Shown: positions 1-64,000 of the stretch, piece by piece
Layout of the letters: each line of letters begins with the position of its first letter
Numbering within the stretch: position 1 is the first letter of the stretch
NCBI RefSeq assembly: GCF_002159765.1
Contig: NZ_NFJH01000010.1
Coordinates: forward strand, 1-64,000
From: Collinsella sp. An268
GTDB lineage: Bacteria > Actinomycetota > Coriobacteriia > Coriobacteriales > Coriobacteriaceae
DNA length: 64,000 bases
Reading direction: 5' to 3'
The notes under the pieces: model-generated
Told to the model about the DNA's origin: nothing
Databases searched by the model: none
The model's input: only the letters and a program-made list of their open reading frames with translations
Made by a program: the position numbers and the translations under genes

Positions 1-223
1 CCGCCGCGGCCTCCCCCGTGGGGTTCGGCCCGCGCGGCAAGGAGATATATTGCCACCCCGAGGGGCCGGGCGCAAGGGGGAATCCGGCGTCCACGGTTCC
101 TACACAACTTGATCGTTCTTACCACAACATGTTGTGTTGTTGTAACGCTCGTCTACAAATTGCTACCGCTCGCCGATGCAAAATGCTTCGTAACGCCTCA
201 TTGGACTATATGCAGTCGCACTT
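1..223. other. Gene-free left edge
   Basis: No convincing gene is visible before the stop of the phosphohexomutase at 224. The only structure I see is a perfect 12-bp palindrome (ACAACATGTTGT, 124-135) in an AT-richer patch, followed by TGTTG repeats. It could be an operator or promoter element of a gene that lies to the left and is read leftward, but that gene is outside the window. Confidence 0.4.
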
Positions 224-1624
224 TCAGAGCGCGAAGTCGCCCCGCGCAAGCTCGCAGCCGGCGTCCAACAGGGCGTCGCGCATTTCCACGGTCGGCGCCT
301 CGGCGCAGACGCGCACCACCGGCTCCGTGCCCGAGGGGCGCAGAAGCAGCCAGCTTTCATCTGCAAACTCAAGGCGCAAACCATCCATATGGCTTACGCG
401 AACCGGCTCCCGCCCTGCGACCTCATGCGGATTCACCCCGGGAAGCATCGTCCGGAAGGCCTCGATCACCTCGTTTTCCAGCCTCAGGTCGCGGCGGGCG
501 TAGCTTGTTGCGCCGAAGCGCTCCGTCAGCTCGTCCACCAATGTGCCGAGTGTCTTTCCCGTCTTGGCCATGAGCTCGCAGATCAAGATGAGGGTGAGGA
601 TCCCGTCGCGCTCAGGGCTATACGCCGGAATACCTATGCCGCCCGCCTCTTCGCCCCCGATGAGGACATCGCCTTTGCGCATCTCTTCATATATATGTTT
701 GAAACCGACGGGCTTGACATTCACCCTGCAGCCGAGGTCCTGGGCGACGCGACGTGCGATAACCGGCGTTGACTGGTTGACCACGACGCGGCCGGAAAGG
801 CCGTGGTGCTGAACTAGGTGCTCTGTCAGAAGCGCGATGAGGTGCGCCGGCGATACGCAACGTCCCCGCTCGTCAACCGCACCGGCGCGATCCGCATCGC
901 CGTCGGTGATGAGGCCGGCGCATGCGCCGTGGGCGACAACCGCCTGTTCGCAGTCATCGATCCAGGGCTCGATGGGATCGGGGTGGATGTCGGGCGTATC
1001 GGCATCATCGTGGCCGTGGATCTCGACCACCTCGACACCGAGCGCGCCGAGGGCGTCGGCGACAAGGCCGCGCGCCGCTCCGTACAACGGGTCGCATACC
1101 ACCCGCAGTCGCGCGCGCGCAATGGCATCACCGTCTACGATCTCGCAGAGGTGATCCATATAGGGAATGACGAAGTTCTTGCGCTCTATGGGGCCCCGTG
1201 TCTCAGTGGGATCGGCGTCGATACCCGCCTCGATGGCGTCGGCGGCATCTTGGGTGAGTGTGGCCCCGCCCGCAAGACATAGCTTTACCCCTAGGTAGTC
1301 GGGCGGATTATGGGAGCCCGTCACCTCAAAGCCGCCGATGGCGCGCACGTCACGGGCGACGGCCCAAGACACGGCGGGCATGGGCGCCGGACGGTCGGAC
1401 ACCTTGGCAACAAGGCCGTGTCCGGCAAGCACCTCGCCGGCAAGCACGGCAAAGCACTCCGCTCCGGGACGCGTGTCGTATCCCACATATATAAGTGCAC
1501 CCGGCGCCTGCCGCGCCCACCAGGCACCCGCGGCATCCGCGAGGCGAATCAGGTTCTCATCGGTAAAATCACCGTCGAGGCGCGCACGCCATCCGTCGGT
1601 TCCAAAGGTAATCATCGTCGCCAA
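224..1624 (-). CDS. Phosphohexomutase (phosphoglucomutase/phosphomannomutase family)
   Basis: This 466-residue enzyme of the alpha-D-phosphohexomutase family should interconvert hexose 1- and 6-phosphates in the cytosol. All four family signatures are in order: the phosphoserine loop TGSHNPPDY at residues 102-110 (Ser104), the metal-binding DGDADR at 241-246, the sugar-binding GGEEAGG at 323-329, and the phosphate-binding RPSGTEP at 429-435. The length is normal for the family. I take the TTG at 1624 as start because AGAGG lies 9 nt upstream; an ATG three codons in has no well-placed Shine-Dalgarno. A second, longer phosphoglucomutase is encoded at 54496-56190, so the two probably differ in substrate. 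Glucose, mannose or glucosamine specificity cannot be read from the sequence. Confidence 0.88.
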   Translation of the reverse strand: MATMITFGTDGWRARLDGDFTDENLIRLADAAGAWWARQAPGALIYVGYDTRPGAECFAVLAGEVLAGHGLVAKVSDRPAPMPAVSWAVARDVRAIGGFEVTGSHNPPDYLGVKLCLAGGATLTQDAADAIEAGIDADPTETRGPIERKNFVIPYMDHLCEIVDGDAIARARLRVVCDPLYGAARGLVADALGALGVEVVEIHGHDDADTPDIHPDPIEPWIDDCEQAVVAHGACAGLITDGDADRAGAVDERGRCVSPAHLIALLTEHLVQHHGLSGRVVVNQSTPVIARRVAQDLGCRVNVKPVGFKHIYEEMRKGDVLIGGEEAGGIGIPAYSPERDGILTLILICELMAKTGKTLGTLVDELTERFGATSYARRDLRLENEVIEAFRTMLPGVNPHEVAGREPVRVSHMDGLRLEFADESWLLLRPSGTEPVVRVCAEAPTVEMRDALLDAGCELARGDFAL

Positions 1625-1757
1625 GGGTTCACACCTCTTGCACAGGCCGCTACAAACGTACGTGAGAGGTATACCCCGTGCCGCGCCTTGGCAACGGGAG
1701 CCGCAACAGCTCCACAGGCGCGGCGTCGACCGTGCGCAAAACGGTTGCGCCCGGCAC

Positions 1758-2660
1758 CTATCCCGTCAGGGCATCCGCCATCGCAGCCGTGGTCGCCGGC
1801 GTTGCGCCACAGCAGGCGCCCACCAGGTGCGCCCCGGCGGCTCGCCACACAAGCGCTGCCTCCGCAAAGACTTCAGGGCCGTCGGGCCACACCAGACGCC
1901 CGTCTCGATCGCGCTCGGGCACCCCCGCGTGGGGACGCACCATCACCGGCGTCCGCGCCGCCGCCACCAAGCGCGGGACGGCGGCCGTGGCGGCCGCAAG
2001 CGAGCAGCAGTTGATGCCCACCGCCGCCGCACCGTGTTTCTCAGCGTACACGACGGCCCCCTCGATCGTAAGGCCATCGCCCAGAAGCTCGCCCTCCTCG
2101 CCGATCGCGAAGCTCACGAGCACGGGCATGCCGTCCGCCACATCGCCCACGCCGGCGAGAGCGGGCTCGCAATCGCGTATAGAGGTGAAGGTCTCGAGCA
2201 GAATGCCGTCTGCGCCCGACGCAAGAAGCGCCAGCGCCTGCTCGCGATACGCCGTCCGGCACGCGCGGAAGGCAGGGGTGTCCCGCCGCGTCCAATCGAG
2301 GCCGCACGGCCCCATCGAGCCCACCACGAGCTGGGGCGCCGCGGCACGTGCGTTATCGACGCCGGCGCGATTGACCTCCGACATGGCGGGGACAATCCTG
2401 TCGCGCGCGAGGGCGGGGCCGCTCGCCTGAAACGTGTTGGTGATGAGCACCTGGGCACCTGCCGCCTCGTACAGACGATGGATCGCCTGCACCGTCGACG
2501 GCTCGGCCAGGTTCCAAAACGCCGGGGGCACCGTCTCGGCGTCCAGCTCACCCATGAGCACCGTTCCCATGGGGCCTTGGGCGAGCAGCACCTCGTCGGC
2601 CAGACGCCGCCTCAGCGCCTCGGCCCCGGCACGGTTGTAATATGCCGCCTCGGCAAGCAA
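1758..2660 (-). CDS. Homocysteine S-methyltransferase family protein
   Basis: This 300-residue TIM-barrel protein resembles the stand-alone homocysteine S-methyltransferases (MmuM-like) and the N-terminal domain of MetH. It should transfer a methyl group to homocysteine to make methionine, or act on a related thiol. The zinc-binding cysteines are present as GINCC (about residue 215) and GACCG near the C-terminus (about residue 282). The catalytic-face motif LITNTFQAS and the segment VVGSMGPCG also fit the family. The start is a TTG located 4 nt downstream of the stop of the preceding regulator gene. No ATG occurs before the conserved GPMGT motif, so the two genes are very likely cotranscribed. 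Methyl donor not determinable. Confidence 0.85.
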   Translation of the reverse strand: MLAEAAYYNRAGAEALRRRLADEVLLAQGPMGTVLMGELDAETVPPAFWNLAEPSTVQAIHRLYEAAGAQVLITNTFQASGPALARDRIVPAMSEVNRAGVDNARAAAPQLVVGSMGPCGLDWTRRDTPAFRACRTAYREQALALLASGADGILLETFTSIRDCEPALAGVGDVADGMPVLVSFAIGEEGELLGDGLTIEGAVVYAEKHGAAAVGINCCSLAAATAAVPRLVAAARTPVMVRPHAGVPERDRDGRLVWPDGPEVFAEAALVWRAAGAHLVGACCGATPATTAAMADALTG

Positions 2661-2663
2661 CGC

Positions 2664-3089
2664 CTACTCCTCTACCACCTGGATGCCCTGACGCTCCAGG
2701 TACGAAAGCCAGCGCTCCAGGGTGTCCTCAGACACCGCGTGCTCCATCTGGCAGGCCTCGACATCGGCACGCTCGTACGGCACACCGAGCTCTCGCGCCA
2801 AAAACGTGCGCAGCAGGCGATGGCGGTACCAGACCGCCTCACCGATCTCGCGCCCCTGCGGTGTGAGCATGACCTTGCCGTAGTGCGCCTGCTCGACAAG
2901 CCCCTGCCCCTTGAGCGCCGACACCGCCTTGTTGACCGACGCCTTGGATACGCCGAGGCGGTTGGCGATGTCTACGGAGCGGACGCCCGCCTCGCCGCCC
3001 TCCTCGTGCTCGATGCGCACCATGCTCTCGAGGTAGTCCTCGTTGGCCATGGTGAGATGCAAATCGTGCGAGCTCTCCGTCGTCTCCAT
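2664..3089 (-). CDS. DtxR/MntR-family metal-dependent transcriptional regulator
   Basis: This protein of about 141 residues belongs to the DtxR family of Fe/Mn-responsive repressors. The N-terminal winged helix begins with the family signature EDYLESMVRI and includes SVDIANRLGVSKASVNKAV as the recognition region. The dimerisation/metal region carries ACQMEHAVSEDT, whose Cys/Met, Glu and His are the usual metal ligands. There is no SH3-like third domain, so it is the short MntR-like type. I chose the ATG at 3089, which has GGGGAGG 8 nt upstream, over a TTG 12 codons earlier. The homocysteine methyltransferase gene follows 4 nt after its stop. A second short DtxR-like protein lies at 62689-63060. 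Confidence 0.88.
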   Translation of the reverse strand: METTESSHDLHLTMANEDYLESMVRIEHEEGGEAGVRSVDIANRLGVSKASVNKAVSALKGQGLVEQAHYGKVMLTPQGREIGEAVWYRHRLLRTFLARELGVPYERADVEACQMEHAVSEDTLERWLSYLERQGIQVVEE

Positions 3090-3341
3090 CGGCGCTGCCT
3101 CCCCTGCAATCGCGCTCTCGCCCAAAACATCGCGCCCGCCCGCGCGGGTCGCACATTGGTGCTGATTCTACCCCATCGTACACCGCCTGCACCCAAGCAC
3201 CATCCGCCATACCGCGCTTCGCACCCACCCTTCGCATCCGTGGACCACAGCCCGGCTCCACGGGCGCTGTGCGGTTGCCGTGCGACACGTTGGGCGTGGT
3301 AGAGTGGGAGGGTCCGACCCCTCCTACGAGAAAGGCAGTCC

Positions 3342-4586
3342 ATGGCAACCTCCTCCAGCTCCGATGTGCTCGAGCGCTTCTGCCGCTACGTCCGCATCGA
3401 TACCACCTCGTCCGACGAGCACTCCGACCAAGTCCCTTCGAGCACCTGCCAGTTTGACCTCGCGCGCCTTCTGGCTGCCGAACTCGAGGAGCTCGGTGCC
3501 GAAGGCGTGCAAGTGACCGAGAACGCGTACGTGCTCGCCTCGCTTCCCGCCAGCCCCGGCGCAGAGGGGGCGCCCGCCTTGGGCCTGATCGCCCATCTCG
3601 ACACAACAGAGGTCGTCAGCGGCACCGGGGTGCATCCGCACGTGGTTACCTACACCGGCGGCGACCTTGTCGCGGGAGAGACGGCAGAGGGGCCGGTCGC
3701 CATCGCCCCCGAGACCCTGCCCGCCCTGCACGATCTGGTGGGCGAGGACCTGGTGGTCACCGACGGCACCACGCTTCTGGGAGCCGATGACAAGGCGGGC
3801 ATCGCCGAGATCATGGCCCTCGTCGCGCGCCTTGCGGAGAACCCCGCCCTCCCCCATCCGCGTCTCGGTATCTGCTTTTGCCCGGACGAGGAAATCGGGC
3901 ACGGTGCCGAGCTGCTCGACATCGACACCTTTGGGTGCGCTTACGCCTACACCGTCGACGGCGGACCGATCGGCGAACTCGAATGGGAATGCTTCAATGC
4001 GGCAGAGGCCACCGTGCGCTTCCGCGGCTATTCCATCCATCCGGGTGACGCCAAGGACAAGATGGTCAACGCCGGCAACCTGTTTGCTGCGTTCCATGCG
4101 CTGCTGCCGGCGCACATGCGCCCCGAGCACACCGAGGGCTACGAGGGCTTTATCCATTTAGAGGGCGTCTCCGCAACTTGCGAGCACGCCACTGCCCGCT
4201 ACATCGTGCGCGACCACGACGCCGCCCGGTTTGACGAGAAGATCGCGCTCATCGAGCGCGCTGCAGCGTTTGTAAACGCCGAGCTCGACGCCGAGCGCGT
4301 GACGGTTGAGATTGTGCAGCAGTATCGCAACATGGCCGAGATCGTGCGCGATCACCTCGAGCTCATCGACCGAGCGCAGGAGGCGTTCACGGCAGCAGGC
4401 ATCGAGCCGCGCGTGCTGCCCATTCGAGGCGGCACCGACGGCGCCCAGCTCTCGTTCCGCGGGCTCCCCTGCCCCAACCTCTCGACCGGCGGGTATTGCT
4501 GCCACGGCGTCAACGAGTTCATCCCCGTGAGCTCACTCGAACGCATGGTGGACGTGCTGCAGGAGCTGGTGGCGCTCTTCGCGTAA
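3342..4586 (+). CDS. pepT: Peptidase T (tripeptide aminopeptidase)
   Basis: Peptidase T removes the N-terminal residue from tripeptides in the cytosol and is a di-zinc M20-family metallopeptidase. The 414-residue product is close to the usual 410. The metal and catalytic residues are recognisable: HLDTTE (His85, Asp87), GADDKAG (bridging Asp149), DEEIGHGAE (Glu183 general base, Glu184), TVDGG (Asp206), and the last ligand in YCCHGVNEF near the C-terminus. The dimerisation (lid) domain lies between about residues 215 and 325. An AGAAAGG Shine-Dalgarno precedes the ATG. The gene stands alone, divergent from the DtxR-type regulator and convergent with the LCP gene. Confidence 0.94.
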   Translation: MATSSSSDVLERFCRYVRIDTTSSDEHSDQVPSSTCQFDLARLLAAELEELGAEGVQVTENAYVLASLPASPGAEGAPALGLIAHLDTTEVVSGTGVHPHVVTYTGGDLVAGETAEGPVAIAPETLPALHDLVGEDLVVTDGTTLLGADDKAGIAEIMALVARLAENPALPHPRLGICFCPDEEIGHGAELLDIDTFGCAYAYTVDGGPIGELEWECFNAAEATVRFRGYSIHPGDAKDKMVNAGNLFAAFHALLPAHMRPEHTEGYEGFIHLEGVSATCEHATARYIVRDHDAARFDEKIALIERAAAFVNAELDAERVTVEIVQQYRNMAEIVRDHLELIDRAQEAFTAAGIEPRVLPIRGGTDGAQLSFRGLPCPNLSTGGYCCHGVNEFIPVSSLERMVDVLQELVALFA

Positions 4587-4630
4587 GGTGCCGCCGCGCC
4601 GCCTCGGGGCGAGCGGGCAACGCAGGCTGC

Positions 4631-4669
4631 AAAAACGGGGCGCAGACGTGCATCCACGCCTGCGCCCCG
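4631..4669 (-). terminator. Rho-independent terminator of the LCP gene
   Basis: A 10-bp GC-rich stem (CGGGGCGCAG/CTGCGCCCCG) is extended after one mismatch by a 4-bp inner stem with a CATC loop. On the minus strand it is followed by five T residues (4635-4631). It lies 22 nt after the LCP stop and between converging genes, so it may also stop pepT transcripts less efficiently. Confidence 0.8.
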
Positions 4670-4691
4670 CTCCTTGTCAGCTCCCCGCGAG

Positions 4692-5888
4692 TTACTGCAC
4701 CGTCGAGGTATCGCCCTCGGATCCCTCTGTCGAGGATTCGTCCGAGGATCCCGTGGTAGCCGTTCCGTAAATCCAGTCCTCGTTGCTGTTCTCGTACAGA
4801 TCGCCCACGGTGCCGCCGCCTTCTCCGGTTGTGCCCATGGTCTGCGGGCCCTGCGGATCCTCGCCCGCGTCCACGCGCGCCATCATCTCCGCGAGCGCGG
4901 TCTCATCCACAAATACGAAGCTCTGGCCATTGATGTAGGTATCCTCACCGGCCCATGAGGGCAGGTTGGCCGAGTACATGTTGTCAACATCCATGCCGTG
5001 CATGGCGTTGATGAGCGAGACGATGTCAGTCACGTTAAGCGATGTCTTCACCATATCGGCCAGCTGGTTCATGAGCGCGGGCACGGTGGTGACGTCGAGG
5101 TTGTTGAGGATCTTCTCGGCGAGCGCGCCCAAGACCATGCGCTGATGGCGCATGCGGGTGTAGTCGCCGTCGGCAAACTGATGGCGCGCGCGGCAGAACG
5201 TGAGGGCCGCCTCGCCATCCATGTGCTGCTGCCCGGGCTCGATAACCACCGGACCGGCCTCGGGATCGTCGACGCCGTCGCCCTCGGGCACGTAGATGTC
5301 GATGCCGCCGACCGCGTCGACGAGCGCCTTCAGGCCATCGAAGTTAATCTCGGCATATTCCGAAATCTGAACGCCGCAAAGGTCGTTGACCGCCTGGACC
5401 ATGTCGTCGGAACCGCCATAGCTAAAGACGGCGTTGATCTTCACCGTCGACCCCTGATACACATAGGCCGTGTCACGCGGGATCGAAATCAGGGTGACCT
5501 CTTTGTCCGTCGGGTCGACGCGGGCCAGAATGATGGAGTCGGTGCGGTAGGTTTCCTCGCCGGGACGGCCGTCTGTACCCAAGAGCAGCATGTAGAACGG
5601 CTCGCGCGTCACATCGGAGTCGGTAAGCGTCGCCAAAAGATCGCTCGTGATGACCTCGCCGTCATTAAGGCGCGACATAAGGCTCGTCACCCATGCGCCG
5701 GCGGTCACCACGCCTACGAGGAGTACGCCGAGCACGCCGATGAGGAGCCCGCGGCGAATAACGCGGCCGCGACGACGCTGGCGCGCGCGCTCCGCGTAAC
5801 GCCCCACGTTCTCGCGGCTGTAGATACGGCTTGCTGCGCCCGTGGTGGGACGATGGGTGTGCTGGACGGGTTTTTTACGCATGCTCAT
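4692..5888 (-). CDS. LCP (LytR-CpsA-Psr) family cell-wall polymer ligase
   Basis: This 398-residue protein is a membrane-anchored LCP enzyme, a family that attaches polyprenyl-linked anionic glycopolymers to peptidoglycan outside the membrane. A basic cytoplasmic N-terminus is followed by one membrane helix (about residues 45-70, GLLIGVLGVLLVGVVTAGAW). The extracellular LCP domain includes LLLGTDGRPGEE, RTDSIILARVDP and SIPRDTAYV, where the conserved Asp and Arg bind the pyrophosphate lipid. FCRARHQFADGDYTRMRHQ is the second conserved block. A Ser/Thr/Glu-rich low-complexity tail ends the protein. The gene starts 12 bp after the murA stop and is probably cotranscribed with it; a terminator follows. 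Confidence 0.92.
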   Translation of the reverse strand: MSMRKKPVQHTHRPTTGAASRIYSRENVGRYAERARQRRRGRVIRRGLLIGVLGVLLVGVVTAGAWVTSLMSRLNDGEVITSDLLATLTDSDVTREPFYMLLLGTDGRPGEETYRTDSIILARVDPTDKEVTLISIPRDTAYVYQGSTVKINAVFSYGGSDDMVQAVNDLCGVQISEYAEINFDGLKALVDAVGGIDIYVPEGDGVDDPEAGPVVIEPGQQHMDGEAALTFCRARHQFADGDYTRMRHQRMVLGALAEKILNNLDVTTVPALMNQLADMVKTSLNVTDIVSLINAMHGMDVDNMYSANLPSWAGEDTYINGQSFVFVDETALAEMMARVDAGEDPQGPQTMGTTGEGGGTVGDLYENSNEDWIYGTATTGSSDESSTEGSEGDTSTVQ

Positions 5889-5900
5889 GGGGAACCTAAC

Positions 5901-7184
5901 CTAGTCTTCGGCAAGATCGGGCACGCGTACGCGCGAAACCGCCGCGCCCAGCCCGACCAGCTTGTCGCAGAAGCGCTCATACCCGCGGTCAATGTGGTGG
6001 ATGGCGGAGACATCGGTCTCACCCTCGGCCACCAGACCCGCAAGAACCAGCGCCGCACCGCCCCGCAGATCGGGCGAAACCACCTGGGCGCCCGATAGCG
6101 AGGAGACACCGTGCACGATGGCATGGTGGCTCTCGATGCGTATTTCCGCCCCCATGCGCACGAGCTCGGAGGCAAACATAAACCGGTTCTCAAAAATGTT
6201 CTCGGTAATGACCGAGCTGCCGTCGGCAAGGGCAGAGAGCACCATGACCTGCGCCTGCATGTCGGTCGGGAAGCCCGGGAAGGGAAGCGTCTGGATATCG
6301 ACGGGAGTGAGATGACCGGCGCGCCATACGCGCACGCCCTCGGCCCCGCGCTCCAAGCGGATACCCATGAGCTCCATCTTCTTGAGCACCATGCCGAGGT
6401 GATGCGGGTTGAAGCCCGTGACCTCGATACCCTCGGGGTCGGCGGCGAGCGCTCCTGCCACGAGGAACGTACCGGCCTCAATGCGGTCCCCGATAACGCG
6501 GTGCGCCACGGGACGCAGCTCGTCGACGCCCTCGATGGTAACGACGGGCGTGCCGGCGCCCTCGATGCGGGCACCCATCTCATTCAGCATGTTGGCAAGG
6601 TCGACGATCTCGGGCTCGCGTGCCGCGTTATCGATCACCGTGGTGCCGCGGGCACGCACCGCCGCCATAATAAGGTTCTCCGTGGCGCCGACGCTTGCGA
6701 ACTCGAGGGTAACCGTGGTGCCGGTAAGGCCGTTTTCGGCGTCGGCGAAGATATAACCGTGGCTCGTGTCAAACGACACGCCGAGCGCCTCGAGGCCCAG
6801 GATATGCATATCGATCTTACGCGCGCCAAGGTTGCAACCGCCGGGCATGGCGATCTTCGCCCTTCCGAAGCGGCCGAGCAACGGTCCCATGACCGCCGTC
6901 GAGGCGCGCATCTTGGCGACGAGCTCGTAGGGGGCCTCCCATGAATTCGCACCGGAGGTGTCGATAGCGAGCGTGTGCTCGTCCAGCACCTCGATAGAGG
7001 CACCGAGACCCTTGAGCACTTTGCCCATAACGTGCACATCTGAGATGTTGGGGACGTTGGATAACGTCGTCGTGCCCGGAGCGAGCAGGGTGGCGGCCAT
7101 CAGCTTGAGCGCAGAGTTCTTTGCGCCTGAGACGCGCACCGAACCGGACAGGTCATGCCCGCCCTGAACACGAATGATATCCAA
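5901..7184 (-). CDS. murA: UDP-N-acetylglucosamine 1-carboxyvinyltransferase MurA
   Basis: MurA catalyses the first committed step of peptidoglycan precursor synthesis, transfer of enolpyruvate from PEP to UDP-GlcNAc. The 427-residue length is standard. The substrate Lys-Asn pair is in GAKNSALK (Lys22, Asn23). The reactive cysteine that fosfomycin alkylates is present as Cys117 in PGGCNLGARKID, so this protein is expected to be of the fosfomycin-sensitive type. The start is a TTG preceded by GAGGTAGGGA. The gene lies 54 bp downstream of atpC on the same strand with no obvious terminator between, so some transcription may read through from the ATP synthase operon. Confidence 0.96.
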   Translation of the reverse strand: MDIIRVQGGHDLSGSVRVSGAKNSALKLMAATLLAPGTTTLSNVPNISDVHVMGKVLKGLGASIEVLDEHTLAIDTSGANSWEAPYELVAKMRASTAVMGPLLGRFGRAKIAMPGGCNLGARKIDMHILGLEALGVSFDTSHGYIFADAENGLTGTTVTLEFASVGATENLIMAAVRARGTTVIDNAAREPEIVDLANMLNEMGARIEGAGTPVVTIEGVDELRPVAHRVIGDRIEAGTFLVAGALAADPEGIEVTGFNPHHLGMVLKKMELMGIRLERGAEGVRVWRAGHLTPVDIQTLPFPGFPTDMQAQVMVLSALADGSSVITENIFENRFMFASELVRMGAEIRIESHHAIVHGVSSLSGAQVVSPDLRGGAALVLAGLVAEGETDVSAIHHIDRGYERFCDKLVGLGAAVSRVRVPDLAED

Positions 7185-7238
7185 GTCCCTACCTCACCTC
7201 ATGCATTTCCGACCGTTGCCCAGCCGGAGCCGGGGCAC

Positions 7239-7631
7239 TTACGCGGCAAGCAGGAGCTTCAGCCACGCCATCTCATTATAGAGATAGGCGCGTCGTGCAT
7301 CATTTGCAGACAAATTACTCAGCTGCTCTTCAAATTCTTGTAACCGTGCCCGGGTGTCATCGGCGTCCACCTCAGCCAGGTCGCACGCCCGCTGCGCGAG
7401 AATGACGACCTCGTCTGCGGTGATCTCGGCGTAGCCGCCGGCAACGGCGAACCGATGGTCCACCGTGCCCATCGCAGCATCGCAGACGCGCACCACACCG
7501 GCTTCGACCGTGCAGATCTCGCTCGCGTGGCCCGGCAGCACACCGCACTCCCCATCGGAGGAAGGCAGCGCGACAAACGCCGCCTCCCCCTCATAGGCAT
7601 TCGACTCCGGGCAGGCGATACGGATGCGCAT
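7239..7631 (-). CDS. atpC: F1Fo ATP synthase subunit epsilon
   Basis: The epsilon subunit belongs to the central stalk and modulates ATPase activity. The protein is about 130 residues. The N-terminal beta-sandwich carries the usual VLPGHASEIC and VAGGYAEI segments, and the C-terminal helical hairpin contains ARLQEFEEQLS and ARRAYLYNEMAWLKLL. I placed the start at the ATG at 7631, four bases after the atpD stop; longer in-frame starts would run into atpD. It is the last gene of the atp operon. Confidence 0.94.
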   Translation of the reverse strand: MRIRIACPESNAYEGEAAFVALPSSDGECGVLPGHASEICTVEAGVVRVCDAAMGTVDHRFAVAGGYAEITADEVVILAQRACDLAEVDADDTRARLQEFEEQLSNLSANDARRAYLYNEMAWLKLLLAA

Positions 7632-7635
7632 GTCC

Positions 7636-10001
<2,366 letters not shown>

Positions 10002-10007
10002 GGGGAC

Positions 10008-11615
10008 TTATGCCTCCTCGCCCGCCGCGCCGTCCACCGGCGCCACGGCGTGCCTGGCCACAAACTCACGCTTATAGTCGGCGACGGCGTGATCGAGCTC
10101 ACGCTCCAGCTCGCCTGCGACCTTCTCGACACGCAGGCGCTCGAGAAGCTTGCCGAAGCTGCTCGCAAGGTAGGTCACGAGCCCATCGCGGAACTCGATG
10201 ACCTGCGAGAGCGGCAAGTCGTCGAAGTAGCCCTGGTTGCCCGCAAACAGCACGGCGACCTGCTCGGTCACGTCGAGATGATAGTAGCGCGCCTGCTTGA
10301 GCAGCTCCATCATACGCGAACCGTGCGTGAGCTGCTTCTGCGTCGTCGCATCGAGGTCGGAGCCAAACTGCGCAAAGCCCGCGAGCTCCTGATAGGAGGC
10401 GAGGTCGAGGCGCAGGTTGCCCGCAACCTGCTTCATGGACTTCACCTGCGCGGCACCGCCCACGCGCGACACCGAGATGCCGACGTCGACCGCCGGGCGC
10501 TGGCCCTGCAGGAAGAGGTCGCTCTGCAGGTAAATCTGGCCATCGGTGATGGAAATGACGTTGGTGGGGATGTACGCCGACACGTCGCCGTCCTGCGTCT
10601 CGATAAGCGGCAGGGCCGTCATCGAGCCCGAGCCAAGCTCCTGGGAGAGCTTGCACGCGCGCTCCAGCAAGCGGCTGTGCAGATAGAAGATGTCACCCGG
10701 ATACGCCTCGCGTCCCGGCGGACGACGAAGCGTCAGGGACATCTGGCGATATGCTACGGCCTGCTTGGAAAGGTCGTCGTAGATGACGAGCACGTGCCCG
10801 CCGGGGTTCTCCGCGGACGCCGGCTTACCGTCGGCACCGTTGTACATAAAGAACTCGCCGATGGCGGCGCCCGCCATAGGGGCGATGTACTGCATCGGCG
10901 CCGATTCGGCCGCCGTCGCCGAGACGATCACGGTGTAGTCGAGCGCGTGGTGTGCCTCGAGCGCGGCGCGGATGCCCGCCACCGTCGACGCCTTCTGGCC
11001 GATGGCGACGTAGATGCAGACCATGCCCTTACCGCGCTGGTTGATGATCGTGTCGATGGCGATGGCGGTCTTGCCCGCCTTGCGGTCACCGATGATGAGC
11101 TCGCGCTGACCGCGGCCGATGGGAATCATGGAGTCGATGGCGAGAATGCCTGTCTGGACCGGCTCGCACACCGGTGTACGGTCGATAACGCCCGGCGCCT
11201 TGAACTCGATGGGCCGACGGTGCGTCGTGCGAATCTCTCCCAGTCCGTCGATGGGCTGGCCCAGCGGGTTCACCACGCGGCCGAGCATGGCGCGTCCCAC
11301 GGGGATGTCCATGATGCGCCCGGTCGTGCGGCACTCGTCGCCCTCTTTGATGGCAGTGACGTTACCAAAGAGCACGGCGCCGACCTCATCGCGCTCGAGG
11401 TTCTGCGCCAGACCGTACACGCGCTCGCCGGTCTCCTCGCTCTTGAACTCGAGAAGCTCGCCGGCCATAGCGCTCATGAGGCCCGACACGCGGGCGATAC
11501 CGTCGCCGACCTCGTCAACGGTCGAGACCTCCTGCGTATCGACGGTCGCGTCAAGCGTGCTCAGGCGCTCCGCCAGAAGACGCGTGATGCTTGCAGCGTC
11601 AATCGTCTCAGACAT
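10008..11615 (-). CDS. atpA: F1Fo ATP synthase subunit alpha
   Basis: The nucleotide-binding, non-catalytic alpha subunit of F1, about 535 residues. The Walker A loop reads GDRKAGKT (residues 176-183) where GDRQTGKT is usual, a conservative change. The arginine-finger region [13 protein letters not shown] is intact. I start it at the ATG at 11615, preceded by GGGGAGGC. This ATG overlaps the atpH stop by 8 bases, suggesting translational coupling. A longer in-frame start 13 codons upstream lies inside atpH and is unlikely. Confidence 0.97.
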
Positions 11616-12093
11616 GGGCTGCCTCCCCTCCGATAGTTGCAGTGGTGGAATCAAGGGCCTCGCGCGCGGCGCGCAGCTGCGTCTTGACCGAGATGTCGCG
11701 ACGCTGGCCGCGAGCCTCGATCACCAGCCCTCCGATGATGGACGGATCGACGTTCTCGATGAGGAACACCTCGCGGCCGAGCTCGCCGGCGATGCGCGCC
11801 GAGATCTTCGCGCGCAGGTCGTCATCGAGCGGCACCGCCGTGGTGACGCGTACGCCCACCACGTCCTCATCCTCTTCGGTGAGGGCGTGATACGTTGCCG
11901 CGACCTGGGGCAGGAGGTCCAGCTGGCCGCGCTCGACCATGGTGGTGAGCACGCCCAGAAGCTCGGGCGAGGCGCCGGCGAGCATCTCCAGGTCGGCGCG
12001 GTTCTTAAACACGCGACCCGGAACCTTCCCCGCCTCGAGGAGCGTACGGGCGTACGTCTCGAGAACGCGCTCCTGCTTACGGCTAGTCGGCAT
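11608..12093 (-). CDS. atpH: F1Fo ATP synthase subunit delta
   Basis: The delta subunit joins F1 to the peripheral stalk. The product is 161 residues, slightly short. The N-terminal helical domain ([14 protein letters not shown]) and the C-terminal signature ([25 protein letters not shown]) fit the family. It overlaps atpF by 11 bases upstream and atpA by 8 bases downstream. Confidence 0.93.
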
Positions 12094-12676
12094 TGAGGCT
12101 ACCCGCTTCCTCGATATAGCGCTCGATCAAACGACGCTGCTCGCCGTCCTCATCCAGCGTCTTGGCGACAATCTTAGACGCCACCGAGACGGAGAGGTCC
12201 GCGATGGATGCCGCGGCGTCAGCGTAGATGGAGCGGCGCTCCTCCTCGGCGGAGGCGTGCGCCTTTGCAAGGATATCCTCGGCCTCCGCATGGGCGGCTG
12301 CGAGGATGCGCGAGCGCTCCGTCTCGGCATCCTGACGGGCGGCGAGCACGATCTCGGCGGCCTGACGGCGCGCGTCGGTCACGATGTCGTCCGAGGCCTT
12401 GCGGTCGGCAAGCGCCTTCTGACGGGTCTTCTCCGCCTCGTCCAAGCTGTCGGCGATGCGGCGCTCGCGCTCCTCCATAGTGGAGAGAATCTGCGGCCAC
12501 GCCATCTTGGCGAGCACGAAGAGAATGATGAGGAAGGCGATGAGGGCCGGGACGAACTCGGCCATCTTGGGGATGAGGATCTCAGCCCCGCCCGTCCCCT
12601 CGGCAAAGGCGATCTGGGGCAGGGCGGCACAAGAGGCAGCCGCCGCAACCGCCAGCGCGCGATAACTGTTCTTCAT
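12083..12676 (-). CDS. atpF: F1Fo ATP synthase subunit b
   Basis: Subunit b forms the peripheral stalk: one membrane helix (about residues 38-58, FVPALIAFLIILFVLAKMAW) and a long, charged, Ala-rich coiled coil to the C-terminus. The 197-residue protein carries an extra hydrophobic N-terminus of about 25 residues (Ala-rich core, then PQIAFA) that looks like a cleavable signal peptide with an AFA cleavage site. Most b subunits lack this and start directly with the anchor helix. The atpH start overlaps its 3' end. Confidence 0.94.
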   Translation of the reverse strand: MKNSYRALAVAAAASCAALPQIAFAEGTGGAEILIPKMAEFVPALIAFLIILFVLAKMAWPQILSTMEERERRIADSLDEAEKTRQKALADRKASDDIVTDARRQAAEIVLAARQDAETERSRILAAAHAEAEDILAKAHASAEEERRSIYADAAASIADLSVSVASKIVAKTLDEDGEQRRLIERYIEEAGSLNAD

Positions 12677-12719
12677 GTAGGTCAGCTCCCTTACTCAGAT
12701 GAGACGCAGCGAGCTTCCC

Positions 12720-12911
12720 TTAGGCGATGAGCGTCACGACGAAGCCGATAAGGCCCAGCGCCTCGGTAAAGGCGGACGCCAGAATGAAGACGGTAAAGGC
12801 GCGACCCTGAATCTCGGGCTGGCGAGCCATAGCGCTCGTAGCGCCAAACGCCGCGAGGCCGATAGCGAGGCCTGCACCGATAACACCGAGACCGTAACCG
12901 ATAACTCCCAC
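12720..12911 (-). CDS. atpE: F1Fo ATP synthase subunit c
   Basis: The proteolipid that forms the rotor ring. At 63 residues it is about 10 shorter than usual, the shortening being in the first helix. Two hydrophobic helices flank the polar ARQPE loop (residues 29-33). The ion-binding carboxylate is Glu50 in AFTEALGL. The Gln in helix 1 and the Ser/Thr after the Glu that mark sodium-binding rings are absent, so a proton ring is expected. The start is a GTG with a perfect AGGAGG four bases upstream; no alternative in-frame start lies nearby. Confidence 0.94.
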   Translation of the reverse strand: MGVIGYGLGVIGAGLAIGLAAFGATSAMARQPEIQGRAFTVFILASAFTEALGLIGFVVTLIA

Positions 12912-13009
12912 GATTCCTCCTTTGACGTGCGCCCGCAGGCGCGGAGTTCCAAACTATCTGCCCGGGCCCTGGGATGAAGCCCGCGGTGACCTACCTTAGG
13001 CGGACGGGG

Positions 13010-13807
13010 CTAATGGCCCTCGGCTTCCGCAATCTGGATGTACACGGCAGCGAGCACCGTGAACACGTACGCCTGCACAAACGCGACGATAAGCTCGACG
13101 GCGTAGATGACCAAGAGGATGGCGAGCCATGCGATGCTCGGCAGCGCACCCAACGCGTTCACGGCGCTGAAATGCTCGAGCAAAGGCTCGGCGAAAAGCG
13201 CTGCCATGATGGAGAACGAACCCATAACGATATGGCCGGCGAACATGTTGCAGAACAGACGGATGGCCAGCGTGATGGGGCGAAGCAGCAGAGAGAAAAC
13301 CTCGATGACCCAGACGAACACGTTCATGGGGAAGGCCACGCCCGCGGGCGCCAGGCTCTTCCAATACCCGATGAAGCCGTGCTTCTTGCACCCGAAGTAG
13401 ATGAAGTAGACAAACGTCACGAGTGCGAGCGCGGCCGTGCAGCCGATAGCGCCCGTACCCGGCTTCATGCCCGGAATGAGGCCGATGAAGTTATTGATAA
13501 GGATGAAGAAGAAGATAGTGGCGAGGAAGGGGAAGTGACGGCGCCACTCGGTGCCGACCACGCCCTTCGCCACATCGTTCTCGACGTATTCGACGAGGTA
13601 CTCGACACCGTTGACAAAGAAGCCGTGTGGCACGAGGGATTGCTTCTTAACAAAGACCACCATGGCGATGCACAGCACGGCGGCGGCAACAAGCAGCCAG
13701 AACGAATACTGCGTGAGGCCCACCGTAAGATCGCCCACCACCGGGGCCGAGGAAAACTCGGCAACGAGCTCTTGAATCTCACCCGATAGCTTTGCAAACG
13801 CTTCCAT
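13010..13807 (-). CDS. atpB: F1Fo ATP synthase subunit a
   Basis: The membrane stator subunit that conducts protons, about 265 residues with five or six membrane helices. The essential arginine is in RPITLAIRLFCNMFAGH, and the C-terminal helix region ends VQAYVFTVLAAVYIQIA. I chose the ATG at 13807, with AAGGTGG five bases upstream, over an ATG seven codons earlier. It is the second gene of the operon. Confidence 0.96.
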   Translation of the reverse strand: MEAFAKLSGEIQELVAEFSSAPVVGDLTVGLTQYSFWLLVAAAVLCIAMVVFVKKQSLVPHGFFVNGVEYLVEYVENDVAKGVVGTEWRRHFPFLATIFFFILINNFIGLIPGMKPGTGAIGCTAALALVTFVYFIYFGCKKHGFIGYWKSLAPAGVAFPMNVFVWVIEVFSLLLRPITLAIRLFCNMFAGHIVMGSFSIMAALFAEPLLEHFSAVNALGALPSIAWLAILLVIYAVELIVAFVQAYVFTVLAAVYIQIAEAEGH

Positions 13808-13846
13808 GCGTTCCACCTTTTCTTCCAACCGGCTCTCGCCGGACCG

Positions 13847-14152
13847 TCATCGGCCGAGCTTCACCATCAAAACGGTGGAGATGACGACCAGCGCCCCTAC
13901 GAATCCGCCCATCTCACCGACGGCAAATGGCACCAGGCCATCTCCATCGAGAAGATGCACGGCAAAGACGCCCACGAGCAGCACCGCGAACGAGGCGCCG
14001 ATTGCCAGCAGCCCCGCCACCATGCTCACGCGGTTCGTCCCCTTGAGTACCGGCCACAGAGCAGCCGCCGAGGGAACGAAAGCGCCTAAGCCCACAAGGA
14101 CTCCGACGACGATGTGCGGAATGCTGTCCGACCAGCTGACGTCAGACAACAT
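13847..14152 (-). CDS. Small membrane protein at head of atp operon (AtpI-like)
   Basis: A 101-residue hydrophobic protein with about four membrane helices (for example IVVGVLVGLGAFVPSAAAL and a final FVGALVVISTVLMVKLG). Its place as first gene of the ATP synthase operon matches AtpI or the ATP synthase I family, which helps assemble the c-ring or transports Mg/Ca; sequence alone is too divergent for a firm family call. The ATG at 14152 has GGGGAGG 5 nt upstream. A 9-bp stem-loop lies just upstream of that ribosome-binding site. Confidence 0.7.
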   Translation of the reverse strand: MLSDVSWSDSIPHIVVGVLVGLGAFVPSAAALWPVLKGTNRVSMVAGLLAIGASFAVLLVGVFAVHLLDGDGLVPFAVGEMGGFVGALVVISTVLMVKLGR

Positions 14153-14167
14153 CGGCACCTCCCCGCT

Positions 14168-14194
14168 CGAACCGCCTATGGCACCGGCGGTTCG
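14168..14194 (-). promoter_or_regulatory. Leader stem-loop before the atp operon
   Basis: A perfect 9-bp inverted repeat (CGAACCGCC/GGCGGTTCG) with a 9-nt loop sits in the untranslated leader of the operon. Its 3' edge is only a few bases from the GGGGAGG ribosome-binding site of the first gene. It could limit translation initiation or protect the 5' end of the mRNA. No T-tract follows on the minus strand, so it is not a terminator. Confidence 0.5.
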
Positions 14195-14209
14195 CATCTC
14201 GTTCCGAAT

Positions 14210-14237
14210 ACTCTAGTCTGCCGTCCCAAAAAGTCAA
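14210..14237 (-). promoter_or_regulatory. atpB: Predicted promoter of the ATP synthase operon
   Basis: On the minus strand, TTGACT (14237-14232) and TAGAGT (14215-14210) are separated by 16 bp, a fair match to a vegetative sigma promoter. Transcription would begin at about 14203 and produce a leader of about 50 nt that contains the stem-loop above. The rest of the gap up to rpiB holds an 11-bp imperfect stem-loop at 14250-14286 without a T-tract. Confidence 0.5.
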
Positions 14238-14354
14238 CTGTTGCACCCCACGCGTTGAGCTCACGCAGATAAGCCCAGCTCAGCGCGTTGCCAAAGGTGC
14301 TTTTTCCATGATGATGTCAACCAGATTCGCAACGGGACGGGAACGCCTTGGACC

Positions 14355-14795
14355 TTACTCCTGAAGCGCCGCGATCTTGGCGACGCGCCCCTCGTGACGA
14401 CCGCCCTCAAACGGCGTCTCCAAAAACGTCTTCACAATCTCCTTGTTGACGGCGAGATCAACAAAACGACCCGAGAGGCATACCACGTTGCCGTTGTTGT
14501 GCTGACGGAAGAGCTCGGCAAAGGCGGGCGTGGTGATGGATGAGGCGCGGATGCCGGCGACCTTGTCCGCCGCTATGGCCATGCCGATACCGGTTCCGCA
14601 GATAAGCACGCCAAAATCGGCGCGGCCATCAGCCACGGCATGGGCGACCGGCGCCGCATAATCGGGATAGTCGACGCTCTCCGCCGAATCGCACCCCATG
14701 TCCTCTACCTCGCAGCCCAGATCGTCGCGCAGGTAGGCAACCATGGCCTGCTTCTGCTCGAATCCGCCGTGATCGGCTCCAATGGCGATACGCAT
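14355..14795 (-). CDS. rpiB: Ribose-5-phosphate isomerase B
   Basis: RpiB interconverts ribose 5-phosphate and ribulose 5-phosphate in the pentose phosphate pathway. The 146-residue length is standard. The N-terminus MRIAIGADHGGF, the catalytic cysteine loop VLICGTGIGMAIAADK (Cys at about residue 66) and the substrate-binding HNNGNVVCLSGR are all present. The gene is monocistronic as far as can be seen. Confidence 0.95.
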   Translation of the reverse strand: MRIAIGADHGGFEQKQAMVAYLRDDLGCEVEDMGCDSAESVDYPDYAAPVAHAVADGRADFGVLICGTGIGMAIAADKVAGIRASSITTPAFAELFRQHNNGNVVCLSGRFVDLAVNKEIVKTFLETPFEGGRHEGRVAKIAALQE

Positions 14796-14924
14796 AAGCT
14801 CGTCCTCTCCTACATAACGGATTGCTTGCCGTACCTTCTATGATAGTGGACATGCGTCGTTTCTGAAAACAACGACCGCTCCTGAGCTCCGCTTGCTGGC
14901 TCCTCCGTGGCATTCCTATATTAG

Positions 14925-15176
14925 CTAGGCAACAGGAACGCTCAGATCATATCGTTCATGGAGTGCAATATCCTGACCGTGGGGCAACTCGGCACCCGAA
15001 CCACCGTCGAGAATGCGCACCTTCTTGAAGCAGGCGACGTCAAGAAGCTCTCCGTACCAGGGATCTGAGGCATAGGGCTTAATGTCAAGCGCCCGCTCGC
15101 CCTCTCCATCAAAGACAGGCAAGAGGCGGGAATTGCCCAGAGGTGTCGTCACAGGGGAAATCTTCGATTGGAGCAT
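14925..15176 (-). CDS. DUF2442 domain protein
   Basis: An 83-residue protein that matches the DUF2442 pattern: a short beta-rich fold with LLPVFDGEGERALDIKPY, then FKKVRILDGG, and the closing ERYDLSVPV. DUF2442 genes are commonly paired with an upstream DUF4160 gene in a compact toxin-antitoxin-like module; function is not established. The ATG is preceded by TTAGGAG. Directly upstream on the same strand lies what looks like the decayed 3' end of a DUF4160 gene (15188-15264). Confidence 0.75.
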   Translation of the reverse strand: MLQSKISPVTTPLGNSRLLPVFDGEGERALDIKPYASDPWYGELLDVACFKKVRILDGGSGAELPHGQDIALHERYDLSVPVA

Positions 15177-15187
15177 CGTTTTCTCCT

Positions 15188-15264
15188 AATCGGAGCGAAT
15201 CGATTCTGGAGGACTGCTCGCCATTGCCCGAGAGCGCCCAGCTGACTTCTAGCTCATCATGAGC
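15188..15264 (-). pseudogene. Remnant of DUF4160 gene 3' end
   Basis: Reading leftward from 15264 in one frame gives AHDELEVSWALSGNG followed by EQSSRIDSLRL. This resembles the usual DUF4160 C-terminus, which has a His-Asp/Glu-Glu-Leu stretch, an aromatic-rich helix and a final Ile-Asp/Glu-Pro-Leu. A TAA stop interrupts the frame immediately upstream (15267-15265), and no start or N-terminal half is visible. The normal stop after the PLR-like end is also missing. I infer a truncated partner of the adjacent DUF2442 gene. Confidence 0.45.
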
Positions 15265-15320
15265 TTATGGGGATGGCGCCTTCCACCCAGCGCGCGCCAC
15301 ACGCGGACAATGGCCCGCAC

Positions 15321-16880
15321 CTAGCGCGCCGCGCCACCGGAGGTGCGTGCGCGGGCCACCGCCTCGTGCCAGCCTCGGAGGTTGTGCCGGCGCATCTCCT
15401 CCGCCTCGTCACCCGCCGCCGGGACGAAGCGCTCGGCTACGGCGCGATTGGAGAGCAGCTCCTCGCGGTCCTCCCAATACCCCACCGAAAGCCCCGCCAA
15501 ATAGGCGGCGCCGAGCGCCGTGGTCTCGACCGCCTCGGACTGAACCACGGGTATAGTGAGCAGATCTGCCTGAAACTGCATGATGAAGGCGTTGCGCGAT
15601 GCGCCGCCGTCGACCTTGAGCTCGCCCAACTCGCATCCCGCGTCGCGCTCCATGGCGCGCAGCACGTCATACACCTGGTACGCGAGGGACTCGCACGCCG
15701 CGCGCACGACCGTCGCCCGGTCGGAGGCAGCGGTGAGGCCGCAGATGAGCCCGCGAGCACCGGCATCCCACCAGGGGGCGCCGAGTCCGCTGAACGCCGG
15801 CACGAGGTAGCAGCCGTCGTTATCCGGCCGAGAGAGCGCGATATCCGCCGTATCCCGCACATCGGTGATAAGCCCGAGCCCGTCGCGCAGCCATTTGAGG
15901 GTCGACCCCGCATGAAAGATCGAGCCCTCGAGCGCGTAGCTCACCGCACCGCCCTCGGCGATGCCGATGGTCGCCACGAGCCCTTCCCGCGAGTCGATAA
16001 CCGTGTCGCCTGTATTCATGAGCAGGAAGCAACCGGTGCCGTAGGTGGTCTTCGCCTCGCCCGGACGGAAGCAGCAGTGACCGAAAAGCGACGCCTGCTG
16101 ATCGCCCGCCACCCCCGCAATGGGAGGTCGGTGCGTCATGATCTCGTCGGAGACGCGACCGAAGTCGTCGGCGCTCCACTTGAGCTCGGGCATCATCGCC
16201 CGCGGGATGCCGAAGAGGGCGAGCAGCTCATCATCCCAGTCAAGCTCGTGGATGTTGAAGAGCATCGTCCGGCTGGCGTTGGTGTAATCGGTCGCGATGA
16301 CGTCGCCGCCGGTAAGGTTGTAGATAAGCCAGGTGTCGATGGTGCCGAAGACGAGCTTGCCAGCCTCAGCCATCTCGCGCGCGCCGGCAACGTTGTCGAG
16401 AATCCATGCAACCTTGGTGGCCGAGAAATACGCATCCGGCGTGAGGCCGGTTTTGACGCGGATGGCATCGGCGAGCCCCCGCTCGACAAGCGCGGCCGCT
16501 GCGGGCGCCGTGCGGCGGCATTGCCATCCGATGGCGTTGTAGACGGGCTGGCCGCTCTCGCGGTCCCATACCACGCAGGTTTCGCGCTGGTTGGAGATGC
16601 CCACCGCGGCAATGCTATCTGAGTGGATACCGCTTCTGAACTGAACCTCGACGATAACCGAGATCATAGACGCCAAGATCTCGGTGGGGTCCTGCTCGAC
16701 CCAGCCGGGCTCGGGGTAGCGGATCTTTAGCGGACGCGACGCCTGGGCCACCACGCCGCCGAACTCGTCCACAATGATGGCGCGCACCGACGTGGTGCCC
16801 GCGTCGAGCGCCATGATATAGGAGCCGCCGAAGGTGTACCCGAGGTCGGCGAGACCGAGGTCTTTCAGGGAGAGCGGCAT
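15321..16880 (-). CDS. glpK: Glycerol kinase
   Basis: Glycerol kinase (FGGY family) phosphorylates glycerol to glycerol 3-phosphate with ATP. The 519-residue protein has the phosphate-binding ALDAGTTSVRAIIVDEFG near residue 24, the substrate loop PGWVEQDP, and the C-terminal adenine-binding region VDGGASRN. The FGGY signature region GCFLLMNTGD is intact. It carries about 20 extra N-terminal residues relative to typical GlpK; the start is supported by AAAGGTAG before the ATG. It begins 5 bp after the tsaC stop. No glycerol facilitator or glycerol-3-phosphate dehydrogenase is adjacent. Confidence 0.95.
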   Translation of the reverse strand: MPLSLKDLGLADLGYTFGGSYIMALDAGTTSVRAIIVDEFGGVVAQASRPLKIRYPEPGWVEQDPTEILASMISVIVEVQFRSGIHSDSIAAVGISNQRETCVVWDRESGQPVYNAIGWQCRRTAPAAAALVERGLADAIRVKTGLTPDAYFSATKVAWILDNVAGAREMAEAGKLVFGTIDTWLIYNLTGGDVIATDYTNASRTMLFNIHELDWDDELLALFGIPRAMMPELKWSADDFGRVSDEIMTHRPPIAGVAGDQQASLFGHCCFRPGEAKTTYGTGCFLLMNTGDTVIDSREGLVATIGIAEGGAVSYALEGSIFHAGSTLKWLRDGLGLITDVRDTADIALSRPDNDGCYLVPAFSGLGAPWWDAGARGLICGLTAASDRATVVRAACESLAYQVYDVLRAMERDAGCELGELKVDGGASRNAFIMQFQADLLTIPVVQSEAVETTALGAAYLAGLSVGYWEDREELLSNRAVAERFVPAAGDEAEEMRRHNLRGWHEAVARARTSGGAAR

Positions 16881-16885
16881 GACAT

Positions 16886-17644
16886 CTACCTTTCTTCCGC
16901 AGGCGAGGACGGAGCGAACCCCGCCCGGATAAGGGCGCGCTCGATGGCACCGGCTGCGAGCGACCCCTGGCGCACGATGCGAACCCCCTCCGCCGCGCAG
17001 GCGACGATGGTCGACGCATCCTGGCAGGGCGTGGGGCCCGCATCGAGTGCGATGTCAACGCCGGCGAGCACACGTGGCTCGACCGCGTCAAACGACGCCG
17101 GGGCGGGAGCCCCGTGGGTGTTTGCGCTCGTACAGGCGAGAGGGGCGCCGAGGACCCGTATGAGCGCGGCAACGACGGGAGAGGCCGAGGCGCGCAGCGC
17201 AACCGTGCCGTCGGCCGCTCGACAATACGCAGGGACGTTTTCGCGCGCGGGCACGATGATGGTGAGCGCACCCGGCCAGAAGGCCTCGGCGAGCACGCGC
17301 GCCCGCTCGTCGACGTCGCGCCCATAGCGGTCGAGGGCGCCGGCATCTGCCACGAGCCAAGGCACCGTTTGGGTAAGATCGCGCTGCTTAACGGCGAAGA
17401 TACGCCGGTAGCCCGACGACGCGGGGGGTACCGGGCAGCCGTTTACCCGCACCGTCTCACGCTCCGCCCGCCCGTCACCGAACGCGGGCTCACCCATAGA
17501 AGGGAGCATGGCGACCGCGAGGCCGTACACGGTCTCGGTAGGGATAAGGGCAAGGCCACCCTCCCGCAGCACCTGCGCCGCCGTCTGAATCGCGGCGCAC
17601 TGTTCCAACTCCACATCGCTTGCGATGCGGTAGATATGCCCCAT
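16886..17644 (-). CDS. tsaC: L-threonylcarbamoyladenylate synthase (YrdC/Sua5 family)
   Basis: This enzyme makes threonylcarbamoyl-AMP, the first step of the t6A37 modification of ANN-decoding tRNAs. The 252-residue protein has the YrdC hallmarks: ALIPTETVYGLA near residue 32, IFAVKQRD (the conserved Lys-x-Arg), FWPGALTIIV, VALRASASP, and CTSANTHG. Between TETVYGLA and the KQRD motif there are about 35 extra residues, an insertion not usual in the family. It is directly upstream of glpK and likely cotranscribed. The 215-bp stretch up to prmC holds no gene. Confidence 0.88.
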   Translation of the reverse strand: MGHIYRIASDVELEQCAAIQTAAQVLREGGLALIPTETVYGLAVAMLPSMGEPAFGDGRAERETVRVNGCPVPPASSGYRRIFAVKQRDLTQTVPWLVADAGALDRYGRDVDERARVLAEAFWPGALTIIVPARENVPAYCRAADGTVALRASASPVVAALIRVLGAPLACTSANTHGAPAPASFDAVEPRVLAGVDIALDAGPTPCQDASTIVACAAEGVRIVRQGSLAAGAIERALIRAGFAPSSPAEER

Positions 17645-17859
17645 AGTATGTCGCCTGTCCTTATCGCCCTATGCTCACTGACCTTTTCCGCTGTATTGTC
17701 TCACGGCATAGCGCTCTTATGGGACACATCGTCAATATGCAACGCAAACGGCCCCTGTCGCTCGGCAAAAGGGGCAAATGCGCGCGAATCGTGGCGATAC
17801 CAGCCGCCCGTCGCTGAGCGTCTTGCGCACGAACGGCCGGTATCGGATGCGGATGCGCG

Positions 17860-19065
17860 CTAGGGGAGCTGCGCGAGCACGAAGCGCGGTCTGCCGGTCA
17901 AATCGCTGGCGACGCGCACATCTGCCATACCCGCCTGTCGGCAGAGCTCGGCAGCCGGCTCCGTCGCGTCTTCAAAGAGCTCGCATGCAAAAAGGCCTCC
18001 CTGACGGAGCACATCGGGGGCCGCATCGAGCAGACGACGAAACACGTCGAGACCGTCGGCGCCGCCATCGAGGGCGAGGTGCGGCTCAAAGGCGGACACC
18101 TCGCGCGGCAGCGTTGCCATCACGCCGCTCGGTATATACGGCGGGTTCGAAACAAGCACGTCAAATGTCTCGCGCTCCTCCGGCCGCATCGGGCGTACCA
18201 AGTCGCCCTCGCGCACCTCTACGGCATCCGTCGCGATGCCGGCGCGCTCGCGGTTACGCTCGGCGAGGGAGATGGCGCGCGGCTCAACATCCGTCGCCAC
18301 GCACGTTACCCGGCCCGGGCGCTCGGCGGCAAGCGAGAGGGAGATGCAGCCCGTCCCGCAACCGACCTCAAACACGCGCGCCGTCCGCGGCTCGGGCGCA
18401 GGCAGGGCGCCCGCCTCGTCATCCTGGCCGGGCAACTCGCCCGCCTCCGACCCTGCCGCAGAGGACCCCGGCTCCGCAGCGCGTGCAGCCTCTTCGGCCG
18501 CGCGCAGGCGCTCCACCTCCGCGTTCCACGGCAGCGCGGCGCGCGCGCACCGCTCCTCTTCGGCGTCGCGGTGCAGCACGGTGCGGTCGATATAGTCGAG
18601 CACAAACTCGCAAAGCAGCTCGGTCTCGGGCCGCGGGATGAGCACACCCGGCTCGCAGATGATATCGAGTTGGCGAAACGCGGTCTCACCGGTGATGTAT
18701 TGAAGGGGCTCTCCCGCCACGCGGCGCCGGAGCCCCTCGCGGACCACGCTGCGCTCCTCCATCGTCATCGGCTGGTTAAAGTCAACGTAGAGCTCGATCC
18801 GCTTCTTATGCACGGCGGCGCAGAGCAGCCATTCGGCAGCCAGGCGCGGGCGCTCCTCACCATGGCGACCGAGGTAGCCCTCGCTCCACTCGAGGCACCG
18901 CTTGATGGTCCACACGTCCTCCTGGGGAGCCGTACTCGCGGAGGCTGCCACCGACGACGTCACGGCGCCGGCCGTACCCGGCGACACCGCTGCGCCCGCG
19001 CCCGACGGCGCCTCCGCGCCATACGTCGCTCCATACCCTGTCTTCTCACCGGCATAGCCATCCAT
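17860..19065 (-). CDS. prmC: Peptide chain release factor N5-glutamine methyltransferase
   Basis: PrmC methylates the Gln of the GGQ motif in release factors 1 and 2. The SAM-binding FEVGCGTGCISLSLA and the catalytic NPPY motif in VLVSNPPYIPSG are present, as is PGVLIPRPETE. Two oddities make the protein long (about 401 residues against about 280): a Gly/Ala/Ser-rich N-terminal extension of about 45 residues, and an Ala/Glu-rich insertion of about 65 residues between the PRPETE helix and the SAM-binding motif. The start is uncertain; I chose the ATG at 19065, though one ten codons upstream is possible. prfA lies upstream on the same strand. Confidence 0.9.
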   Translation of the reverse strand: MDGYAGEKTGYGATYGAEAPSGAGAAVSPGTAGAVTSSVAASASTAPQEDVWTIKRCLEWSEGYLGRHGEERPRLAAEWLLCAAVHKKRIELYVDFNQPMTMEERSVVREGLRRRVAGEPLQYITGETAFRQLDIICEPGVLIPRPETELLCEFVLDYIDRTVLHRDAEEERCARAALPWNAEVERLRAAEEAARAAEPGSSAAGSEAGELPGQDDEAGALPAPEPRTARVFEVGCGTGCISLSLAAERPGRVTCVATDVEPRAISLAERNRERAGIATDAVEVREGDLVRPMRPEERETFDVLVSNPPYIPSGVMATLPREVSAFEPHLALDGGADGLDVFRRLLDAAPDVLRQGGLFACELFEDATEPAAELCRQAGMADVRVASDLTGRPRFVLAQLP

Positions 19066-19307
19066 GGCAACCCCCATCGCTCCAAACGGCGGCACGGCCG
19101 CAAACCGGCCGTCGCCGTCAACGTACCTCCAGCCCCCACGCTACCCGAGGCATCTAACCAGACGGCCGTTGATTTCCACGTGGGCCTGAGCGCCGGCGCA
19201 CCAGAATCAACGCGCCTCTAACCGCGCTGGTATACGGCGCGCTTTTTGGCCTTTGCACACGCGTCGCACGCGAATATGCCCGGCCGGCCTCCATCATACC
19301 TGCACAG

Positions 19308-19333
19308 AAACGGGCATCCCGCAGGATGCCCGT
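19308..19333 (-). terminator. Terminator after prfA
   Basis: A 9-bp stem (CGGGCATCC/GGATGCCCG) with a 4-nt loop is followed on the minus strand by TTTCTGT. It lies 22 bp downstream of the prfA stop, so prmC probably has at least a partly separate promoter in the 240-bp gap, where nothing else convincing is visible. Confidence 0.7.
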
Positions 19334-19354
19334 CCTCATCTCGATGCGCCCGGC

Positions 19355-20422
19355 TTACACGGCCTGGGCGAGCTTCTCGGCACGATCGGCCGCTGCAAGC
19401 GCGTCGATCACCGTGCCCAGCTGGTCGCCCAACAGCACGCCGTTGTAGGTGGAGTTGAAGCCAATGCGGTGGTCGGTCACACGATCCTGCGGCTGGTTGT
19501 ACGTGCGGATCTTCTCCGAGCGATTGCCGTGGCCAATCTGGCTCTGACGCTCGGCGCCGAGCTCTGCCTGCTGCTTCTCGAGCTCCATCTCGTACAGGCG
19601 GGCGCGCAGCATCTGCATGCAGACCTCGCGGTTCTGAATCTGCGAGCGCTGCTCCTGCGACTGCACCACGGTGTTGGTCGGCAAGTGGGTGATGCGCACC
19701 GCCGAGTAGGTGGTGTTGACGCACTGGCCGCCCGGGCCGGAGGCGCAATACGTGTCGATGCGCAGGTCGGACTGATCGATCTTGATGTCGATCTCATCCG
19801 CTTCCGGCAGCACCGCCACCGTGGCCGTCGAGGTCTGGATACGACCCTGGCTTTCGGTCTTGGGCACGCGCTGCACGCGATGCACGCCGCTCTCGTACTT
19901 CATGACGGAATAGACCTTGTCGCCGTTCACCTTGAACTCGATGGATTTGAAGCCACCGGCTTCGCTGGGGCTCGAATCGAGCACCTCGAGCTTCCAGCCC
20001 TGTGCCTCGCAGAAGCGCTGGTACATCTTAAAAAGATCGCCGGCAAAGATGGCGGCCTCGTCGCCGCCGGCAGCGGAGCGGATCTCAACGATGGTGTTCT
20101 TCTCATCGTTGGGATCGCCCGGGATAAGCATGAACTTGATGTCTTCCTCAAGCTGGGGAAGCTTGGCCTCGTTGTCGGCGATGTCCTCCTGGAGCATGGC
20201 CTTCTCATCCGCATCGGTGGTGTCGTGCAGCATCTCCTTGGCGGCCTCGATGTCATCGAGCGCCGAGAGGTACTCGCGCGCCGCCGTCACCAATGCGGTC
20301 TGGTGCGCATACTCCTTGTTGAGGCGGGTGAACTCCTTGATATCGGATGCCACCGAAGGGTCGGAGAGCTTCTTTTCGAGCTCCTCGTAGGCGGCGATGA
20401 GTTTCTCTAGCTTGTCGCGCAT
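19355..20422 (-). CDS. prfA: Peptide chain release factor 1
   Basis: RF1 recognises UAA and UAG stop codons and triggers peptide release. The 355-residue protein carries the stop-codon-reading P-x-T motif as PKT in RVQRVPKTESQGR and the catalytic loop ASGPGGQCVNTTYSAVRIT, with GGQ intact. The N-terminal helical domain and the C-terminal domain have normal length. The substrate of the neighbouring prmC product is the glutamine of this GGQ motif. The ATG is preceded by AAAGGAATC. Confidence 0.97.
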   Translation of the reverse strand: MRDKLEKLIAAYEELEKKLSDPSVASDIKEFTRLNKEYAHQTALVTAAREYLSALDDIEAAKEMLHDTTDADEKAMLQEDIADNEAKLPQLEEDIKFMLIPGDPNDEKNTIVEIRSAAGGDEAAIFAGDLFKMYQRFCEAQGWKLEVLDSSPSEAGGFKSIEFKVNGDKVYSVMKYESGVHRVQRVPKTESQGRIQTSTATVAVLPEADEIDIKIDQSDLRIDTYCASGPGGQCVNTTYSAVRITHLPTNTVVQSQEQRSQIQNREVCMQMLRARLYEMELEKQQAELGAERQSQIGHGNRSEKIRTYNQPQDRVTDHRIGFNSTYNGVLLGDQLGTVIDALAAADRAEKLAQAV

Positions 20423-20710
20423 GATGATTCCTTTGCTGGTTGGGTGTGATGGAAGGGGGCTGTCACGCTGCGGCCGTCACCGGCGCCCGCATCGGGCGGC
20501 TCGCACACGGCGCATCGAACCGTAAGCCAGTTAGAACATGTCGAACCTTATGTACATGCGCTCTCCTTCTCTCAGCCCTCCTATGATACCCAGCTCGTAG
20601 CAAAACTCAAGGTGGGAGCGCAAGACCTCGGCTTCTCCAACCTTTCAACTCATGGGCCGCCCGCATGGCCGGGCGCACGGCAAGCCTCTCTTATCCCCTG
20701 CTCCGAGGGG

Positions 20711-20821
20711 ACAGAACCGGCAGATTGTATGTCCTGACGGGAGAGGGACAGAACCGGCAGATTGTATGTCACGACGAGAAAGGGAGAGAAACGGCAGATT
20801 GTATGTCCGTGCGGGGAGAAA
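20711..20821 (+). repeat. 37-bp tandem repeat, three copies
   Basis: Three head-to-tail units of exactly 37 bp (20711-20747, 20748-20784, 20785-20821). Each contains the 15-mer GGCAGATTGTATGTC at 20719, 20756 and 20793; the remaining part is purine-rich and varies more. The array lies in a 720-bp gene-free stretch between prfA and the DUF559-like gene. All three reading frames through it look non-coding. Inverted copies follow at 20902-21004, separated by a short stem-loop around AATGTAT-CTTTCT-ATACAAT (20830-20850). Confidence 0.9.
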
Positions 20822-20901
20822 AGGGGCGGAATGTATCTTTCTATACAATGCGCCGCTTTTTTGCACCTCTCTGAACTGGGCTTTTCCCGGCCGAAAGACA
20901 G

Positions 20902-21004
20902 AACATACAATCTGCCTATACAATCTGCCACTTTTCTCCCCGCACCACGGCGGACATACAATCTGCCCGATTCGTCCCCTCACGTCGCGTGGACATACGC
21001 TCCG
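20902..21004 (-). repeat. Inverted copies of the 37-bp repeat core
   Basis: The complement of GGCAGATTGTATGTC occurs at 20902-20916 (one change), again as a partial copy immediately after it at 20916-20929, at 20953-20967 (perfect), and as a decayed version near 20991-21004. Together with the direct copies this makes a palindromic array about 300 bp wide. The remaining gap up to 21199 contains only a possible -10 (TACAAT, 21112-21117). Confidence 0.85.
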
Positions 21005-21199
21005 CTTCGCTCGCCCTGCCTGTCCGGTCCGTGAGGCGCGCCGACTTTGCCCCCTCCGAAATCGTCCGCCACCGGGTTATCACACCTATCGGTGACTCCG
21101 TCAAATCCGCGTACAATTTGTGTCAGATTCATGACCCAAGTTTTTCTTTTCTCCCCGTTTCTTGTGCTGCAACGCGCCAGATGGCGGCATTATCTAGCC

Positions 21200-22201
21200 A
21201 TGAGTATCGTGGTGTCACATAGGACGGCACGCGCCTTCCACCAACTGCCCCTCCCGCTGGGCGACCTGCGCAGATTCCCCCTAGAACCGGCGCCCCTCAA
21301 AACCGGCGCACCCTGCGCGTGCTCGATCGCCTACGCCCGCGCGGCCCTGCAGAGGTCCGGCCCTGCAGAGGAAGCGCTCGAAAACCTCGAGGTTATCGTC
21401 TCGAAGCCGAGCGAGCGACGCGTCATGCCCGGCATCACCTGCCACCTGCTGGGCGGCGAACTTCCCGCCCGCACACTCCTCGAAATCGAAAAGGGAGTGC
21501 TCGTCCCCGACGTACGACTCTGCGCGCTTGGGGCGGCATCGTATCTGTCCCTGCGCGAGCTCATCGAGTACTATTTCGAGCTCTGCGGCACCTACGCCCT
21601 CTTCCCCGGAGGAAACGAATCGTATCGTAAGCTCAAGACGGCGCGCACGACCACGGAAGACCTGCGCGCGTTCTTTCTCGCGATGCGCCAACGCAATCAC
21701 GCCGCAAAAGCCCTGCGCGCGCTGCGCTATGTCCGTGACGGCTCGCGGAGCCCGATGGAGACCGCCACGGTCATGTTGCTCGTCCTGTCCATGCGCGAGG
21801 GCGGCTTGGGCATTCGCTCGGTTACCATGAATCACGAGATTCCGGTGACAAAAGCCGCGCGTAAACTCACCCGGCGAAAGACCCTTATTTGCGACGCGTT
21901 TATCGCGCGATGCCTGCTCGACATTGAGTACAACGGAATCCTCCACGAGCAGACTGACCAACGCATCATCGACGCGGAGCGCCTAAACGCGCTGCACGCC
22001 ATGGGATACGAGATGCTGGTAATCGATCGCTCCGCCCTGTTCAGCGTGCTGTCGTTCCGGCGTCTTATGGCGAGCATCGAGCGGCATGCACACATCAAGC
22101 AGCGCTATCTGAACGAAGCCTTTCGCATCCGCCAGGAGGAGCTGCGCACCTTCGTCCTCCGCAACTGCCGGAAGCCGGATGACAGCCCCTCCACACCGTA
22201 G
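21200..22201 (+). CDS. AbiEi-like protein with DUF559-type nuclease-fold C-terminus
   Basis: A 333-residue protein of unknown function. The N-terminus (SHRTARAFHQLPLPLGDLRR) and a middle helical part resemble the type IV antitoxin/AbiEi-like regulators found in many copies in Coriobacteriia. The C-terminal third has LLDIEYNGILHEQT then RIIDAERLNALHAMGYEMLVI. This fits the DUF559/Vsr-like restriction-endonuclease fold, in which an acidic residue, a Gly-x-x-His and an Asp-x-x-Arg...Leu...Gly stretch recur. The usual Asp before Gly is Asn here, so activity is doubtful. The start is uncertain: an upstream ATG at 21131 is open but its residues do not look conserved and no Shine-Dalgarno is clear for either. 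It converges on the aldose-epimerase-like gene. Confidence 0.6.
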   Translation: MSIVVSHRTARAFHQLPLPLGDLRRFPLEPAPLKTGAPCACSIAYARAALQRSGPAEEALENLEVIVSKPSERRVMPGITCHLLGGELPARTLLEIEKGVLVPDVRLCALGAASYLSLRELIEYYFELCGTYALFPGGNESYRKLKTARTTTEDLRAFFLAMRQRNHAAKALRALRYVRDGSRSPMETATVMLLVLSMREGGLGIRSVTMNHEIPVTKAARKLTRRKTLICDAFIARCLLDIEYNGILHEQTDQRIIDAERLNALHAMGYEMLVIDRSALFSVLSFRRLMASIERHAHIKQRYLNEAFRIRQEELRTFVLRNCRKPDDSPSTP

Positions 22202-22216
22202 GCGAACGTCCTCTGG

Positions 22217-23104
22217 TTAGAGGAGCGTGATGTCGAACGAGCGCTCGTCCACCGCACCGGGCTCGAGCATCGTGATGTTCTCCTTGTGCTCCAGCACATC
22301 GTCCTCGGTATCGAGCGTGGTGTGGCCCGTCCAAGGCTCAAGCGCCACAAACGGGGCGCCCGGCGCCGCCCAAACGCCCACAAAGTCGAAGCCGGCAAAA
22401 TCGATGCGGATGCCATGACCGGACTTTGTGCCCACCAGCGAGAGCGTATCGCCCGGCACATGGTCCAAAATCATGGTGTCGAAGCGGAAGATATCGCGCG
22501 TGAGCGGCAAGGTGTCCGAGCCGTCCACGGTGCGGAACGTATCCTGGTACGTGGCAAGGCCGCCCTCGACGAGCTTGGGGCAATCGGCCGTCCACGGCTC
22601 GACAAACCGGAACTCGTAATCCTCGTAGGCCTCGCCCGTCCCTTCAACGGGCACGTTAAAGGCAGGATGCCCGCCCACCGAGAACGGCAGCACGACGCTT
22701 CCCGTGTTCTCGACGCGGAACGTCTGCGTGAGCGTCGCCGGCCCCGTGATGGCATAGGTCATGTTGAGCTTGAAGTCATAGGGGTACTGTGCGCGCGTCT
22801 CATCGTTGCTCACAAGCTCATAGGTCACGCTCGAGCCGTCCTCGGAGACCGAAACGAGCTCGTGCTCGTTGATGCGCGCCACGCCGTGGCGACCCATGTG
22901 GCAGGGGCCCTCGGCGGACTCGGCGTAGTCGTTGCGAATGGAACCCACGATGGGGAAGAGCACCGGCGCGTGCTTACCCCAAAACGCGGGATCGGCCTGC
23001 CAGAGATACTCGCGGCCATCGAGCGTAAGGCTCTGGAGCTCGGCGCCCAAAGAGCTGACCTTGGCGGTAAGTGCGCCCTTCTGAATGGTGGTGACGCAAG
23101 ACAT
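22217..23104 (-). CDS. Aldose 1-epimerase family protein (LacX-like)
   Basis: A 295-residue galactose-mutarotase-fold protein. Family features include the N-terminal beta-sheet with ELQSLTLDGREYLWQADPAFW, the substrate-binding APVLFPIVGSIRN, the conserved histidines in HMGRHGVAR and SVGGHPAFNVP, and GHGIRIDFAGFDFVGVWAAP. Such proteins interconvert anomers of hexoses or hexose phosphates; substrate unknown. The ATG at 23104 has GAAAGGGG upstream, and longer in-frame starts run into non-coding sequence. Confidence 0.85.
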   Translation of the reverse strand: MSCVTTIQKGALTAKVSSLGAELQSLTLDGREYLWQADPAFWGKHAPVLFPIVGSIRNDYAESAEGPCHMGRHGVARINEHELVSVSEDGSSVTYELVSNDETRAQYPYDFKLNMTYAITGPATLTQTFRVENTGSVVLPFSVGGHPAFNVPVEGTGEAYEDYEFRFVEPWTADCPKLVEGGLATYQDTFRTVDGSDTLPLTRDIFRFDTMILDHVPGDTLSLVGTKSGHGIRIDFAGFDFVGVWAAPGAPFVALEPWTGHTTLDTEDDVLEHKENITMLEPGAVDERSFDITLL

Positions 23105-23240
23105 GTGAACCCCTTTCACCGGCATGGCGGCCAAGCCGGTCGAGGTGGCATGGCCGAAGGGCCCCTTCGCATCCGTCAGGCCCCGTCTTTTTATCTTAGC
23201 CGTTGCCACACGAGGGGAGCACGCCGCATCCGCGAGCGGC

Positions 23241-23273
23241 AAACGACCCGCCCGGACAGGTCCGGACGGGTCG
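23241..23273 (-). terminator. Terminator of the MarR-ABC operon
   Basis: A GC-rich stem (GCGACCCGTCCGGAC pairing with an imperfect GTCCGGGCGGGTCGT on the minus strand) is followed by TTTGCC. It lies about 50 bp beyond the stop of the second ABC gene. Confidence 0.6.
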
Positions 23274-23319
23274 CAGGTGACAGGGGGCGCGATGGGCGGC
23301 CCCCCCATGCACAGATGCG

Positions 23320-25380
23320 CTACTCGAGCTCAAAGGCGCCCGTGTAGAGCTGGTAGTACGTACCGCGCTTGGCGATCAGCTCGTCATGGCTGCCGCGCTC
23401 AATGATGCGACCGTGGTCGAGCACGATGATGGCATCGGAGTTGCGAACCGTCGACAGGCGGTGCGCGATGACAAACGTGGTGCGGCCGTTCATGAGGGCG
23501 TCCATACCGCGCTGCACGATGGCCTCGGTGCGCGTGTCGATGGAAGACGTCGCCTCGTCGAGGATCATGACCGGCGGGTCGGCCACCGCGGCGCGGCTGA
23601 TCGACAGCAGCTGGCGCTGGCCCTGGGAGAGGTTGGAGCCGTTGTCGGTGAGCATCGTCTGGTACCCCTCGGGCAGGCGCTCGATGAAGCCGTGCGCGCC
23701 CGCGAGCTTGGCGGCGGCGATGCACTCCTCGTCCGTAGCGTCGAGACGGCCGTAGCGGATGTTGTCCATCACGGTGCCGGTAAAGAGGTTCACGTCCTGC
23801 AGCACCATGCCGAGCGAACGGCGAAGGTCATCCTTGCGGATCTTGTTGACGTTGATGCCGTCGTAGCGGATCTTGCCGTCCTGAATGTCGTAGAAGCGGT
23901 TGATGAGGTTCGTGATGGTGGTCTTACCAGCACCGGTAGCACCCACGAACGCGATCTTCTGGCCCGGCTTCGCCCAGACCGAGATGTCGTGCAGCACCGT
24001 GTGGCCCGGCTTGTAGCCAAAGTCCACGTCGTAGAGGCGCACGTCGCCCTCAAGCGGCACGAGTTCGACGGTGCCGTCGTGATGCGGCCACTTCCACGCC
24101 CAACGGCCGGTGCGCTTCGTGGTCTCCACGAGCTCGCCGTTCTGCATCTTGGTGTTGACGAGCGTCACGTAGCCCTCGTCATGCTCGGGCTCCTCGTCGA
24201 GCAGCTCGAAGAGACGCTCGGCGCCGGCGAGGCCCATGACCACGGCGTTGATCTGCTGCGAGATCTGACCAATCTGGCCGGCAAACTGCTTGGTCATGTT
24301 CAAGAACGGCACCGCCACCGCAATGGTGAGCGGCAGACCCGAGAACGAAAGGTTGGGCACCTGGTAGGCAATAAAGACGCCGCCCATAAGCGCCACGACC
24401 ACGTAGAGCAGGTTGCCGAGGTTCATGAGGATGGGGCCGAGCGTGTTGGAGTAGAGGTTCGCGGCGCGCGATGCACGGAAGAGCGCCTCGTTGCGGACGT
24501 CGAAGTCCTCCTGGGCGGCATCCTCGTGGCAGAAGACCTTCACCACGCGCTGACCGTTCATAATCTCCTCGACGTGGCCCTCGACAACGCCAATCTCCTT
24601 CTGCTGCGCAACAAAGTTCTTGGCGGAGCGGCCGCCGAGCGTCTTGGTCATGTAGGCCATAAAGAGCACGCCGGCGATAACCACGAGGAACATCCACACG
24701 CTGTAGTAGAGCATCACGCAGGTCACCGAGCAGATGGTGACGATGGTGAGCGTGATGTTGGGCAGCGACTGGCCAATCATCTGGCGAAGCGTGTCGATGT
24801 CGTTGGTGTAGTGGCTCATGATGTCGCCACGCTGATGCGTGTCGAAGTAGCTGATCGGCAGGTCCTGCATGTGATCGAAGAGCTTCTCGCGGAACTTCTC
24901 GAGCGAGCCCTGCGTGATGATGGCCATCACGCGGGTGTAGCTGAAGTTCAGCACGAGGATGATGGCGTACATGCCAATAAGCGTGAGCGTGAGCGTGGTG
25001 ATCTGGCCGGACACGCTCGCCCAGTCGCCCGTCTGCCACACAGCGGTCACGATCTCGAGCGCGCGCTGCATAAAGGTCGCAGGCAGCGTGCCCAGGATGC
25101 CGGAAATGATGATGAACACCAGCACGAGCGGCAGCATCTTGGGATAGAAGGAGAACAGGGTCTTGATGACGCGGACGAGCGTCTTGAGCCGGACGCCCAT
25201 GCCCTTCTTCTGGGGCATGGCGCGGCGGCCTGCGACGTTTTGGCGCGTATCGTTCTCATCCACGTAGCGCGGGTCGCGCTTCTGGGGCGCCGGGTAGGAG
25301 TTGTCGTTGCCGGAGGCGGCACTCACGCGCTCGACCTCGGCCTCAAAGTCCTTCTCGGTGAACTCGGTCTTACTGCTCAT
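23320..25380 (-). CDS. Heterodimeric multidrug-type ABC exporter, subunit with canonical catalytic site
   Basis: A 686-residue half transporter: a charged N-terminal tail of about 60 residues, a six-helix exporter domain (about 80-370), then an ATPase domain. The ATPase has Walker A FVGATGAGKTT, Walker B VMILDEATSS with the catalytic Glu, and the switch His in VIAHRLSTV. Its signature loop is LSQGQ instead of LSGGQ. The partner gene has the opposite set of changes, so the pair should form one active and one degenerate ATP site, as in TM287/288-type exporters. The ATG overlaps the stop of the partner by 11 bases. Transported substrate unknown. Confidence 0.92.
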   Translation of the reverse strand: MSSKTEFTEKDFEAEVERVSAASGNDNSYPAPQKRDPRYVDENDTRQNVAGRRAMPQKKGMGVRLKTLVRVIKTLFSFYPKMLPLVLVFIIISGILGTLPATFMQRALEIVTAVWQTGDWASVSGQITTLTLTLIGMYAIILVLNFSYTRVMAIITQGSLEKFREKLFDHMQDLPISYFDTHQRGDIMSHYTNDIDTLRQMIGQSLPNITLTIVTICSVTCVMLYYSVWMFLVVIAGVLFMAYMTKTLGGRSAKNFVAQQKEIGVVEGHVEEIMNGQRVVKVFCHEDAAQEDFDVRNEALFRASRAANLYSNTLGPILMNLGNLLYVVVALMGGVFIAYQVPNLSFSGLPLTIAVAVPFLNMTKQFAGQIGQISQQINAVVMGLAGAERLFELLDEEPEHDEGYVTLVNTKMQNGELVETTKRTGRWAWKWPHHDGTVELVPLEGDVRLYDVDFGYKPGHTVLHDISVWAKPGQKIAFVGATGAGKTTITNLINRFYDIQDGKIRYDGINVNKIRKDDLRRSLGMVLQDVNLFTGTVMDNIRYGRLDATDEECIAAAKLAGAHGFIERLPEGYQTMLTDNGSNLSQGQRQLLSISRAAVADPPVMILDEATSSIDTRTEAIVQRGMDALMNGRTTFVIAHRLSTVRNSDAIIVLDHGRIIERGSHDELIAKRGTYYQLYTGAFELE

Positions 25381-27184
25381 CGGCGACACCTCCTTCCAGG
25401 GCGGGCTCAACGTGCGGCGCGGGCTCAGCGGCGGCGCCTGCCTCCGCGTCCTCCTCACCGGTACGGTTCTGCGAGGTGTAGGTCTCGCGGTAGATCTCGC
25501 AGTTCTCCATGAGCTCGGCGTGGCTGCCGAGGCCGGCAATGCGACCGTTGTCGAGCACGAGAATGCGGTCGGCGTGCTCAACGGAGCTCGTACGCTGCGC
25601 GATGATGATCTTGGTCGTGTCGGGCAGGTAGCTCGCCAGACCCTCGCGGATAAGCGCGTCGGTCTTGGTGTCGACGGCGCTCGTGGAATCGTCGAGGATG
25701 AGGACCTTCGGGCGCTTCAGCAGGGCGCGCGCAATGCACAGACGCTGCTTCTGACCACCGGAGACGTTGGTGCCGCCCTGCTCGATGTAGGTGTCGTACT
25801 TCTGCGGGAAGCCCTGGATGAACTCGTCCGCCTGAGCGAGCTTGCAGACCTCCACGAGCTCGTCGTAGGAGGCGTTCGGGTCGCCCCAACGCAGGTTCTC
25901 CTTGATGGTGCCCGAGAAGAGCACGTTTTTTTGCAGCACCACGGCGACGTTGTTGCGGAGGTACTCGAGGTCGTAGTCGCGCACGTCCACGCCGCCCACT
26001 TTGACCGAGCCCTCGGTCACGTCGTACAGGCGGCTGATGAGATTCACGAGCGAGGTCTTAGCCGAACCGGTGCCGCCCATGATGCCGATGGTCTCGCCGG
26101 AGCGAATGTGCAGGTCGATGTCGGTCAACGCCGCGTTCTCGGCCTTCTCGGAATACTTGAACGTCACGTGGTCAAAGTCGATGGAGCCATCCGCCATCTC
26201 CATCACCGGATTCTCCGGGTTCTTGATGGTGGGCTCGGTCTCGATGACCTCGACGATACGCTCGGCAGACTCCTGCGCCATGGTGATCATGGCAAAGACC
26301 ATCGACACCATCATGAGGGCCATGAGGATCATGAAGCCGTAGGTGGTGAGTGCCGAGAACTGGCCGACGTTCAGCGCCACGCCCTTGGTGGAAACGATGA
26401 GGTAGCTACCGAACTGGATGACCACAGCAAAGACCGTGAACACGGCGAGGTTCATCATCGGCGCGTTGAAGGCGAGGATCTTCTCGGCACGGGTGAAGTC
26501 GCGGCAGACGTCCTGAGCGGCGCGGCCGAACTTCTCCTTCTCGTACTCCTGGCGCACGTAGCTCTTGACGTCGCGCATGCCGGTGACGTTCTCCTCGATG
26601 GACTCGTTCAGCGCGTCGTACTTATGGAAGACCGCGCGGAAGATCGGGTGCACGGTGCGCACGACCTTGAAGAGGCCAAAGCCCAGAAGCGGCACGACGA
26701 TCACATACACGATGGCCATGGGGCCGCCCATGATGAAGCCCATGATGATGCCGGCGAGCAGCAGCATCGGGCAGCGGATGGCGGTGCGGATAACCATCAT
26801 GTAGGCGAGCTGGACGTTCGTGATGTCCGTCGTGAGGCGAGTCACGAGCGAGGAGCTCGAGAACTGATCGATGTTGGCGAAGCTGAAGCGCTGCACGGCG
26901 GCAAAGACGTCGTGGCGCAGGTTCTTGGCAAAGCCGCAGCTGGCCTCGGAGCAGGTGATGCCCGCGCCGATACCAAAGGCGAGCGAGGCGAGCGCCATGG
27001 CGATCAAAATGCCCGCGTAGGGCAGCATATCGGCCACCGTCGCGCCCGCCTGAATGGCGTTGATGAGCTGGGCGGTCACGAACGGGATCGCCACCTCCAT
27101 GACGACCTCGCCCGACACGATGAGCGGCGTGGCGATAGCCGCCTTCTTATACTCACGGATGCTTGCCATGAGAGTTTTAAGCAT
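25370..27184 (-). CDS. Heterodimeric multidrug-type ABC exporter, subunit with degenerate site
   Basis: A 604-residue half transporter with six membrane helices and a C-terminal ATPase domain. Walker A is GIMGGTGSAKTS, with Ala in place of the usual Gly before Lys. Walker B ends LILDDSTSAVD, with Asp where the catalytic Glu should be. The switch region is IIIAQRTSSV, with Gln in place of His. The signature SGGQKQR is canonical. These changes mark the degenerate member of a heterodimer with the next gene. The start overlaps the end of the MarR gene by 8 bases, so the three genes form one operon. Confidence 0.92.
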   Translation of the reverse strand: MLKTLMASIREYKKAAIATPLIVSGEVVMEVAIPFVTAQLINAIQAGATVADMLPYAGILIAMALASLAFGIGAGITCSEASCGFAKNLRHDVFAAVQRFSFANIDQFSSSSLVTRLTTDITNVQLAYMMVIRTAIRCPMLLLAGIIMGFIMGGPMAIVYVIVVPLLGFGLFKVVRTVHPIFRAVFHKYDALNESIEENVTGMRDVKSYVRQEYEKEKFGRAAQDVCRDFTRAEKILAFNAPMMNLAVFTVFAVVIQFGSYLIVSTKGVALNVGQFSALTTYGFMILMALMMVSMVFAMITMAQESAERIVEVIETEPTIKNPENPVMEMADGSIDFDHVTFKYSEKAENAALTDIDLHIRSGETIGIMGGTGSAKTSLVNLISRLYDVTEGSVKVGGVDVRDYDLEYLRNNVAVVLQKNVLFSGTIKENLRWGDPNASYDELVEVCKLAQADEFIQGFPQKYDTYIEQGGTNVSGGQKQRLCIARALLKRPKVLILDDSTSAVDTKTDALIREGLASYLPDTTKIIIAQRTSSVEHADRILVLDNGRIAGLGSHAELMENCEIYRETYTSQNRTGEEDAEAGAAAEPAPHVEPALEGGVADEQ

Positions 27185-27701
27185 CTAGTTCCTCCCATCT
27201 GGTACGAATGCGGCGGAGCATACCGAGCAACTCGAGCTTCTCGGCATCGGTCAGGCAGGTGAACGCCTCGCTCCTAAAGCGCGTACGGCTCTCCTGCTCT
27301 AAGCGCGCCTGCTCCACCCCCGCCTCGGTCAGGCGGATGGTAAGCTGCCGGCGATCCTCCGGATTGCGCTCGCGCTCGATGAGGCCGGCGACCTCCATCT
27401 TGTTGAGCACCTCCGAAAGCGAGCCCGGCTTGAGCTCAAAGCAGGCCCCAAGCTCCTGCTGAGACATCTGACCGCCGCGTTTGGCGATGAGGCAGATGAT
27501 GGGCGCCCGCCCGGACATGCCCCCGCCGTGGAAATGCAGGTAGTGCCCGCAGAAGCCGAGCCCGTGGAGCAACGCCTTGGCGAGTTCGTCGTCGCTGAGC
27601 TCCGCATCGGGATGAGTCGGGGCAGCAAGATCTTCCGGCTCTACCGGCACCCTCTCCGCATCCCCGGCCGACGGCATCCCCGAGGTTTTCTCCTCATCCA
27701 T
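27177..27701 (-). CDS. MarR-family transcriptional regulator
   Basis: A protein of about 174 residues with a central winged helix (PIICLIAKRGGQMSQQELGACFELKPGSLSEVLNKME) and the wing signature IERERNPEDRRQLTIRLTEAG typical of MarR. The N-terminal 35 residues are acidic and poorly conserved. It heads the operon with the two ABC exporter genes, so it probably represses them and responds to an exported compound. The ATG at 27701 has a GGGGGGAGGG ribosome-binding site; upstream in-frame starts lack one. A dyad at 27771-27793 is a candidate operator. Confidence 0.88.
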   Translation of the reverse strand: MDEEKTSGMPSAGDAERVPVEPEDLAAPTHPDAELSDDELAKALLHGLGFCGHYLHFHGGGMSGRAPIICLIAKRGGQMSQQELGACFELKPGSLSEVLNKMEVAGLIERERNPEDRRQLTIRLTEAGVEQARLEQESRTRFRSEAFTCLTDAEKLELLGMLRRIRTRWEELDA

Positions 27702-27770
27702 TCGTAGCCCTCCCCCCTTCTTCGTTCTTACCTTCCTTTGAAACAAAAGCAGTCTACTCCCCTTGCCCAC

Positions 27771-27793
27771 AATCATCAAGGTACCAAATGATT
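27771..27793. promoter_or_regulatory. Candidate MarR operator dyad
   Basis: AATCAT (27771-27776) and ATGATT (27788-27793) are separated by 11 bp that contain GGTACC near the centre. The site lies 70 bp upstream of the MarR start in the AT-richer divergent region shared with rlmK. The match to any known MarR site is only by type. Confidence 0.3.
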
Positions 27794-27894
27794 AGGTTGC
27801 AGGATTGTATGGGTTCTTAACAATTGATGGGTCACCTAACGGCACATCGACCGTATACCAGTGAAGGCCCCCGGCACCTTGCATCCCCACTCTT

Positions 27895-27900
27895 TATAAT
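27895..27900 (+). promoter_or_regulatory. Predicted -10 element of rlmK
   Basis: A perfect TATAAT lies 30 bp upstream of the rlmK ATG. No good -35 hexamer is visible 16-18 bp further upstream. Confidence 0.4.
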
Positions 27901-27929
27901 GGTGCGAACACCGACCGACAGGAGCGCCC

Positions 27930-29069
27930 ATGATCGAGCACCGCACGCCCCAGACCACCGTAGACGTTGGCCAGGGCAAGCCCATCCCTGTCCTTGTGCC
28001 CGAGTCCGAGCAGTTTGCCCGCCGCCTCATCAAGGTCGCGCGGCTGCGGCGCAAGTGGGCGGCGCGCGAGGGCGTCACCTGCTACCGCGTCTACGACGCC
28101 GACCTGCCCGACTACGCCGCCGCCATCGATCTCTTTGAGGGCGCACCCGAGACCCCGGGGCGCTGGCTCGTCATCGCCGAGTACGCGGCGCCCAAGACCA
28201 TAGACCCCGAGCTCGCCCACGCGCGCATGACCGACATCCTCGCCATCGCGCCCCGCGTGCTCGGCGTCGCGCCCGACCATGTGCACGCCCGCGAGCGCCT
28301 GCGCGCCCGCGGCGGCTCGCAATACGCGCTCGCCGGCGCCCCCGATGCGCGCCACGGCGGCACAGGCGGCCCGGCGCCCGCCGCGCGGCGCGGCGCGGCA
28401 CATCCCGCAGACGGCGCCGCCGCCGTACACCCCCTCATCCGCGAGGGAGGCCTCACGTTTGAGGTGAACTTCGACGATTACCTCGACACCGGCATCTTCC
28501 TCGACCATCGCGTGACCCGCGGCCTCGTGCGCGAGCATGCGCGCGGGCGGCGCTGGTTTCTGAACCTCTTTGCCTATACGGGCACCGCCACCTGCTACGC
28601 TGCCGATGCCGGCGTAGAGGAGACCGTCACCGTCGACCTCTCCAACACCTACCTCGACTGGGCCGAGCGCAACATGGTGCGCAACGGCTTCGACGGTCCC
28701 GAGCATCACATGGTGCGCGCGGACGTCATGACCTGGATCCGGCAGATGCGGCGAAACCCCAGCAACCGTTGGGACCTCATTTTCTGCGACCCGCCCACGT
28801 TCTCCAACTCCTCGCGCATGAACCGCGCGAGCTTTGACGTGCAACGCGACCATGTGGAGCTCGTAAGCGGCGTTGCGGCGCTCCTCACCCCCGAGGGCGA
28901 GGCCATCTTCTCGTGCAACCTGCGCTCGTTTAAGCCCGATGTGGCCGAGCTTAGCCGTCGCGGCATCGAGCTCGTGGACATCACCGAGAAGACCATTCCC
29001 GAGGACTTCGCGCGCAACCGCCGCATCCATCACTGCTACCTCGTACGTCAGGCGCGCAACCGCAGGTAG
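27930..29069 (+). CDS. rlmK: RlmK-like 23S rRNA methyltransferase (stand-alone)
   Basis: A 379-residue SAM-dependent methyltransferase equivalent to the C-terminal half of E. coli RlmKL, which makes m7G2069 in 23S rRNA. Shared features are CYRVYDADLPDYAAAIDLF, IFLDHRVTR, NLFAYTGTATCYAA (SAM loop), DLSNTYLDWAERN, the catalytic DPPTFSNSSRM, FDVQRDH and the closing RNRRIHHCYLV. The RlmL half with its THUMP domain is missing, so this is the K activity alone. About 40 Gly/Ala/Arg-rich residues (about 135-170) form a low-complexity insertion between the PUA-like part and the methyltransferase domain. The ATG follows an AGGAGC site. Confidence 0.88.
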   Translation: MIEHRTPQTTVDVGQGKPIPVLVPESEQFARRLIKVARLRRKWAAREGVTCYRVYDADLPDYAAAIDLFEGAPETPGRWLVIAEYAAPKTIDPELAHARMTDILAIAPRVLGVAPDHVHARERLRARGGSQYALAGAPDARHGGTGGPAPAARRGAAHPADGAAAVHPLIREGGLTFEVNFDDYLDTGIFLDHRVTRGLVREHARGRRWFLNLFAYTGTATCYAADAGVEETVTVDLSNTYLDWAERNMVRNGFDGPEHHMVRADVMTWIRQMRRNPSNRWDLIFCDPPTFSNSSRMNRASFDVQRDHVELVSGVAALLTPEGEAIFSCNLRSFKPDVAELSRRGIELVDITEKTIPEDFARNRRIHHCYLVRQARNRR

Positions 29070-29098
29070 AGGACCTAGCCTATACCCTTGGCAATAGC

Positions 29099-29104
29099 TA
29101 TAAT
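29099..29104 (+). promoter_or_regulatory. kup: Predicted -10 element of kup
   Basis: TATAAT lies about 112 bp upstream of the kup ATG, just after the rlmK stop. The -35 region at 17 bp spacing (TAGCCT) is weak. It would give a leader of about 105 nt. Confidence 0.4.
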
Positions 29105-29115
29105 GCCATGCAATA

Positions 29116-29147
29116 GGCCGAGCATGCCCACCGGGGGCGTCTCGGCC
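29116..29147 (+). promoter_or_regulatory. Stem-loop in the rlmK-kup gap
   Basis: GGCCGAG and CTCGGCC form a 7-bp stem that is extended inside by GCCC/GGGC. It is followed by CTTGTCT. It is either the terminator of rlmK or a structured leader of kup. I do not see the conserved c-di-AMP riboswitch (ydaO) core, although kup genes often carry one. Confidence 0.5.
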
Positions 29148-29215
29148 CTTGTCTGCTGCATACGAGTGTTCACCTCGGTCACCGCAGATAACCGTCCCGT
29201 ATGTTGAGGAGTGGT

Positions 29216-31276
29216 ATGAGTAAGCAATCGAAGGGCGGGCTGACATCGCCTGCGCCCGAGAAGGGCGGCGCCGGGGCGCATCCGGCGATTCCTGTGAGCA
29301 TCGGCGCCATGCTCGTTACGCTGGGCGTCGTCTACGGCGACATCGGCACCTCGCCGATGTACGTCACCAAGGCGCTGGTCGCCGGCAACGGCGGCATCAT
29401 GAGCGTCAACCAAGAGTTCGTGCTCGGCGCGCTGTCGCTCGTCATCTGGACGGTGACGCTGCTCACCACCGTCAAGTACGTGCTCATCTCGCTCAAGGCG
29501 GACAACCACGGCGAGGGCGGCATCTTCGCCCTCTACTCCATCGTGCGTCGCTTTGGCAAGTGGCTCATCATCCCCGCCATGCTCGGCGGCTCGGCGCTTC
29601 TGGCCGACGGCATCCTCACTCCCGCCGTCACGGTGACGACGGCCATCGAGGGTCTGCGCACCATTCCCGAGGTCTACCAGATCATCGGCGATAACCAGAT
29701 GAACGTCGTCGCCATCACGCTCGCCATCATCTGCCTGCTCTTTGTGGTGCAGCGCGCCGGTACGAGCAAAATCGGCCGCGCCTTTGGCCCCGTGATGACG
29801 CTCTGGTTTGTCTTCTTGGGCGCCATGGGTCTTTTGCACGTGTTCGACAACCCCGTTGTGTTTTTGGCCATCAACCCGCTCTACGGCATCCAATTTCTGC
29901 TCTCGCCCAACAACCATGCGGGCTTTATGATCCTGGGCAGCTGCTTTCTTGCCACCACCGGCGCCGAGGCGCTCTACTCCGACATGGGCCACGTCGGTCG
30001 CGGCAACATCTACGCCACCTGGCCCTTCGTTAAGATTTGCCTTCTGTTCTCCTACCTCGGCCAGGGTGCATGGCTGCTCTCCAACGCGGGCAACGCCGAG
30101 CTGCTCGCCATCGAGGACCTGAACCCGTTCTTCCAGATGCTCGACCCGGGCATCCGCCCGTTTGCGGTGCTGCTCTCCACCGCCGCGGCCATCATTGCCT
30201 CGCAGGCGCTCATCACCGGCGCCTTCAGCCTGGTCTCCGAGGCGATCCGCCTCGACCTCATGCCGCACATGCAGACGTTCTACCCTGCCGAGACCAAGGG
30301 CCAGCTCTACATCCCTATGGTCAACTACGTGCTGTGGATCGGCTGCATCATCGTGGTGCTGCTCTTCCAGAGCTCGGCCCACATGGAGGCGGCATACGGC
30401 CTCGCCATCACCATCACGATGCTCTGCACGACCCTGCTGCTGTTCTTCTACCTGCACAGGCTGCGCAAACTCAAGCTGTTCCCGTGGGTCTTCGTGGCAT
30501 TCTTCGCGCTGCTCGAGGGCTCGTTCCTCGTCTCGTCGCTCACCAAGTTCTTCCACGGCGGCTACTTCACGCTGCTCATGGCCGCCCTCATCATGGCCGT
30601 CATGCTCTGCTGGTACGCCGGCACCGCCGTCGAGCGCCGTCAGGCGACGCTGCTCCCCATCAAGAACTACCTCGGCCAGCTCGACCGCCTGCGTCACGAC
30701 ACCACGTACGACCTCGTGAGCGACAACCTCGTCTACCTCACCAACGGCACCAACACCGATTTTCTCGACCGCGACATCCTCTACTCCATCCTGGACAAGC
30801 ACCCCAAGCGCGCCAAAGCTTGGTGGTTCCTCAACATCCAGACGATGGACGAGCCTCACACCTTCGCGTACTCGGTGGAGAACTTTGGCACCGACTACGT
30901 GTACCGCGTCCACCTCTACCTTGGCTACAAGGTCCCGCAGCGCGTGAACGCCTACCTCCGCCAAGTGGTGCAGGACCTCTCCGCCACGGGCGAGCTGCCC
31001 GCGCAGGTGCATGAATACTCGGTCTACAAGAAGCCGGGCCCCGTGGGATCGTTCATGTTCTTCATGCTGCGCAAGACCCTCTCGCCCGAGAGCGACGTCG
31101 ACCATCACGAGCGCACGGCCATCGCGCTCAAGTACGCAATCCGCCGCTGGGCGGGCTCGCCGGCGCGCTGGTACGGCCTCGAGAACTCGAGCGTGTCCAT
31201 CGAGTACGTGCCAATGTTCACCAAGTTTAAAGAGGTCGCCCGCATGAAGCGTATCGGGCCGAACGACCGCCCGTAA
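29216..31276 (+). CDS. kup: KUP-family potassium uptake transporter
   Basis: A 686-residue potassium/proton symporter of the KUP family. The N-terminal signature GVVYGDIGTSPMYV is clear, followed by about 12 membrane helices. Other family blocks are KADNHGEGGIFALYS, ADGILTPAVTVTTAIEG and GAEALYSDMGHVG. A hydrophilic C-terminal domain of about 200 residues ends the protein. I chose the ATG at 29216, with GAGGAG seven bases upstream, over an ATG five codons earlier. A strong terminator follows. Confidence 0.95.
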   Translation: MSKQSKGGLTSPAPEKGGAGAHPAIPVSIGAMLVTLGVVYGDIGTSPMYVTKALVAGNGGIMSVNQEFVLGALSLVIWTVTLLTTVKYVLISLKADNHGEGGIFALYSIVRRFGKWLIIPAMLGGSALLADGILTPAVTVTTAIEGLRTIPEVYQIIGDNQMNVVAITLAIICLLFVVQRAGTSKIGRAFGPVMTLWFVFLGAMGLLHVFDNPVVFLAINPLYGIQFLLSPNNHAGFMILGSCFLATTGAEALYSDMGHVGRGNIYATWPFVKICLLFSYLGQGAWLLSNAGNAELLAIEDLNPFFQMLDPGIRPFAVLLSTAAAIIASQALITGAFSLVSEAIRLDLMPHMQTFYPAETKGQLYIPMVNYVLWIGCIIVVLLFQSSAHMEAAYGLAITITMLCTTLLLFFYLHRLRKLKLFPWVFVAFFALLEGSFLVSSLTKFFHGGYFTLLMAALIMAVMLCWYAGTAVERRQATLLPIKNYLGQLDRLRHDTTYDLVSDNLVYLTNGTNTDFLDRDILYSILDKHPKRAKAWWFLNIQTMDEPHTFAYSVENFGTDYVYRVHLYLGYKVPQRVNAYLRQVVQDLSATGELPAQVHEYSVYKKPGPVGSFMFFMLRKTLSPESDVDHHERTAIALKYAIRRWAGSPARWYGLENSSVSIEYVPMFTKFKEVARMKRIGPNDRP

Positions 31277-31299
31277 CCTCGCGCGCATCTGATCGCCCG

Positions 31300-31332
31300 C
31301 GCCCCTCTCGGAACGCCGAGAGGGGCGTTTTT
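31300..31332 (+). terminator. Terminator of kup
   Basis: A 12-bp perfect stem (CGCCCCTCTCGG/CCGAGAGGGGCG) with an AACG tetraloop is followed by five T residues. It lies 23 bp after the kup stop. Confidence 0.92.
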
Positions 31333-31472
31333 CGTGCTCGATGCCGAACATTCGCTGTACGGCCCCCAAGGATTCGTCACCGCGGGGAGCGGATGCCGTG
31401 CCCTGCGCCCGCGCGGCCCTCCGCGGCCCTGCGGTCCCCCGCGCCCGCACGGTCGCCCGCGGCTCAGCGGCC

Positions 31473-31572
31473 CGACCGTACATTCGCGCGCACATTGCCG
31501 CGCGTTTTGCCCGGGCCCCGGTACATTTCCCGCGGCAAAGAACCCGTCAATGTGCGCGGTAATGTACGGTCG
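31473..31572. repeat. Large inverted repeat with 12-bp-spaced ATGTAC/ATGTGC cores
   Basis: A 25-bp left arm at 31473-31497 and a right arm at 31548-31572 are reverse complements at 23 of 25 positions; each begins with CGACCGTACATT. The 50-bp loop contains another GTACATT. Within each arm two half-sites (GTACATT and CACATTG) lie 12 bp apart. The repeat lies in a 570-bp gene-free stretch between the kup terminator and the nitroreductase stop. Confidence 0.85.
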
Positions 31573-31593
31573 ACAAAACCGCAGGTAGCGGGC

Positions 31594-31723
31594 CGTACAT
31601 TTACCCTCGCAATGTACTCCCGGGTCCGTTTTCTCCTCTGCAGCGCATTTCCGGGTGCATTGCGCGCGATATTGCACCAGCGTCCCGGCAAAAGGCCTCG
31701 CAATGTACGCGGCGATGTACGGC
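31594..31723. repeat. Further AATGTAC copies
   Basis: CCGTACATTTACC with an opposing CAATGTAC sits at about 31593-31617. Degenerate copies (GCATTTCCGGGTGCATTG) lie near 31643-31662. A tandem pair GCAATGTACGCGGCGATGTACGG, again 12 bp apart, lies at about 31700-31722. No open frame through this region looks coding. From 31724 to 31900 I see nothing identifiable. Confidence 0.7.
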
Positions 31724-31900
31724 GGCGCGGGGCGTCGGACCGCGGGAACATGCCGGGCGGTGCCATCCTGCGAGAAACCGCCCGGCGGCTGCCCGTTTCT
31801 CGTCGGGCGGCACCGCTCGGCGCCCCCACTCACCGCCGCGAGACACCACCCGCCGCACGTACGCCAGAGGCACGGCCCCTGCGCCACAGGTCGTGCGCCC

Positions 31901-32716
31901 CTACACTCGCAGCGACCCCTCGCCCGTCCAATTGGCGCACCAGCGTGCGAGCGAGCGATCCATCTCCGCCATAAAGGCACTCATATGCTTGCGGTGATAG
32001 ATATCTTGCACACGCGCGCCCGGCTCCGTCGCATGCGGGCGATAGAGGGCATCCATTTCGGCCACCTGCGCCGCGCGCGTGGCTGCGTCCGCACGCCGAT
32101 AGCGCTCGGACATCACCAGGTTCTCAACCGCATGCGGTGTTACCGGCCGCTCCTTAGCGGGCGTGCCGATAACGAGCATCGACAGGGGCAGCGTATAGGG
32201 CGGCAGATCGAGCAGCTCGGCCACGTCCTCGGCGTTTTCGACCACGTCGCCGATATAACAGCTGCCAAGCCCCACCGCCTCGGCGGCGATGACCGCGGTC
32301 TGCGCCGCGGCGACGGCGTCCTGCGCCGCAATCGCGAGCTCGCCGCGCCCGGGAGGCCGTATACCCCGAGGCTCATCGGCTGCGAGCTCCAGCGCGGCAA
32401 ACAGGTCCATCCACTTGGCGTAGTCCACCACGAACACGAGCGCCCACGGCGCCTTGGCAATAAACGGCTGATCGTCGCAAAGCACCGCGAGGCGCTCGAG
32501 CGTCGTCCGCTCTTGGATGTCGATAATCGAGTACAGCATCATGGCCCCGGCGCTCGGCGCACGCGACGCCGCGTGCAGCACCGCCGCGCGCTGCTCCTCG
32601 GTGGGCGGACGCATCGGGTCAAACGCGCGCGTGGACGAGCGGCGCGCGATGCACGCGAGCGTCTCGTTGTCGTTATAGCAGGCGGGCATCTCCCGATACC
32701 TACTCTCTGGCTCCAT
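31901..32716 (-). CDS. Nitroreductase family protein
   Basis: A 271-residue FMN-dependent oxidoreductase of the nitroreductase superfamily. It starts with the FMN-phosphate-binding RRSSTRAFDPMRP, followed by AASRAPSAGAMMLY and APWALVFVVD. The C-terminal FMN loop is AAEAVGLGSCYIGDV. Such enzymes reduce nitro compounds or quinones, or act in cofactor metabolism; the substrate is not evident. The ATG at 32716 has AAGGAGGAGG upstream; an in-frame extension of 38 codons upstream is Arg/Ala-rich and unlikely to be translated. Confidence 0.85.
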   Translation of the reverse strand: MEPESRYREMPACYNDNETLACIARRSSTRAFDPMRPPTEEQRAAVLHAASRAPSAGAMMLYSIIDIQERTTLERLAVLCDDQPFIAKAPWALVFVVDYAKWMDLFAALELAADEPRGIRPPGRGELAIAAQDAVAAAQTAVIAAEAVGLGSCYIGDVVENAEDVAELLDLPPYTLPLSMLVIGTPAKERPVTPHAVENLVMSERYRRADAATRAAQVAEMDALYRPHATEPGARVQDIYHRKHMSAFMAEMDRSLARWCANWTGEGSLRV

Positions 32717-32981
32717 AGCGGCCTCCTCCTTGCACCGTGCCTGCGCGCCGCAACCGGCACCGTGGCCTGCCGCGCGCCCCGCTCTCGCCATCTTACCGCG
32801 CCGCACCGCCGGAGCCGGCGGCTTATGCACACCTTATGCGATATAGCTTTTCGGCGGATGGGCCCCGTGTCGACAATTTCTTGACAGCTGAAGGATAGGA
32901 TAGGTCGTTGGTTTGTCATCGTTTCATCAGGTGCCGGTCAGCAATCACCTAAGACCGCACCCCGAAGAATTGAAGGTCGTC

Positions 32982-35204
32982 ATGATCGTCGCCATCCTCA
33001 GCGTTATCGGCTGCGTCGCGAGCATCGTCCTCGGCATCTTTGCCAACCGGCGCCTTGCCGCCACCCAGGCAGACACTTCTGCGCGCTTCCGCGTGAGCGG
33101 GCTTATCTGGGGCGGCATCCTCGCTACCATCCAGCTCTTCCTCGGCGTATGGGCCGCCCTTGGCTTTGTCCAGGACGATGCTCTCTCCGCCCTTGTGGCG
33201 CAGGTGCTGCTCACCGCCGCAGCGGTCTCGTGCTTTGCGCGTCCGTACCTCGCGGCACGCCTCACCGCCCTCACGGCTTCCGGCGGCGCCTTCCCCCATC
33301 CGGTGATCGCTACCGTCATCTGCCTTGCGCTTGCCGGCGCCTGCGCCACCCTCGGGCTCGAGATCCCCAGCAACCACAACCTCACGTGGATGCATCCGCT
33401 TTGCCTCTTGCTGGAATACTGCCTTATCACCGCTGCGCTTGCCGGCCTGTTCTTCCTGTTCCAGCGCCGCTCCACGCCGAGCTCCATCCTCGCCCTCGGA
33501 CTCGGCATCCTGGGCCTCGCCGAGTACTTTGTCATCCTCTTCAAGTCGATGCCCATCCAGCCGGGCGACCTCTTTGCCCTCGGCACCGCCGCCGCCGTGA
33601 GCGCCGGTTACACGTATACGCTCTCGGCATACTGCCTGTACGGCATCGGATGCACCGGCCTCGCCATCGCCTTCATCATCCTCGCCGGGTTCTCGCGGCC
33701 GGAGCGTGCGGCGCGCAGCCGGCGCGGCCTTGCGGTGAACCTCCTCGTGGGCGTGCTCTGCCTCGGCGGCATCACCGCGCACGTCACCCTCATCGATTAC
33801 TACAACACCCTCGGCATCCAGATCTATACGTGGCGCCCGCTCGAGAGCTTCTACCGCCAGGGCTACCTGCCCTCGTTTATCACGAGCGCGCAGACCATCA
33901 TCCCGCCCAAGCCACACGACTATCAGACCTCCGAGGCCGAGAAGCTGCTCGAAAGCTACGCCGAAAGCTTTGACGAGGGCGCCGGGGCAAGCGACGAGCG
34001 CGCTCAGGCGACCGCGCAGTTTGACGAGGAGCAGCCTACCGTCATCGCCATCATGAACGAGACGTTCTCCGACCTCTCCATCTATCAGAACCTGCACGCA
34101 GGCTACGAGGGCCCCACGTTCTTTAAGAGCATCTCGGACGCCGTGGCGCGCGGCACGCTCTACGTGTCCGCCTACGGCGGCGGCACCTGCAACACCGAGT
34201 TCGAGTTTTTGACGGGCAACTCCATGGCCTACCTCGGCAACGGCGTGTACCCGTTCTCGACCTACAACCTCACCCAGACCGAGAACCTCGCCCAGCAGTT
34301 CAGCGATCTGGGCTACACGACGACCGCCATGCACCCCAACCACGGCACCAACTGGAACCGTGAGAACGTCTACCGCGACTTTGGATTTGACGACTTCCTC
34401 ACCATCGAGGACTTTGAGGGCGCGGACCGCCTGCGCGGCATGGTGACCGACGAAGCCACCTACGACAAGATTCTGGAGCTGCTCGATCAAAACGAGAACC
34501 CGCAGTTCATCTTTGACGTGACGATGCAGAACCACTCAGGCTACACCACCGGGCTCCTGCCGGCCGACAAGCAGACCGACTACCGCATCGACGGCGTATA
34601 CGACGCCGAGGTCAACGAATACCTCGCCCTGATTGATGAGTCCGACCGCGCGCTCGAGCAGTTTATCGAGCAGCTGCGCAACCTCGACCGCAAGGTGATC
34701 GTGGTGTTCTTTGGCGACCATCAGCCGTTCTTCCCCGACCGGTACAACGACGCCTGGTTTACGAACGAGGACGAGGCGACGCATGCCGAGCGCCTGTGGC
34801 AGACGGATTACGTCATCTGGGCGAATTACGACGTCGCCGGTTGCGACCAGACCAGCGAGGAGATTGACACGTCGACCAACTACCTTGGCTCGCTTATGAT
34901 GCAACTGGTGGGGGCCCCGCTTACCGATTACCAGAAGGCCCAGATCACGGCCCGTACCAGCATGTCCGCGATCAACACCACCGGTTTTTGCGACGCGCGC
35001 GGCACATGGTATATGACGGGTGCCACTACGGAGGCCGCGACGACGGAGGCGGGCGACGCCGCCGTCAACACTCGCGATGACCTCTCGCGCATCCAATATC
35101 TCAAGCTGTTTGATCACGGCGACGGTATCTTTACCAAGACACTGCAGGGCGCTGCGAACGAGACGGATCCCAACCTCGCGCCCGGCACCACCAAAATCAA
35201 GTAA
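32982..35204 (+). CDS. LTA-synthase-family membrane sulfatase-fold protein
   Basis: A protein of about 740 residues: six to eight membrane helices in the first 300 residues, then an extracellular alkaline-phosphatase/sulfatase-type domain. The putative Thr nucleophile is Thr402 in GGTCNTEFEFLTG, with the metal-binding Glu in AIMNETFSD, PNHGTNWNRENVYRDFGFDDF, and the Asp-His pair in VVFFGDHQPF. Family members polymerise glycerol phosphate (lipoteichoic acid) or modify glycans with phosphoglycerol. I chose the ATG preceded by GAAGG; a TTG at 32913 would add 23 residues. The gene is single and is followed by a weak hairpin. Confidence 0.87.
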   Translation: MIVAILSVIGCVASIVLGIFANRRLAATQADTSARFRVSGLIWGGILATIQLFLGVWAALGFVQDDALSALVAQVLLTAAAVSCFARPYLAARLTALTASGGAFPHPVIATVICLALAGACATLGLEIPSNHNLTWMHPLCLLLEYCLITAALAGLFFLFQRRSTPSSILALGLGILGLAEYFVILFKSMPIQPGDLFALGTAAAVSAGYTYTLSAYCLYGIGCTGLAIAFIILAGFSRPERAARSRRGLAVNLLVGVLCLGGITAHVTLIDYYNTLGIQIYTWRPLESFYRQGYLPSFITSAQTIIPPKPHDYQTSEAEKLLESYAESFDEGAGASDERAQATAQFDEEQPTVIAIMNETFSDLSIYQNLHAGYEGPTFFKSISDAVARGTLYVSAYGGGTCNTEFEFLTGNSMAYLGNGVYPFSTYNLTQTENLAQQFSDLGYTTTAMHPNHGTNWNRENVYRDFGFDDFLTIEDFEGADRLRGMVTDEATYDKILELLDQNENPQFIFDVTMQNHSGYTTGLLPADKQTDYRIDGVYDAEVNEYLALIDESDRALEQFIEQLRNLDRKVIVVFFGDHQPFFPDRYNDAWFTNEDEATHAERLWQTDYVIWANYDVAGCDQTSEEIDTSTNYLGSLMMQLVGAPLTDYQKAQITARTSMSAINTTGFCDARGTWYMTGATTEAATTEAGDAAVNTRDDLSRIQYLKLFDHGDGIFTKTLQGAANETDPNLAPGTTKIK

Positions 35205-35210
35205 CAACGT

Positions 35211-35236
35211 GCCCTGCGACCGCTCGGCCGCAGGGC
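35211..35236. terminator. Hairpin between convergent genes
   Basis: GCCCTGCG and CGCAGGGC form an 8-bp stem with a 10-nt loop. It sits within 40 bp between the stops of two convergent genes. No T-tract follows on either strand, so it is a weak terminator candidate. Confidence 0.45.
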
Positions 35237-35242
35237 CGTCTG

Positions 35243-36010
35243 CTATGGGCGGCCCTGCAGGCGGCGCGCCAAGCGCTCGACGGCGGCGGGCTGGCAGCCC
35301 ACGGCCTCGGTCAGGTAGCGCCGGGCGCCGCCGTAGCGCTCGTACAGGTACGCATAGGTGCGCTCCATCTCATGCGGCGCCGCCTCAAACAGGCATTTTG
35401 GCACGACACGACGCGTGAGGATCGACGCGCCGACGCGCTGAAGGCGCAGAAAGCCTCCCATATAGCGCTCGCTGACGGCATAATCCGCCACAATCTCCGC
35501 CTCAGAGACGCCTGCGAGATCGAGCAGCAGCATGGCGATGACGCCCGTGCGGTCCTTCCCCACGCGGCAATGGAAGAGCGTGCAGCCGGGCGCGGTGTCG
35601 AGCGCATCGACAAGCGCCCGGAACCCCGACCGTCCGTCATCGAGCAAGTCGCGATAGACCGCGAACATGCTCTCGGGCAACAGCCCTTGGAAGCCGTTGG
35701 AGTTGAGCTGATCCATCATGGGGATGTGAAGGTAGTCGACCCCCGGCTCAGGGCGGCGACGATACGGGTCGGGAAAGACCTTGAGCTCGAGGTTGCTGCG
35801 AACGTCGATCACACGGGTGAGGCCGTAGGCGCGCAGCACCGCGCGGTCGTGGCGCGTCAAACGCGTAAGCGATCCGGAGCGAAGATATACGTGCGACACC
35901 GTGACACCCCGCACGCCATCTGACGCCACATAGGAGTACCCACCCAGATCGCGCACGTTATGGGCGCCGCGAAGCGGCAGGGGTTCCGATGTGTGCGCGA
36001 GGGCGCTCAT
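35243..36010 (-). CDS. Tyrosine-protein phosphatase (LipA/PtpB type)
   Basis: A 255-residue phosphatase of the prokaryotic Tyr_phosphatase3 type. The P-loop HCRVGKDRTG holds the catalytic Cys148 and Arg154, and the family N-terminus NVRDLGGY is present, as are YLRSGSLTRLT and VIDVRSNLE. Members remove phosphate from protein tyrosine or from phosphoinositides; in this organism the substrate is unknown. It is read leftward; a TATACT element lies about 36 bp upstream of its ATG, so it may have its own promoter. Confidence 0.88.
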   Translation of the reverse strand: MSALAHTSEPLPLRGAHNVRDLGGYSYVASDGVRGVTVSHVYLRSGSLTRLTRHDRAVLRAYGLTRVIDVRSNLELKVFPDPYRRRPEPGVDYLHIPMMDQLNSNGFQGLLPESMFAVYRDLLDDGRSGFRALVDALDTAPGCTLFHCRVGKDRTGVIAMLLLDLAGVSEAEIVADYAVSERYMGGFLRLQRVGASILTRRVVPKCLFEAAPHEMERTYAYLYERYGGARRYLTEAVGCQPAAVERLARRLQGRP

Positions 36011-36155
36011 AAGAGGCCTTTCGGTGGGACGACACGTAAAACATAAGTATATCGCAACCGTTTTGCCCCATTGCGCGCCTGCGCAGACCTTAAGCGTACT
36101 TTATGCAGCCCTTACAAAGACCCTGCGAGGGCGGCATGCGGACCGCTGCCGAGCG

Positions 36156-36689
36156 CTACCAGCCGAGCGACTCACGCGCCGACGCCACGATGCGTGCGAG
36201 GTCCTCTGTCGTGGGGTGCGCGAGCGCCGCATCGAAATTGGCGATCATGGCCTGGGCGCGCGCATCGTCCGGATTCTCGGCGAGCATGCCCTCGTAGCGA
36301 CGACGGACGCCGGCGCCCATCTTCCCCTGGCACATCGCCCCGCCCGCAAGCTCGGCCGTCGCCGGAAGATGCTGGGCAAAGATGCCGAGGAGCCGCTCGA
36401 AGTACGCCGGGTCGCCACCAAAGCCCGCCGTACCAAAGAGGAAGACGCGCTTGCCCCCGAGCTTGCCGAGAAGCGTTGCGAGCGCCGCATCGCAGTCTCC
36501 CTTGTCGGTCCACGATCCGGCGAGCACGCATTCCGCTGCCAACACGGCGGCTTCCTCCGTCGAGCCCTCAGCGGGCACCTCGCCCGCATAGGTGCAGTCG
36601 CACCCCGCCGCGCGCAGCGCATCCGCGAGCGCTTCTCCCACTTGGCGGGTGTTGCCGCCCTTGCTTGCCCATACGATTGCGTACCTCAT
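36156..36689 (-). CDS. Flavodoxin family protein
   Basis: A 177-residue flavodoxin-fold protein. The N-terminal FMN-phosphate loop is WASKGGNTRQV, followed by the aromatic FMN-stacking regions AGSWTDKGDCD and LFGTAGFGGDPAYFERLL. The C-terminal stretch CQGKMGAGVRRRYEGML resembles the BilS-type flavodoxins that partner the bilirubin reductase BilR in gut bacteria, but no bilR is in the window, so this remains a family resemblance. I placed the start at the ATG 9 nt after AAGGAC; a GTG six codons upstream is possible. Confidence 0.82.
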   Translation of the reverse strand: MRYAIVWASKGGNTRQVGEALADALRAAGCDCTYAGEVPAEGSTEEAAVLAAECVLAGSWTDKGDCDAALATLLGKLGGKRVFLFGTAGFGGDPAYFERLLGIFAQHLPATAELAGGAMCQGKMGAGVRRRYEGMLAENPDDARAQAMIANFDAALAHPTTEDLARIVASARESLGW

Positions 36690-36835
36690 ACCGAACGTCC
36701 TTTCCACGTGCCGCGACGGGGCATGCGCCGCCTCGCGTCAATCTGTCTGCCGTCAGTTGTACCCAAACAGCCAAAGACGCGTCACCCCGCGCCGCTTCCA
36801 TATCGTATGCGCAGCGTACATCCCTTTTGGGTACG

Positions 36836-37393
36836 ATGGGGACAACGGCACGGGAAGGGAGGGCTCGGGCGCGCGGCGCGCTCGACGTCGACGGCATCGG
36901 GCCGCGCAACGGGAGCGCACTGCGCCGTCTCGTCTTCTACGCACCGGGCGACGCGACGCTTCTCTACGCCGGCCTCACGGCACGCGACCACCTGCGCATG
37001 GCGGCCCGCCTCTGGGCGAGCCCGCTCGACCCAGACGTTGTGGCGCAGCGCACCGGCGTCGACACGTTTGCGCACAAGCGCGTCCGCGCACTCTCGCAGG
37101 GCATGAAGCAGCAGCTTACGCTCGCCATTGCCTATCTCACCAACGCACGATACCTCTTGCTCGACGAACCTATGAACGCCCTCGACCCCACCAATGTGCA
37201 GCTCCACTCGCAGATTCTGCGCAATCTTGCGCGCCACGGAACCGCCGTGGTAATGAGCTCGCACATCCTGGAGAACGTCGACGCCATTGCTGACCGCATC
37301 CTCTTCATCAAAGACCGCGGTCTCATCGAGCACGACCCCTCACGCGGCTCCGCACGGGCGCTTGAGCTCTACAATCGCCTCTACCGGGACTGA
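36836..37393 (+). pseudogene. ABC transporter ATPase lacking its N-terminus
   Basis: The frame encodes the C-terminal two thirds of an ABC ATPase: a remnant of the Q-loop region (RRLVFYAPGDATLLYAGLT), the signature LSQGMKQQL, the Walker B stretch YLLLDEPMNALDP and the switch His in VVMSSHILENVDAI. Walker A and the first beta-strands are missing: the sequence before this part is unrelated and Arg/Ala-rich. No permease gene follows; the next gene converges from the right. I infer a 5' deletion. Expression as a 185-residue protein from the ATG at 36836 is possible but it could not bind ATP normally. Confidence 0.75.
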
Positions 37394-37459
37394 ACCCGCC
37401 GAGGGGACCCTGCGGATACGCCCCCGCCCGCGAGTCGCTGCTCCCGGCTCGGCGGGCGC

Positions 37460-39310
37460 CTACTCGGCGAACTGCGCGTTATAGAGCTCGGCGTACGCGC
37501 CGCCGCGGGCGAGAAGCTCGTCGTGCGTGCCGCGCTCCACTATCTGCCCGTCGCGCATCATGAGGATGCAGTCGGCGTTGCGGATGGTGGAGAGGCGGTG
37601 CGCCACCACAAAACTCGTCCTTCCCGCCATCAGCCGGTCGAACGCCTCCTGCACCTGCAGCTCGGTGCGCGTGTCGATGGAGCTCGTCGCCTCGTCGAGA
37701 ATGAGGATCGCCGGATCGGTGAGCATGATGCGCGCGATTGAGAGGAGCTGCCTTTGGCCCTGCGAGAACGCGCCGCCGTCCTCGCCGATGACGGTGTCGT
37801 ATCCGTGGGGCAGCGCACGGATAAACGAGTCGGCGTGTGCACGCTCGGCCGCGGCGATGACCTCGTCGCGCGAGGCATCCGGTCTGCCGTAGGCGATGTT
37901 CTCGGCCACCGTCCCCTCAAACAGCCAGGTGTCCTGCAGCACCATGCCAAAGGCGGCGCGGAGGCTCCGCCGGGTGAGGGTGCGTATGTCGTGTCCGTCG
38001 AGCAGAATCTGCCCGGCATCGACGTCGTAGAAGCGCAGAAGCAGGTTGATGAGCGTCGTCTTGCCGCAGCCCGTGGGGCCCACGAGCGCGATGCGCGCAC
38101 CCGGAGCCGCGTGCACGCAGATGTCGCGCAGCAGCGGACGCGCGGGCACGTAAGAGAAATCGACATGCGCGAGCGTCACGTCGCCGCGCGGACGGGCGAG
38201 CTCGACGGCATCGGGGGCGTCGGGCTCCTCCTCCGCCGCATCCACGAGCGCAAAGACGCGCCGCGCCGAGGCAAACGCGGTCTGAATCTGCGTGATGACG
38301 CTTGTGACCTCGTTAAACGGCTTGGTGTATTGGTTGGCGTAGCTCAAAAACGTCTGCACGCCGCCCACGGTGAGGGGCGCGGGCCACCCGGTTATGACGC
38401 ATGCGCACCCGATGACGCCCACCACGGCGTAGATGATGTTGTTGATGAAGCGCGTACCGGGGTTGGAGAGCGAACTTAAGAACTGCGCGCGCTCGCCGGC
38501 GGTGTACAGCTCGCTGTTGAGCCGATCGAACCGCTCTTCGGCGCGAGGGGCAAAGCCAAAGGCGACCACGAGGCGCTGTTGGCCGACGTACTCCTCCACA
38601 TGGCCGCCGAGCTCGCCCTGGATGCGCTGCTGGGCGGCGAAGCTCTTGTTGGAGAGCTTGGCGATAAGGCCTGCCGCCACAATGGAGAGCGGCGTCACGA
38701 GCACCACGACGACGGCCATGGGGACAGAAACCGAGAGCATGAAGACGAGCGTGCCCACGATGGTGACGACGCCCGTAAAGAGGTTGGTGAGACCCTGGAG
38801 CAGGCCGTCGCCCACCTGGTCGACGTCATTGACCACGCGCGAGATGAGGTCGCCGTGCGGATGGCCGTCGATGAACGAAAGCGGCATGCGGCCGATCTTC
38901 TCGCTCGTCTGAACGCGCATGTCGCGCACCGTGCGGTACGACAGGCGGTTGATGCCGTAGCCCTGCAGCCACTGCGTTGCCGCCGCGGCCGCCACCACGG
39001 CGGCAAGCTGGACGGCAAGCGCAAGCAGCGCGGCAAAGTCGATGCGGCCGGGGCCTATGATAAGGTCGATGGCGCGCCCGATTTGAATGGGGACGAGAAG
39101 CTGCAGGACGACCGACACGGCGGCGGCTGCAAACGACAGGATGAGCAGCGCCGCATGCGGGCGTACATAGGCAGCGAGGCGCCGGACAACGGTGGCGGTG
39201 GAGAGGGGCGGCACCCCGCCCGCGCCGCCGGGCGTGAGCGTATCGGCGCCGCCGGCGATGCTTGAGGTCACGGTTGCCACCGATCCCGTGGAGGCATACG
39301 GATTAGGCAC
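37460..39310 (-). CDS. Heterodimeric ABC exporter, subunit with canonical catalytic site
   Basis: A 616-residue half exporter with six membrane helices and a C-terminal ATPase. Walker A is VGPTGCGKTT, Walker B AILILDEATSS with catalytic Glu, and the switch His is in VVAHRLSTI. The signature is FSQGQ rather than LSGGQ. As in the pair at 23-27 kb, this complements the degenerate partner encoded just upstream. The ATG overlaps the partner stop by 8 bases. Substrate unknown; related exporters move drugs, lipids or peptides. Confidence 0.92.
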   Translation of the reverse strand: MPNPYASTGSVATVTSSIAGGADTLTPGGAGGVPPLSTATVVRRLAAYVRPHAALLILSFAAAAVSVVLQLLVPIQIGRAIDLIIGPGRIDFAALLALAVQLAAVVAAAAATQWLQGYGINRLSYRTVRDMRVQTSEKIGRMPLSFIDGHPHGDLISRVVNDVDQVGDGLLQGLTNLFTGVVTIVGTLVFMLSVSVPMAVVVVLVTPLSIVAAGLIAKLSNKSFAAQQRIQGELGGHVEEYVGQQRLVVAFGFAPRAEERFDRLNSELYTAGERAQFLSSLSNPGTRFINNIIYAVVGVIGCACVITGWPAPLTVGGVQTFLSYANQYTKPFNEVTSVITQIQTAFASARRVFALVDAAEEEPDAPDAVELARPRGDVTLAHVDFSYVPARPLLRDICVHAAPGARIALVGPTGCGKTTLINLLLRFYDVDAGQILLDGHDIRTLTRRSLRAAFGMVLQDTWLFEGTVAENIAYGRPDASRDEVIAAAERAHADSFIRALPHGYDTVIGEDGGAFSQGQRQLLSIARIMLTDPAILILDEATSSIDTRTELQVQEAFDRLMAGRTSFVVAHRLSTIRNADCILMMRDGQIVERGTHDELLARGGAYAELYNAQFAE

Positions 39311-41201
39311 GGTCGGTCACCTCCTCAACGAGAAATGGGGAGCGAGGCGCCGCATCAACCGCCTCGGACGGGGCGGGCGCGGAGGCGGCTCGTGCATCGG
39401 ACCCGTGAGGCGCCTCTGTCTCCCGCTTGAACTGCGAGTAGAAAATCTCCTGGTACACGCCGCAGGAACGCATGAGCTCGTCGTGCGAGCCAAGCCCCAC
39501 GACCGCCCCGCGGCGCATCACGCAGATGAGGTCCGCCTCGCGCACCGAGGAGATGCGCTGACTTACGATGACCGTGGTGAGGGGTGCATCGCCGTCTCGG
39601 GCGCCGGCAGCATCGCCCGCCCCGCCGACGCGCGCCCGCGCACGCAGGGCATGGCGCAGCGCCGCATCGGTCTTGAAGTCAAGGGCGGAGGCGGAGTCAT
39701 CCAAAATGAGCACCGCCGGATCTCCCACGAGCGCCCGCGCAATGGTGAGGCGCTGCCGCTGGCCGCCGGAGAAATTCTTGCCTGCCGCCTCGACGGGTGC
39801 GTCGAGCCCTTGGGGGTTGGCGCGTACGAAATCGGCCGCCTGAGCCATCTCGAGCGCCCGCCACAGCGCATCGTCGCCTGCCTGGGGATCGCGCCACCGC
39901 AGATTGGAGCGGATGGTGCCGGAGACAAGACTCGCCTGCTGCGGGACGATGCCGATGACCCGACGGAGCTCTGCGAGCGGCCAGGCGCGCACATCGCGAC
40001 CGAATAGCTCGACCGTACCTTCAGTCACATCGTAGAGGCGCGGGATGAGGCTCACGAGCGTCGACTTGCCTGAGCCCGTGCCGCCGATGATGCCGAGCGT
40101 CTGGCCGGGCATGAGCACCGCGTCCACGCCCGCGACGGCGGGGCGCAGCGCCCCCGGGTAGGTAAAGGAGGCGCCGACCATGCGGAGGGCGGGCGTATCT
40201 GGCGCGACACGGCCCGGAGCCGGGGCACGGGGCGCGTCCTGCGGATCGACGATCGAGGGCGCGCAGTCGAGCACCTCGTTGATGCGGGTCGCCGAGGCGG
40301 CCGCCTTGGTAAACACCACAACAAGGTTTGCCACATAGACGATGGAGAGCAGCGTCTGCGTCATGTAGTTCACAAACGCCATGACCTCGCCCTGCGTGAG
40401 CTCGCCCCCGTCGACCAGATGCCCGCCCTGCCACAGGATGGCGCAGATGGCGAGGTTCAGCACGAGAAACGTGACCGGGTTCAGAAGCGATGAGAGCTTT
40501 CCCACCGCGATGGCGACCGCCGCCTGGTCGTCCGCGGCACGGCGGAAACGCTTGCGCTCATGCTCCTCGCGCGCAAACGCCCGGATGACGCGCACACCCG
40601 AGAGCCCCTCGCGCGTGAGGAGCGCCAGGCGATCGAGTTTTGCCTGCAGCTCGGCGAAGTACGGGATGCACCGCGCCATCACCCACCAGAACACACCGGC
40701 GATGAGAGGCGTGGACACCAGGAAGATAAGCCCGAGCCGCCAGTCGATCATGAGCGCGGCGAGCATCGAGCCCGCCGCAAGCAGCGGCCAGCGGATGAGC
40801 TGGCGGATGGCGAGCGCCACGGCGAGCTGGACCTGGTTGACGTCGTTTGTGATGCGCGTCACGAGCGACGGGGTGCCAAACCGGTCGATCTCGGCGTACG
40901 AAAGCGTGTTGATGTGCTGATAGAGGGCGCGCCGGATATCCGTTCCGATACCTTGGGATGCGCGGCTCGCCATCTTTTGACAGACAAGGGCGAAGGCGAT
41001 GCCCACCAGCGCAAACAGGGCGAGCACGGCACCGTAGAACAGCACGGTGGACAGGCTGTGCTGGCCGACGCCCTCATCGATCATGCGCGCGACCACGAGC
41101 GGCGTGAGCACATCGAATACCACCTCGATGAGCTTGCAGAGCGGTCCCAAGATGAGATTTAGGCGAAACCGCCCAAAGAAGCGACGGGCGAGCTGGAGCA
41201 T
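39303..41201 (-). CDS. Heterodimeric ABC exporter, subunit with degenerate site
   Basis: A 632-residue half exporter. Walker A is canonical (GGTGSGKST) and the signature is FSGGQRQR. Walker B ends LILDDSASALD, with Asp for the catalytic Glu, and the switch region is VIVSQRISSV, with Gln for His. It therefore forms the inactive ATP site with the following gene. A run of Ala/Gly/Asp-rich residues just before the switch region (about 30 residues) is an insertion. The C-terminal tail is Ala/Pro-rich. No regulator gene is adjacent. Confidence 0.92.
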   Translation of the reverse strand: MLQLARRFFGRFRLNLILGPLCKLIEVVFDVLTPLVVARMIDEGVGQHSLSTVLFYGAVLALFALVGIAFALVCQKMASRASQGIGTDIRRALYQHINTLSYAEIDRFGTPSLVTRITNDVNQVQLAVALAIRQLIRWPLLAAGSMLAALMIDWRLGLIFLVSTPLIAGVFWWVMARCIPYFAELQAKLDRLALLTREGLSGVRVIRAFAREEHERKRFRRAADDQAAVAIAVGKLSSLLNPVTFLVLNLAICAILWQGGHLVDGGELTQGEVMAFVNYMTQTLLSIVYVANLVVVFTKAAASATRINEVLDCAPSIVDPQDAPRAPAPGRVAPDTPALRMVGASFTYPGALRPAVAGVDAVLMPGQTLGIIGGTGSGKSTLVSLIPRLYDVTEGTVELFGRDVRAWPLAELRRVIGIVPQQASLVSGTIRSNLRWRDPQAGDDALWRALEMAQAADFVRANPQGLDAPVEAAGKNFSGGQRQRLTIARALVGDPAVLILDDSASALDFKTDAALRHALRARARVGGAGDAAGARDGDAPLTTVIVSQRISSVREADLICVMRRGAVVGLGSHDELMRSCGVYQEIFYSQFKRETEAPHGSDARAASAPAPSEAVDAAPRSPFLVEEVTDRA

Positions 41202-41434
41202 ACAACCTCACACGTGGGCGCTGCGGCTATGCCTGACGAGCGGCCGCGCCCTCTGCCGCCCAAACGTCATTATGATACGGCATGTAACGGCGCGACGCGT
41301 TTTTGGCGCGATGGCACGCTCTGTTTTCACGACCCGTTGAAAGGACGGGGCCCGCGCACGGCGCGCTCTCTGCGTCCCGGCAGCCCGCGCCCCGTGACGA
41401 GCGCCGCATGCTGCGATGCGTCAACAAAAAAAGA

Positions 41435-41550
41435 CGCCCTGTGCTCTCGATGGGAACGGGTGCCCGGCAGAGGCTCCTTATGGCTGCTTCCTCCCGGACC
41501 TGACCAGGTTCGGAACATATCGTCACCCGAACCCATCGAACGCACAGGGC
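41435..41550 (-). ncRNA. ffs: Signal recognition particle RNA, small (4.5S) type
   Basis: The minus strand encodes a hairpin RNA of about 116 nt with ends GCCCTGTGC and GCACAGGGC that pair. Near the apical part it carries the conserved SRP core: GGTCAGGTCCGG, then AGGAAGCAGCC. These are the asymmetric and symmetric loops bound by the Ffh protein. A run of seven T residues (41430-41424) follows the closing stem, giving the terminator. The RNA lies directly downstream of the tadA-containing gene, an order also known from Bacillus. Confidence 0.95.
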
Positions 41551-41560
41551 GTGAATACCT

Positions 41561-41589
41561 ATACTACCCGCTTACGCGCGCCACGTCGA
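41561..41589 (-). promoter_or_regulatory. ffs: Predicted promoter of the SRP RNA
   Basis: On the minus strand TCGACG (41589-41584) and TAGTAT (41566-41561) are 17 bp apart, with the RNA 5' end about 11 bp downstream. Confidence 0.45.
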
Positions 41590-41687
41590 GGGGTGCGCGA
41601 TTTCTCCTTCTGAAAGGGCCGGTCCTGACGCAGGGCCGGCGCCGCAAGCGCGGGCGCCCGCGCACGGGCAGGCTCCCCGGCGGGGCG

Positions 41688-43478
41688 TCACCTGCCCAAA
41701 AGATAGGCGCGCATGGCCTCCTCGCCCGCCGCGACGAGGTTCGCGCGGGCCTCGGCGGGCTCAAGCGCCTCGGAAAGCGCCATCGGCCGGCGCAGGATGG
41801 GAAGGACGAGGTCGATGCCCGCATCGTATACGGCGGCGAGGTCGTCGGCACGTGCGCCGGCGACCGCGACGACGCGCGCATGCGGGTTGACCCGTTTGGC
41901 GCGTCGCGCCACACCCACGGGGACCTTACCGGCTGCCGTCTGCTCGTCGAGCGCACCCTCGCCTGTGATAATGAGGTCCGCCGCACGCGCCTCGTCATCG
42001 AATCCAGCCAGGTCGAGCACCGCATCGATGCCGGACACAAGCGTGCCCCCCAGCGCGAGAACCGCCGCGCCCAAGCCGCCCGCCGCGCCGGCGCCCGGAA
42101 CGCCCGCAAGCGAGCGGGGCCGCGCCCCGGGGGCGCCCACGGCAAGATCCGTGCCGTCGAGGGCGTCGCGCGCCCGCGTCAGCAAGCCGGCATAGCCTGT
42201 CATCCAGCGCTCGGCCTCCTCGAGGCGCACGCCCTCCCGAGGCATCCCCTTCTGCGGGCCAAATACGCGCAGCGCACCGCGGCGCCCCAGAAGAGGACTC
42301 CGCACGTCGGTCAGCGCGATAAGCTCGACGCCCGCGATAAGGCGCCGCGCCGGGGCGAGGTCGATATGGGCCGCGCGCTCAAGCCCTGCCAGTCCCGGGG
42401 CAAGCGGCGCACCGTCCTTTTGCACCAGCTCCGCTCCGAGCGCCCGCAAGAAGCCCGCTCCGCCATCGTTGGTGGCGCTGCCACCCAAGCCGAGATACAC
42501 CGTGCGGGCCCCTTCTGCCACGGCCGCACGCACGAGCTCGCCCACGCCATACGTGGTCGCCGCAAACGCCGACGCCTCAGATGCGTCGGATAGGGCAAGA
42601 CCCGCGGCGCGCGCCATCTCTATAACCGCGATGGGCCGGTCGTCGGCATCATGCGCGCGCACATAAGCCGCTGCCACTGCATCGCCCAAGGGGCCCGCGA
42701 CCGAGCGCTCGACCACCTCTCCCCCACACGCAGCGTGCACGGCCTCGAGCGTGCCCTCGCCGCCGTCTGCCACCGGCAGGCTGGTCAGCCGGGCATCCGG
42801 CGCCGCTTTGCTCAGCCCCTCGGCGAGCCACGCCTCTGTCTCAACGCTCGTTGCGGAGCCCTTAAAGGAGTCGACCGCGAGCAGCACGCGCAGCGCCGCA
42901 CGATGGGTCGCCGCACATGTGGGCGCGCCGGACTCGGGCGCGGGGCCGCAAGCGGTCCCCTCGTCCACGGGGCGCGTACCACGCACCCGGCGCTCGGCAA
43001 AAAACGAGCGCAGCAGCTCGGCGCACGAACCGGCCAGCACGCCCGACGTCACCGGAAAGGCATGGTTCAGGCGCGCATCGTTATTGAGGTGGTAGAGCGT
43101 GCCCGCAGCCCCGCCCTTGGGATCGGCCGCGCCGTACACGCAGCGGTCGATGCGCGCATTGACCATAAGGCCCGCGCACATGCAGCACGGCTCAAGCGTC
43201 ACGTAGACGGTGCAGCCGGTAAGGCGCCAGCGGCCGAGCACGCGCGCCGCCTCGGTCATCGCGCGAAACTCGGCGTGCGCAGAAGGGTCGGCATCGGCCT
43301 CGCGCCGATTATGAGCGCGCGCGATCACCGCGCCCCCGCACACCACGACCGCACCGATGGGCACCTCGCCCTCGGCTGCCGCCGCGCGCGCCTCGGCCAG
43401 CGCCTCGCGCATATAGCGCTCGTCCTCTGCCGCGCACGCGTCGCCGCTCATAGTTACGTCCCCGGTGTGCTCGCTCAA
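41688..43478 (-). CDS. tadA: Fusion of tRNA adenosine deaminase (TadA) and glycerate kinase
   Basis: A continuous 596-codon frame encodes two intact enzymes. Residues about 20-165 are TadA, which deaminates A34 of tRNA-Arg to inosine: the zinc His and catalytic Glu are in SAHAEFRAM (His68, Glu70) and the zinc cysteines in PCCMC (97-101). A Pro/Ala/Cys-rich linker (about 166-193) leads into a full-length type-1 glycerate kinase: DSFKGS (203-208), PVADGGEGT, GLGGSATNDGG, FGPQKG, AAGGLGAA and ITGEGALDEQTAAGK. I see no frameshift or internal stop. The TTG start has AAAGGAG six bases upstream. The genes are normally separate and unrelated in function. It is divergent from tRNA-Ser and followed by ffs. 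Confidence 0.93.
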   Translation of the reverse strand: MSEHTGDVTMSGDACAAEDERYMREALAEARAAAAEGEVPIGAVVVCGGAVIARAHNRREADADPSAHAEFRAMTEAARVLGRWRLTGCTVYVTLEPCCMCAGLMVNARIDRCVYGAADPKGGAAGTLYHLNNDARLNHAFPVTSGVLAGSCAELLRSFFAERRVRGTRPVDEGTACGPAPESGAPTCAATHRAALRVLLAVDSFKGSATSVETEAWLAEGLSKAAPDARLTSLPVADGGEGTLEAVHAACGGEVVERSVAGPLGDAVAAAYVRAHDADDRPIAVIEMARAAGLALSDASEASAFAATTYGVGELVRAAVAEGARTVYLGLGGSATNDGGAGFLRALGAELVQKDGAPLAPGLAGLERAAHIDLAPARRLIAGVELIALTDVRSPLLGRRGALRVFGPQKGMPREGVRLEEAERWMTGYAGLLTRARDALDGTDLAVGAPGARPRSLAGVPGAGAAGGLGAAVLALGGTLVSGIDAVLDLAGFDDEARAADLIITGEGALDEQTAAGKVPVGVARRAKRVNPHARVVAVAGARADDLAAVYDAGIDLVLPILRRPMALSEALEPAEARANLVAAGEEAMRAYLLGR

Positions 43479-43531
43479 CGCATGCTCCTTTTCGCCATCT
43501 TCGCCTATTCGATGCTATCATGGTGAGCCAC

Positions 43532-43621
43532 GGAGAGATGGCAGAGCGGTTGAATGCGGCGGTCTTGAAAACCGTTAGGCGCGTGAGCGTCTCGGGGGTT
43601 CGAATCCCCCTCTCTCCGCCA
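43532..43621 (+). tRNA. tRNA-Ser (anticodon UGA)
   Basis: A 90-nt class II tRNA with a 7-bp acceptor stem (GGAGAGA/TCTCTCC), a long variable arm, TTCGAAT T-loop and an encoded CCA. The anticodon loop CTTGAAA gives UGA. A TATCAT element lies 10 bp upstream of the 5' end. Confidence 0.97.
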
Positions 43622-43736
43622 CCCCCATGACACCACACCCGTTTTCCGCCTTACACCGCACGGCCGAGCCCGGCTAGATTCGTCGCTCCAAAACACTACC
43701 GTCATCTTGAACCGGCGCCGGCATGCGCGGCAGCGG

Positions 43737-44258
43737 TTACCCTTCGTCGTACGTGCGAAGGTGCGCATCGAGATACGGTACCGCAAAGCGCACGTACCCG
43801 CGACGCACCGGCTCGATGACACCGGCGTCAATCAGCCGTCGGCGATACTTCTGCGCATAATCATCGCTCACGCCCATGCGCTCCGCAATCACTGAGATAC
43901 GACTCTCGCGCTCGTCCTGCGCCATGCAGACGAGAAAGTCCACGTCGCGATCGGAAAGCGCTGCCAGCGTGGTGCGACAGACATCGCTTTCGAAATCAGC
44001 CTCGGAAGCAGCGATGGCGTCCGCTAGCGCCTTCGAACTTACGCGCCCCTCGTCATCGGCGCGCAAGACGATGTTGTGACCAATTAGCTGCAAGAGATAG
44101 GGGGATCCCTGCGTGGCCACCACCGCCGCTGCACGCTTTGCGCCATCGATTTCAATATCCAGCTGCGTAAAGGCACGCGCAAAGAACGCGTCGATATCTC
44201 CGCGCGCAAGCGGAGGCAACGGAACCCTGCGCGCTCGAAATCCTCGGAGTAAAGCGCT
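43737..44258 (-). pseudogene. C-terminal fragment of an AAA-type ATPase
   Basis: The frame, open from a stop at 44261-44259, encodes about 170 residues that begin with a Leu/Arg-rich run and VPLPPLARGDIDAFFARAF, continue with SPYLLQLIGHNIV, and end with a winged-helix-like part (ALSDRDVDFLVCMAQ, VIAERMGVSDDYAQKYRRRLIDAGVI). This matches the C-terminal half of stand-alone AAA ATPases of unknown role. The Walker A and B half is missing. The homology stops exactly where the inverted-repeat element at 44261 begins, and on its far side there is the ilvE terminator, not the missing half. Confidence 0.7.
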
Positions 44259-44260
44259 TT

Positions 44261-44522
44261 AAATAACCCCCCATGGTCAAAAACCGCATCGAAATAATAA
44301 CTGACCCCCTGTTGCTCCCTTTGAGCACGGGCCGAATAAGGGTGATGGGGGCCTCTCTCGCGCGTTTTTCCGCCCCCTAACCGCCCAAGCGTCCGTTAAA
44401 GATCGTCCCCGTGCCCCCTCAGGAGGCAATCGGGCTGCCGTGCGGCGCTATTTCTTCACATATACAGGGTGTTATTAATTATTTCGATGCGGTTTTTGGA
44501 CATAGGGGGTTAATAATAACTG
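44261..44522. mobile_element. Short element with long imperfect terminal inverted repeats (MITE-like)
   Basis: About 50 bp at the left end (44261-44312) and right end (44464-44522) are imperfect reverse complements. Each contains an identical 21-bp core CAAAAACCGCATCGAAATAAT (44278-44298; inverted at 44478-44498) flanked by runs of C and AT-rich ends (TAATAAC). The 150-bp interior has no gene. The ends are AT-rich, unlike the surroundings. This is what a non-autonomous transposon, or the remnant ends of a larger one, would look like. No target-site duplication is obvious. Confidence 0.6.
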
Positions 44523-44551
44523 GCCCCGAGGTTTTGCCAGCAGGCCGGAGG

Positions 44552-44593
44552 AACAAAAGAGATGCGGACGAGCCCCGTGGCCCTGTCCGCATC
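44552..44593 (-). terminator. Terminator of ilvE
   Basis: On the minus strand a 9-bp stem (GATGCGGAC/GTCCGCATC) with a 15-nt loop is followed by TCTTTTGTT. It lies 37 bp beyond the ilvE stop and next to the right end of the inverted-repeat element. Confidence 0.8.
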
Positions 44594-44629
44594 CCCTAGG
44601 CTGCAAGTTGTGCTACGCAGGTGAGTCGA

Positions 44630-45676
44630 TTAGCAGATCTTGACGACCCAACCCTCGGGCCCTTCGATCTCGCCGGCCTGGATGCCGGTCAAGGTCTCAC
44701 GCAGCCTCTGCATCACGGGACCGACGTGCTCCATGCCGCCCTCGCCAAAGACGATCTCCTCGTCGCCGTTCACGACCTTGCCCACCGGGCTGATGACGGC
44801 GGCGGTGCCGCACATGCCACACTCGGTGAACGCGCCGCTCGCGACCTCCTCAAACGTGACCGGGCGCTCCACCACGGTCATGCCGAGCATGTCGCGCGCC
44901 ACCTGCACCAAGCTGCGGCGGGTGATGGAGGGCAGGATGGAATCGGTCGCGCTCTGGGGCACCACGATCGTGCCCTCCTGGTCGACGAACATGAAGTTGG
45001 CGCCGCCGGACTCTTCGACATACGTATGGGTCTGGGGGTCGAGGAACATGTTGTCGGCAAAGCCCTCGGCATGAGCCTGGACGCTGGGGTACAGGCTCAT
45101 GGCATAGTTGAGGCCCGCCTTGATGTTGCCGGTGCCGTGCGGTGCGGCGCGGTCGTACTCGGGGACCTTGACGGCGACGGGCTTGACGCCGCCGGAGTAG
45201 TACGGCCCCACGGGCGTCACGAGAATGCGGAACTGGTACTCGGTAGCCGGCGCGACCCCGATGACCTCACCGGTGGCAACCATGAAGGGGCGGACGTAAA
45301 GCGTGGCGCCCGAGCCGAAGGGCGGCACCCAGGCCTCGTTTGCCTTGACGACCATCTTGACGGCCTCGATGAACTTGTCCTCCGGGAAGGGCGGCATCAC
45401 GATACGGCGGGCGGAGTCGGCCATGCGGCTCGCATTGAGGTCGGGGCGGAAGCAGACGATGTCGCCGTTTTTGGTGGTGTAGGCCTTGAGGCCCTCGAAC
45501 ACCTCCTGGCAGTAATGGAAGATGCCCGCGCACTCTGAGAGCGTGAGGGTGTGGTCGGTCGTGAGGCCGCCCTCCTCCCAGGCGCCGTCGCGATAGTTGC
45601 AGACGTAGCTGAAATCAGTGGGCTGATAGGCGAATCCCAGGCTGCCCCAGTCGATGTCCTTCTTCTCCACAGGCAT
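44630..45676 (-). CDS. ilvE: Branched-chain amino acid aminotransferase
   Basis: IlvE transfers the amino group between glutamate and the keto acids of Val, Leu and Ile. The protein is 348 residues, fold type IV PLP enzyme of the long (class II) kind. The PLP lysine is in HGTGNIKAGLNYAMS; other features are FRPDLNASRMADSARR and VEESGGANFMFVD. I chose the ATG at 45676 preceded by AAAGGAG. A longer in-frame start at 45751 has no ribosome-binding site. No other ilv genes are adjacent. Confidence 0.94.
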   Translation of the reverse strand: MPVEKKDIDWGSLGFAYQPTDFSYVCNYRDGAWEEGGLTTDHTLTLSECAGIFHYCQEVFEGLKAYTTKNGDIVCFRPDLNASRMADSARRIVMPPFPEDKFIEAVKMVVKANEAWVPPFGSGATLYVRPFMVATGEVIGVAPATEYQFRILVTPVGPYYSGGVKPVAVKVPEYDRAAPHGTGNIKAGLNYAMSLYPSVQAHAEGFADNMFLDPQTHTYVEESGGANFMFVDQEGTIVVPQSATDSILPSITRRSLVQVARDMLGMTVVERPVTFEEVASGAFTECGMCGTAAVISPVGKVVNGDEEIVFGEGGMEHVGPVMQRLRETLTGIQAGEIEGPEGWVVKIC

Positions 45677-45818
45677 GGCGAACTCCTTTGCGCGGTTGGT
45701 ATTGCAGCGGGCCCCCGCCCGTGAGGACGAGGGCCCAAAACGTGATGCCAACGATTGTACTCCGCACGGTGGGCGGTGCGGGTTTGTTTACCGCTGCGTA
45801 ACGTTACCCCAGCTGCCG

Positions 45819-48127
<2,309 letters not shown>

Positions 48128-48128
<1 letters not shown>

Positions 48129-48676
48129 TAGGAATAAACCTCCGGTTTAAGAATGCCCACGTAGGGGAGGTTTCGATAGCGCTCGGCGTAATCGAGGCCG
48201 TACCCCACCACAAAGGCGTCGGGGCAATGGGTGCCCACGTACTTGGGATTGATGGCCGCCTGCTTGCCCTCGACGTCCTTCCAAAGGAACGTCGCCACCT
48301 CGAGCGATGCGGGACCGCGGTTGGCAAGGTTCTGCATGAGGTACTTGAGCGTGAGGCCCGAGTCGAGGATGTCCTCCACGATCAGCACGTCGCGGCCCTT
48401 GATGTCCATGTCGAGGTCCTTGACGATGCGCACGATGCCCGAGCTCTTGGCGTTGGCGCCGTAGCTCGAGACCGCCATGAAATCGATGGCGAGCGGCGCG
48501 TCGATGGCGCGCATGAGGTCGCCCATAAACACCACGGCTCCGCGCAGCACGGCGATGAGGACGAGGTCGCGGCCCGCGTAGTCGCGCGTGATCTCGGCGC
48601 CCATGCGCTGCACGATCTGGGCGATGTCCTCCTCGGAGAAGAGGACGGATTCGACATCGGGATGAAGCTCGCTCAT
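48128..48676 (-). CDS. hpt: Hypoxanthine phosphoribosyltransferase
   Basis: A purine-salvage enzyme that joins hypoxanthine or guanine to PRPP. The protein has 182 residues. The PRPP-binding loop is VLIVEDILDSGLTLKYL, the N-terminal flexible loop region is AVSSYGANAKSSGIVRI, and the base-binding C-terminal part includes FVVGYGLDYAERYRNLPYVGIL. The ATG at 48676 follows AAAGGGAG; an ATG seven codons earlier lies upstream of that site and is rejected. It lies between tilS and ftsH and shares one base with the ftsH start. Confidence 0.96.
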
Positions 48677-48823
48677 GAGGCTCCCTTTCTGCTGCAAATG
48701 GCCATTTGCTTATCTTAGCAGCCCCCGGGGTGCGCGCACGCGCAAAGCTCGCGCGGGGCGGGGCCGTTACATAACGCGCAAGCGGCCGGGCGCTCCCCCC
48801 ACCGCGCCGCTGGGGACGGTCCG

Positions 48824-50359
48824 CTAGAGCGCACGCAGGGTGAGCCTGATGAGAATGCGGGTGGTGGGAGTGCACTTGAAGCGGTCGTCGAGGCGCAGCC
48901 CCGCTACCCACACCACCGCGCCGCCGGGCGCCGTGCGCACCACCGGCACGCGCGGGCGCTCCGCCACCGGAACATGCTCCTCGCCCAAAAGGTCGGAGAG
49001 CTTCTTGCTGCGCCCCTGCATGCCGAGGGGGCACATAAGGTCGCCCGGCGCCGGGGCGTCGATCCAGAGGCGCGCGCCCCGCACCTCGGCGGGCAGCCCC
49101 TCGCCCGCCTCCTTCAGGCGCACGAGGTCGCCGTCCGCATAACCTAGGGCTGCGGCGTCCACGCAGGCGACGCGACGGCCCTCCCCCGCCTGCGTGCGCG
49201 CATAGGCGACGGGGTCCTCGCCCGCCGGCACGCGCAGCACCTCGGCGGCAAGCACCGCCTCGTTTGCAAGCGCCATCTCGCCGGGCACCGCGAGCCAGGC
49301 CGCCACCAGCGCCTCGCGCGCCGCGGCGGTGCGCAGGGCGAGCGAGGCAAACTCCATGCGGGCATCGATGCCGCCCGGCAAGGTGAGCGAACCGGTGCCG
49401 GCCGCCACGCATGCGAGCACCGCCTCCACGTGACGCATCTCGAGCCGCGCATCGTCGTCGAGGGCGCGTACCGCGAGCCGCACGATGCGGCGCGCGATGA
49501 CGAGCTCGGCCGCCGCGAGCCTCGCGCCGTCGAGGACGATGAGTCCCTCCTCTTGGCGCCGCGTGCATGAGCGCATGGCCACCGCCGCGAGATGCGAGAG
49601 GAACGCGTCCTCGTCACCCAGAATCTCGCACGTGGTGCCCACCGTGCGCGCCAGGTTGCCGTTGCGCTCCGCAGCGAGCGGCATGACCTCGTGGCGCACA
49701 AAGTTGCGCAGGTACGACGTGTCCCGGTTGCTCTCGTCCTCGCGCCACGCGATATCCGCCACCTCAAGATAGCGGCAGAGCTCCTCATGCGTGCGGTCGA
49801 TCAGCGGGCGCACGATGATATTGCGGCGGCGGGGGATGCTCGAGAGCCCAGCGGGCCCCGCGCCGCGGATGGCGTTCATGAAGAACGTCTCTGCCCGGTC
49901 GCTTGCCGTATGCGCCGTGAGGATGCGGGCGGCGCTTCGCGGGCAGTCTGCCGCGGCGCAGAGTTCGCGCACATAGCGACGGGCGGCGGCGTAGCGGACC
50001 TCACGCGCCGCCGCCTCGAGGTTTTGCCCGTCGAGCTCGTCAAACGAAGCGTGCTCGACGCAGAGCGGCAGCCCGAAGCGCTCGCAGAGCTCGCGCACAA
50101 AAGCCTCGTCCCCGTCGGACGCCGCCCCGCGCAGATGATGGTTGACGTGCAGGACATGCAGGCGCTCGCGCGCGATGCGCGCCCGGCCGCGGCCGTCGGC
50201 GATATCGAGCGCGCCCGTGCACGCCATAACGAGAAGCGCCGTTGAGTCCGCGCCGCCTGATACCATAAGGACCACGGGCGCCCTGAGAGCGCCCTCCGCA
50301 TCGCGCGCGTGCGTCGCCGCGCCCGCGCGCGTACCGAAGTGCTGTGCTACCGTTGGCAC
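48824..50359 (-). CDS. tilS: tRNA(Ile)-lysidine synthase
   Basis: TilS attaches lysine to C34 of the AUA-decoding tRNA-Ile. The 511-residue protein has the PP-loop VSGGADS (34-39) and the family segment LHVNHHLRG, followed by LTAHTASDRAETF and GLSSIP. A C-terminal substrate-binding domain is present. The start is the GTG at 50359 with TTGAGGAGG six bases upstream; the TTG that overlaps the ribosome-binding site is unlikely. It is the first gene of the tilS-hpt-ftsH cluster and diverges from the metallo-hydrolase gene. Confidence 0.93.
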   Translation of the reverse strand: MPTVAQHFGTRAGAATHARDAEGALRAPVVLMVSGGADSTALLVMACTGALDIADGRGRARIARERLHVLHVNHHLRGAASDGDEAFVRELCERFGLPLCVEHASFDELDGQNLEAAAREVRYAAARRYVRELCAAADCPRSAARILTAHTASDRAETFFMNAIRGAGPAGLSSIPRRRNIIVRPLIDRTHEELCRYLEVADIAWREDESNRDTSYLRNFVRHEVMPLAAERNGNLARTVGTTCEILGDEDAFLSHLAAVAMRSCTRRQEEGLIVLDGARLAAAELVIARRIVRLAVRALDDDARLEMRHVEAVLACVAAGTGSLTLPGGIDARMEFASLALRTAAAREALVAAWLAVPGEMALANEAVLAAEVLRVPAGEDPVAYARTQAGEGRRVACVDAAALGYADGDLVRLKEAGEGLPAEVRGARLWIDAPAPGDLMCPLGMQGRSKKLSDLLGEEHVPVAERPRVPVVRTAPGGAVVWVAGLRLDDRFKCTPTTRILIRLTLRAL

Positions 50360-50411
50360 CGGAAACCTCCTCAAACCCTGCCTCTATTGTACTGATTGCG
50401 AAAGAGACCCG

Positions 50412-51341
50412 ATGATACCCCAAACATCCGCATCTACACCCCGCTCCGGCGCCCGCGGACAGCGACAGGCCCCGCCGGCCGACCCGCAGCCGAAGCCCCG
50501 GCCAGGCACCGCGCACGCGCACGCCGACACCCGAGCGCTCCGTCTCCATATACTGGGCAGCGGTTCCAAGGGCAACTGCGCGCTCGTCGAGGGCCCCCAG
50601 GGCCTCATCATGATCGACAACGGGTTCTCGCGCCGCGAGGTCATAAGCCGCATGCACGAGCTCGACCTCGACGAGACCGATGTCCGCGCGCTCATCCTCA
50701 CCCACGAGCACTCCGACCACGTGAGCGGCGTGGCCGTGTGGTGCCGTCGCTTTGACGGCCCCCTCTTTGCAAGCCGTGGCACCGCGGGGGCGCGCAAGTA
50801 CCTCGCCTGCCTGCCGTTTGAGGAGTTCATGCCCGGCGACACGCTAGAGATCGCCGGTGTGCGCGTGGACACGTTTCCCACCACGCACGACGTGGTGAAC
50901 CCCGTCGGCTTTCGCTTCTCATGCAACGGCGACGCCATCGGCTATGCCACCGACACGGGCACCCTCACGCCCGGCGCTATGCGCGCGCTCGCCGATGCGC
51001 GCATCCTCGCACTCGAGAGCAATCACGACGTGCCCATGCTCCGCACCGGCTCCTACCCGCGCTACCTGCAAGACCGCATCGTAAGCGCCGAGGGGCACCT
51101 CTCCAACGCCCAGGCGGCCGACGCGGTGCGGGAGCTTGTGACCGAGCGCACCGAGGAGCTCGTCGCCATGCACATCTCGCAGGAGAACAACCGACCGAGC
51201 CTTGCGGTGCGCGCCCTTGCCCACGCGCTCGGCGCCACCCTCGACAACGAGCTCGGAAGCTCCGCCACGCTCGAGCGCGCCGAAGGCCCCTCCCTCCGCA
51301 TTCGCGCCGCCGGGCAAAACCGCCCCATGAGTGTCGGGTAA
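50412..51341 (+). CDS. Metallo-beta-lactamase-fold hydrolase (YycJ/WalJ-like)
   Basis: A 309-residue MBL-fold protein. The N-terminal 40 residues are Pro/Arg/Ala-rich and probably disordered. The fold then begins LHILGSGSKGNCALVEG, with the metal motif LTHEHSDHVSG, then ATDTG and a final HIS motif (LVAMHISQENNRP). It resembles YycJ/WalJ, which acts as a DNA-processing nuclease-like enzyme in Firmicutes. The gene diverges from tilS with only about 50 bp between starts. Its stop lies in the same frame as the downstream DUF4143 fragment. Confidence 0.85.
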   Translation: MIPQTSASTPRSGARGQRQAPPADPQPKPRPGTAHAHADTRALRLHILGSGSKGNCALVEGPQGLIMIDNGFSRREVISRMHELDLDETDVRALILTHEHSDHVSGVAVWCRRFDGPLFASRGTAGARKYLACLPFEEFMPGDTLEIAGVRVDTFPTTHDVVNPVGFRFSCNGDAIGYATDTGTLTPGAMRALADARILALESNHDVPMLRTGSYPRYLQDRIVSAEGHLSNAQAADAVRELVTERTEELVAMHISQENNRPSLAVRALAHALGATLDNELGSSATLERAEGPSLRIRAAGQNRPMSVG

Positions 51342-51749
51342 GCGCCCGTCGTCCGCACCGCCATCGCCTGCGCAGCGCTGGGCGCCTCGCCAAAGGCGCT
51401 TATCGCCGATTTCAACACTTTCGGCCTGCTATTTGAATCTCTATGCGTACGGGACCTTCGCGTCTACATGGACGCCATGCGCGGAAAGGTGCTCCATTAT
51501 CGCGACAAAACCGGCCTCGAAGCCGATGCCGTGCTCTCCCTTCCTGACGGACGGTGGGCTCCCGTCGAAGTGAAGATGGGGCATAAAGCAATAGATGCGG
51601 GTGCCCGGCATCTAGTGAAGCTGGCTGAGCGCGTAGATACCAGCCACGAAGGGACTCCGTCGTTTCTCATGGTACTGACCTCAACTGAAGCTGCTTATCG
51701 ACGTAAGGACGGCGTGCTTGTGGTCCCCCTCGCCTGCCTCGCTCCCTAG
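51342..51749 (+). pseudogene. C-terminal fragment of a DUF4143 ATPase
   Basis: The frame is open from just after the stop of the metallo-hydrolase gene and encodes TAIACAALGASPKAL, then DFNTFGLLFESLCVRDLRVY, VLHYRDKTGLEADAVL, VEVKMGHKAID and a final DGVLVVPLACLAP. These are the conserved end of AAA ATPases with a DUF4143 domain, common in gut bacteria. The ATPase half is missing, and no ribosome-binding site or start is evident. I infer a truncated remnant; an internal ATG (51468) could still give a 93-residue protein. Confidence 0.75.
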
Positions 51750-51769
51750 GCATCAACGCATCTCAAAAC

Positions 51770-51799
51770 AAAGGGGAGCCCCGTTTGGAGCTCCCCTTT
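51770..51799. terminator. Bidirectional terminator before hsp20
   Basis: A 10-bp stem (AAAGGGGAGC/GCTCCCCTTT) with a 10-nt loop lies between the convergent DUF4143 fragment and hsp20. The A- and T-rich ends of the stem act as the T-tract in both directions. Confidence 0.7.
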
Positions 51800-51850
51800 A
51801 CCTAGGCGGCGGCTATCTTATCGATCCCGCCATCCACTCTGACGAACAAC

Positions 51851-52279
51851 CTAGTCGATAGCGATCTTGGTGACGTTCTTCTTCTCGACGATCTTCGGGA
51901 CGGTCACGGTCAGCACGCCGTCGGCGTAGCGGGCCGCAAGCCCCTCGCTCGCCGCGTCCTTAAGATAGACGCCGCGGGTCGCGCTGTAGGACGTGAACTC
52001 CTTCTGCAGGTAGTTCTTGCCCTTGTCCTCCTCCTTCTCCTCCACATTGACGGAGATGGAGAGACGGCCCTCGTTAAGCTCGACATCGATGTCGTCCTTG
52101 CTCACGCCGGTGAGGTACGCCTTTACCTCATAACCATCGCCGGTGTCCTCAACGTCGATAGGGAACGCCTTGGCGAGCGGCGCGTTTGCGAAGTCCATCA
52201 TGTCATCGAACGCATCGAGCAGCGACGTGTTGAAGGGACGGATACCAAAAACCGAACGATACGGAACCATGCTTGCCAT
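51851..52279 (-). CDS. Small heat-shock protein (Hsp20/alpha-crystallin family)
   Basis: A 142-residue small heat-shock protein that binds unfolding proteins. The alpha-crystallin domain (about 40-135) contains YEVKAYLTGVSKDDIDVEL and the closing GVLTVTVPK, the conserved A/G-x-L motif. The N-terminus MASMVPYRSVFG is typical. The ATG has AAGGAG 8 nt upstream. A perfect dyad with a 7-bp spacer lies about 140 bp upstream and suggests HspR-type control. Confidence 0.93.
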   Translation of the reverse strand: MASMVPYRSVFGIRPFNTSLLDAFDDMMDFANAPLAKAFPIDVEDTGDGYEVKAYLTGVSKDDIDVELNEGRLSISVNVEEKEEDKGKNYLQKEFTSYSATRGVYLKDAASEGLAARYADGVLTVTVPKIVEKKNVTKIAID

Positions 52280-52416
52280 ACTCGATCACTCCTTCGTGAC
52301 GACCCGCGACCGCACCCTTGCGACCGCCGGGATTTCTTTGACCGCTTACGTTATGCCCGCTCCGCCGTCCTCTATACAAAGCGTTTCAGATTTTTTAAGC
52401 GTCACCGTATCATCAT

Positions 52417-52443
52417 ATCTAAGTCGTTCTCACTTAGATTATA
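52417..52443 (-). promoter_or_regulatory. HspR-like operator and -10 element of hsp20
   Basis: ATCTAAGT (52417-52424) and ACTTAGAT (52432-52439) are a perfect inverted repeat with a 7-bp spacer. The actinobacterial HAIR consensus is CTTGAGT-N7-ACTCAAG; spacing is the same and the inner AGT/ACT ends match. On the minus strand TATAAT (52443-52438) overlaps the site, so a bound repressor would cover the start region. The -35 at 17 bp is poor. Confidence 0.55.
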
Positions 52444-52663
52444 GAGACATGGGTGCGGGGGACATGCGCGCCTTCGAGCGCAGCTCCCACCGGTCCGTCG
52501 GTACCGCAAAACACGGCCGCACGCGCTCTGCTTGCAAGACAACTGCGCCCGGGTACATGAATCAACGGTGGATATGGGGGAGTTTCTGCGATTGCGCCCG
52601 TCAACGCTCCCCAACGACCGTACAATAGCGCCAAAGCCAGGCTCAACCGCAGAGGGGCATGCG

Positions 52664-53002
52664 ATGGATACTCGGGGCCGCATAGACGATAACGCACCGG
52701 CGCGGCGCAGCACCGGGGCAGCCCCGCAGCGCCGCCACATGGGCGTCGCGACCTCGGATCCGCAATATCTGCCCACCACCGGCGCAAACGCGAGCCGCCC
52801 CGCCCCGCACGCCCCGGCGCACCCCGTGAGCGAGCACCGCGCGCCGCTCCACTACGACCGCTACCTCGAGACGCCCAAGCCCCGGCGCGCTATCTTTTCG
52901 ACTCACCGCGAGCGCTCCCGCCGCCGCACCCGTGTCGTCATTCTCTTCCTTGCCGTCGTCGCCCTCGTCCTCGCCCTCGTCTGGTTCTTTATCCTGCGGT
53001 AA
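52664..53002 (+). CDS. Small single-pass membrane protein
   Basis: A 112-residue protein with an Arg/Pro/Ala-rich, probably disordered cytoplasmic part (about 1-85) ending in a basic stretch (RERSRRRTR) and a single C-terminal membrane helix VVILFLAVVALVLALVWFFIL. The ATG at 52664 is preceded by AGAGGGG. I do not recognise the family. It lies 83 bp upstream of the cysteine desulfurase gene on the same strand; the association may be incidental. Confidence 0.7.
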   Translation: MDTRGRIDDNAPARRSTGAAPQRRHMGVATSDPQYLPTTGANASRPAPHAPAHPVSEHRAPLHYDRYLETPKPRRAIFSTHRERSRRRTRVVILFLAVVALVLALVWFFILR

Positions 53003-53085
53003 GGCATCTTGCGGTAAGGTTATCTGAGCGCGCGCCACCGTAGCGCCGTGCCGCATCGAGAGAACCGCACCGCAAAGGGGCCCTT

Positions 53086-54315
53086 ATGGAAGACGCAACG
53101 CCCTACCTGTATGCCGATAATGCGGCCACCACGCCGCTCTCGCCGCGCGCACTCGAGGCGATGATGCCATATCTGACCAGCATGTTTGGTAACCCCAGCG
53201 GCATCCATCGCGTGGCCCGCGATGCCGCGCTCGCCCTCGACGACGCGCGCGCCCGCGCGGCACGCTGCCTGGGCGCGGCGGCGCACGAGCTCTACTTCAC
53301 GAGCGGCGGGTCCGAGTCGGATGCCTGGATCCTGCGCGGCGCCGTCGCACGGTTTAGGGACCGCTTTGGCGCAGACGCGCCCGTGCGCCTCATTACCAGC
53401 GCTATCGAGCATCACGCCATCCTGCATACGGCCGAGGCCCTGGAACGCGAGGGCGTCGCCGTGACCTACCTGCCCGTCGATGGGGAAGGCCATGTGCGCA
53501 CCGATGACCTCGAGCAGGAGCTCGCTGCCGCCGATGCCGAAAATCGCGCTCGCGGCGTCGATGCGCCGCCCGCCGCCCTCGTCTCGATCATGCTTGCCAA
53601 CAACGAGGTCGGCACGATTGAGGACGTGGCCGCGCTCGCCGCCATTGCCCACGCGCACCGCGTGCCCTTTCACACCGACGCCGTGCAGGCGGTCGGCCAT
53701 ATCCCTGTCGACGTTGCCGCCCTCGGCGTCGATGCGCTCTCGCTCTCGGGCCACAAGTTTCATGGACCGCGCGGCATCGGGGCGCTCTATCTGCGCGAGG
53801 GCTTCTCCATCCCTCCCCTTATCCGTGGTGGCGCCCAAGAGCGCGGCATGCGCGCGGGCACCGAAAACGTAGCCGGCGCCGTAGGCCTCGCCACCGCGCT
53901 CGAAGAGGCGACGGCACAGCTCGCCGAGCGTGGCGAATGCCTCGCCGCGTTGCGTGATGAGCTCGTGCGCCGCATCGTGGATGCCGTACCCGACGTGCGA
54001 CCGACGGGCGACCCCGACCCCGCGCGCCGTCTGCCAGGCATCGCCTCGTTTGTGTGCCATAACGTCGACGGCGAGCTTCTCGTCGTGCTGCTCGACCGCG
54101 ACGGCGTCGCCGCCGCCACCGGCTCTGCCTGCTCAACCGGCGAGACCGGGCCCTCGCACGTCATCGCCGCGCTGGGCATCGCCGACCCGCGTTGGGCCCA
54201 GGGGAGCCTCAGGCTCTCGCTTGCCGACGATGTTACCGCAGACGACATCGCGCTCTTGGCTGAGCGCGTGCCCGCAGCCATCCGCCGCGCCCGCAATCTA
54301 AGCGCGATGGTGTAG
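53086..54315 (+). CDS. Cysteine desulfurase (NifS/IscS type)
   Basis: A 409-residue PLP enzyme that releases sulfur from cysteine for Fe-S clusters or tRNA thiolation. The PLP lysine is Lys224 in LSGHKFHGPRG, and the catalytic cysteine Cys349 lies in ATGSACSTGETGPSH. Other features are the N-terminal YADNAATTPL, FTSGGSESD and AIEHHAI. The short catalytic loop with ACSTG is typical of NifS/IscS group I. An mnmA/trmU or iscU gene does not follow. Confidence 0.94.
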   Translation: MEDATPYLYADNAATTPLSPRALEAMMPYLTSMFGNPSGIHRVARDAALALDDARARAARCLGAAAHELYFTSGGSESDAWILRGAVARFRDRFGADAPVRLITSAIEHHAILHTAEALEREGVAVTYLPVDGEGHVRTDDLEQELAAADAENRARGVDAPPAALVSIMLANNEVGTIEDVAALAAIAHAHRVPFHTDAVQAVGHIPVDVAALGVDALSLSGHKFHGPRGIGALYLREGFSIPPLIRGGAQERGMRAGTENVAGAVGLATALEEATAQLAERGECLAALRDELVRRIVDAVPDVRPTGDPDPARRLPGIASFVCHNVDGELLVVLLDRDGVAAATGSACSTGETGPSHVIAALGIADPRWAQGSLRLSLADDVTADDIALLAERVPAAIRRARNLSAMV

Positions 54316-54318
54316 ATC

Positions 54319-54425
54319 GAACCCGTCCCCAAATAGCGCGCCCAAATAGCGTGCACCGTGCACAGCGCGAACCCGTCCCCAAATAAGGCAGCGCGCACCG
54401 CACAGCGCGAACCCGTCCCCACATA
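54319..54425. repeat. Three copies of a GAACCCGTCCCC-type repeat
   Basis: GAACCCGTCCCCAAATA occurs at 54319-54335 and 54369-54385 and as GAACCCGTCCCCACATA at 54409-54425. The copies are 50 and 40 bp apart, with related CCCAAATA(A/G) fragments between. They lie directly after the cysteine desulfurase stop. The same GGGGACGGGTTC-type sequence is, to my knowledge, a common dispersed repeat in Coriobacteriia. Confidence 0.8.
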
Positions 54426-54440
54426 ACGCCCAAATAAGGC

Positions 54441-54474
54441 AAAACGGGCGCCCCGCGCAATGCGGGACGCCCGT
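54441..54474 (-). terminator. Terminator of phosphoglucomutase gene
   Basis: On the minus strand a stem ACGGGCGTCCCGC pairing with GCGGGGCGCCCGT around an ATTGC-like loop is followed by TTTTGCC. It lies 22 bp beyond the stop. Confidence 0.8.
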
Positions 54475-54495
54475 CCGAGTCGCCGCTAAACAGGC

Positions 54496-56190
54496 CTACG
54501 AGAGAAGCTTGCGGCCGTCCTCCTCGATCGCGTCGAGCAGGGCATCGGCCTCGGCAGTGTCAGCGCCCTTCGCGAAGATGTAGAGCTTGATCTTGGGCTC
54601 GGTGCCGGAGGGACGCACGATGGCCTTGTTGCCGCCCTCGAGATCGAACTCGATGACGTTGGCCTTGGGCAGACCGTTGACGCCCTCGCCGTAGTCCACC
54701 ACTGCCTCGACCGCGGAGCCGGCGATTGCAGCCGGCGCGCTCGCGCGCAGGGCCTTCATGATGCCGGCCATCTTGGCGGCACCGTCGGCGCCGGGGTACG
54801 AGAGCGAGATGGTCTTGTTGTGGTAATAGCCGTACTTCTCGTACAGGGCGCGCATGGCCTGGACCAGGTTCATGCCCTGCAGCTTGTAGTACTGCGCCAT
54901 CTGGCAGATAAGCATCGAGGCGTTGACGGCGTCCTTGTCGCGCACGTGATCGCCCGAGAGGTAGCCGTAGCTCTCCTCGAAGCCAAAGATGAAGCGGTCT
55001 ACCTCGCCGGCGTCGGAGAGGCTCGTGATGATGTCGCCGATGTACTTGAAGCCGGTGAGGCAGCGACGGAGCTCGAAGCCGTACTCGGCGGCAAGCGCGT
55101 CGACCATGGCGGAGGACACGATCGTGGTGACGGCGACCTTGCGGGAGAGGTCCTCGCCGCGCGCGGCGCGCATCTTGCAGATGTAGTCGAGCAGGAGCAC
55201 GCCCATCTCGTTACCGGTGAGCAGCGTGTAGTCGTCGCCATCCTGGCATGCCACGCCCACGCGGTCGGCATCCGGGTCGGTTGCGAGCAGCAGGTCGGGC
55301 TGAACCTCCTGGCACAGGTCGATGCCCTTCTGCATGGCCTGGCGAATCTCGGGGTTGGGGTAGGGGCACGTGGGGAAGTCGCCATCCGGGTCCTTCTGCT
55401 CGGGCACGATGGTGATATCGGTGATGCCCACCTTGTTGAGCACGGTGGTGACGGGGATGAGGCCCGTACCGTTAAGCGGCGTGTAGACGAGCTTGAGCGG
55501 CGCGGCCGCGGACTCCTCCTCGGTCAGGTTGCAGACCGACTTATCCACGACGGCGTCGTAGTACGCCTCGAGGCAGTCGTCGGCGATCCACTCGATCTTT
55601 CCGGCGGCCACGGCCTCGTCGAAGTCCATGGTCTTGATGCCGCCCCACATGTCGACACCGGCGATGGCGGCGGAGATGGCGTCGGCCACCTCAGAGGCAA
55701 TCTGGCAGCCGTCGGGGCCGTAGGCCTTGTAGCCGTTGTACTGCGCGGGGTTGTGTGAGGCAGTTACGCACACGCCGCCGGAGCAGCCGAGGTAACGAAC
55801 GGCCCACGAAAGCGTCGGCACCGGGGAGATCTTGGGATAGAGCTTGGCCGTGACGCCGTTGGCGGCGAAGATGGCCGCGGCGGTCTTGACGAAGAGCTCG
55901 CCGTTGTTGCGGCTGTCGCGCGCGATGGCGACCGTGGGGTTCTCGAAATTCTGCACGAGATACTCGGCAAAGCCCTGGGTCGCACGACCGACGGTGTAGA
56001 TGTTCATGCGGTTGGTGCCGGCGCCGAGCGTGCCGCGCAGGCCCGCCGTACCAAACTCCAGATCCTGGAAGAAGGCGTCGGTGATCGCATCGTCATCTCC
56101 GGCGTCCTTCATGGCCGTGAGCTCGGCCAGAAGCGTCTCATCCTTGACGTTGGCGATCCACTCATCAAGGAGCTCATGTACATCTGCCAT
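54496..56190 (-). CDS. pgm: Phosphoglucomutase (long PGM/PMM type)
   Basis: A 564-residue phosphohexomutase of the long Gram-positive type (PgcA-like), converting glucose 1- and 6-phosphate. The phosphoserine loop is TASHNPAQYNGYK (Ser145), the metal loop TDPDADRVGV, the sugar-binding GFEESYGYL, and the phosphate loop RPSGTEPK. The ATG at 56190 has AAGGCAG upstream; longer in-frame starts run into the promoter region. It is distinct from the 466-residue mutase at the left end. Confidence 0.94.
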   Translation of the reverse strand: MADVHELLDEWIANVKDETLLAELTAMKDAGDDDAITDAFFQDLEFGTAGLRGTLGAGTNRMNIYTVGRATQGFAEYLVQNFENPTVAIARDSRNNGELFVKTAAAIFAANGVTAKLYPKISPVPTLSWAVRYLGCSGGVCVTASHNPAQYNGYKAYGPDGCQIASEVADAISAAIAGVDMWGGIKTMDFDEAVAAGKIEWIADDCLEAYYDAVVDKSVCNLTEEESAAAPLKLVYTPLNGTGLIPVTTVLNKVGITDITIVPEQKDPDGDFPTCPYPNPEIRQAMQKGIDLCQEVQPDLLLATDPDADRVGVACQDGDDYTLLTGNEMGVLLLDYICKMRAARGEDLSRKVAVTTIVSSAMVDALAAEYGFELRRCLTGFKYIGDIITSLSDAGEVDRFIFGFEESYGYLSGDHVRDKDAVNASMLICQMAQYYKLQGMNLVQAMRALYEKYGYYHNKTISLSYPGADGAAKMAGIMKALRASAPAAIAGSAVEAVVDYGEGVNGLPKANVIEFDLEGGNKAIVRPSGTEPKIKLYIFAKGADTAEADALLDAIEEDGRKLLS

Positions 56191-56278
56191 AGTTGTCTGC
56201 CTTTCCTTTGACCACAACATGCCATAAACGCCGCCGCGCAGCAGCAGCAATCGGGGGCGCAAGCGCCTCGGTACTAGC

Positions 56279-56305
56279 ATCATACGGCAAGTAAGCGAGT
56301 GTAAA
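56279..56305 (-). promoter_or_regulatory. Possible promoter of phosphoglucomutase gene
   Basis: On the minus strand TTTACA (56305-56300) and TATGAT (56284-56279) are 15 bp apart, slightly closer than ideal. The rest of the 300-bp gap to tRNA-Gly contains no recognisable gene. Confidence 0.3.
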
Positions 56306-56446
56306 CCTCAGCGCTCGGTAAGCGTAGGGATATGGAAGGTGGCCGCGCGAATACGCATGAGAGGGACCGGGGTACACGTGCAGCGTGGTCGACGGACAGA
56401 CATAAGCGATGGCGACCGTATACGCGCCATTACCGCAGGCGCCATA

Positions 56447-56479
56447 CGAGAAACGCCGGCCCCGCATGAGGACCGGCGT
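56447..56479 (-). terminator. Terminator after tRNA-Gly
   Basis: On the minus strand ACGCCGG and CCGGCGT form a 7-bp stem followed by TTTCTCG, about 10 bp beyond the CCA end of the tRNA. Confidence 0.6.
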
Positions 56480-56489
56480 CTGCATGTGA

Positions 56490-56564
56490 TGGAGCGGGCA
56501 ACGGGACTCGAACCCGCGAGTGTCAGCTTGGGAAGCTGATGCCTTACCACTTGGCGATGCCCGC
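56490..56564 (-). tRNA. tRNA-Gly (anticodon CCC)
   Basis: A 75-nt tRNA with acceptor stem GCGGGCA/TGCCCGC, D-loop AAGTGGTAAGG, anticodon stem TCAGC/GCTGA with loop TTCCCAA, T-loop TTCGAGT and an encoded CCA after discriminator T. The anticodon CCC reads GGG. Confidence 0.96.
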
Positions 56565-56667
56565 ACATGGTGCTGCCGGCTAACCGGCGTAGCGGATAGT
56601 GTACCGCACCCGTTTTCGCGGGACAAGCCATCGTCCCGGAAACGGCCACGATCCGCACGAAATCGGC

Positions 56668-57420
56668 TCATGCCGCGTCCATCCCGACCCTGCCCATGTA
56701 GCGGTTTGACAGCTCCGCGCTCGTCGACGGCATGTACCCGACATAGAGGTCGAGGGTGTACGACGGGGTCGCATGCCCGAGGATGACCGAGATTGTCTTG
56801 ATGTTCTCCCCGTACGCAAGGTTGAGGGTGGCGAAGGTGTGCCGAAGCGCGTACGGCCTCGTACCCTCGAACCCGGTGCTTTCGATGAACCTGTGCCACT
56901 CGTTGATGAAGGAGCTGTATGGCTTGATCGCGTCGAGCTCCGCCACGCCGGGCAGGCCGTCGACCGACCTGATGCCCATCTTCCTCAACCTCCTTCGCTT
57001 CAGTTCGAGCCACTCGTCGATGATATCGGCGGTGTAGCAGTCGAGCGGACGGTCCGGCGCGAGGTGCTCGTCTTGGCGTACTCCTCGACCTCGTTGCTGT
57101 CGCGCCGCACGGCACCGGTGATGCGCGCCGAAGGCGCTCCACGGAGGGAGAGGCCGCTTGGACGCACGGCCAGCATCTCCTCCGGCCTCATGCCGCTCGA
57201 GAAAAGGAGCAGCGCCTCGACCTTGAAGGAGCACAGGGGAGCACCTTGACCTCGGCGAGAAAACGGGCAGCCTCCTCCTCCGAAAGAGGGTCTATGAGCG
57301 GGCGGCCCTTCCTGAAGTTCTTCGAGAGGAACCGAGACTTGGCAACGTTTCGATCGATGACTCCACGGTCGACCGCATCGTTCAGCACCTCGCGGAGGGA
57401 CTGAAGGCGGCCCCTCTTGC
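56668..57420 (-). pseudogene. Frameshifted tyrosine recombinase (integrase)
   Basis: Three reading frames together encode the second half of a phage/ICE integrase. From about 57420 one frame reads RGRLQSLREVLNDAVDRGVI to FLAEV. A second frame (about 57240-57065) reads VEALLLFSSGMRPEEMLAV, which includes the first catalytic Arg. A third frame (about 57060-56668) reads to the catalytic ALRHTFATLN, the His of VILGHATPSYT and the nucleophile Tyr in LDLYVGY. At least two frameshifts (near 57235 and 57060) and loss of the N-terminal arm-binding domain make it inactive. It lies about 100 bp from tRNA-Gly, on its 5' side. Confidence 0.8.
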
Positions 57421-57453
57421 CTTACGGACAAAAGGGGCCGCTCAGGGAAAGCC
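57403..57453. repeat. GC-rich hairpin repeat, left copy
   Basis: GAAGGCGGCCCCTCTTG, a 10-nt loop, then ACAAAAGGGGCCGCTC and AAAGCC. The same sequence with a different loop is at 62620-62667, in the same orientation. Each copy folds into a hairpin of about 13 bp (GCGGCCCCTTTTG/CAAGAGGGGCCGC). It lies downstream of the ABC operon and could act as its terminator, though the following T-tract is poor. It overlaps the truncated end of the integrase frame. Confidence 0.75.
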
Positions 57454-57576
57454 TACCAACACCGCTTTCTCAGCAGATTGGCCTTAATCAGGTAAGTCCG
57501 ACACAAGCGAACGCAACGGGACGCAACGGCAACGCCACCTTCTCATCAGCTCATCGGCCGCGAGTCGCGGGAGAGG

Positions 57577-59358
57577 CTATGCGCGGGCCGCATCTCCGAC
57601 GCTCCAGCCGAGGCTCTCGGTCTGAATGCGGACAAGGCGGGCGTAGAGCCCGCCCGCCTCCATGAGGTCGGCGTGTGTGCCCCGCTCCGCCACGCAGCCG
57701 CCGTCGAGCACGATAATCTGGTCGGCGCCTGAAACGGTGCGGAGGCGATGCGCGATCACGAGCACGGTCTTGCCGGCGCAGAGGCGGCTCACCGCGTCCT
57801 GCACGAGCGTCTCGTTCTCGGGATCGAGCGAGCTCGTGGCCTCGTCCAGGAGCACGATCGGCGCGTTCTTGAGGAGCGCGCGGGCGATGGAGATGCGCTG
57901 CCGCTCGCCGCCCGAGAGGCGCGCCCCGTTCTCGCCGAGACGCGTGGCCCAGCCCTCCGGCATCCGCTCGACGAACTCCTCGCAGTGGGCGGCGCGCGCC
58001 GCCGCGCGCACCTCCTCGTCGGTAGCGCCAGCGCGGCCCATGCGGATGTTCTCCATCACCGTGTCGTCGAAGAGCGTCACGTCCTGGAAGACCACGGACA
58101 CGTTCTTGAGCCATGACTCCTCGTCGAGCGACGCGAGGTCGGCCCCTCCCGCCGAGATGGAACCGGAGCTCGGGCTGAAGAAGCGCGCGACGAGCTTCGC
58201 CACGGTCGACTTGCCCGAGCCGGAGGGGCCGACGAGCGCCGTGACGGTGCCCGGCTCCATGCGGAAGGAGACCCCGCGCAGGACCTCGCCGCCGCCCGCG
58301 CCGTACGAGAAGCGGACGTCGCGCAGCTCGACGGGCTTCGCGCCCAGGCCGGACGCGTCGCCCGTGCCCGCGGCGGCCGGCTCGTCGGCGAGAGCCCTGA
58401 GGCGCGCCGTACGCCCCGAGAGCTGCAGCAGGTTCGGCAGCTGCGAGAGGATCGAGGTGATGGGGCCGTAGACGCGCGAGGCGATGAGCAGGAACATGAG
58501 CAGCGTGACGAAGTCGACCTCGCCGCCCGTGAGCAGGGTCGTACCCACGAAGACCGTGAGCCCGACGCCCGCCTGGAGCACCGTGGTGGCGGCCGACACG
58601 CACACGTCCACCGCGAGCTCGACCCTCATCGCGATGTCGCGCAGGGCGCCGAGCGCCGCGCGCATCGGCGCCGACTGCGCGCCCACCTGCCGGCACGCGC
58701 GGATGTCGCGGATGCCCTCGACGTAGTCCATGAGGCGGGCGGTCGCCTCGAGGCGCGCGCCGGTCTGCCGCTCGAAGAGGCGTCGCTCGTGCCCGCGGGC
58801 GGCGAGCACGATGAGGAGCGCCGCCGGCAGCGTCGCGAACACGCAGAGCGCGAGCCGCCACTCGAAGAGCGCGAGCATCGCGCACACGACCGCCGTGGAG
58901 GCGCAGCTTGCCGCGAGCTGCGGGATGGTGCTCGACATGAGCGACTCGCGGCTCGAGACGTCGCCCATGAGGTTCTCGGTGAGCTCGGAGAGGTCCCGCT
59001 GGTTGAAGAAGCCCATGGGGAGTCGGCGCAGGTGCTCGGCGAGGCCCATGCGCGTGGCCTCGGTCTCGCGGTACGCCGTCACGTAGGTGCGCCGGTAGTC
59101 GTTGCGCGCGCAGAGGAAGACCGCGAGGAGCCCGAGGACGCCCGCAGCGAAGAGCCCCCAGAGCGCCTGCCAGTCCACCTGCTGCCCCGTGAGCCGCATG
59201 AGCACCACGCCGAACACCATGACCGTGATGGCGAACGGCACCATGAGCGCGAGGTTGGTGAGCGTGCACGCCGCGATGGCGCCCTTGAGGCTGCGGTAGC
59301 CCCGGTCGGTGAGGGCGAGCGCCCTCTGCAGGCGCGGGATCTTGTTCGAGAAGGCCAT
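57577..59358 (-). CDS. ABC transporter ATPase/permease, iron-siderophore type (second subunit)
   Basis: A 593-residue half transporter: six membrane helices, then an ATPase with Walker A VGPSGSGKST, signature LSGGERQR, Walker B IVLLDEATSS and switch VIAHRLRTV. All catalytic residues are canonical, unlike the other two exporter pairs in this window. The arrangement as an exporter-fold pair with an AraC regulator and DtxR gene nearby recalls YbtPQ/IrtAB, exporter-fold proteins that import ferric siderophores. That is inference. It begins one base after the stop of the partner gene. Confidence 0.88.
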   Translation of the reverse strand: MAFSNKIPRLQRALALTDRGYRSLKGAIAACTLTNLALMVPFAITVMVFGVVLMRLTGQQVDWQALWGLFAAGVLGLLAVFLCARNDYRRTYVTAYRETEATRMGLAEHLRRLPMGFFNQRDLSELTENLMGDVSSRESLMSSTIPQLAASCASTAVVCAMLALFEWRLALCVFATLPAALLIVLAARGHERRLFERQTGARLEATARLMDYVEGIRDIRACRQVGAQSAPMRAALGALRDIAMRVELAVDVCVSAATTVLQAGVGLTVFVGTTLLTGGEVDFVTLLMFLLIASRVYGPITSILSQLPNLLQLSGRTARLRALADEPAAAGTGDASGLGAKPVELRDVRFSYGAGGGEVLRGVSFRMEPGTVTALVGPSGSGKSTVAKLVARFFSPSSGSISAGGADLASLDEESWLKNVSVVFQDVTLFDDTVMENIRMGRAGATDEEVRAAARAAHCEEFVERMPEGWATRLGENGARLSGGERQRISIARALLKNAPIVLLDEATSSLDPENETLVQDAVSRLCAGKTVLVIAHRLRTVSGADQIIVLDGGCVAERGTHADLMEAGGLYARLVRIQTESLGWSVGDAARA

Positions 59359-61212
59359 CTAGACCATCTCCTTTCCGTTCGGCGCGTCCGAGCCGATGCC
59401 CCACGAGAGGGCCTGCGTGTAGCGCGCCCACATGCGCGCGTATGCGCCGTCGGCGGCGAGGAGCTCGCCGTGCCGGCCGCGCTCCACCACGCGCCCGCCG
59501 TCCACGACCGCGATCTGGTCCGCGCCGACCACGGTGGAGAGCCGGTGCGCGATCATGATCACGGTCTTGCCGGCCATGAGGCGCTCGAACGCCTTCTGGA
59601 TGAGGTGCTCGTTCTCCGGGTCCGAGAACGCCGTCGCCTCGTCGAGCACCACGACGGGGCGGTCGGCGAGGATGGCGCGGGCGATGGAGACGCGCTGCGC
59701 CTCGCCGCCGGAGAGGTGCACGCCCTCGCCGCCGTAGACGGTGTCGTAGCCCTGCGGCAACGCGCGGATGAATGCGTCGGCCTGCGCGGCGCGGGCCGCC
59801 TCGACGACCTCCTCGCGCGTGGCGCCCGGCCGCGCCATGCGGATGTTCTCGAGCATGCTCGTCCGGAAGAGGTGCACGTCCTGGAAGACGAGGCTCACAC
59901 AGCCCATAAGGGCGTCGGGCTCCATGTCGCGCACGTCGACGCCCCCGATGCGCACCGCGCCGGCCGAGACGTCCCAGAAGCGCGCCACGAGGCTCGCGAT
60001 GGTGGACTTGCCCGCCCCGGACGGCCCGACGATGGCGCAGGTGGTGCCCTCGGGGACGGCGAGGCTCACGTCGTCGAGTGCGAGCGGGGCTCCCTCCCCG
60101 CCGCCCGCCTCGTAGGAGAACGACACATGGTCGAGCTCGACGTCGAAGCGCTCCGGCGCGAGCGCCCGGCCCGGCGCCGGCGCGGGCAGCGCCGGGACGC
60201 CCAGAACCTCGTCGATGCGCGCGAGCTGCGAGGAGATGATCATGCTGTCCTCGGAGATGTACATCATCTTGTTGAGCGCGCCAGCGATGGACGGCACGAA
60301 CAGCAGGTAGAAGATGAAGTCGAGCGCGAAGGCCCGGAAGTCGGCGCCCGAGAGGCCCGCGCCGAGCGCGATGCCCACCGGCAGGACGAACAGGTAGGCG
60401 TTGTTGATGATCGCGGTGAACGCCGGCATGAGGCTCTGCCAGAAGAGGGCGACGTCGAGGGCGAGGTCCGTGTAGGCGCGCACCGCCTCGGAGAGGCGGC
60501 CGAACGACTCGGCCGTCTGGCCGAACGCCTTGACCACGGGCATGCCGCGCACGTACTCCACGGTGGCGTTCGTCATGAGCTCCTGGTTGACCAAGTGGCG
60601 CTGCATCTTGTCCGTGATGGCCTTGTTGGAGAAGCCCGCCGCCTCGACGCCGAACGCCGAGACCACGCACGCGACCGCCGCGAGCCCGAAGCGCCAGTCG
60701 AAGACGAAGAGCAGGACGACGATGGCCACCGGCGCCGCGAACGCCGCGGCCATGTCCGGCAGCGAGTGGGCGAAGAACCCCTCGATGGCCCCGACGCTCT
60801 CGTCCATGACCTTGCCCACGCGCCCGGTGCCGAGCGCCTCGAGCCTGCCGAGCGGCATGCGCGCCAGATGCTCCGCAATCTGGAGCTTCAGGTTGTACTC
60901 GGCGTCGAACGCGGCCGAGTGAGCGCAGAGCAGTGCTGCGAGGTAGAGCCCGATGTTGCCCGCCACGCCCGCGACCGCCATCCAGCCGAAGCCCGCCATG
61001 CGGGCCGCGTCGAGCGCCGAGAAGTCCGGGTAGACCGCGATGACGTCCGCCACCACGAGGTAAACGGCGACGAACGGCAGGAACGAGCAGACCGACGACA
61101 GCGCCGAGAGCGCCATGGAGAGGTAGATGAGCCACCTCCCGCCGCCGGTGAACCCGATGACGCGGGCGGCCCAGGACTCCTCCCTGCCCGCGCCCTCCTT
61201 TCGCTTGGCCAT
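59359..61212 (-). CDS. ABC transporter ATPase/permease, iron-siderophore type (first subunit)
   Basis: A 617-residue half transporter. The N-terminus is basic (MAKRKEGAGR), six helices follow, then an ATPase with Walker A VGPSGAGKST, signature LSGGEAQRV, Walker B VVVLDEATAFSD and switch MIAHRLSTV. The Phe-Ser in place of the usual Ser-Ser/Ala after EATA is typical of the siderophore-type (YbtP/IrtA-like) subunits. The ATG follows GGAAAGGGGG. A DtxR-like iron box lies 50 bp upstream. With the following gene it should form a heterodimer with two active ATP sites. Confidence 0.88.
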   Translation of the reverse strand: MAKRKEGAGREESWAARVIGFTGGGRWLIYLSMALSALSSVCSFLPFVAVYLVVADVIAVYPDFSALDAARMAGFGWMAVAGVAGNIGLYLAALLCAHSAAFDAEYNLKLQIAEHLARMPLGRLEALGTGRVGKVMDESVGAIEGFFAHSLPDMAAAFAAPVAIVVLLFVFDWRFGLAAVACVVSAFGVEAAGFSNKAITDKMQRHLVNQELMTNATVEYVRGMPVVKAFGQTAESFGRLSEAVRAYTDLALDVALFWQSLMPAFTAIINNAYLFVLPVGIALGAGLSGADFRAFALDFIFYLLFVPSIAGALNKMMYISEDSMIISSQLARIDEVLGVPALPAPAPGRALAPERFDVELDHVSFSYEAGGGEGAPLALDDVSLAVPEGTTCAIVGPSGAGKSTIASLVARFWDVSAGAVRIGGVDVRDMEPDALMGCVSLVFQDVHLFRTSMLENIRMARPGATREEVVEAARAAQADAFIRALPQGYDTVYGGEGVHLSGGEAQRVSIARAILADRPVVVLDEATAFSDPENEHLIQKAFERLMAGKTVIMIAHRLSTVVGADQIAVVDGGRVVERGRHGELLAADGAYARMWARYTQALSWGIGSDAPNGKEMV

Positions 61213-61262
61213 GAGGCCCCCTTTCCGCCACGACCGCACGGATAGCCCGATGTGGGCGCAGC

Positions 61263-61278
61263 AAGTTAGACTAGACTT
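61263..61278. promoter_or_regulatory. DtxR/IdeR-like iron box
   Basis: AAGTTAGACTAGACTT matches the DtxR consensus core AGGTTAGGCTAACCTA at 11 of 16 positions, including the central TTAG-CTA. It sits midway in the 106-bp gap between the divergent ABC and araC genes, where a repressor could control both. A DtxR-family gene lies 1.4 kb to the right. Confidence 0.5.
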
Positions 61279-61318
61279 ACATTGATTGTGCAGCAGCGGG
61301 AAGGAAGGGCGCACGAGC

Positions 61319-62317
61319 ATGGGGGAAACGACCAGCACGAGAGACGGGCGACCAAACGAAGAGCCGAAGCTCTTCCAGGCGGAGGAGCTCGAGCACATGG
61401 GGCTCCTGCCCGCAGGCGACGACCGGGGCGCCGGCGAGCTGTTCGTGGGCGACGGCGTGCGCGCCGAGGGCTGGTACCGCGCCTGGGCGGGCGACGGCCT
61501 CACGGTGGTCACCTGCGACTTCACCATCCTCGTGAACACGCTCTTCGGCATCGACACGCGACGCTACCTCACCGTGCGCGGCCCGGCAGCGAGCGAGGGG
61601 CGCGCCGGCGCGGCGGACCCCGTGGCGATCGCCTACATCGAGACACGCGAGGGTTGGGTCACGACGCCCGTCGCCGCCGGGTCGCACTTCTCCTACGCGG
61701 AGGTCGAGTACTTCGAGGGCGCGCTCCGCGATGCGTTCTCCGAACTCGGGTGGGGGCCCATCGACGAGGTCTCATCGCTTCTTGCCGACATGAGCCATAG
61801 CGTTGGCTGGGCACCCGGAGCGCTCTCCGCCCTCGACGAAATCGCACGCGTCAATCCAGCGATGCCGGGCGCGGAGCTCGTCTACGAGGGCGCAGCAAAG
61901 ATGTTGCTCGGCGCGCTCATCGGCACAGCTACGGCATGCCTGCCGAGGGAAAGGGGCGACCGTGTCGGCATCCTCGCCGCCGTGGAGTTTGCGAGTGCCC
62001 GGTGGCGCGGACGCGTGAGCCAGGAGGAGGCTGCCTCGGTTGCCGGCATGGGCCTCACCAAGTTCAAGAGACTGTTCAAGCAGGCAACCGGAAGCTCCTG
62101 GGGCACCTTCCTGGCCGAACGACGGATGCGGGAGGCGAGGGCGCTCTTGGCGTCCGGAGCCGGTGTTGCCGAGACGGCGCGAGAGGTCGGCTACCGCTCG
62201 CCCACGAGCTTCTCGGCGGCGTTTGCGAAGGCGTTCGGGATGTCTCCCCAACAATTCAGGAACCGCTCCGTTATGGCTGTCGTGAACGTCGAGCCAGAAA
62301 CGATCAGCAGGAATTGA
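61319..62317 (+). CDS. AraC-family transcriptional regulator
   Basis: A 332-residue regulator. The N-terminal 200 residues are an effector domain without clear family identity. The C-terminal AraC/XylS DNA-binding domain has the first helix-turn-helix (SVAGMGLTKFKRLFKQATG) and the second with the signature VAETAREVGYRSPTSFSAAFAKAFGMSPQQFR. AraC proteins beside siderophore-type ABC pairs (as YbtA with YbtPQ) activate iron uptake genes when the siderophore is present, which may apply here. The ATG at 61319 follows GGAAGG at a rather long spacing. Confidence 0.85.
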   Translation: MGETTSTRDGRPNEEPKLFQAEELEHMGLLPAGDDRGAGELFVGDGVRAEGWYRAWAGDGLTVVTCDFTILVNTLFGIDTRRYLTVRGPAASEGRAGAADPVAIAYIETREGWVTTPVAAGSHFSYAEVEYFEGALRDAFSELGWGPIDEVSSLLADMSHSVGWAPGALSALDEIARVNPAMPGAELVYEGAAKMLLGALIGTATACLPRERGDRVGILAAVEFASARWRGRVSQEEAASVAGMGLTKFKRLFKQATGSSWGTFLAERRMREARALLASGAGVAETAREVGYRSPTSFSAAFAKAFGMSPQQFRNRSVMAVVNVEPETISRN

Positions 62318-62334
62318 CGTAGAGAGGGGCAGGG

Positions 62335-62619
62335 TCAGACGCTCCCATCCATAAGCTCCCCCATCCGCCTCCTTGCGCGCGCGAGGCTGTACTTGACAGC
62401 GCGCTCGGAGCGCCCCTCGCATCGGGCGATCTCTCTGACCGGGAGGCGTGCGATGGCGTGCATGAGAAGGCGGCGGAGCTGGACCGCCGGGAGCTGGGCC
62501 AGGGCGGCGGCGAGCTCGTCCGTCCGGCACTTGCTCAGGAGACCGAATCCCGGCTCCGACTCCGGCTCGGTTGACGCGGCGGACGGGCCCCTCCCGTCGA
62601 GGCGCGCCCATGCCCGCAA
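62335..62619 (-). CDS. Sigma-70 region 4-like protein, probably truncated
   Basis: A 94-residue protein whose C-terminal half has the region 4 helix-turn-helix: LAQLPAVQLRRLLMH, LPVREIARCEGRSERAVKYS and ARRRMGELM. This resembles short sigma-like regulators of integrative conjugative elements and phages. The TTG start lies inside the right copy of the GC-rich hairpin, and the N-terminal part is Pro/Ser/Glu-rich, so the front may be lost. It converges on araC with only 17 bp between stops. Confidence 0.55.
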   Translation of the reverse strand: MRAWARLDGRGPSAASTEPESEPGFGLLSKCRTDELAAALAQLPAVQLRRLLMHAIARLPVREIARCEGRSERAVKYSLARARRRMGELMDGSV

Positions 62620-62667
62620 GAAGGCGGCCCCTCTTGTCGTCCGGCAAAAGGGGCCGCTCTGAAAGCC
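62620..62667. repeat. GC-rich hairpin repeat, right copy
   Basis: GAAGGCGGCCCCTCTTG, then an 8-nt loop, then CAAAAGGGGCCGCTC and AAAGCC: the same arms as the copy at 57403-57453 with different loop bases. It lies 22 bp beyond the DtxR gene stop and could be its terminator. The two direct copies bracket 5.2 kb holding the ABC pair and araC. Confidence 0.75.
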
Positions 62668-62688
62668 GCTAGGGGGAGACGCGCTACC

Positions 62689-63060
62689 CTATGCGGCACC
62701 GGTCTCCGGGGCCAGGCGGTCGGCGAGCCTGCGGAACGAGTCCTCCGACAGGCAGTGCTCCATGCGGCAGGCCTCCGCCGAGGCGGTCTTCGCGTCCACA
62801 CCGGACTCGACGAGCAGCCGCTTGAAGAAGCGGTGCCGCTCGAGCGTCGCGGACGCGGCGCGCTCGCCCTCCTCGGTGAGGAGCACGTCGTGCCCGGACA
62901 TCCGGACGAGGCCGGCGGCGGCGAGGTTCGAGAGCGCCTTCGTCACGCTCGGCTTGGAGCGGCCGAGGCGCCCGGCGATGTCCACGTTTCTGCACGACCC
63001 GCGCAGGCGGCGGATCACGAGGATGGCCTCGAGGTAGTCCTCTCCCGACTCATGGAGCAA
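62689..63060 (-). CDS. DtxR-family metal-dependent regulator
   Basis: A protein of about 123 residues with the DtxR signature ESGEDYLEAILVI, the winged helix VDIAGRLGRSKPSVTKALSNL, and the metal/dimerisation region ACRMEHCLSEDSFRRLAD. It lacks a third domain. I favour the TTG at 63060 with AGGAG eight bases upstream; a GTG six codons earlier overlaps that ribosome-binding site. With feoB on one side and an iron-type ABC pair on the other, an iron-sensing role is likely. It overlaps the end of the truncated ABC ATPase by about 10 bases. Confidence 0.85.
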   Translation of the reverse strand: MLHESGEDYLEAILVIRRLRGSCRNVDIAGRLGRSKPSVTKALSNLAAAGLVRMSGHDVLLTEEGERAASATLERHRFFKRLLVESGVDAKTASAEACRMEHCLSEDSFRRLADRLAPETGAA

Positions 63061-63310
63061 TGGATCGGCTCCTCTCACAAACAGGGGCAGGGCACTCGTG
63101 AGACAGCTTCAGATAGGCAACGGCATCGCAGAGAACCTCCTCGTCCAGCAGCCCCTCGAACCTGACGTGCCCCTCTTCTAAGACAAGGGCACGGTCGCAG
63201 CATTCCGCAACGAGGTCCATGTCGTGGGTGATTACGAGCACCGCAACGCCTTCCGCCGCGACGCCCCTCATTACGTTTGCCACTTCCACCATATGGGGTC
63301 GTACGTCGGT
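63050..63310 (-). pseudogene. C-terminal fragment of an ABC ATPase
   Basis: The frame encodes VEVANVMRGVAAEGVAVLVIT, HDMDLVAECCDRALVLEEGH and about 35 more residues. This is the switch-His region and tail of an ECF- or cobalt/nickel-type ATPase. Everything upstream, including Walker A, signature and Walker B, is absent: the frame runs straight into the feoB end. A 5'-truncated remnant is the simplest reading. The ATG at 63292 would give an 80-residue product. Confidence 0.7.
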
Positions 63311-63326
63311 TGCGGGGTGACGCCCG

Positions 63327-64000
63327 CTAGAAGCATAGCGCGCTCACGTGGTAGACGACGCATCCCAATAGCAGAGAGCAGCAGATGTAGAAGAGCGCCG
63401 TGATGACAGTCCACTTGGTCGAGTGCACCTCACCCCAGGTCGCCGACACGCTCGCCGCGCACGGCATGTTGAACGTGAACGCGAAGATGAACGCGAGCGC
63501 CTCGGGAGCCGAGATGGCCTGCGCCATGACCTCGCCGATGTTCGACGCCGCGGCGGCGGCGCCGGTCATGACGCCCACGAGCACGGCGTTGGGCGTCGCG
63601 GCACCCGTGAAGAGCCCCGAGAGCACCCCGAGCGCGGACTCCTTGAGCACGAGGGCGCACAACCACGCGGTGAACGTCTGCCAACCCATGCCGAAGAAGC
63701 GCGTGACCGGCTCGATAGCGGTACCGAGCGCGTAGAGCACCGACCCCTCGACGCTGCCGGTCGCGGTGTAGGTGAGCGCCCAAATCGCGAAGGCGAAGAG
63801 GGCGACGACCCGGATGGCTCGCACGAACATCTGTCGGCTCTTGAGCAGGGCGCCGCGCGCGACGTTGCCCAGATGCGGCCGATGGTACGGCGGAAGCTCC
63901 ATGACCATGCCCGCACGCTCGCCCTCCGCCACCAAGCGCGGGCCGAACACCCTGCCCACGAGCCACATGATGAGGATCGTCACGGCGAAGATGCCCACGA
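63327..64000 (-). CDS. feoB: Ferrous iron transporter FeoB, C-terminal part (continues beyond window)
   Basis: About 223 residues of the membrane part of FeoB, which imports Fe(II). The second gate domain is recognisable: MVMELPPYHRPHLGNVAR, then helices and LCALVLKESALGVLSGLF, and SAPEALAFIFAFTFNMPCAAS. The final helices end at LGCVVYHVSALCF. The G-protein domain and first gate lie to the right, outside the window. The 3' end is complete. It is read leftward with the truncated ABC gene and dtxR following. Confidence 0.88.
   Translation of the reverse strand, partial: VGIFAVTILIMWLVGRVFGPRLVAEGERAGMVMELPPYHRPHLGNVARGALLKSRQMFVRAIRVVALFAFAIWALTYTATGSVEGSVLYALGTAIEPVTRFFGMGWQTFTAWLCALVLKESALGVLSGLFTGAATPNAVLVGVMTGAAAAASNIGEVMAQAISAPEALAFIFAFTFNMPCAASVSATWGEVHSTKWTVITALFYICCSLLLGCVVYHVSALCF

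Follow-up and report, generated by a model that had tools for sequence, protein, structure and literature searches.

The repeat array at positions 20705–20982 of the window (the whole 64 000-nucleotide stretch of the Collinsella sp. An268 genome that was analysed) is probably one copy of a dispersed, non-coding extragenic palindrome, which works in the manner of a BIME or REPIN and is copied in trans. The limits of the element come from a repeat search and from homology to the genome's 10 other copies, and we infer its mobility in trans from this dispersal. No description of it was found in the literature on Collinsella or Coriobacteriaceae repeats, and no Rfam family matches it, the sub-threshold hits to Rfam miRNAs being hairpin artefacts; the scattered palindromes have the appearance of small repeats, mobile or structural, of a family not described before.

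On the plus strand, the array contains three contiguous units of exactly 37 bp at 20708–20744, 20745–20781 and 20782–20818 (identity 100, 89 and 78%, respectively), each with an exact copy of the motif GGCAGATTGTATGTC, at 20719–20733, 20756–20770 and 20793–20807. On the minus strand the motif is exact at 20953, in a third inverted unit located by repeat and motif searches (20953–20981), and recurs with one mismatch at 20902 and with three at 20915. When the window was shuffled 100 times with dinucleotides preserved, no shuffle reached six such matches (mean 0.94, largest 4), and the array is not a product of chance. The earlier note, made from the sequence alone, had described the three 37-bp units and a set of inverted copies around a small central stem, and both descriptions hold, the stem being at 20817–20862 and the copies within 20903–20981. 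The symmetric layout that it reported is also real, but it comprises two nested stems that were overlooked. The inner one is the plus-strand hairpin P2, in which 20817–20836 pairs with 20843–20862 around the loop CTTTCT (90% of cells paired, double changes in 6 of 20 pairs), and the other is P1, in which 20781–20804 pairs with a 3′ strand at 20918–20941 (minus). Likewise, the inverted side had been recognised but not its doublet, ACATACAATCTGCC / TATACAATCTGCC, which has a 13-bp spacing and lies at 20903–20929 (minus), and the centre had been reduced to its stem, whereas a 27-bp asymmetric core, GCACCTCTCTGAACTGGGCTTTTCCCG (20863–20889, plus), stands between hairpin and doublet and is common to Coriobacteriales. 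With their inverted copies the units make up imperfect arms of considerable length (30 nt at 87%, 28 nt at 89% and 17 nt at 100%), with the outermost pair at 20705–20734 and 20952–20981; degenerate extra units may stretch the element to about 21008.

Alignment further delimits a module of constant length at 20781–20941 (plus), which is matched by covariance model R1 at 154.7 bits and which measures 160–161 nt in 17 full copies from two species, at identities of 61–94%. Stops interrupt five of its six frames in many of the copies and the remaining frame in a few, which rules out a protein-coding array and bears out the earlier view that no plausible protein is encoded. Nor is this a CRISPR array, since the 37-mers are contiguous and then give way to inverted copies, with unique spacers absent. 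A 301-nt region around the array folds at −136.7 kcal/mol, where shuffles give −90.9 ± 5.1 (z −9.0), and its opposite strand is also very stable (z −8.5).

Sequence and model searches place 11 loci in the host genome (G000): the window copy on contig C2, a degenerate one on C3, three on C12 (one partial), two on C20, and single copies on C5, C6, C23 and C25; at a further C20 site only outer units remain. A genome-wide check of the 15-mer motif gave 28 sites at no more than two mismatches, nearly all in clusters of the same layout. Of the three suggestions first made for the array, namely protein binding, a BIME-like repeat or a structured RNA, this dispersal in clusters of one architecture best suits the BIME-like repeat. 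A lack of recurrence and of conservation in relatives had been named as the sign of a chance local duplication; the 15-mer recurs, is conserved in the sister species and belongs to an element that varies in copy number and presence, and that sign is therefore absent. Indeed, local duplication without wider meaning, which would account for the tandem spacing and for nothing beyond it, is refuted by the 10 other genomic copies and by families in other genera, and has next to no probability.

The sister species (G001, with about 96% identical DNA and a contig that matches Candidatus Coprousia avicola) holds about 10 copies, nine of them at homologous sites, and neither BLAST nor the model finds the element in seven other genomes of the genus; it is also absent from the prfA locus of Collinsella sp. 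An307 and of a close relative. Other palindromes occupy some of these places. Upstream of prfA in Collinsella sp. An7 (L045) the matching intergenic region has a perfect palindrome (GGTACCCGGCCATTACCTGAGCGGCAAATCATGG) whose arms measure about 34 bp and which bears no relation to the window element, and a different, nearly perfect palindrome (CTTACGCAACAGAGTGCGGCAACGGCG...) is found at L225 (G002:C18, about 6350–6420), where G000 has its C25 copy. Divergence between the sister species is 7–19% for the elements and about 3% for coding sequences; for intergenic DNA it is mostly 5–13% (a set that includes one misaligned pair), and the elements therefore evolve no more slowly than the DNA around them. 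Deletion between short direct repeats has removed the palindrome's middle, and spared the outer units, at the further C20 site in G000 and at the C20b/C88 site in G001. In G001 the prfA copy is interrupted within the element, and part of the next gene is missing with it, although this genome is metagenome-derived and the cut may be an assembly fault. The copy losses are palindrome deletions and not transposon excisions. Close comparisons, which show losses rather than gains, contain no clean empty site with a target duplication, and the non-carriers are too diverged for insertion sites to be compared.

The window copy lies between two divergently transcribed genes, in a gene-free gap of about 780 bp that extends from the start of prfA (20422, minus) to the ATG at 21200 of a plus-strand reading frame. 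Both neighbours are outside the element: prfA, for peptide chain release factor 1, at 19355–20422 (minus; Pfam PCRF and RF-1), and at 21200–22201 (plus) a weakly DUF559-like frame, whose single-stretch match to PF04480 (E 0.13) is below the cut-off. This frame has a 46%-identical paralogue at C3:18612–19580 and three more distant ones, and in G001 its copy is cut short by the deletion that begins within the element. The suggestion that its product acts on the array is not upheld, as the four genomic paralogues do not adjoin other copies of the element and a relative was found only once among element neighbours in other genomes; the gene is an incidental neighbour. Elsewhere in the window are a bacterial small SRP RNA (41445–41538, minus), a tRNA-Ser at 43532 and a tRNA-Gly at 56490.

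Across the copies examined, 91 of 92 are intergenic, being set between tandem genes in 45 cases, convergent genes in 30 and divergent genes in nine, with seven at contig edges; the gene calls are based on codon usage, such that single contexts may be wrong. Orientation relative to the neighbouring genes is random, no clear replication-strand bias appears (48 of 92), and, apart from ABC transporters and other common housekeeping types, the elements have no gene family as a regular neighbour. Intergenic placement, the excess of convergent over divergent gaps and the equal folding of both strands would suit extragenic punctuation, in which copies are kept as bidirectional terminators, as stabilisers of mRNA ends or as sites for supercoiling or nucleoid proteins. 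We consider this quite unlikely, given that the region 20420–21250 contains no intrinsic terminator (a GC-rich stem followed by a T tract), that the window copy itself separates divergently transcribed genes and that copies have been lost without replacement in the sister species.

Beyond the genus it is the core, rather than the arms, that connects these elements. Its consensus, GCAnnTC[GT]CTGAGCTGGnnTTTTG[CT]CG, is met repeatedly in Coriobacteriales with palindromic arms next to it: in 329 genomes of Coriobacteriia the pattern has 53 sites as against six for a reversed control, and this is an undercount, since the core differs from family to family. When the flanks were tested for inverted repeats, 27 distinct core sites reached z ≥ 5, of which 16 lie outside the window's genus, the remaining sites having z mostly near zero. 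The covariance model of the 161-nt module adds candidates in other Coriobacteriaceae, L148 (49 bits) and L150 (33 bits), which have the unpaired linker in common with the window element but not the arms, and it was this linker that supplied the pattern for the search in Coriobacteriia; a third, L149 (46 bits), has no clear core. The arm sequences are unrelated between lineages, with GGCRGATTGTAT in the window and GGAAGTGCATCGAT, GTAGATGTGAACTC, TGAGGCGGTGTC, AAAAAGCAGATATTCCA and CGACTTGTGCACGATT elsewhere, and in other lineages too one motif is often repeated, direct and inverted, within an element. Whole-element searches recovered dispersed families of 7–23 copies in at least six other genomes: 23 copies in G318 (CTCTGACCTGCGGTTTTGCTGA), 14 each in G371 and G054, 13 in G035, 11 and 7 in two families of G011, and 10 in G300. 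The aligned copies of these families keep the core, and this is independent evidence because the pattern search itself selects for the core. No covariation supports a small apical hairpin inside it.

The core-like string CCACGTCGATGAGCTGGGGTTTTGCAG, present in six genomes (for example L191, L235 and L238–L241), lacks paired arms and was set aside; two matches on viral contigs, which by eye also lack them, look incidental, and no phage or plasmid was matched as a carrier. At L204 (G291:C27, about 9577–9760), long direct repeats contain two core-like strings, about 157 bp from each other and without paired arms. A second palindrome of G011, approximately TGCGCCAAATTAGGCCCGGCCTAATTTGGCGCA, flanks many element copies in that genome on one or both sides (L345, L347, L348 and L352), and, as a possible counterpart of the GTAG/CGTC-type tetranucleotide tag of REP palindromes, the pattern GAGTAG...CTACTC is seen by eye in some families (G011, G032 and G010) and is absent from the window copy. 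It is conceivable, though short of an even chance, that the elements make up an undescribed, order-wide non-autonomous class in Coriobacteriales, in which the core would be read as single-stranded DNA or RNA by a dedicated factor and the arms would be rewritten in each lineage by copying between them.

The arms covary. In the window's family, 88% of P1 and P2 cells are paired and nine pairs show double changes; none of 500 shuffles attains the covariation score, but 32 of 500 reach the count of double-change pairs, and on its own this covariation is therefore modest. In G318, whose arms are about 95 nt apart, 9 of 17 pairs show double changes, with 23 double-change cells as against 7.5 ± 2.7 in shuffles (none of 500 as high). 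Such compensatory changes, together with the strong folding, the constant module length and a conserved asymmetric core between paired arms, would be expected of a structured RNA, whereby the copies are transcribed and form a long hairpin whose core is bound by a protein or has an effect in cis on nearby mRNAs. This reading, also raised by the earlier note, appears unlikely. A strand-specific signal is absent, both in the gene-relative orientation, which is random, and in the mispairs, where G-U is not clearly favoured over A-C (40 versus 32, and 23 versus 10); no Rfam family matches, and divergence between the sister species is no lower than that of intergenic DNA. Moreover, template switching at quasipalindromes, an established mutation mechanism (PMC7202029, PMC8604942), yields the same covariation, which is therefore no proof of RNA.

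In some G318 copies the whole motif has changed simultaneously in several units, a single unit in L291 having stayed as it was, and this points to copying between units. The same copies bear on a further explanation, namely that a sequence-specific DNA-binding protein, with a specificity that changes from lineage to lineage, binds the array as a set of sites. A motif which is direct and inverted at 37-bp spacing, which is the best conserved part of the arms and which each lineage has in its own version could well be read in this way. We nevertheless regard such an array as improbable: no regulator consistently neighbours the copies, the whole-motif changes in G318 run in step across the units of single copies, as conversion predicts, and the core is conserved even though it is not the repeated motif.

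If, as we favour, the element is a palindrome copied in trans, the question arises of the enzyme involved. REP elements are thought to be moved by RAYT enzymes encoded beside them (PMC3116915, PMC2817692). The window's genome has one RAYT-like Y1 gene (C12:66790–67803, with an orthologue in G001) and, distinct from it, a plain IS200 TnpA. Long, RAYT-like Y1 genes occur in G000, G001, G011, G054, G032, G300 and G361, only an IS200-type Y1 gene in G371, and none at E ≤ 0.001 in G318, G035 and G236. No element stands beside the Y1 genes of G000, G001, G011, G054 and G371 or beside one of the two in G300, the second of which has only a 23-bp, 87% match to the element about 0.6 kb away, and the core is absent from all 19 Y1 loci (68.7 kb). 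No transposase is tied to the element as its mobiliser, RAYT enzymes included, and in three hosts a RAYT cannot be the present partner unless one escaped the search. Other, related palindromes (TTGGGGACGTGYTCC...) adjoin the RAYT-like genes of G011 and G054 (L365, about 2000–2075; L368, about 2240–2332) and are perhaps the REP-type repeat of those genes.

The preferred mechanism would then begin with the copying of a master element, for which the core, flanked by a hairpin in single-stranded DNA, would be the likely recognition site of a putative enzyme. After insertion, the arms would stay complementary mainly through template switching or inter-unit conversion at quasipalindromes, and perhaps also since mobility needs the hairpin to form, and copies would decay by palindrome-mediated deletion. 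The array ends vary in unit number, which leaves the transposing unit undefined, and copy number may formally also have grown through segmental duplication. Most of what is known of extragenic palindromes in bacteria comes from proteobacteria and from the RAYT enzymes associated with these repeats; if the present reading is true, a conserved core, replaced arms and hosts in which no Y1 gene was detected would together mean that another mobilising or maintaining factor exists. The families also form a natural series in which to ask whether arm covariation arises from selection for a hairpin or from template-switch mutation, a distinction that is a general trap in the discovery of structured RNAs.

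With regard to known systems, the element resembles MITEs in being short, non-coding, dispersed, intergenic and built on inverted repeats, but neither a target-site duplication nor an autonomous partner was found for it, and its conserved internal core with arms that vary by lineage is the reverse of the MITE arrangement. BOX, ERIC and Correia-type repeats are modular extragenic repeats with stem-loops, the number of units in BOX being variable; the present element differs from these in sequence and host, and in that its arms are replaced between lineages while its core stays. From IS200/IS605 it differs in that no TnpA cleavage-site arrangement was identified in it and Y1 loci are without the core, although the hairpin ends of those elements, in which folded single-stranded DNA is combined with non-palindromic recognition bases, offer a plausible analogue of core and hairpin. 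The likeness to REP, BIME and REPIN sequences extends further: these too are dispersed, extragenic, non-coding, lineage-specific palindromes (PMC3116915, PMC2817692), with units in alternating orientation, often as inverted doublets, and hairpins with compensatory changes. The differences are that 7–23 copies were found per genome, as against more than 100, that the element is larger (160–330 bp, with several units per arm), that one asymmetric core is common to families with unrelated arms, and that no RAYT gene lies beside the copies, with no Y1 gene detected in three hosts. Because long Y1 genes are absent from those three hosts and none has an adjoining element, we do not file the element as a member of the REP family, and instead regard it as a distinct type of dispersed palindrome that is BIME/REPIN-like.
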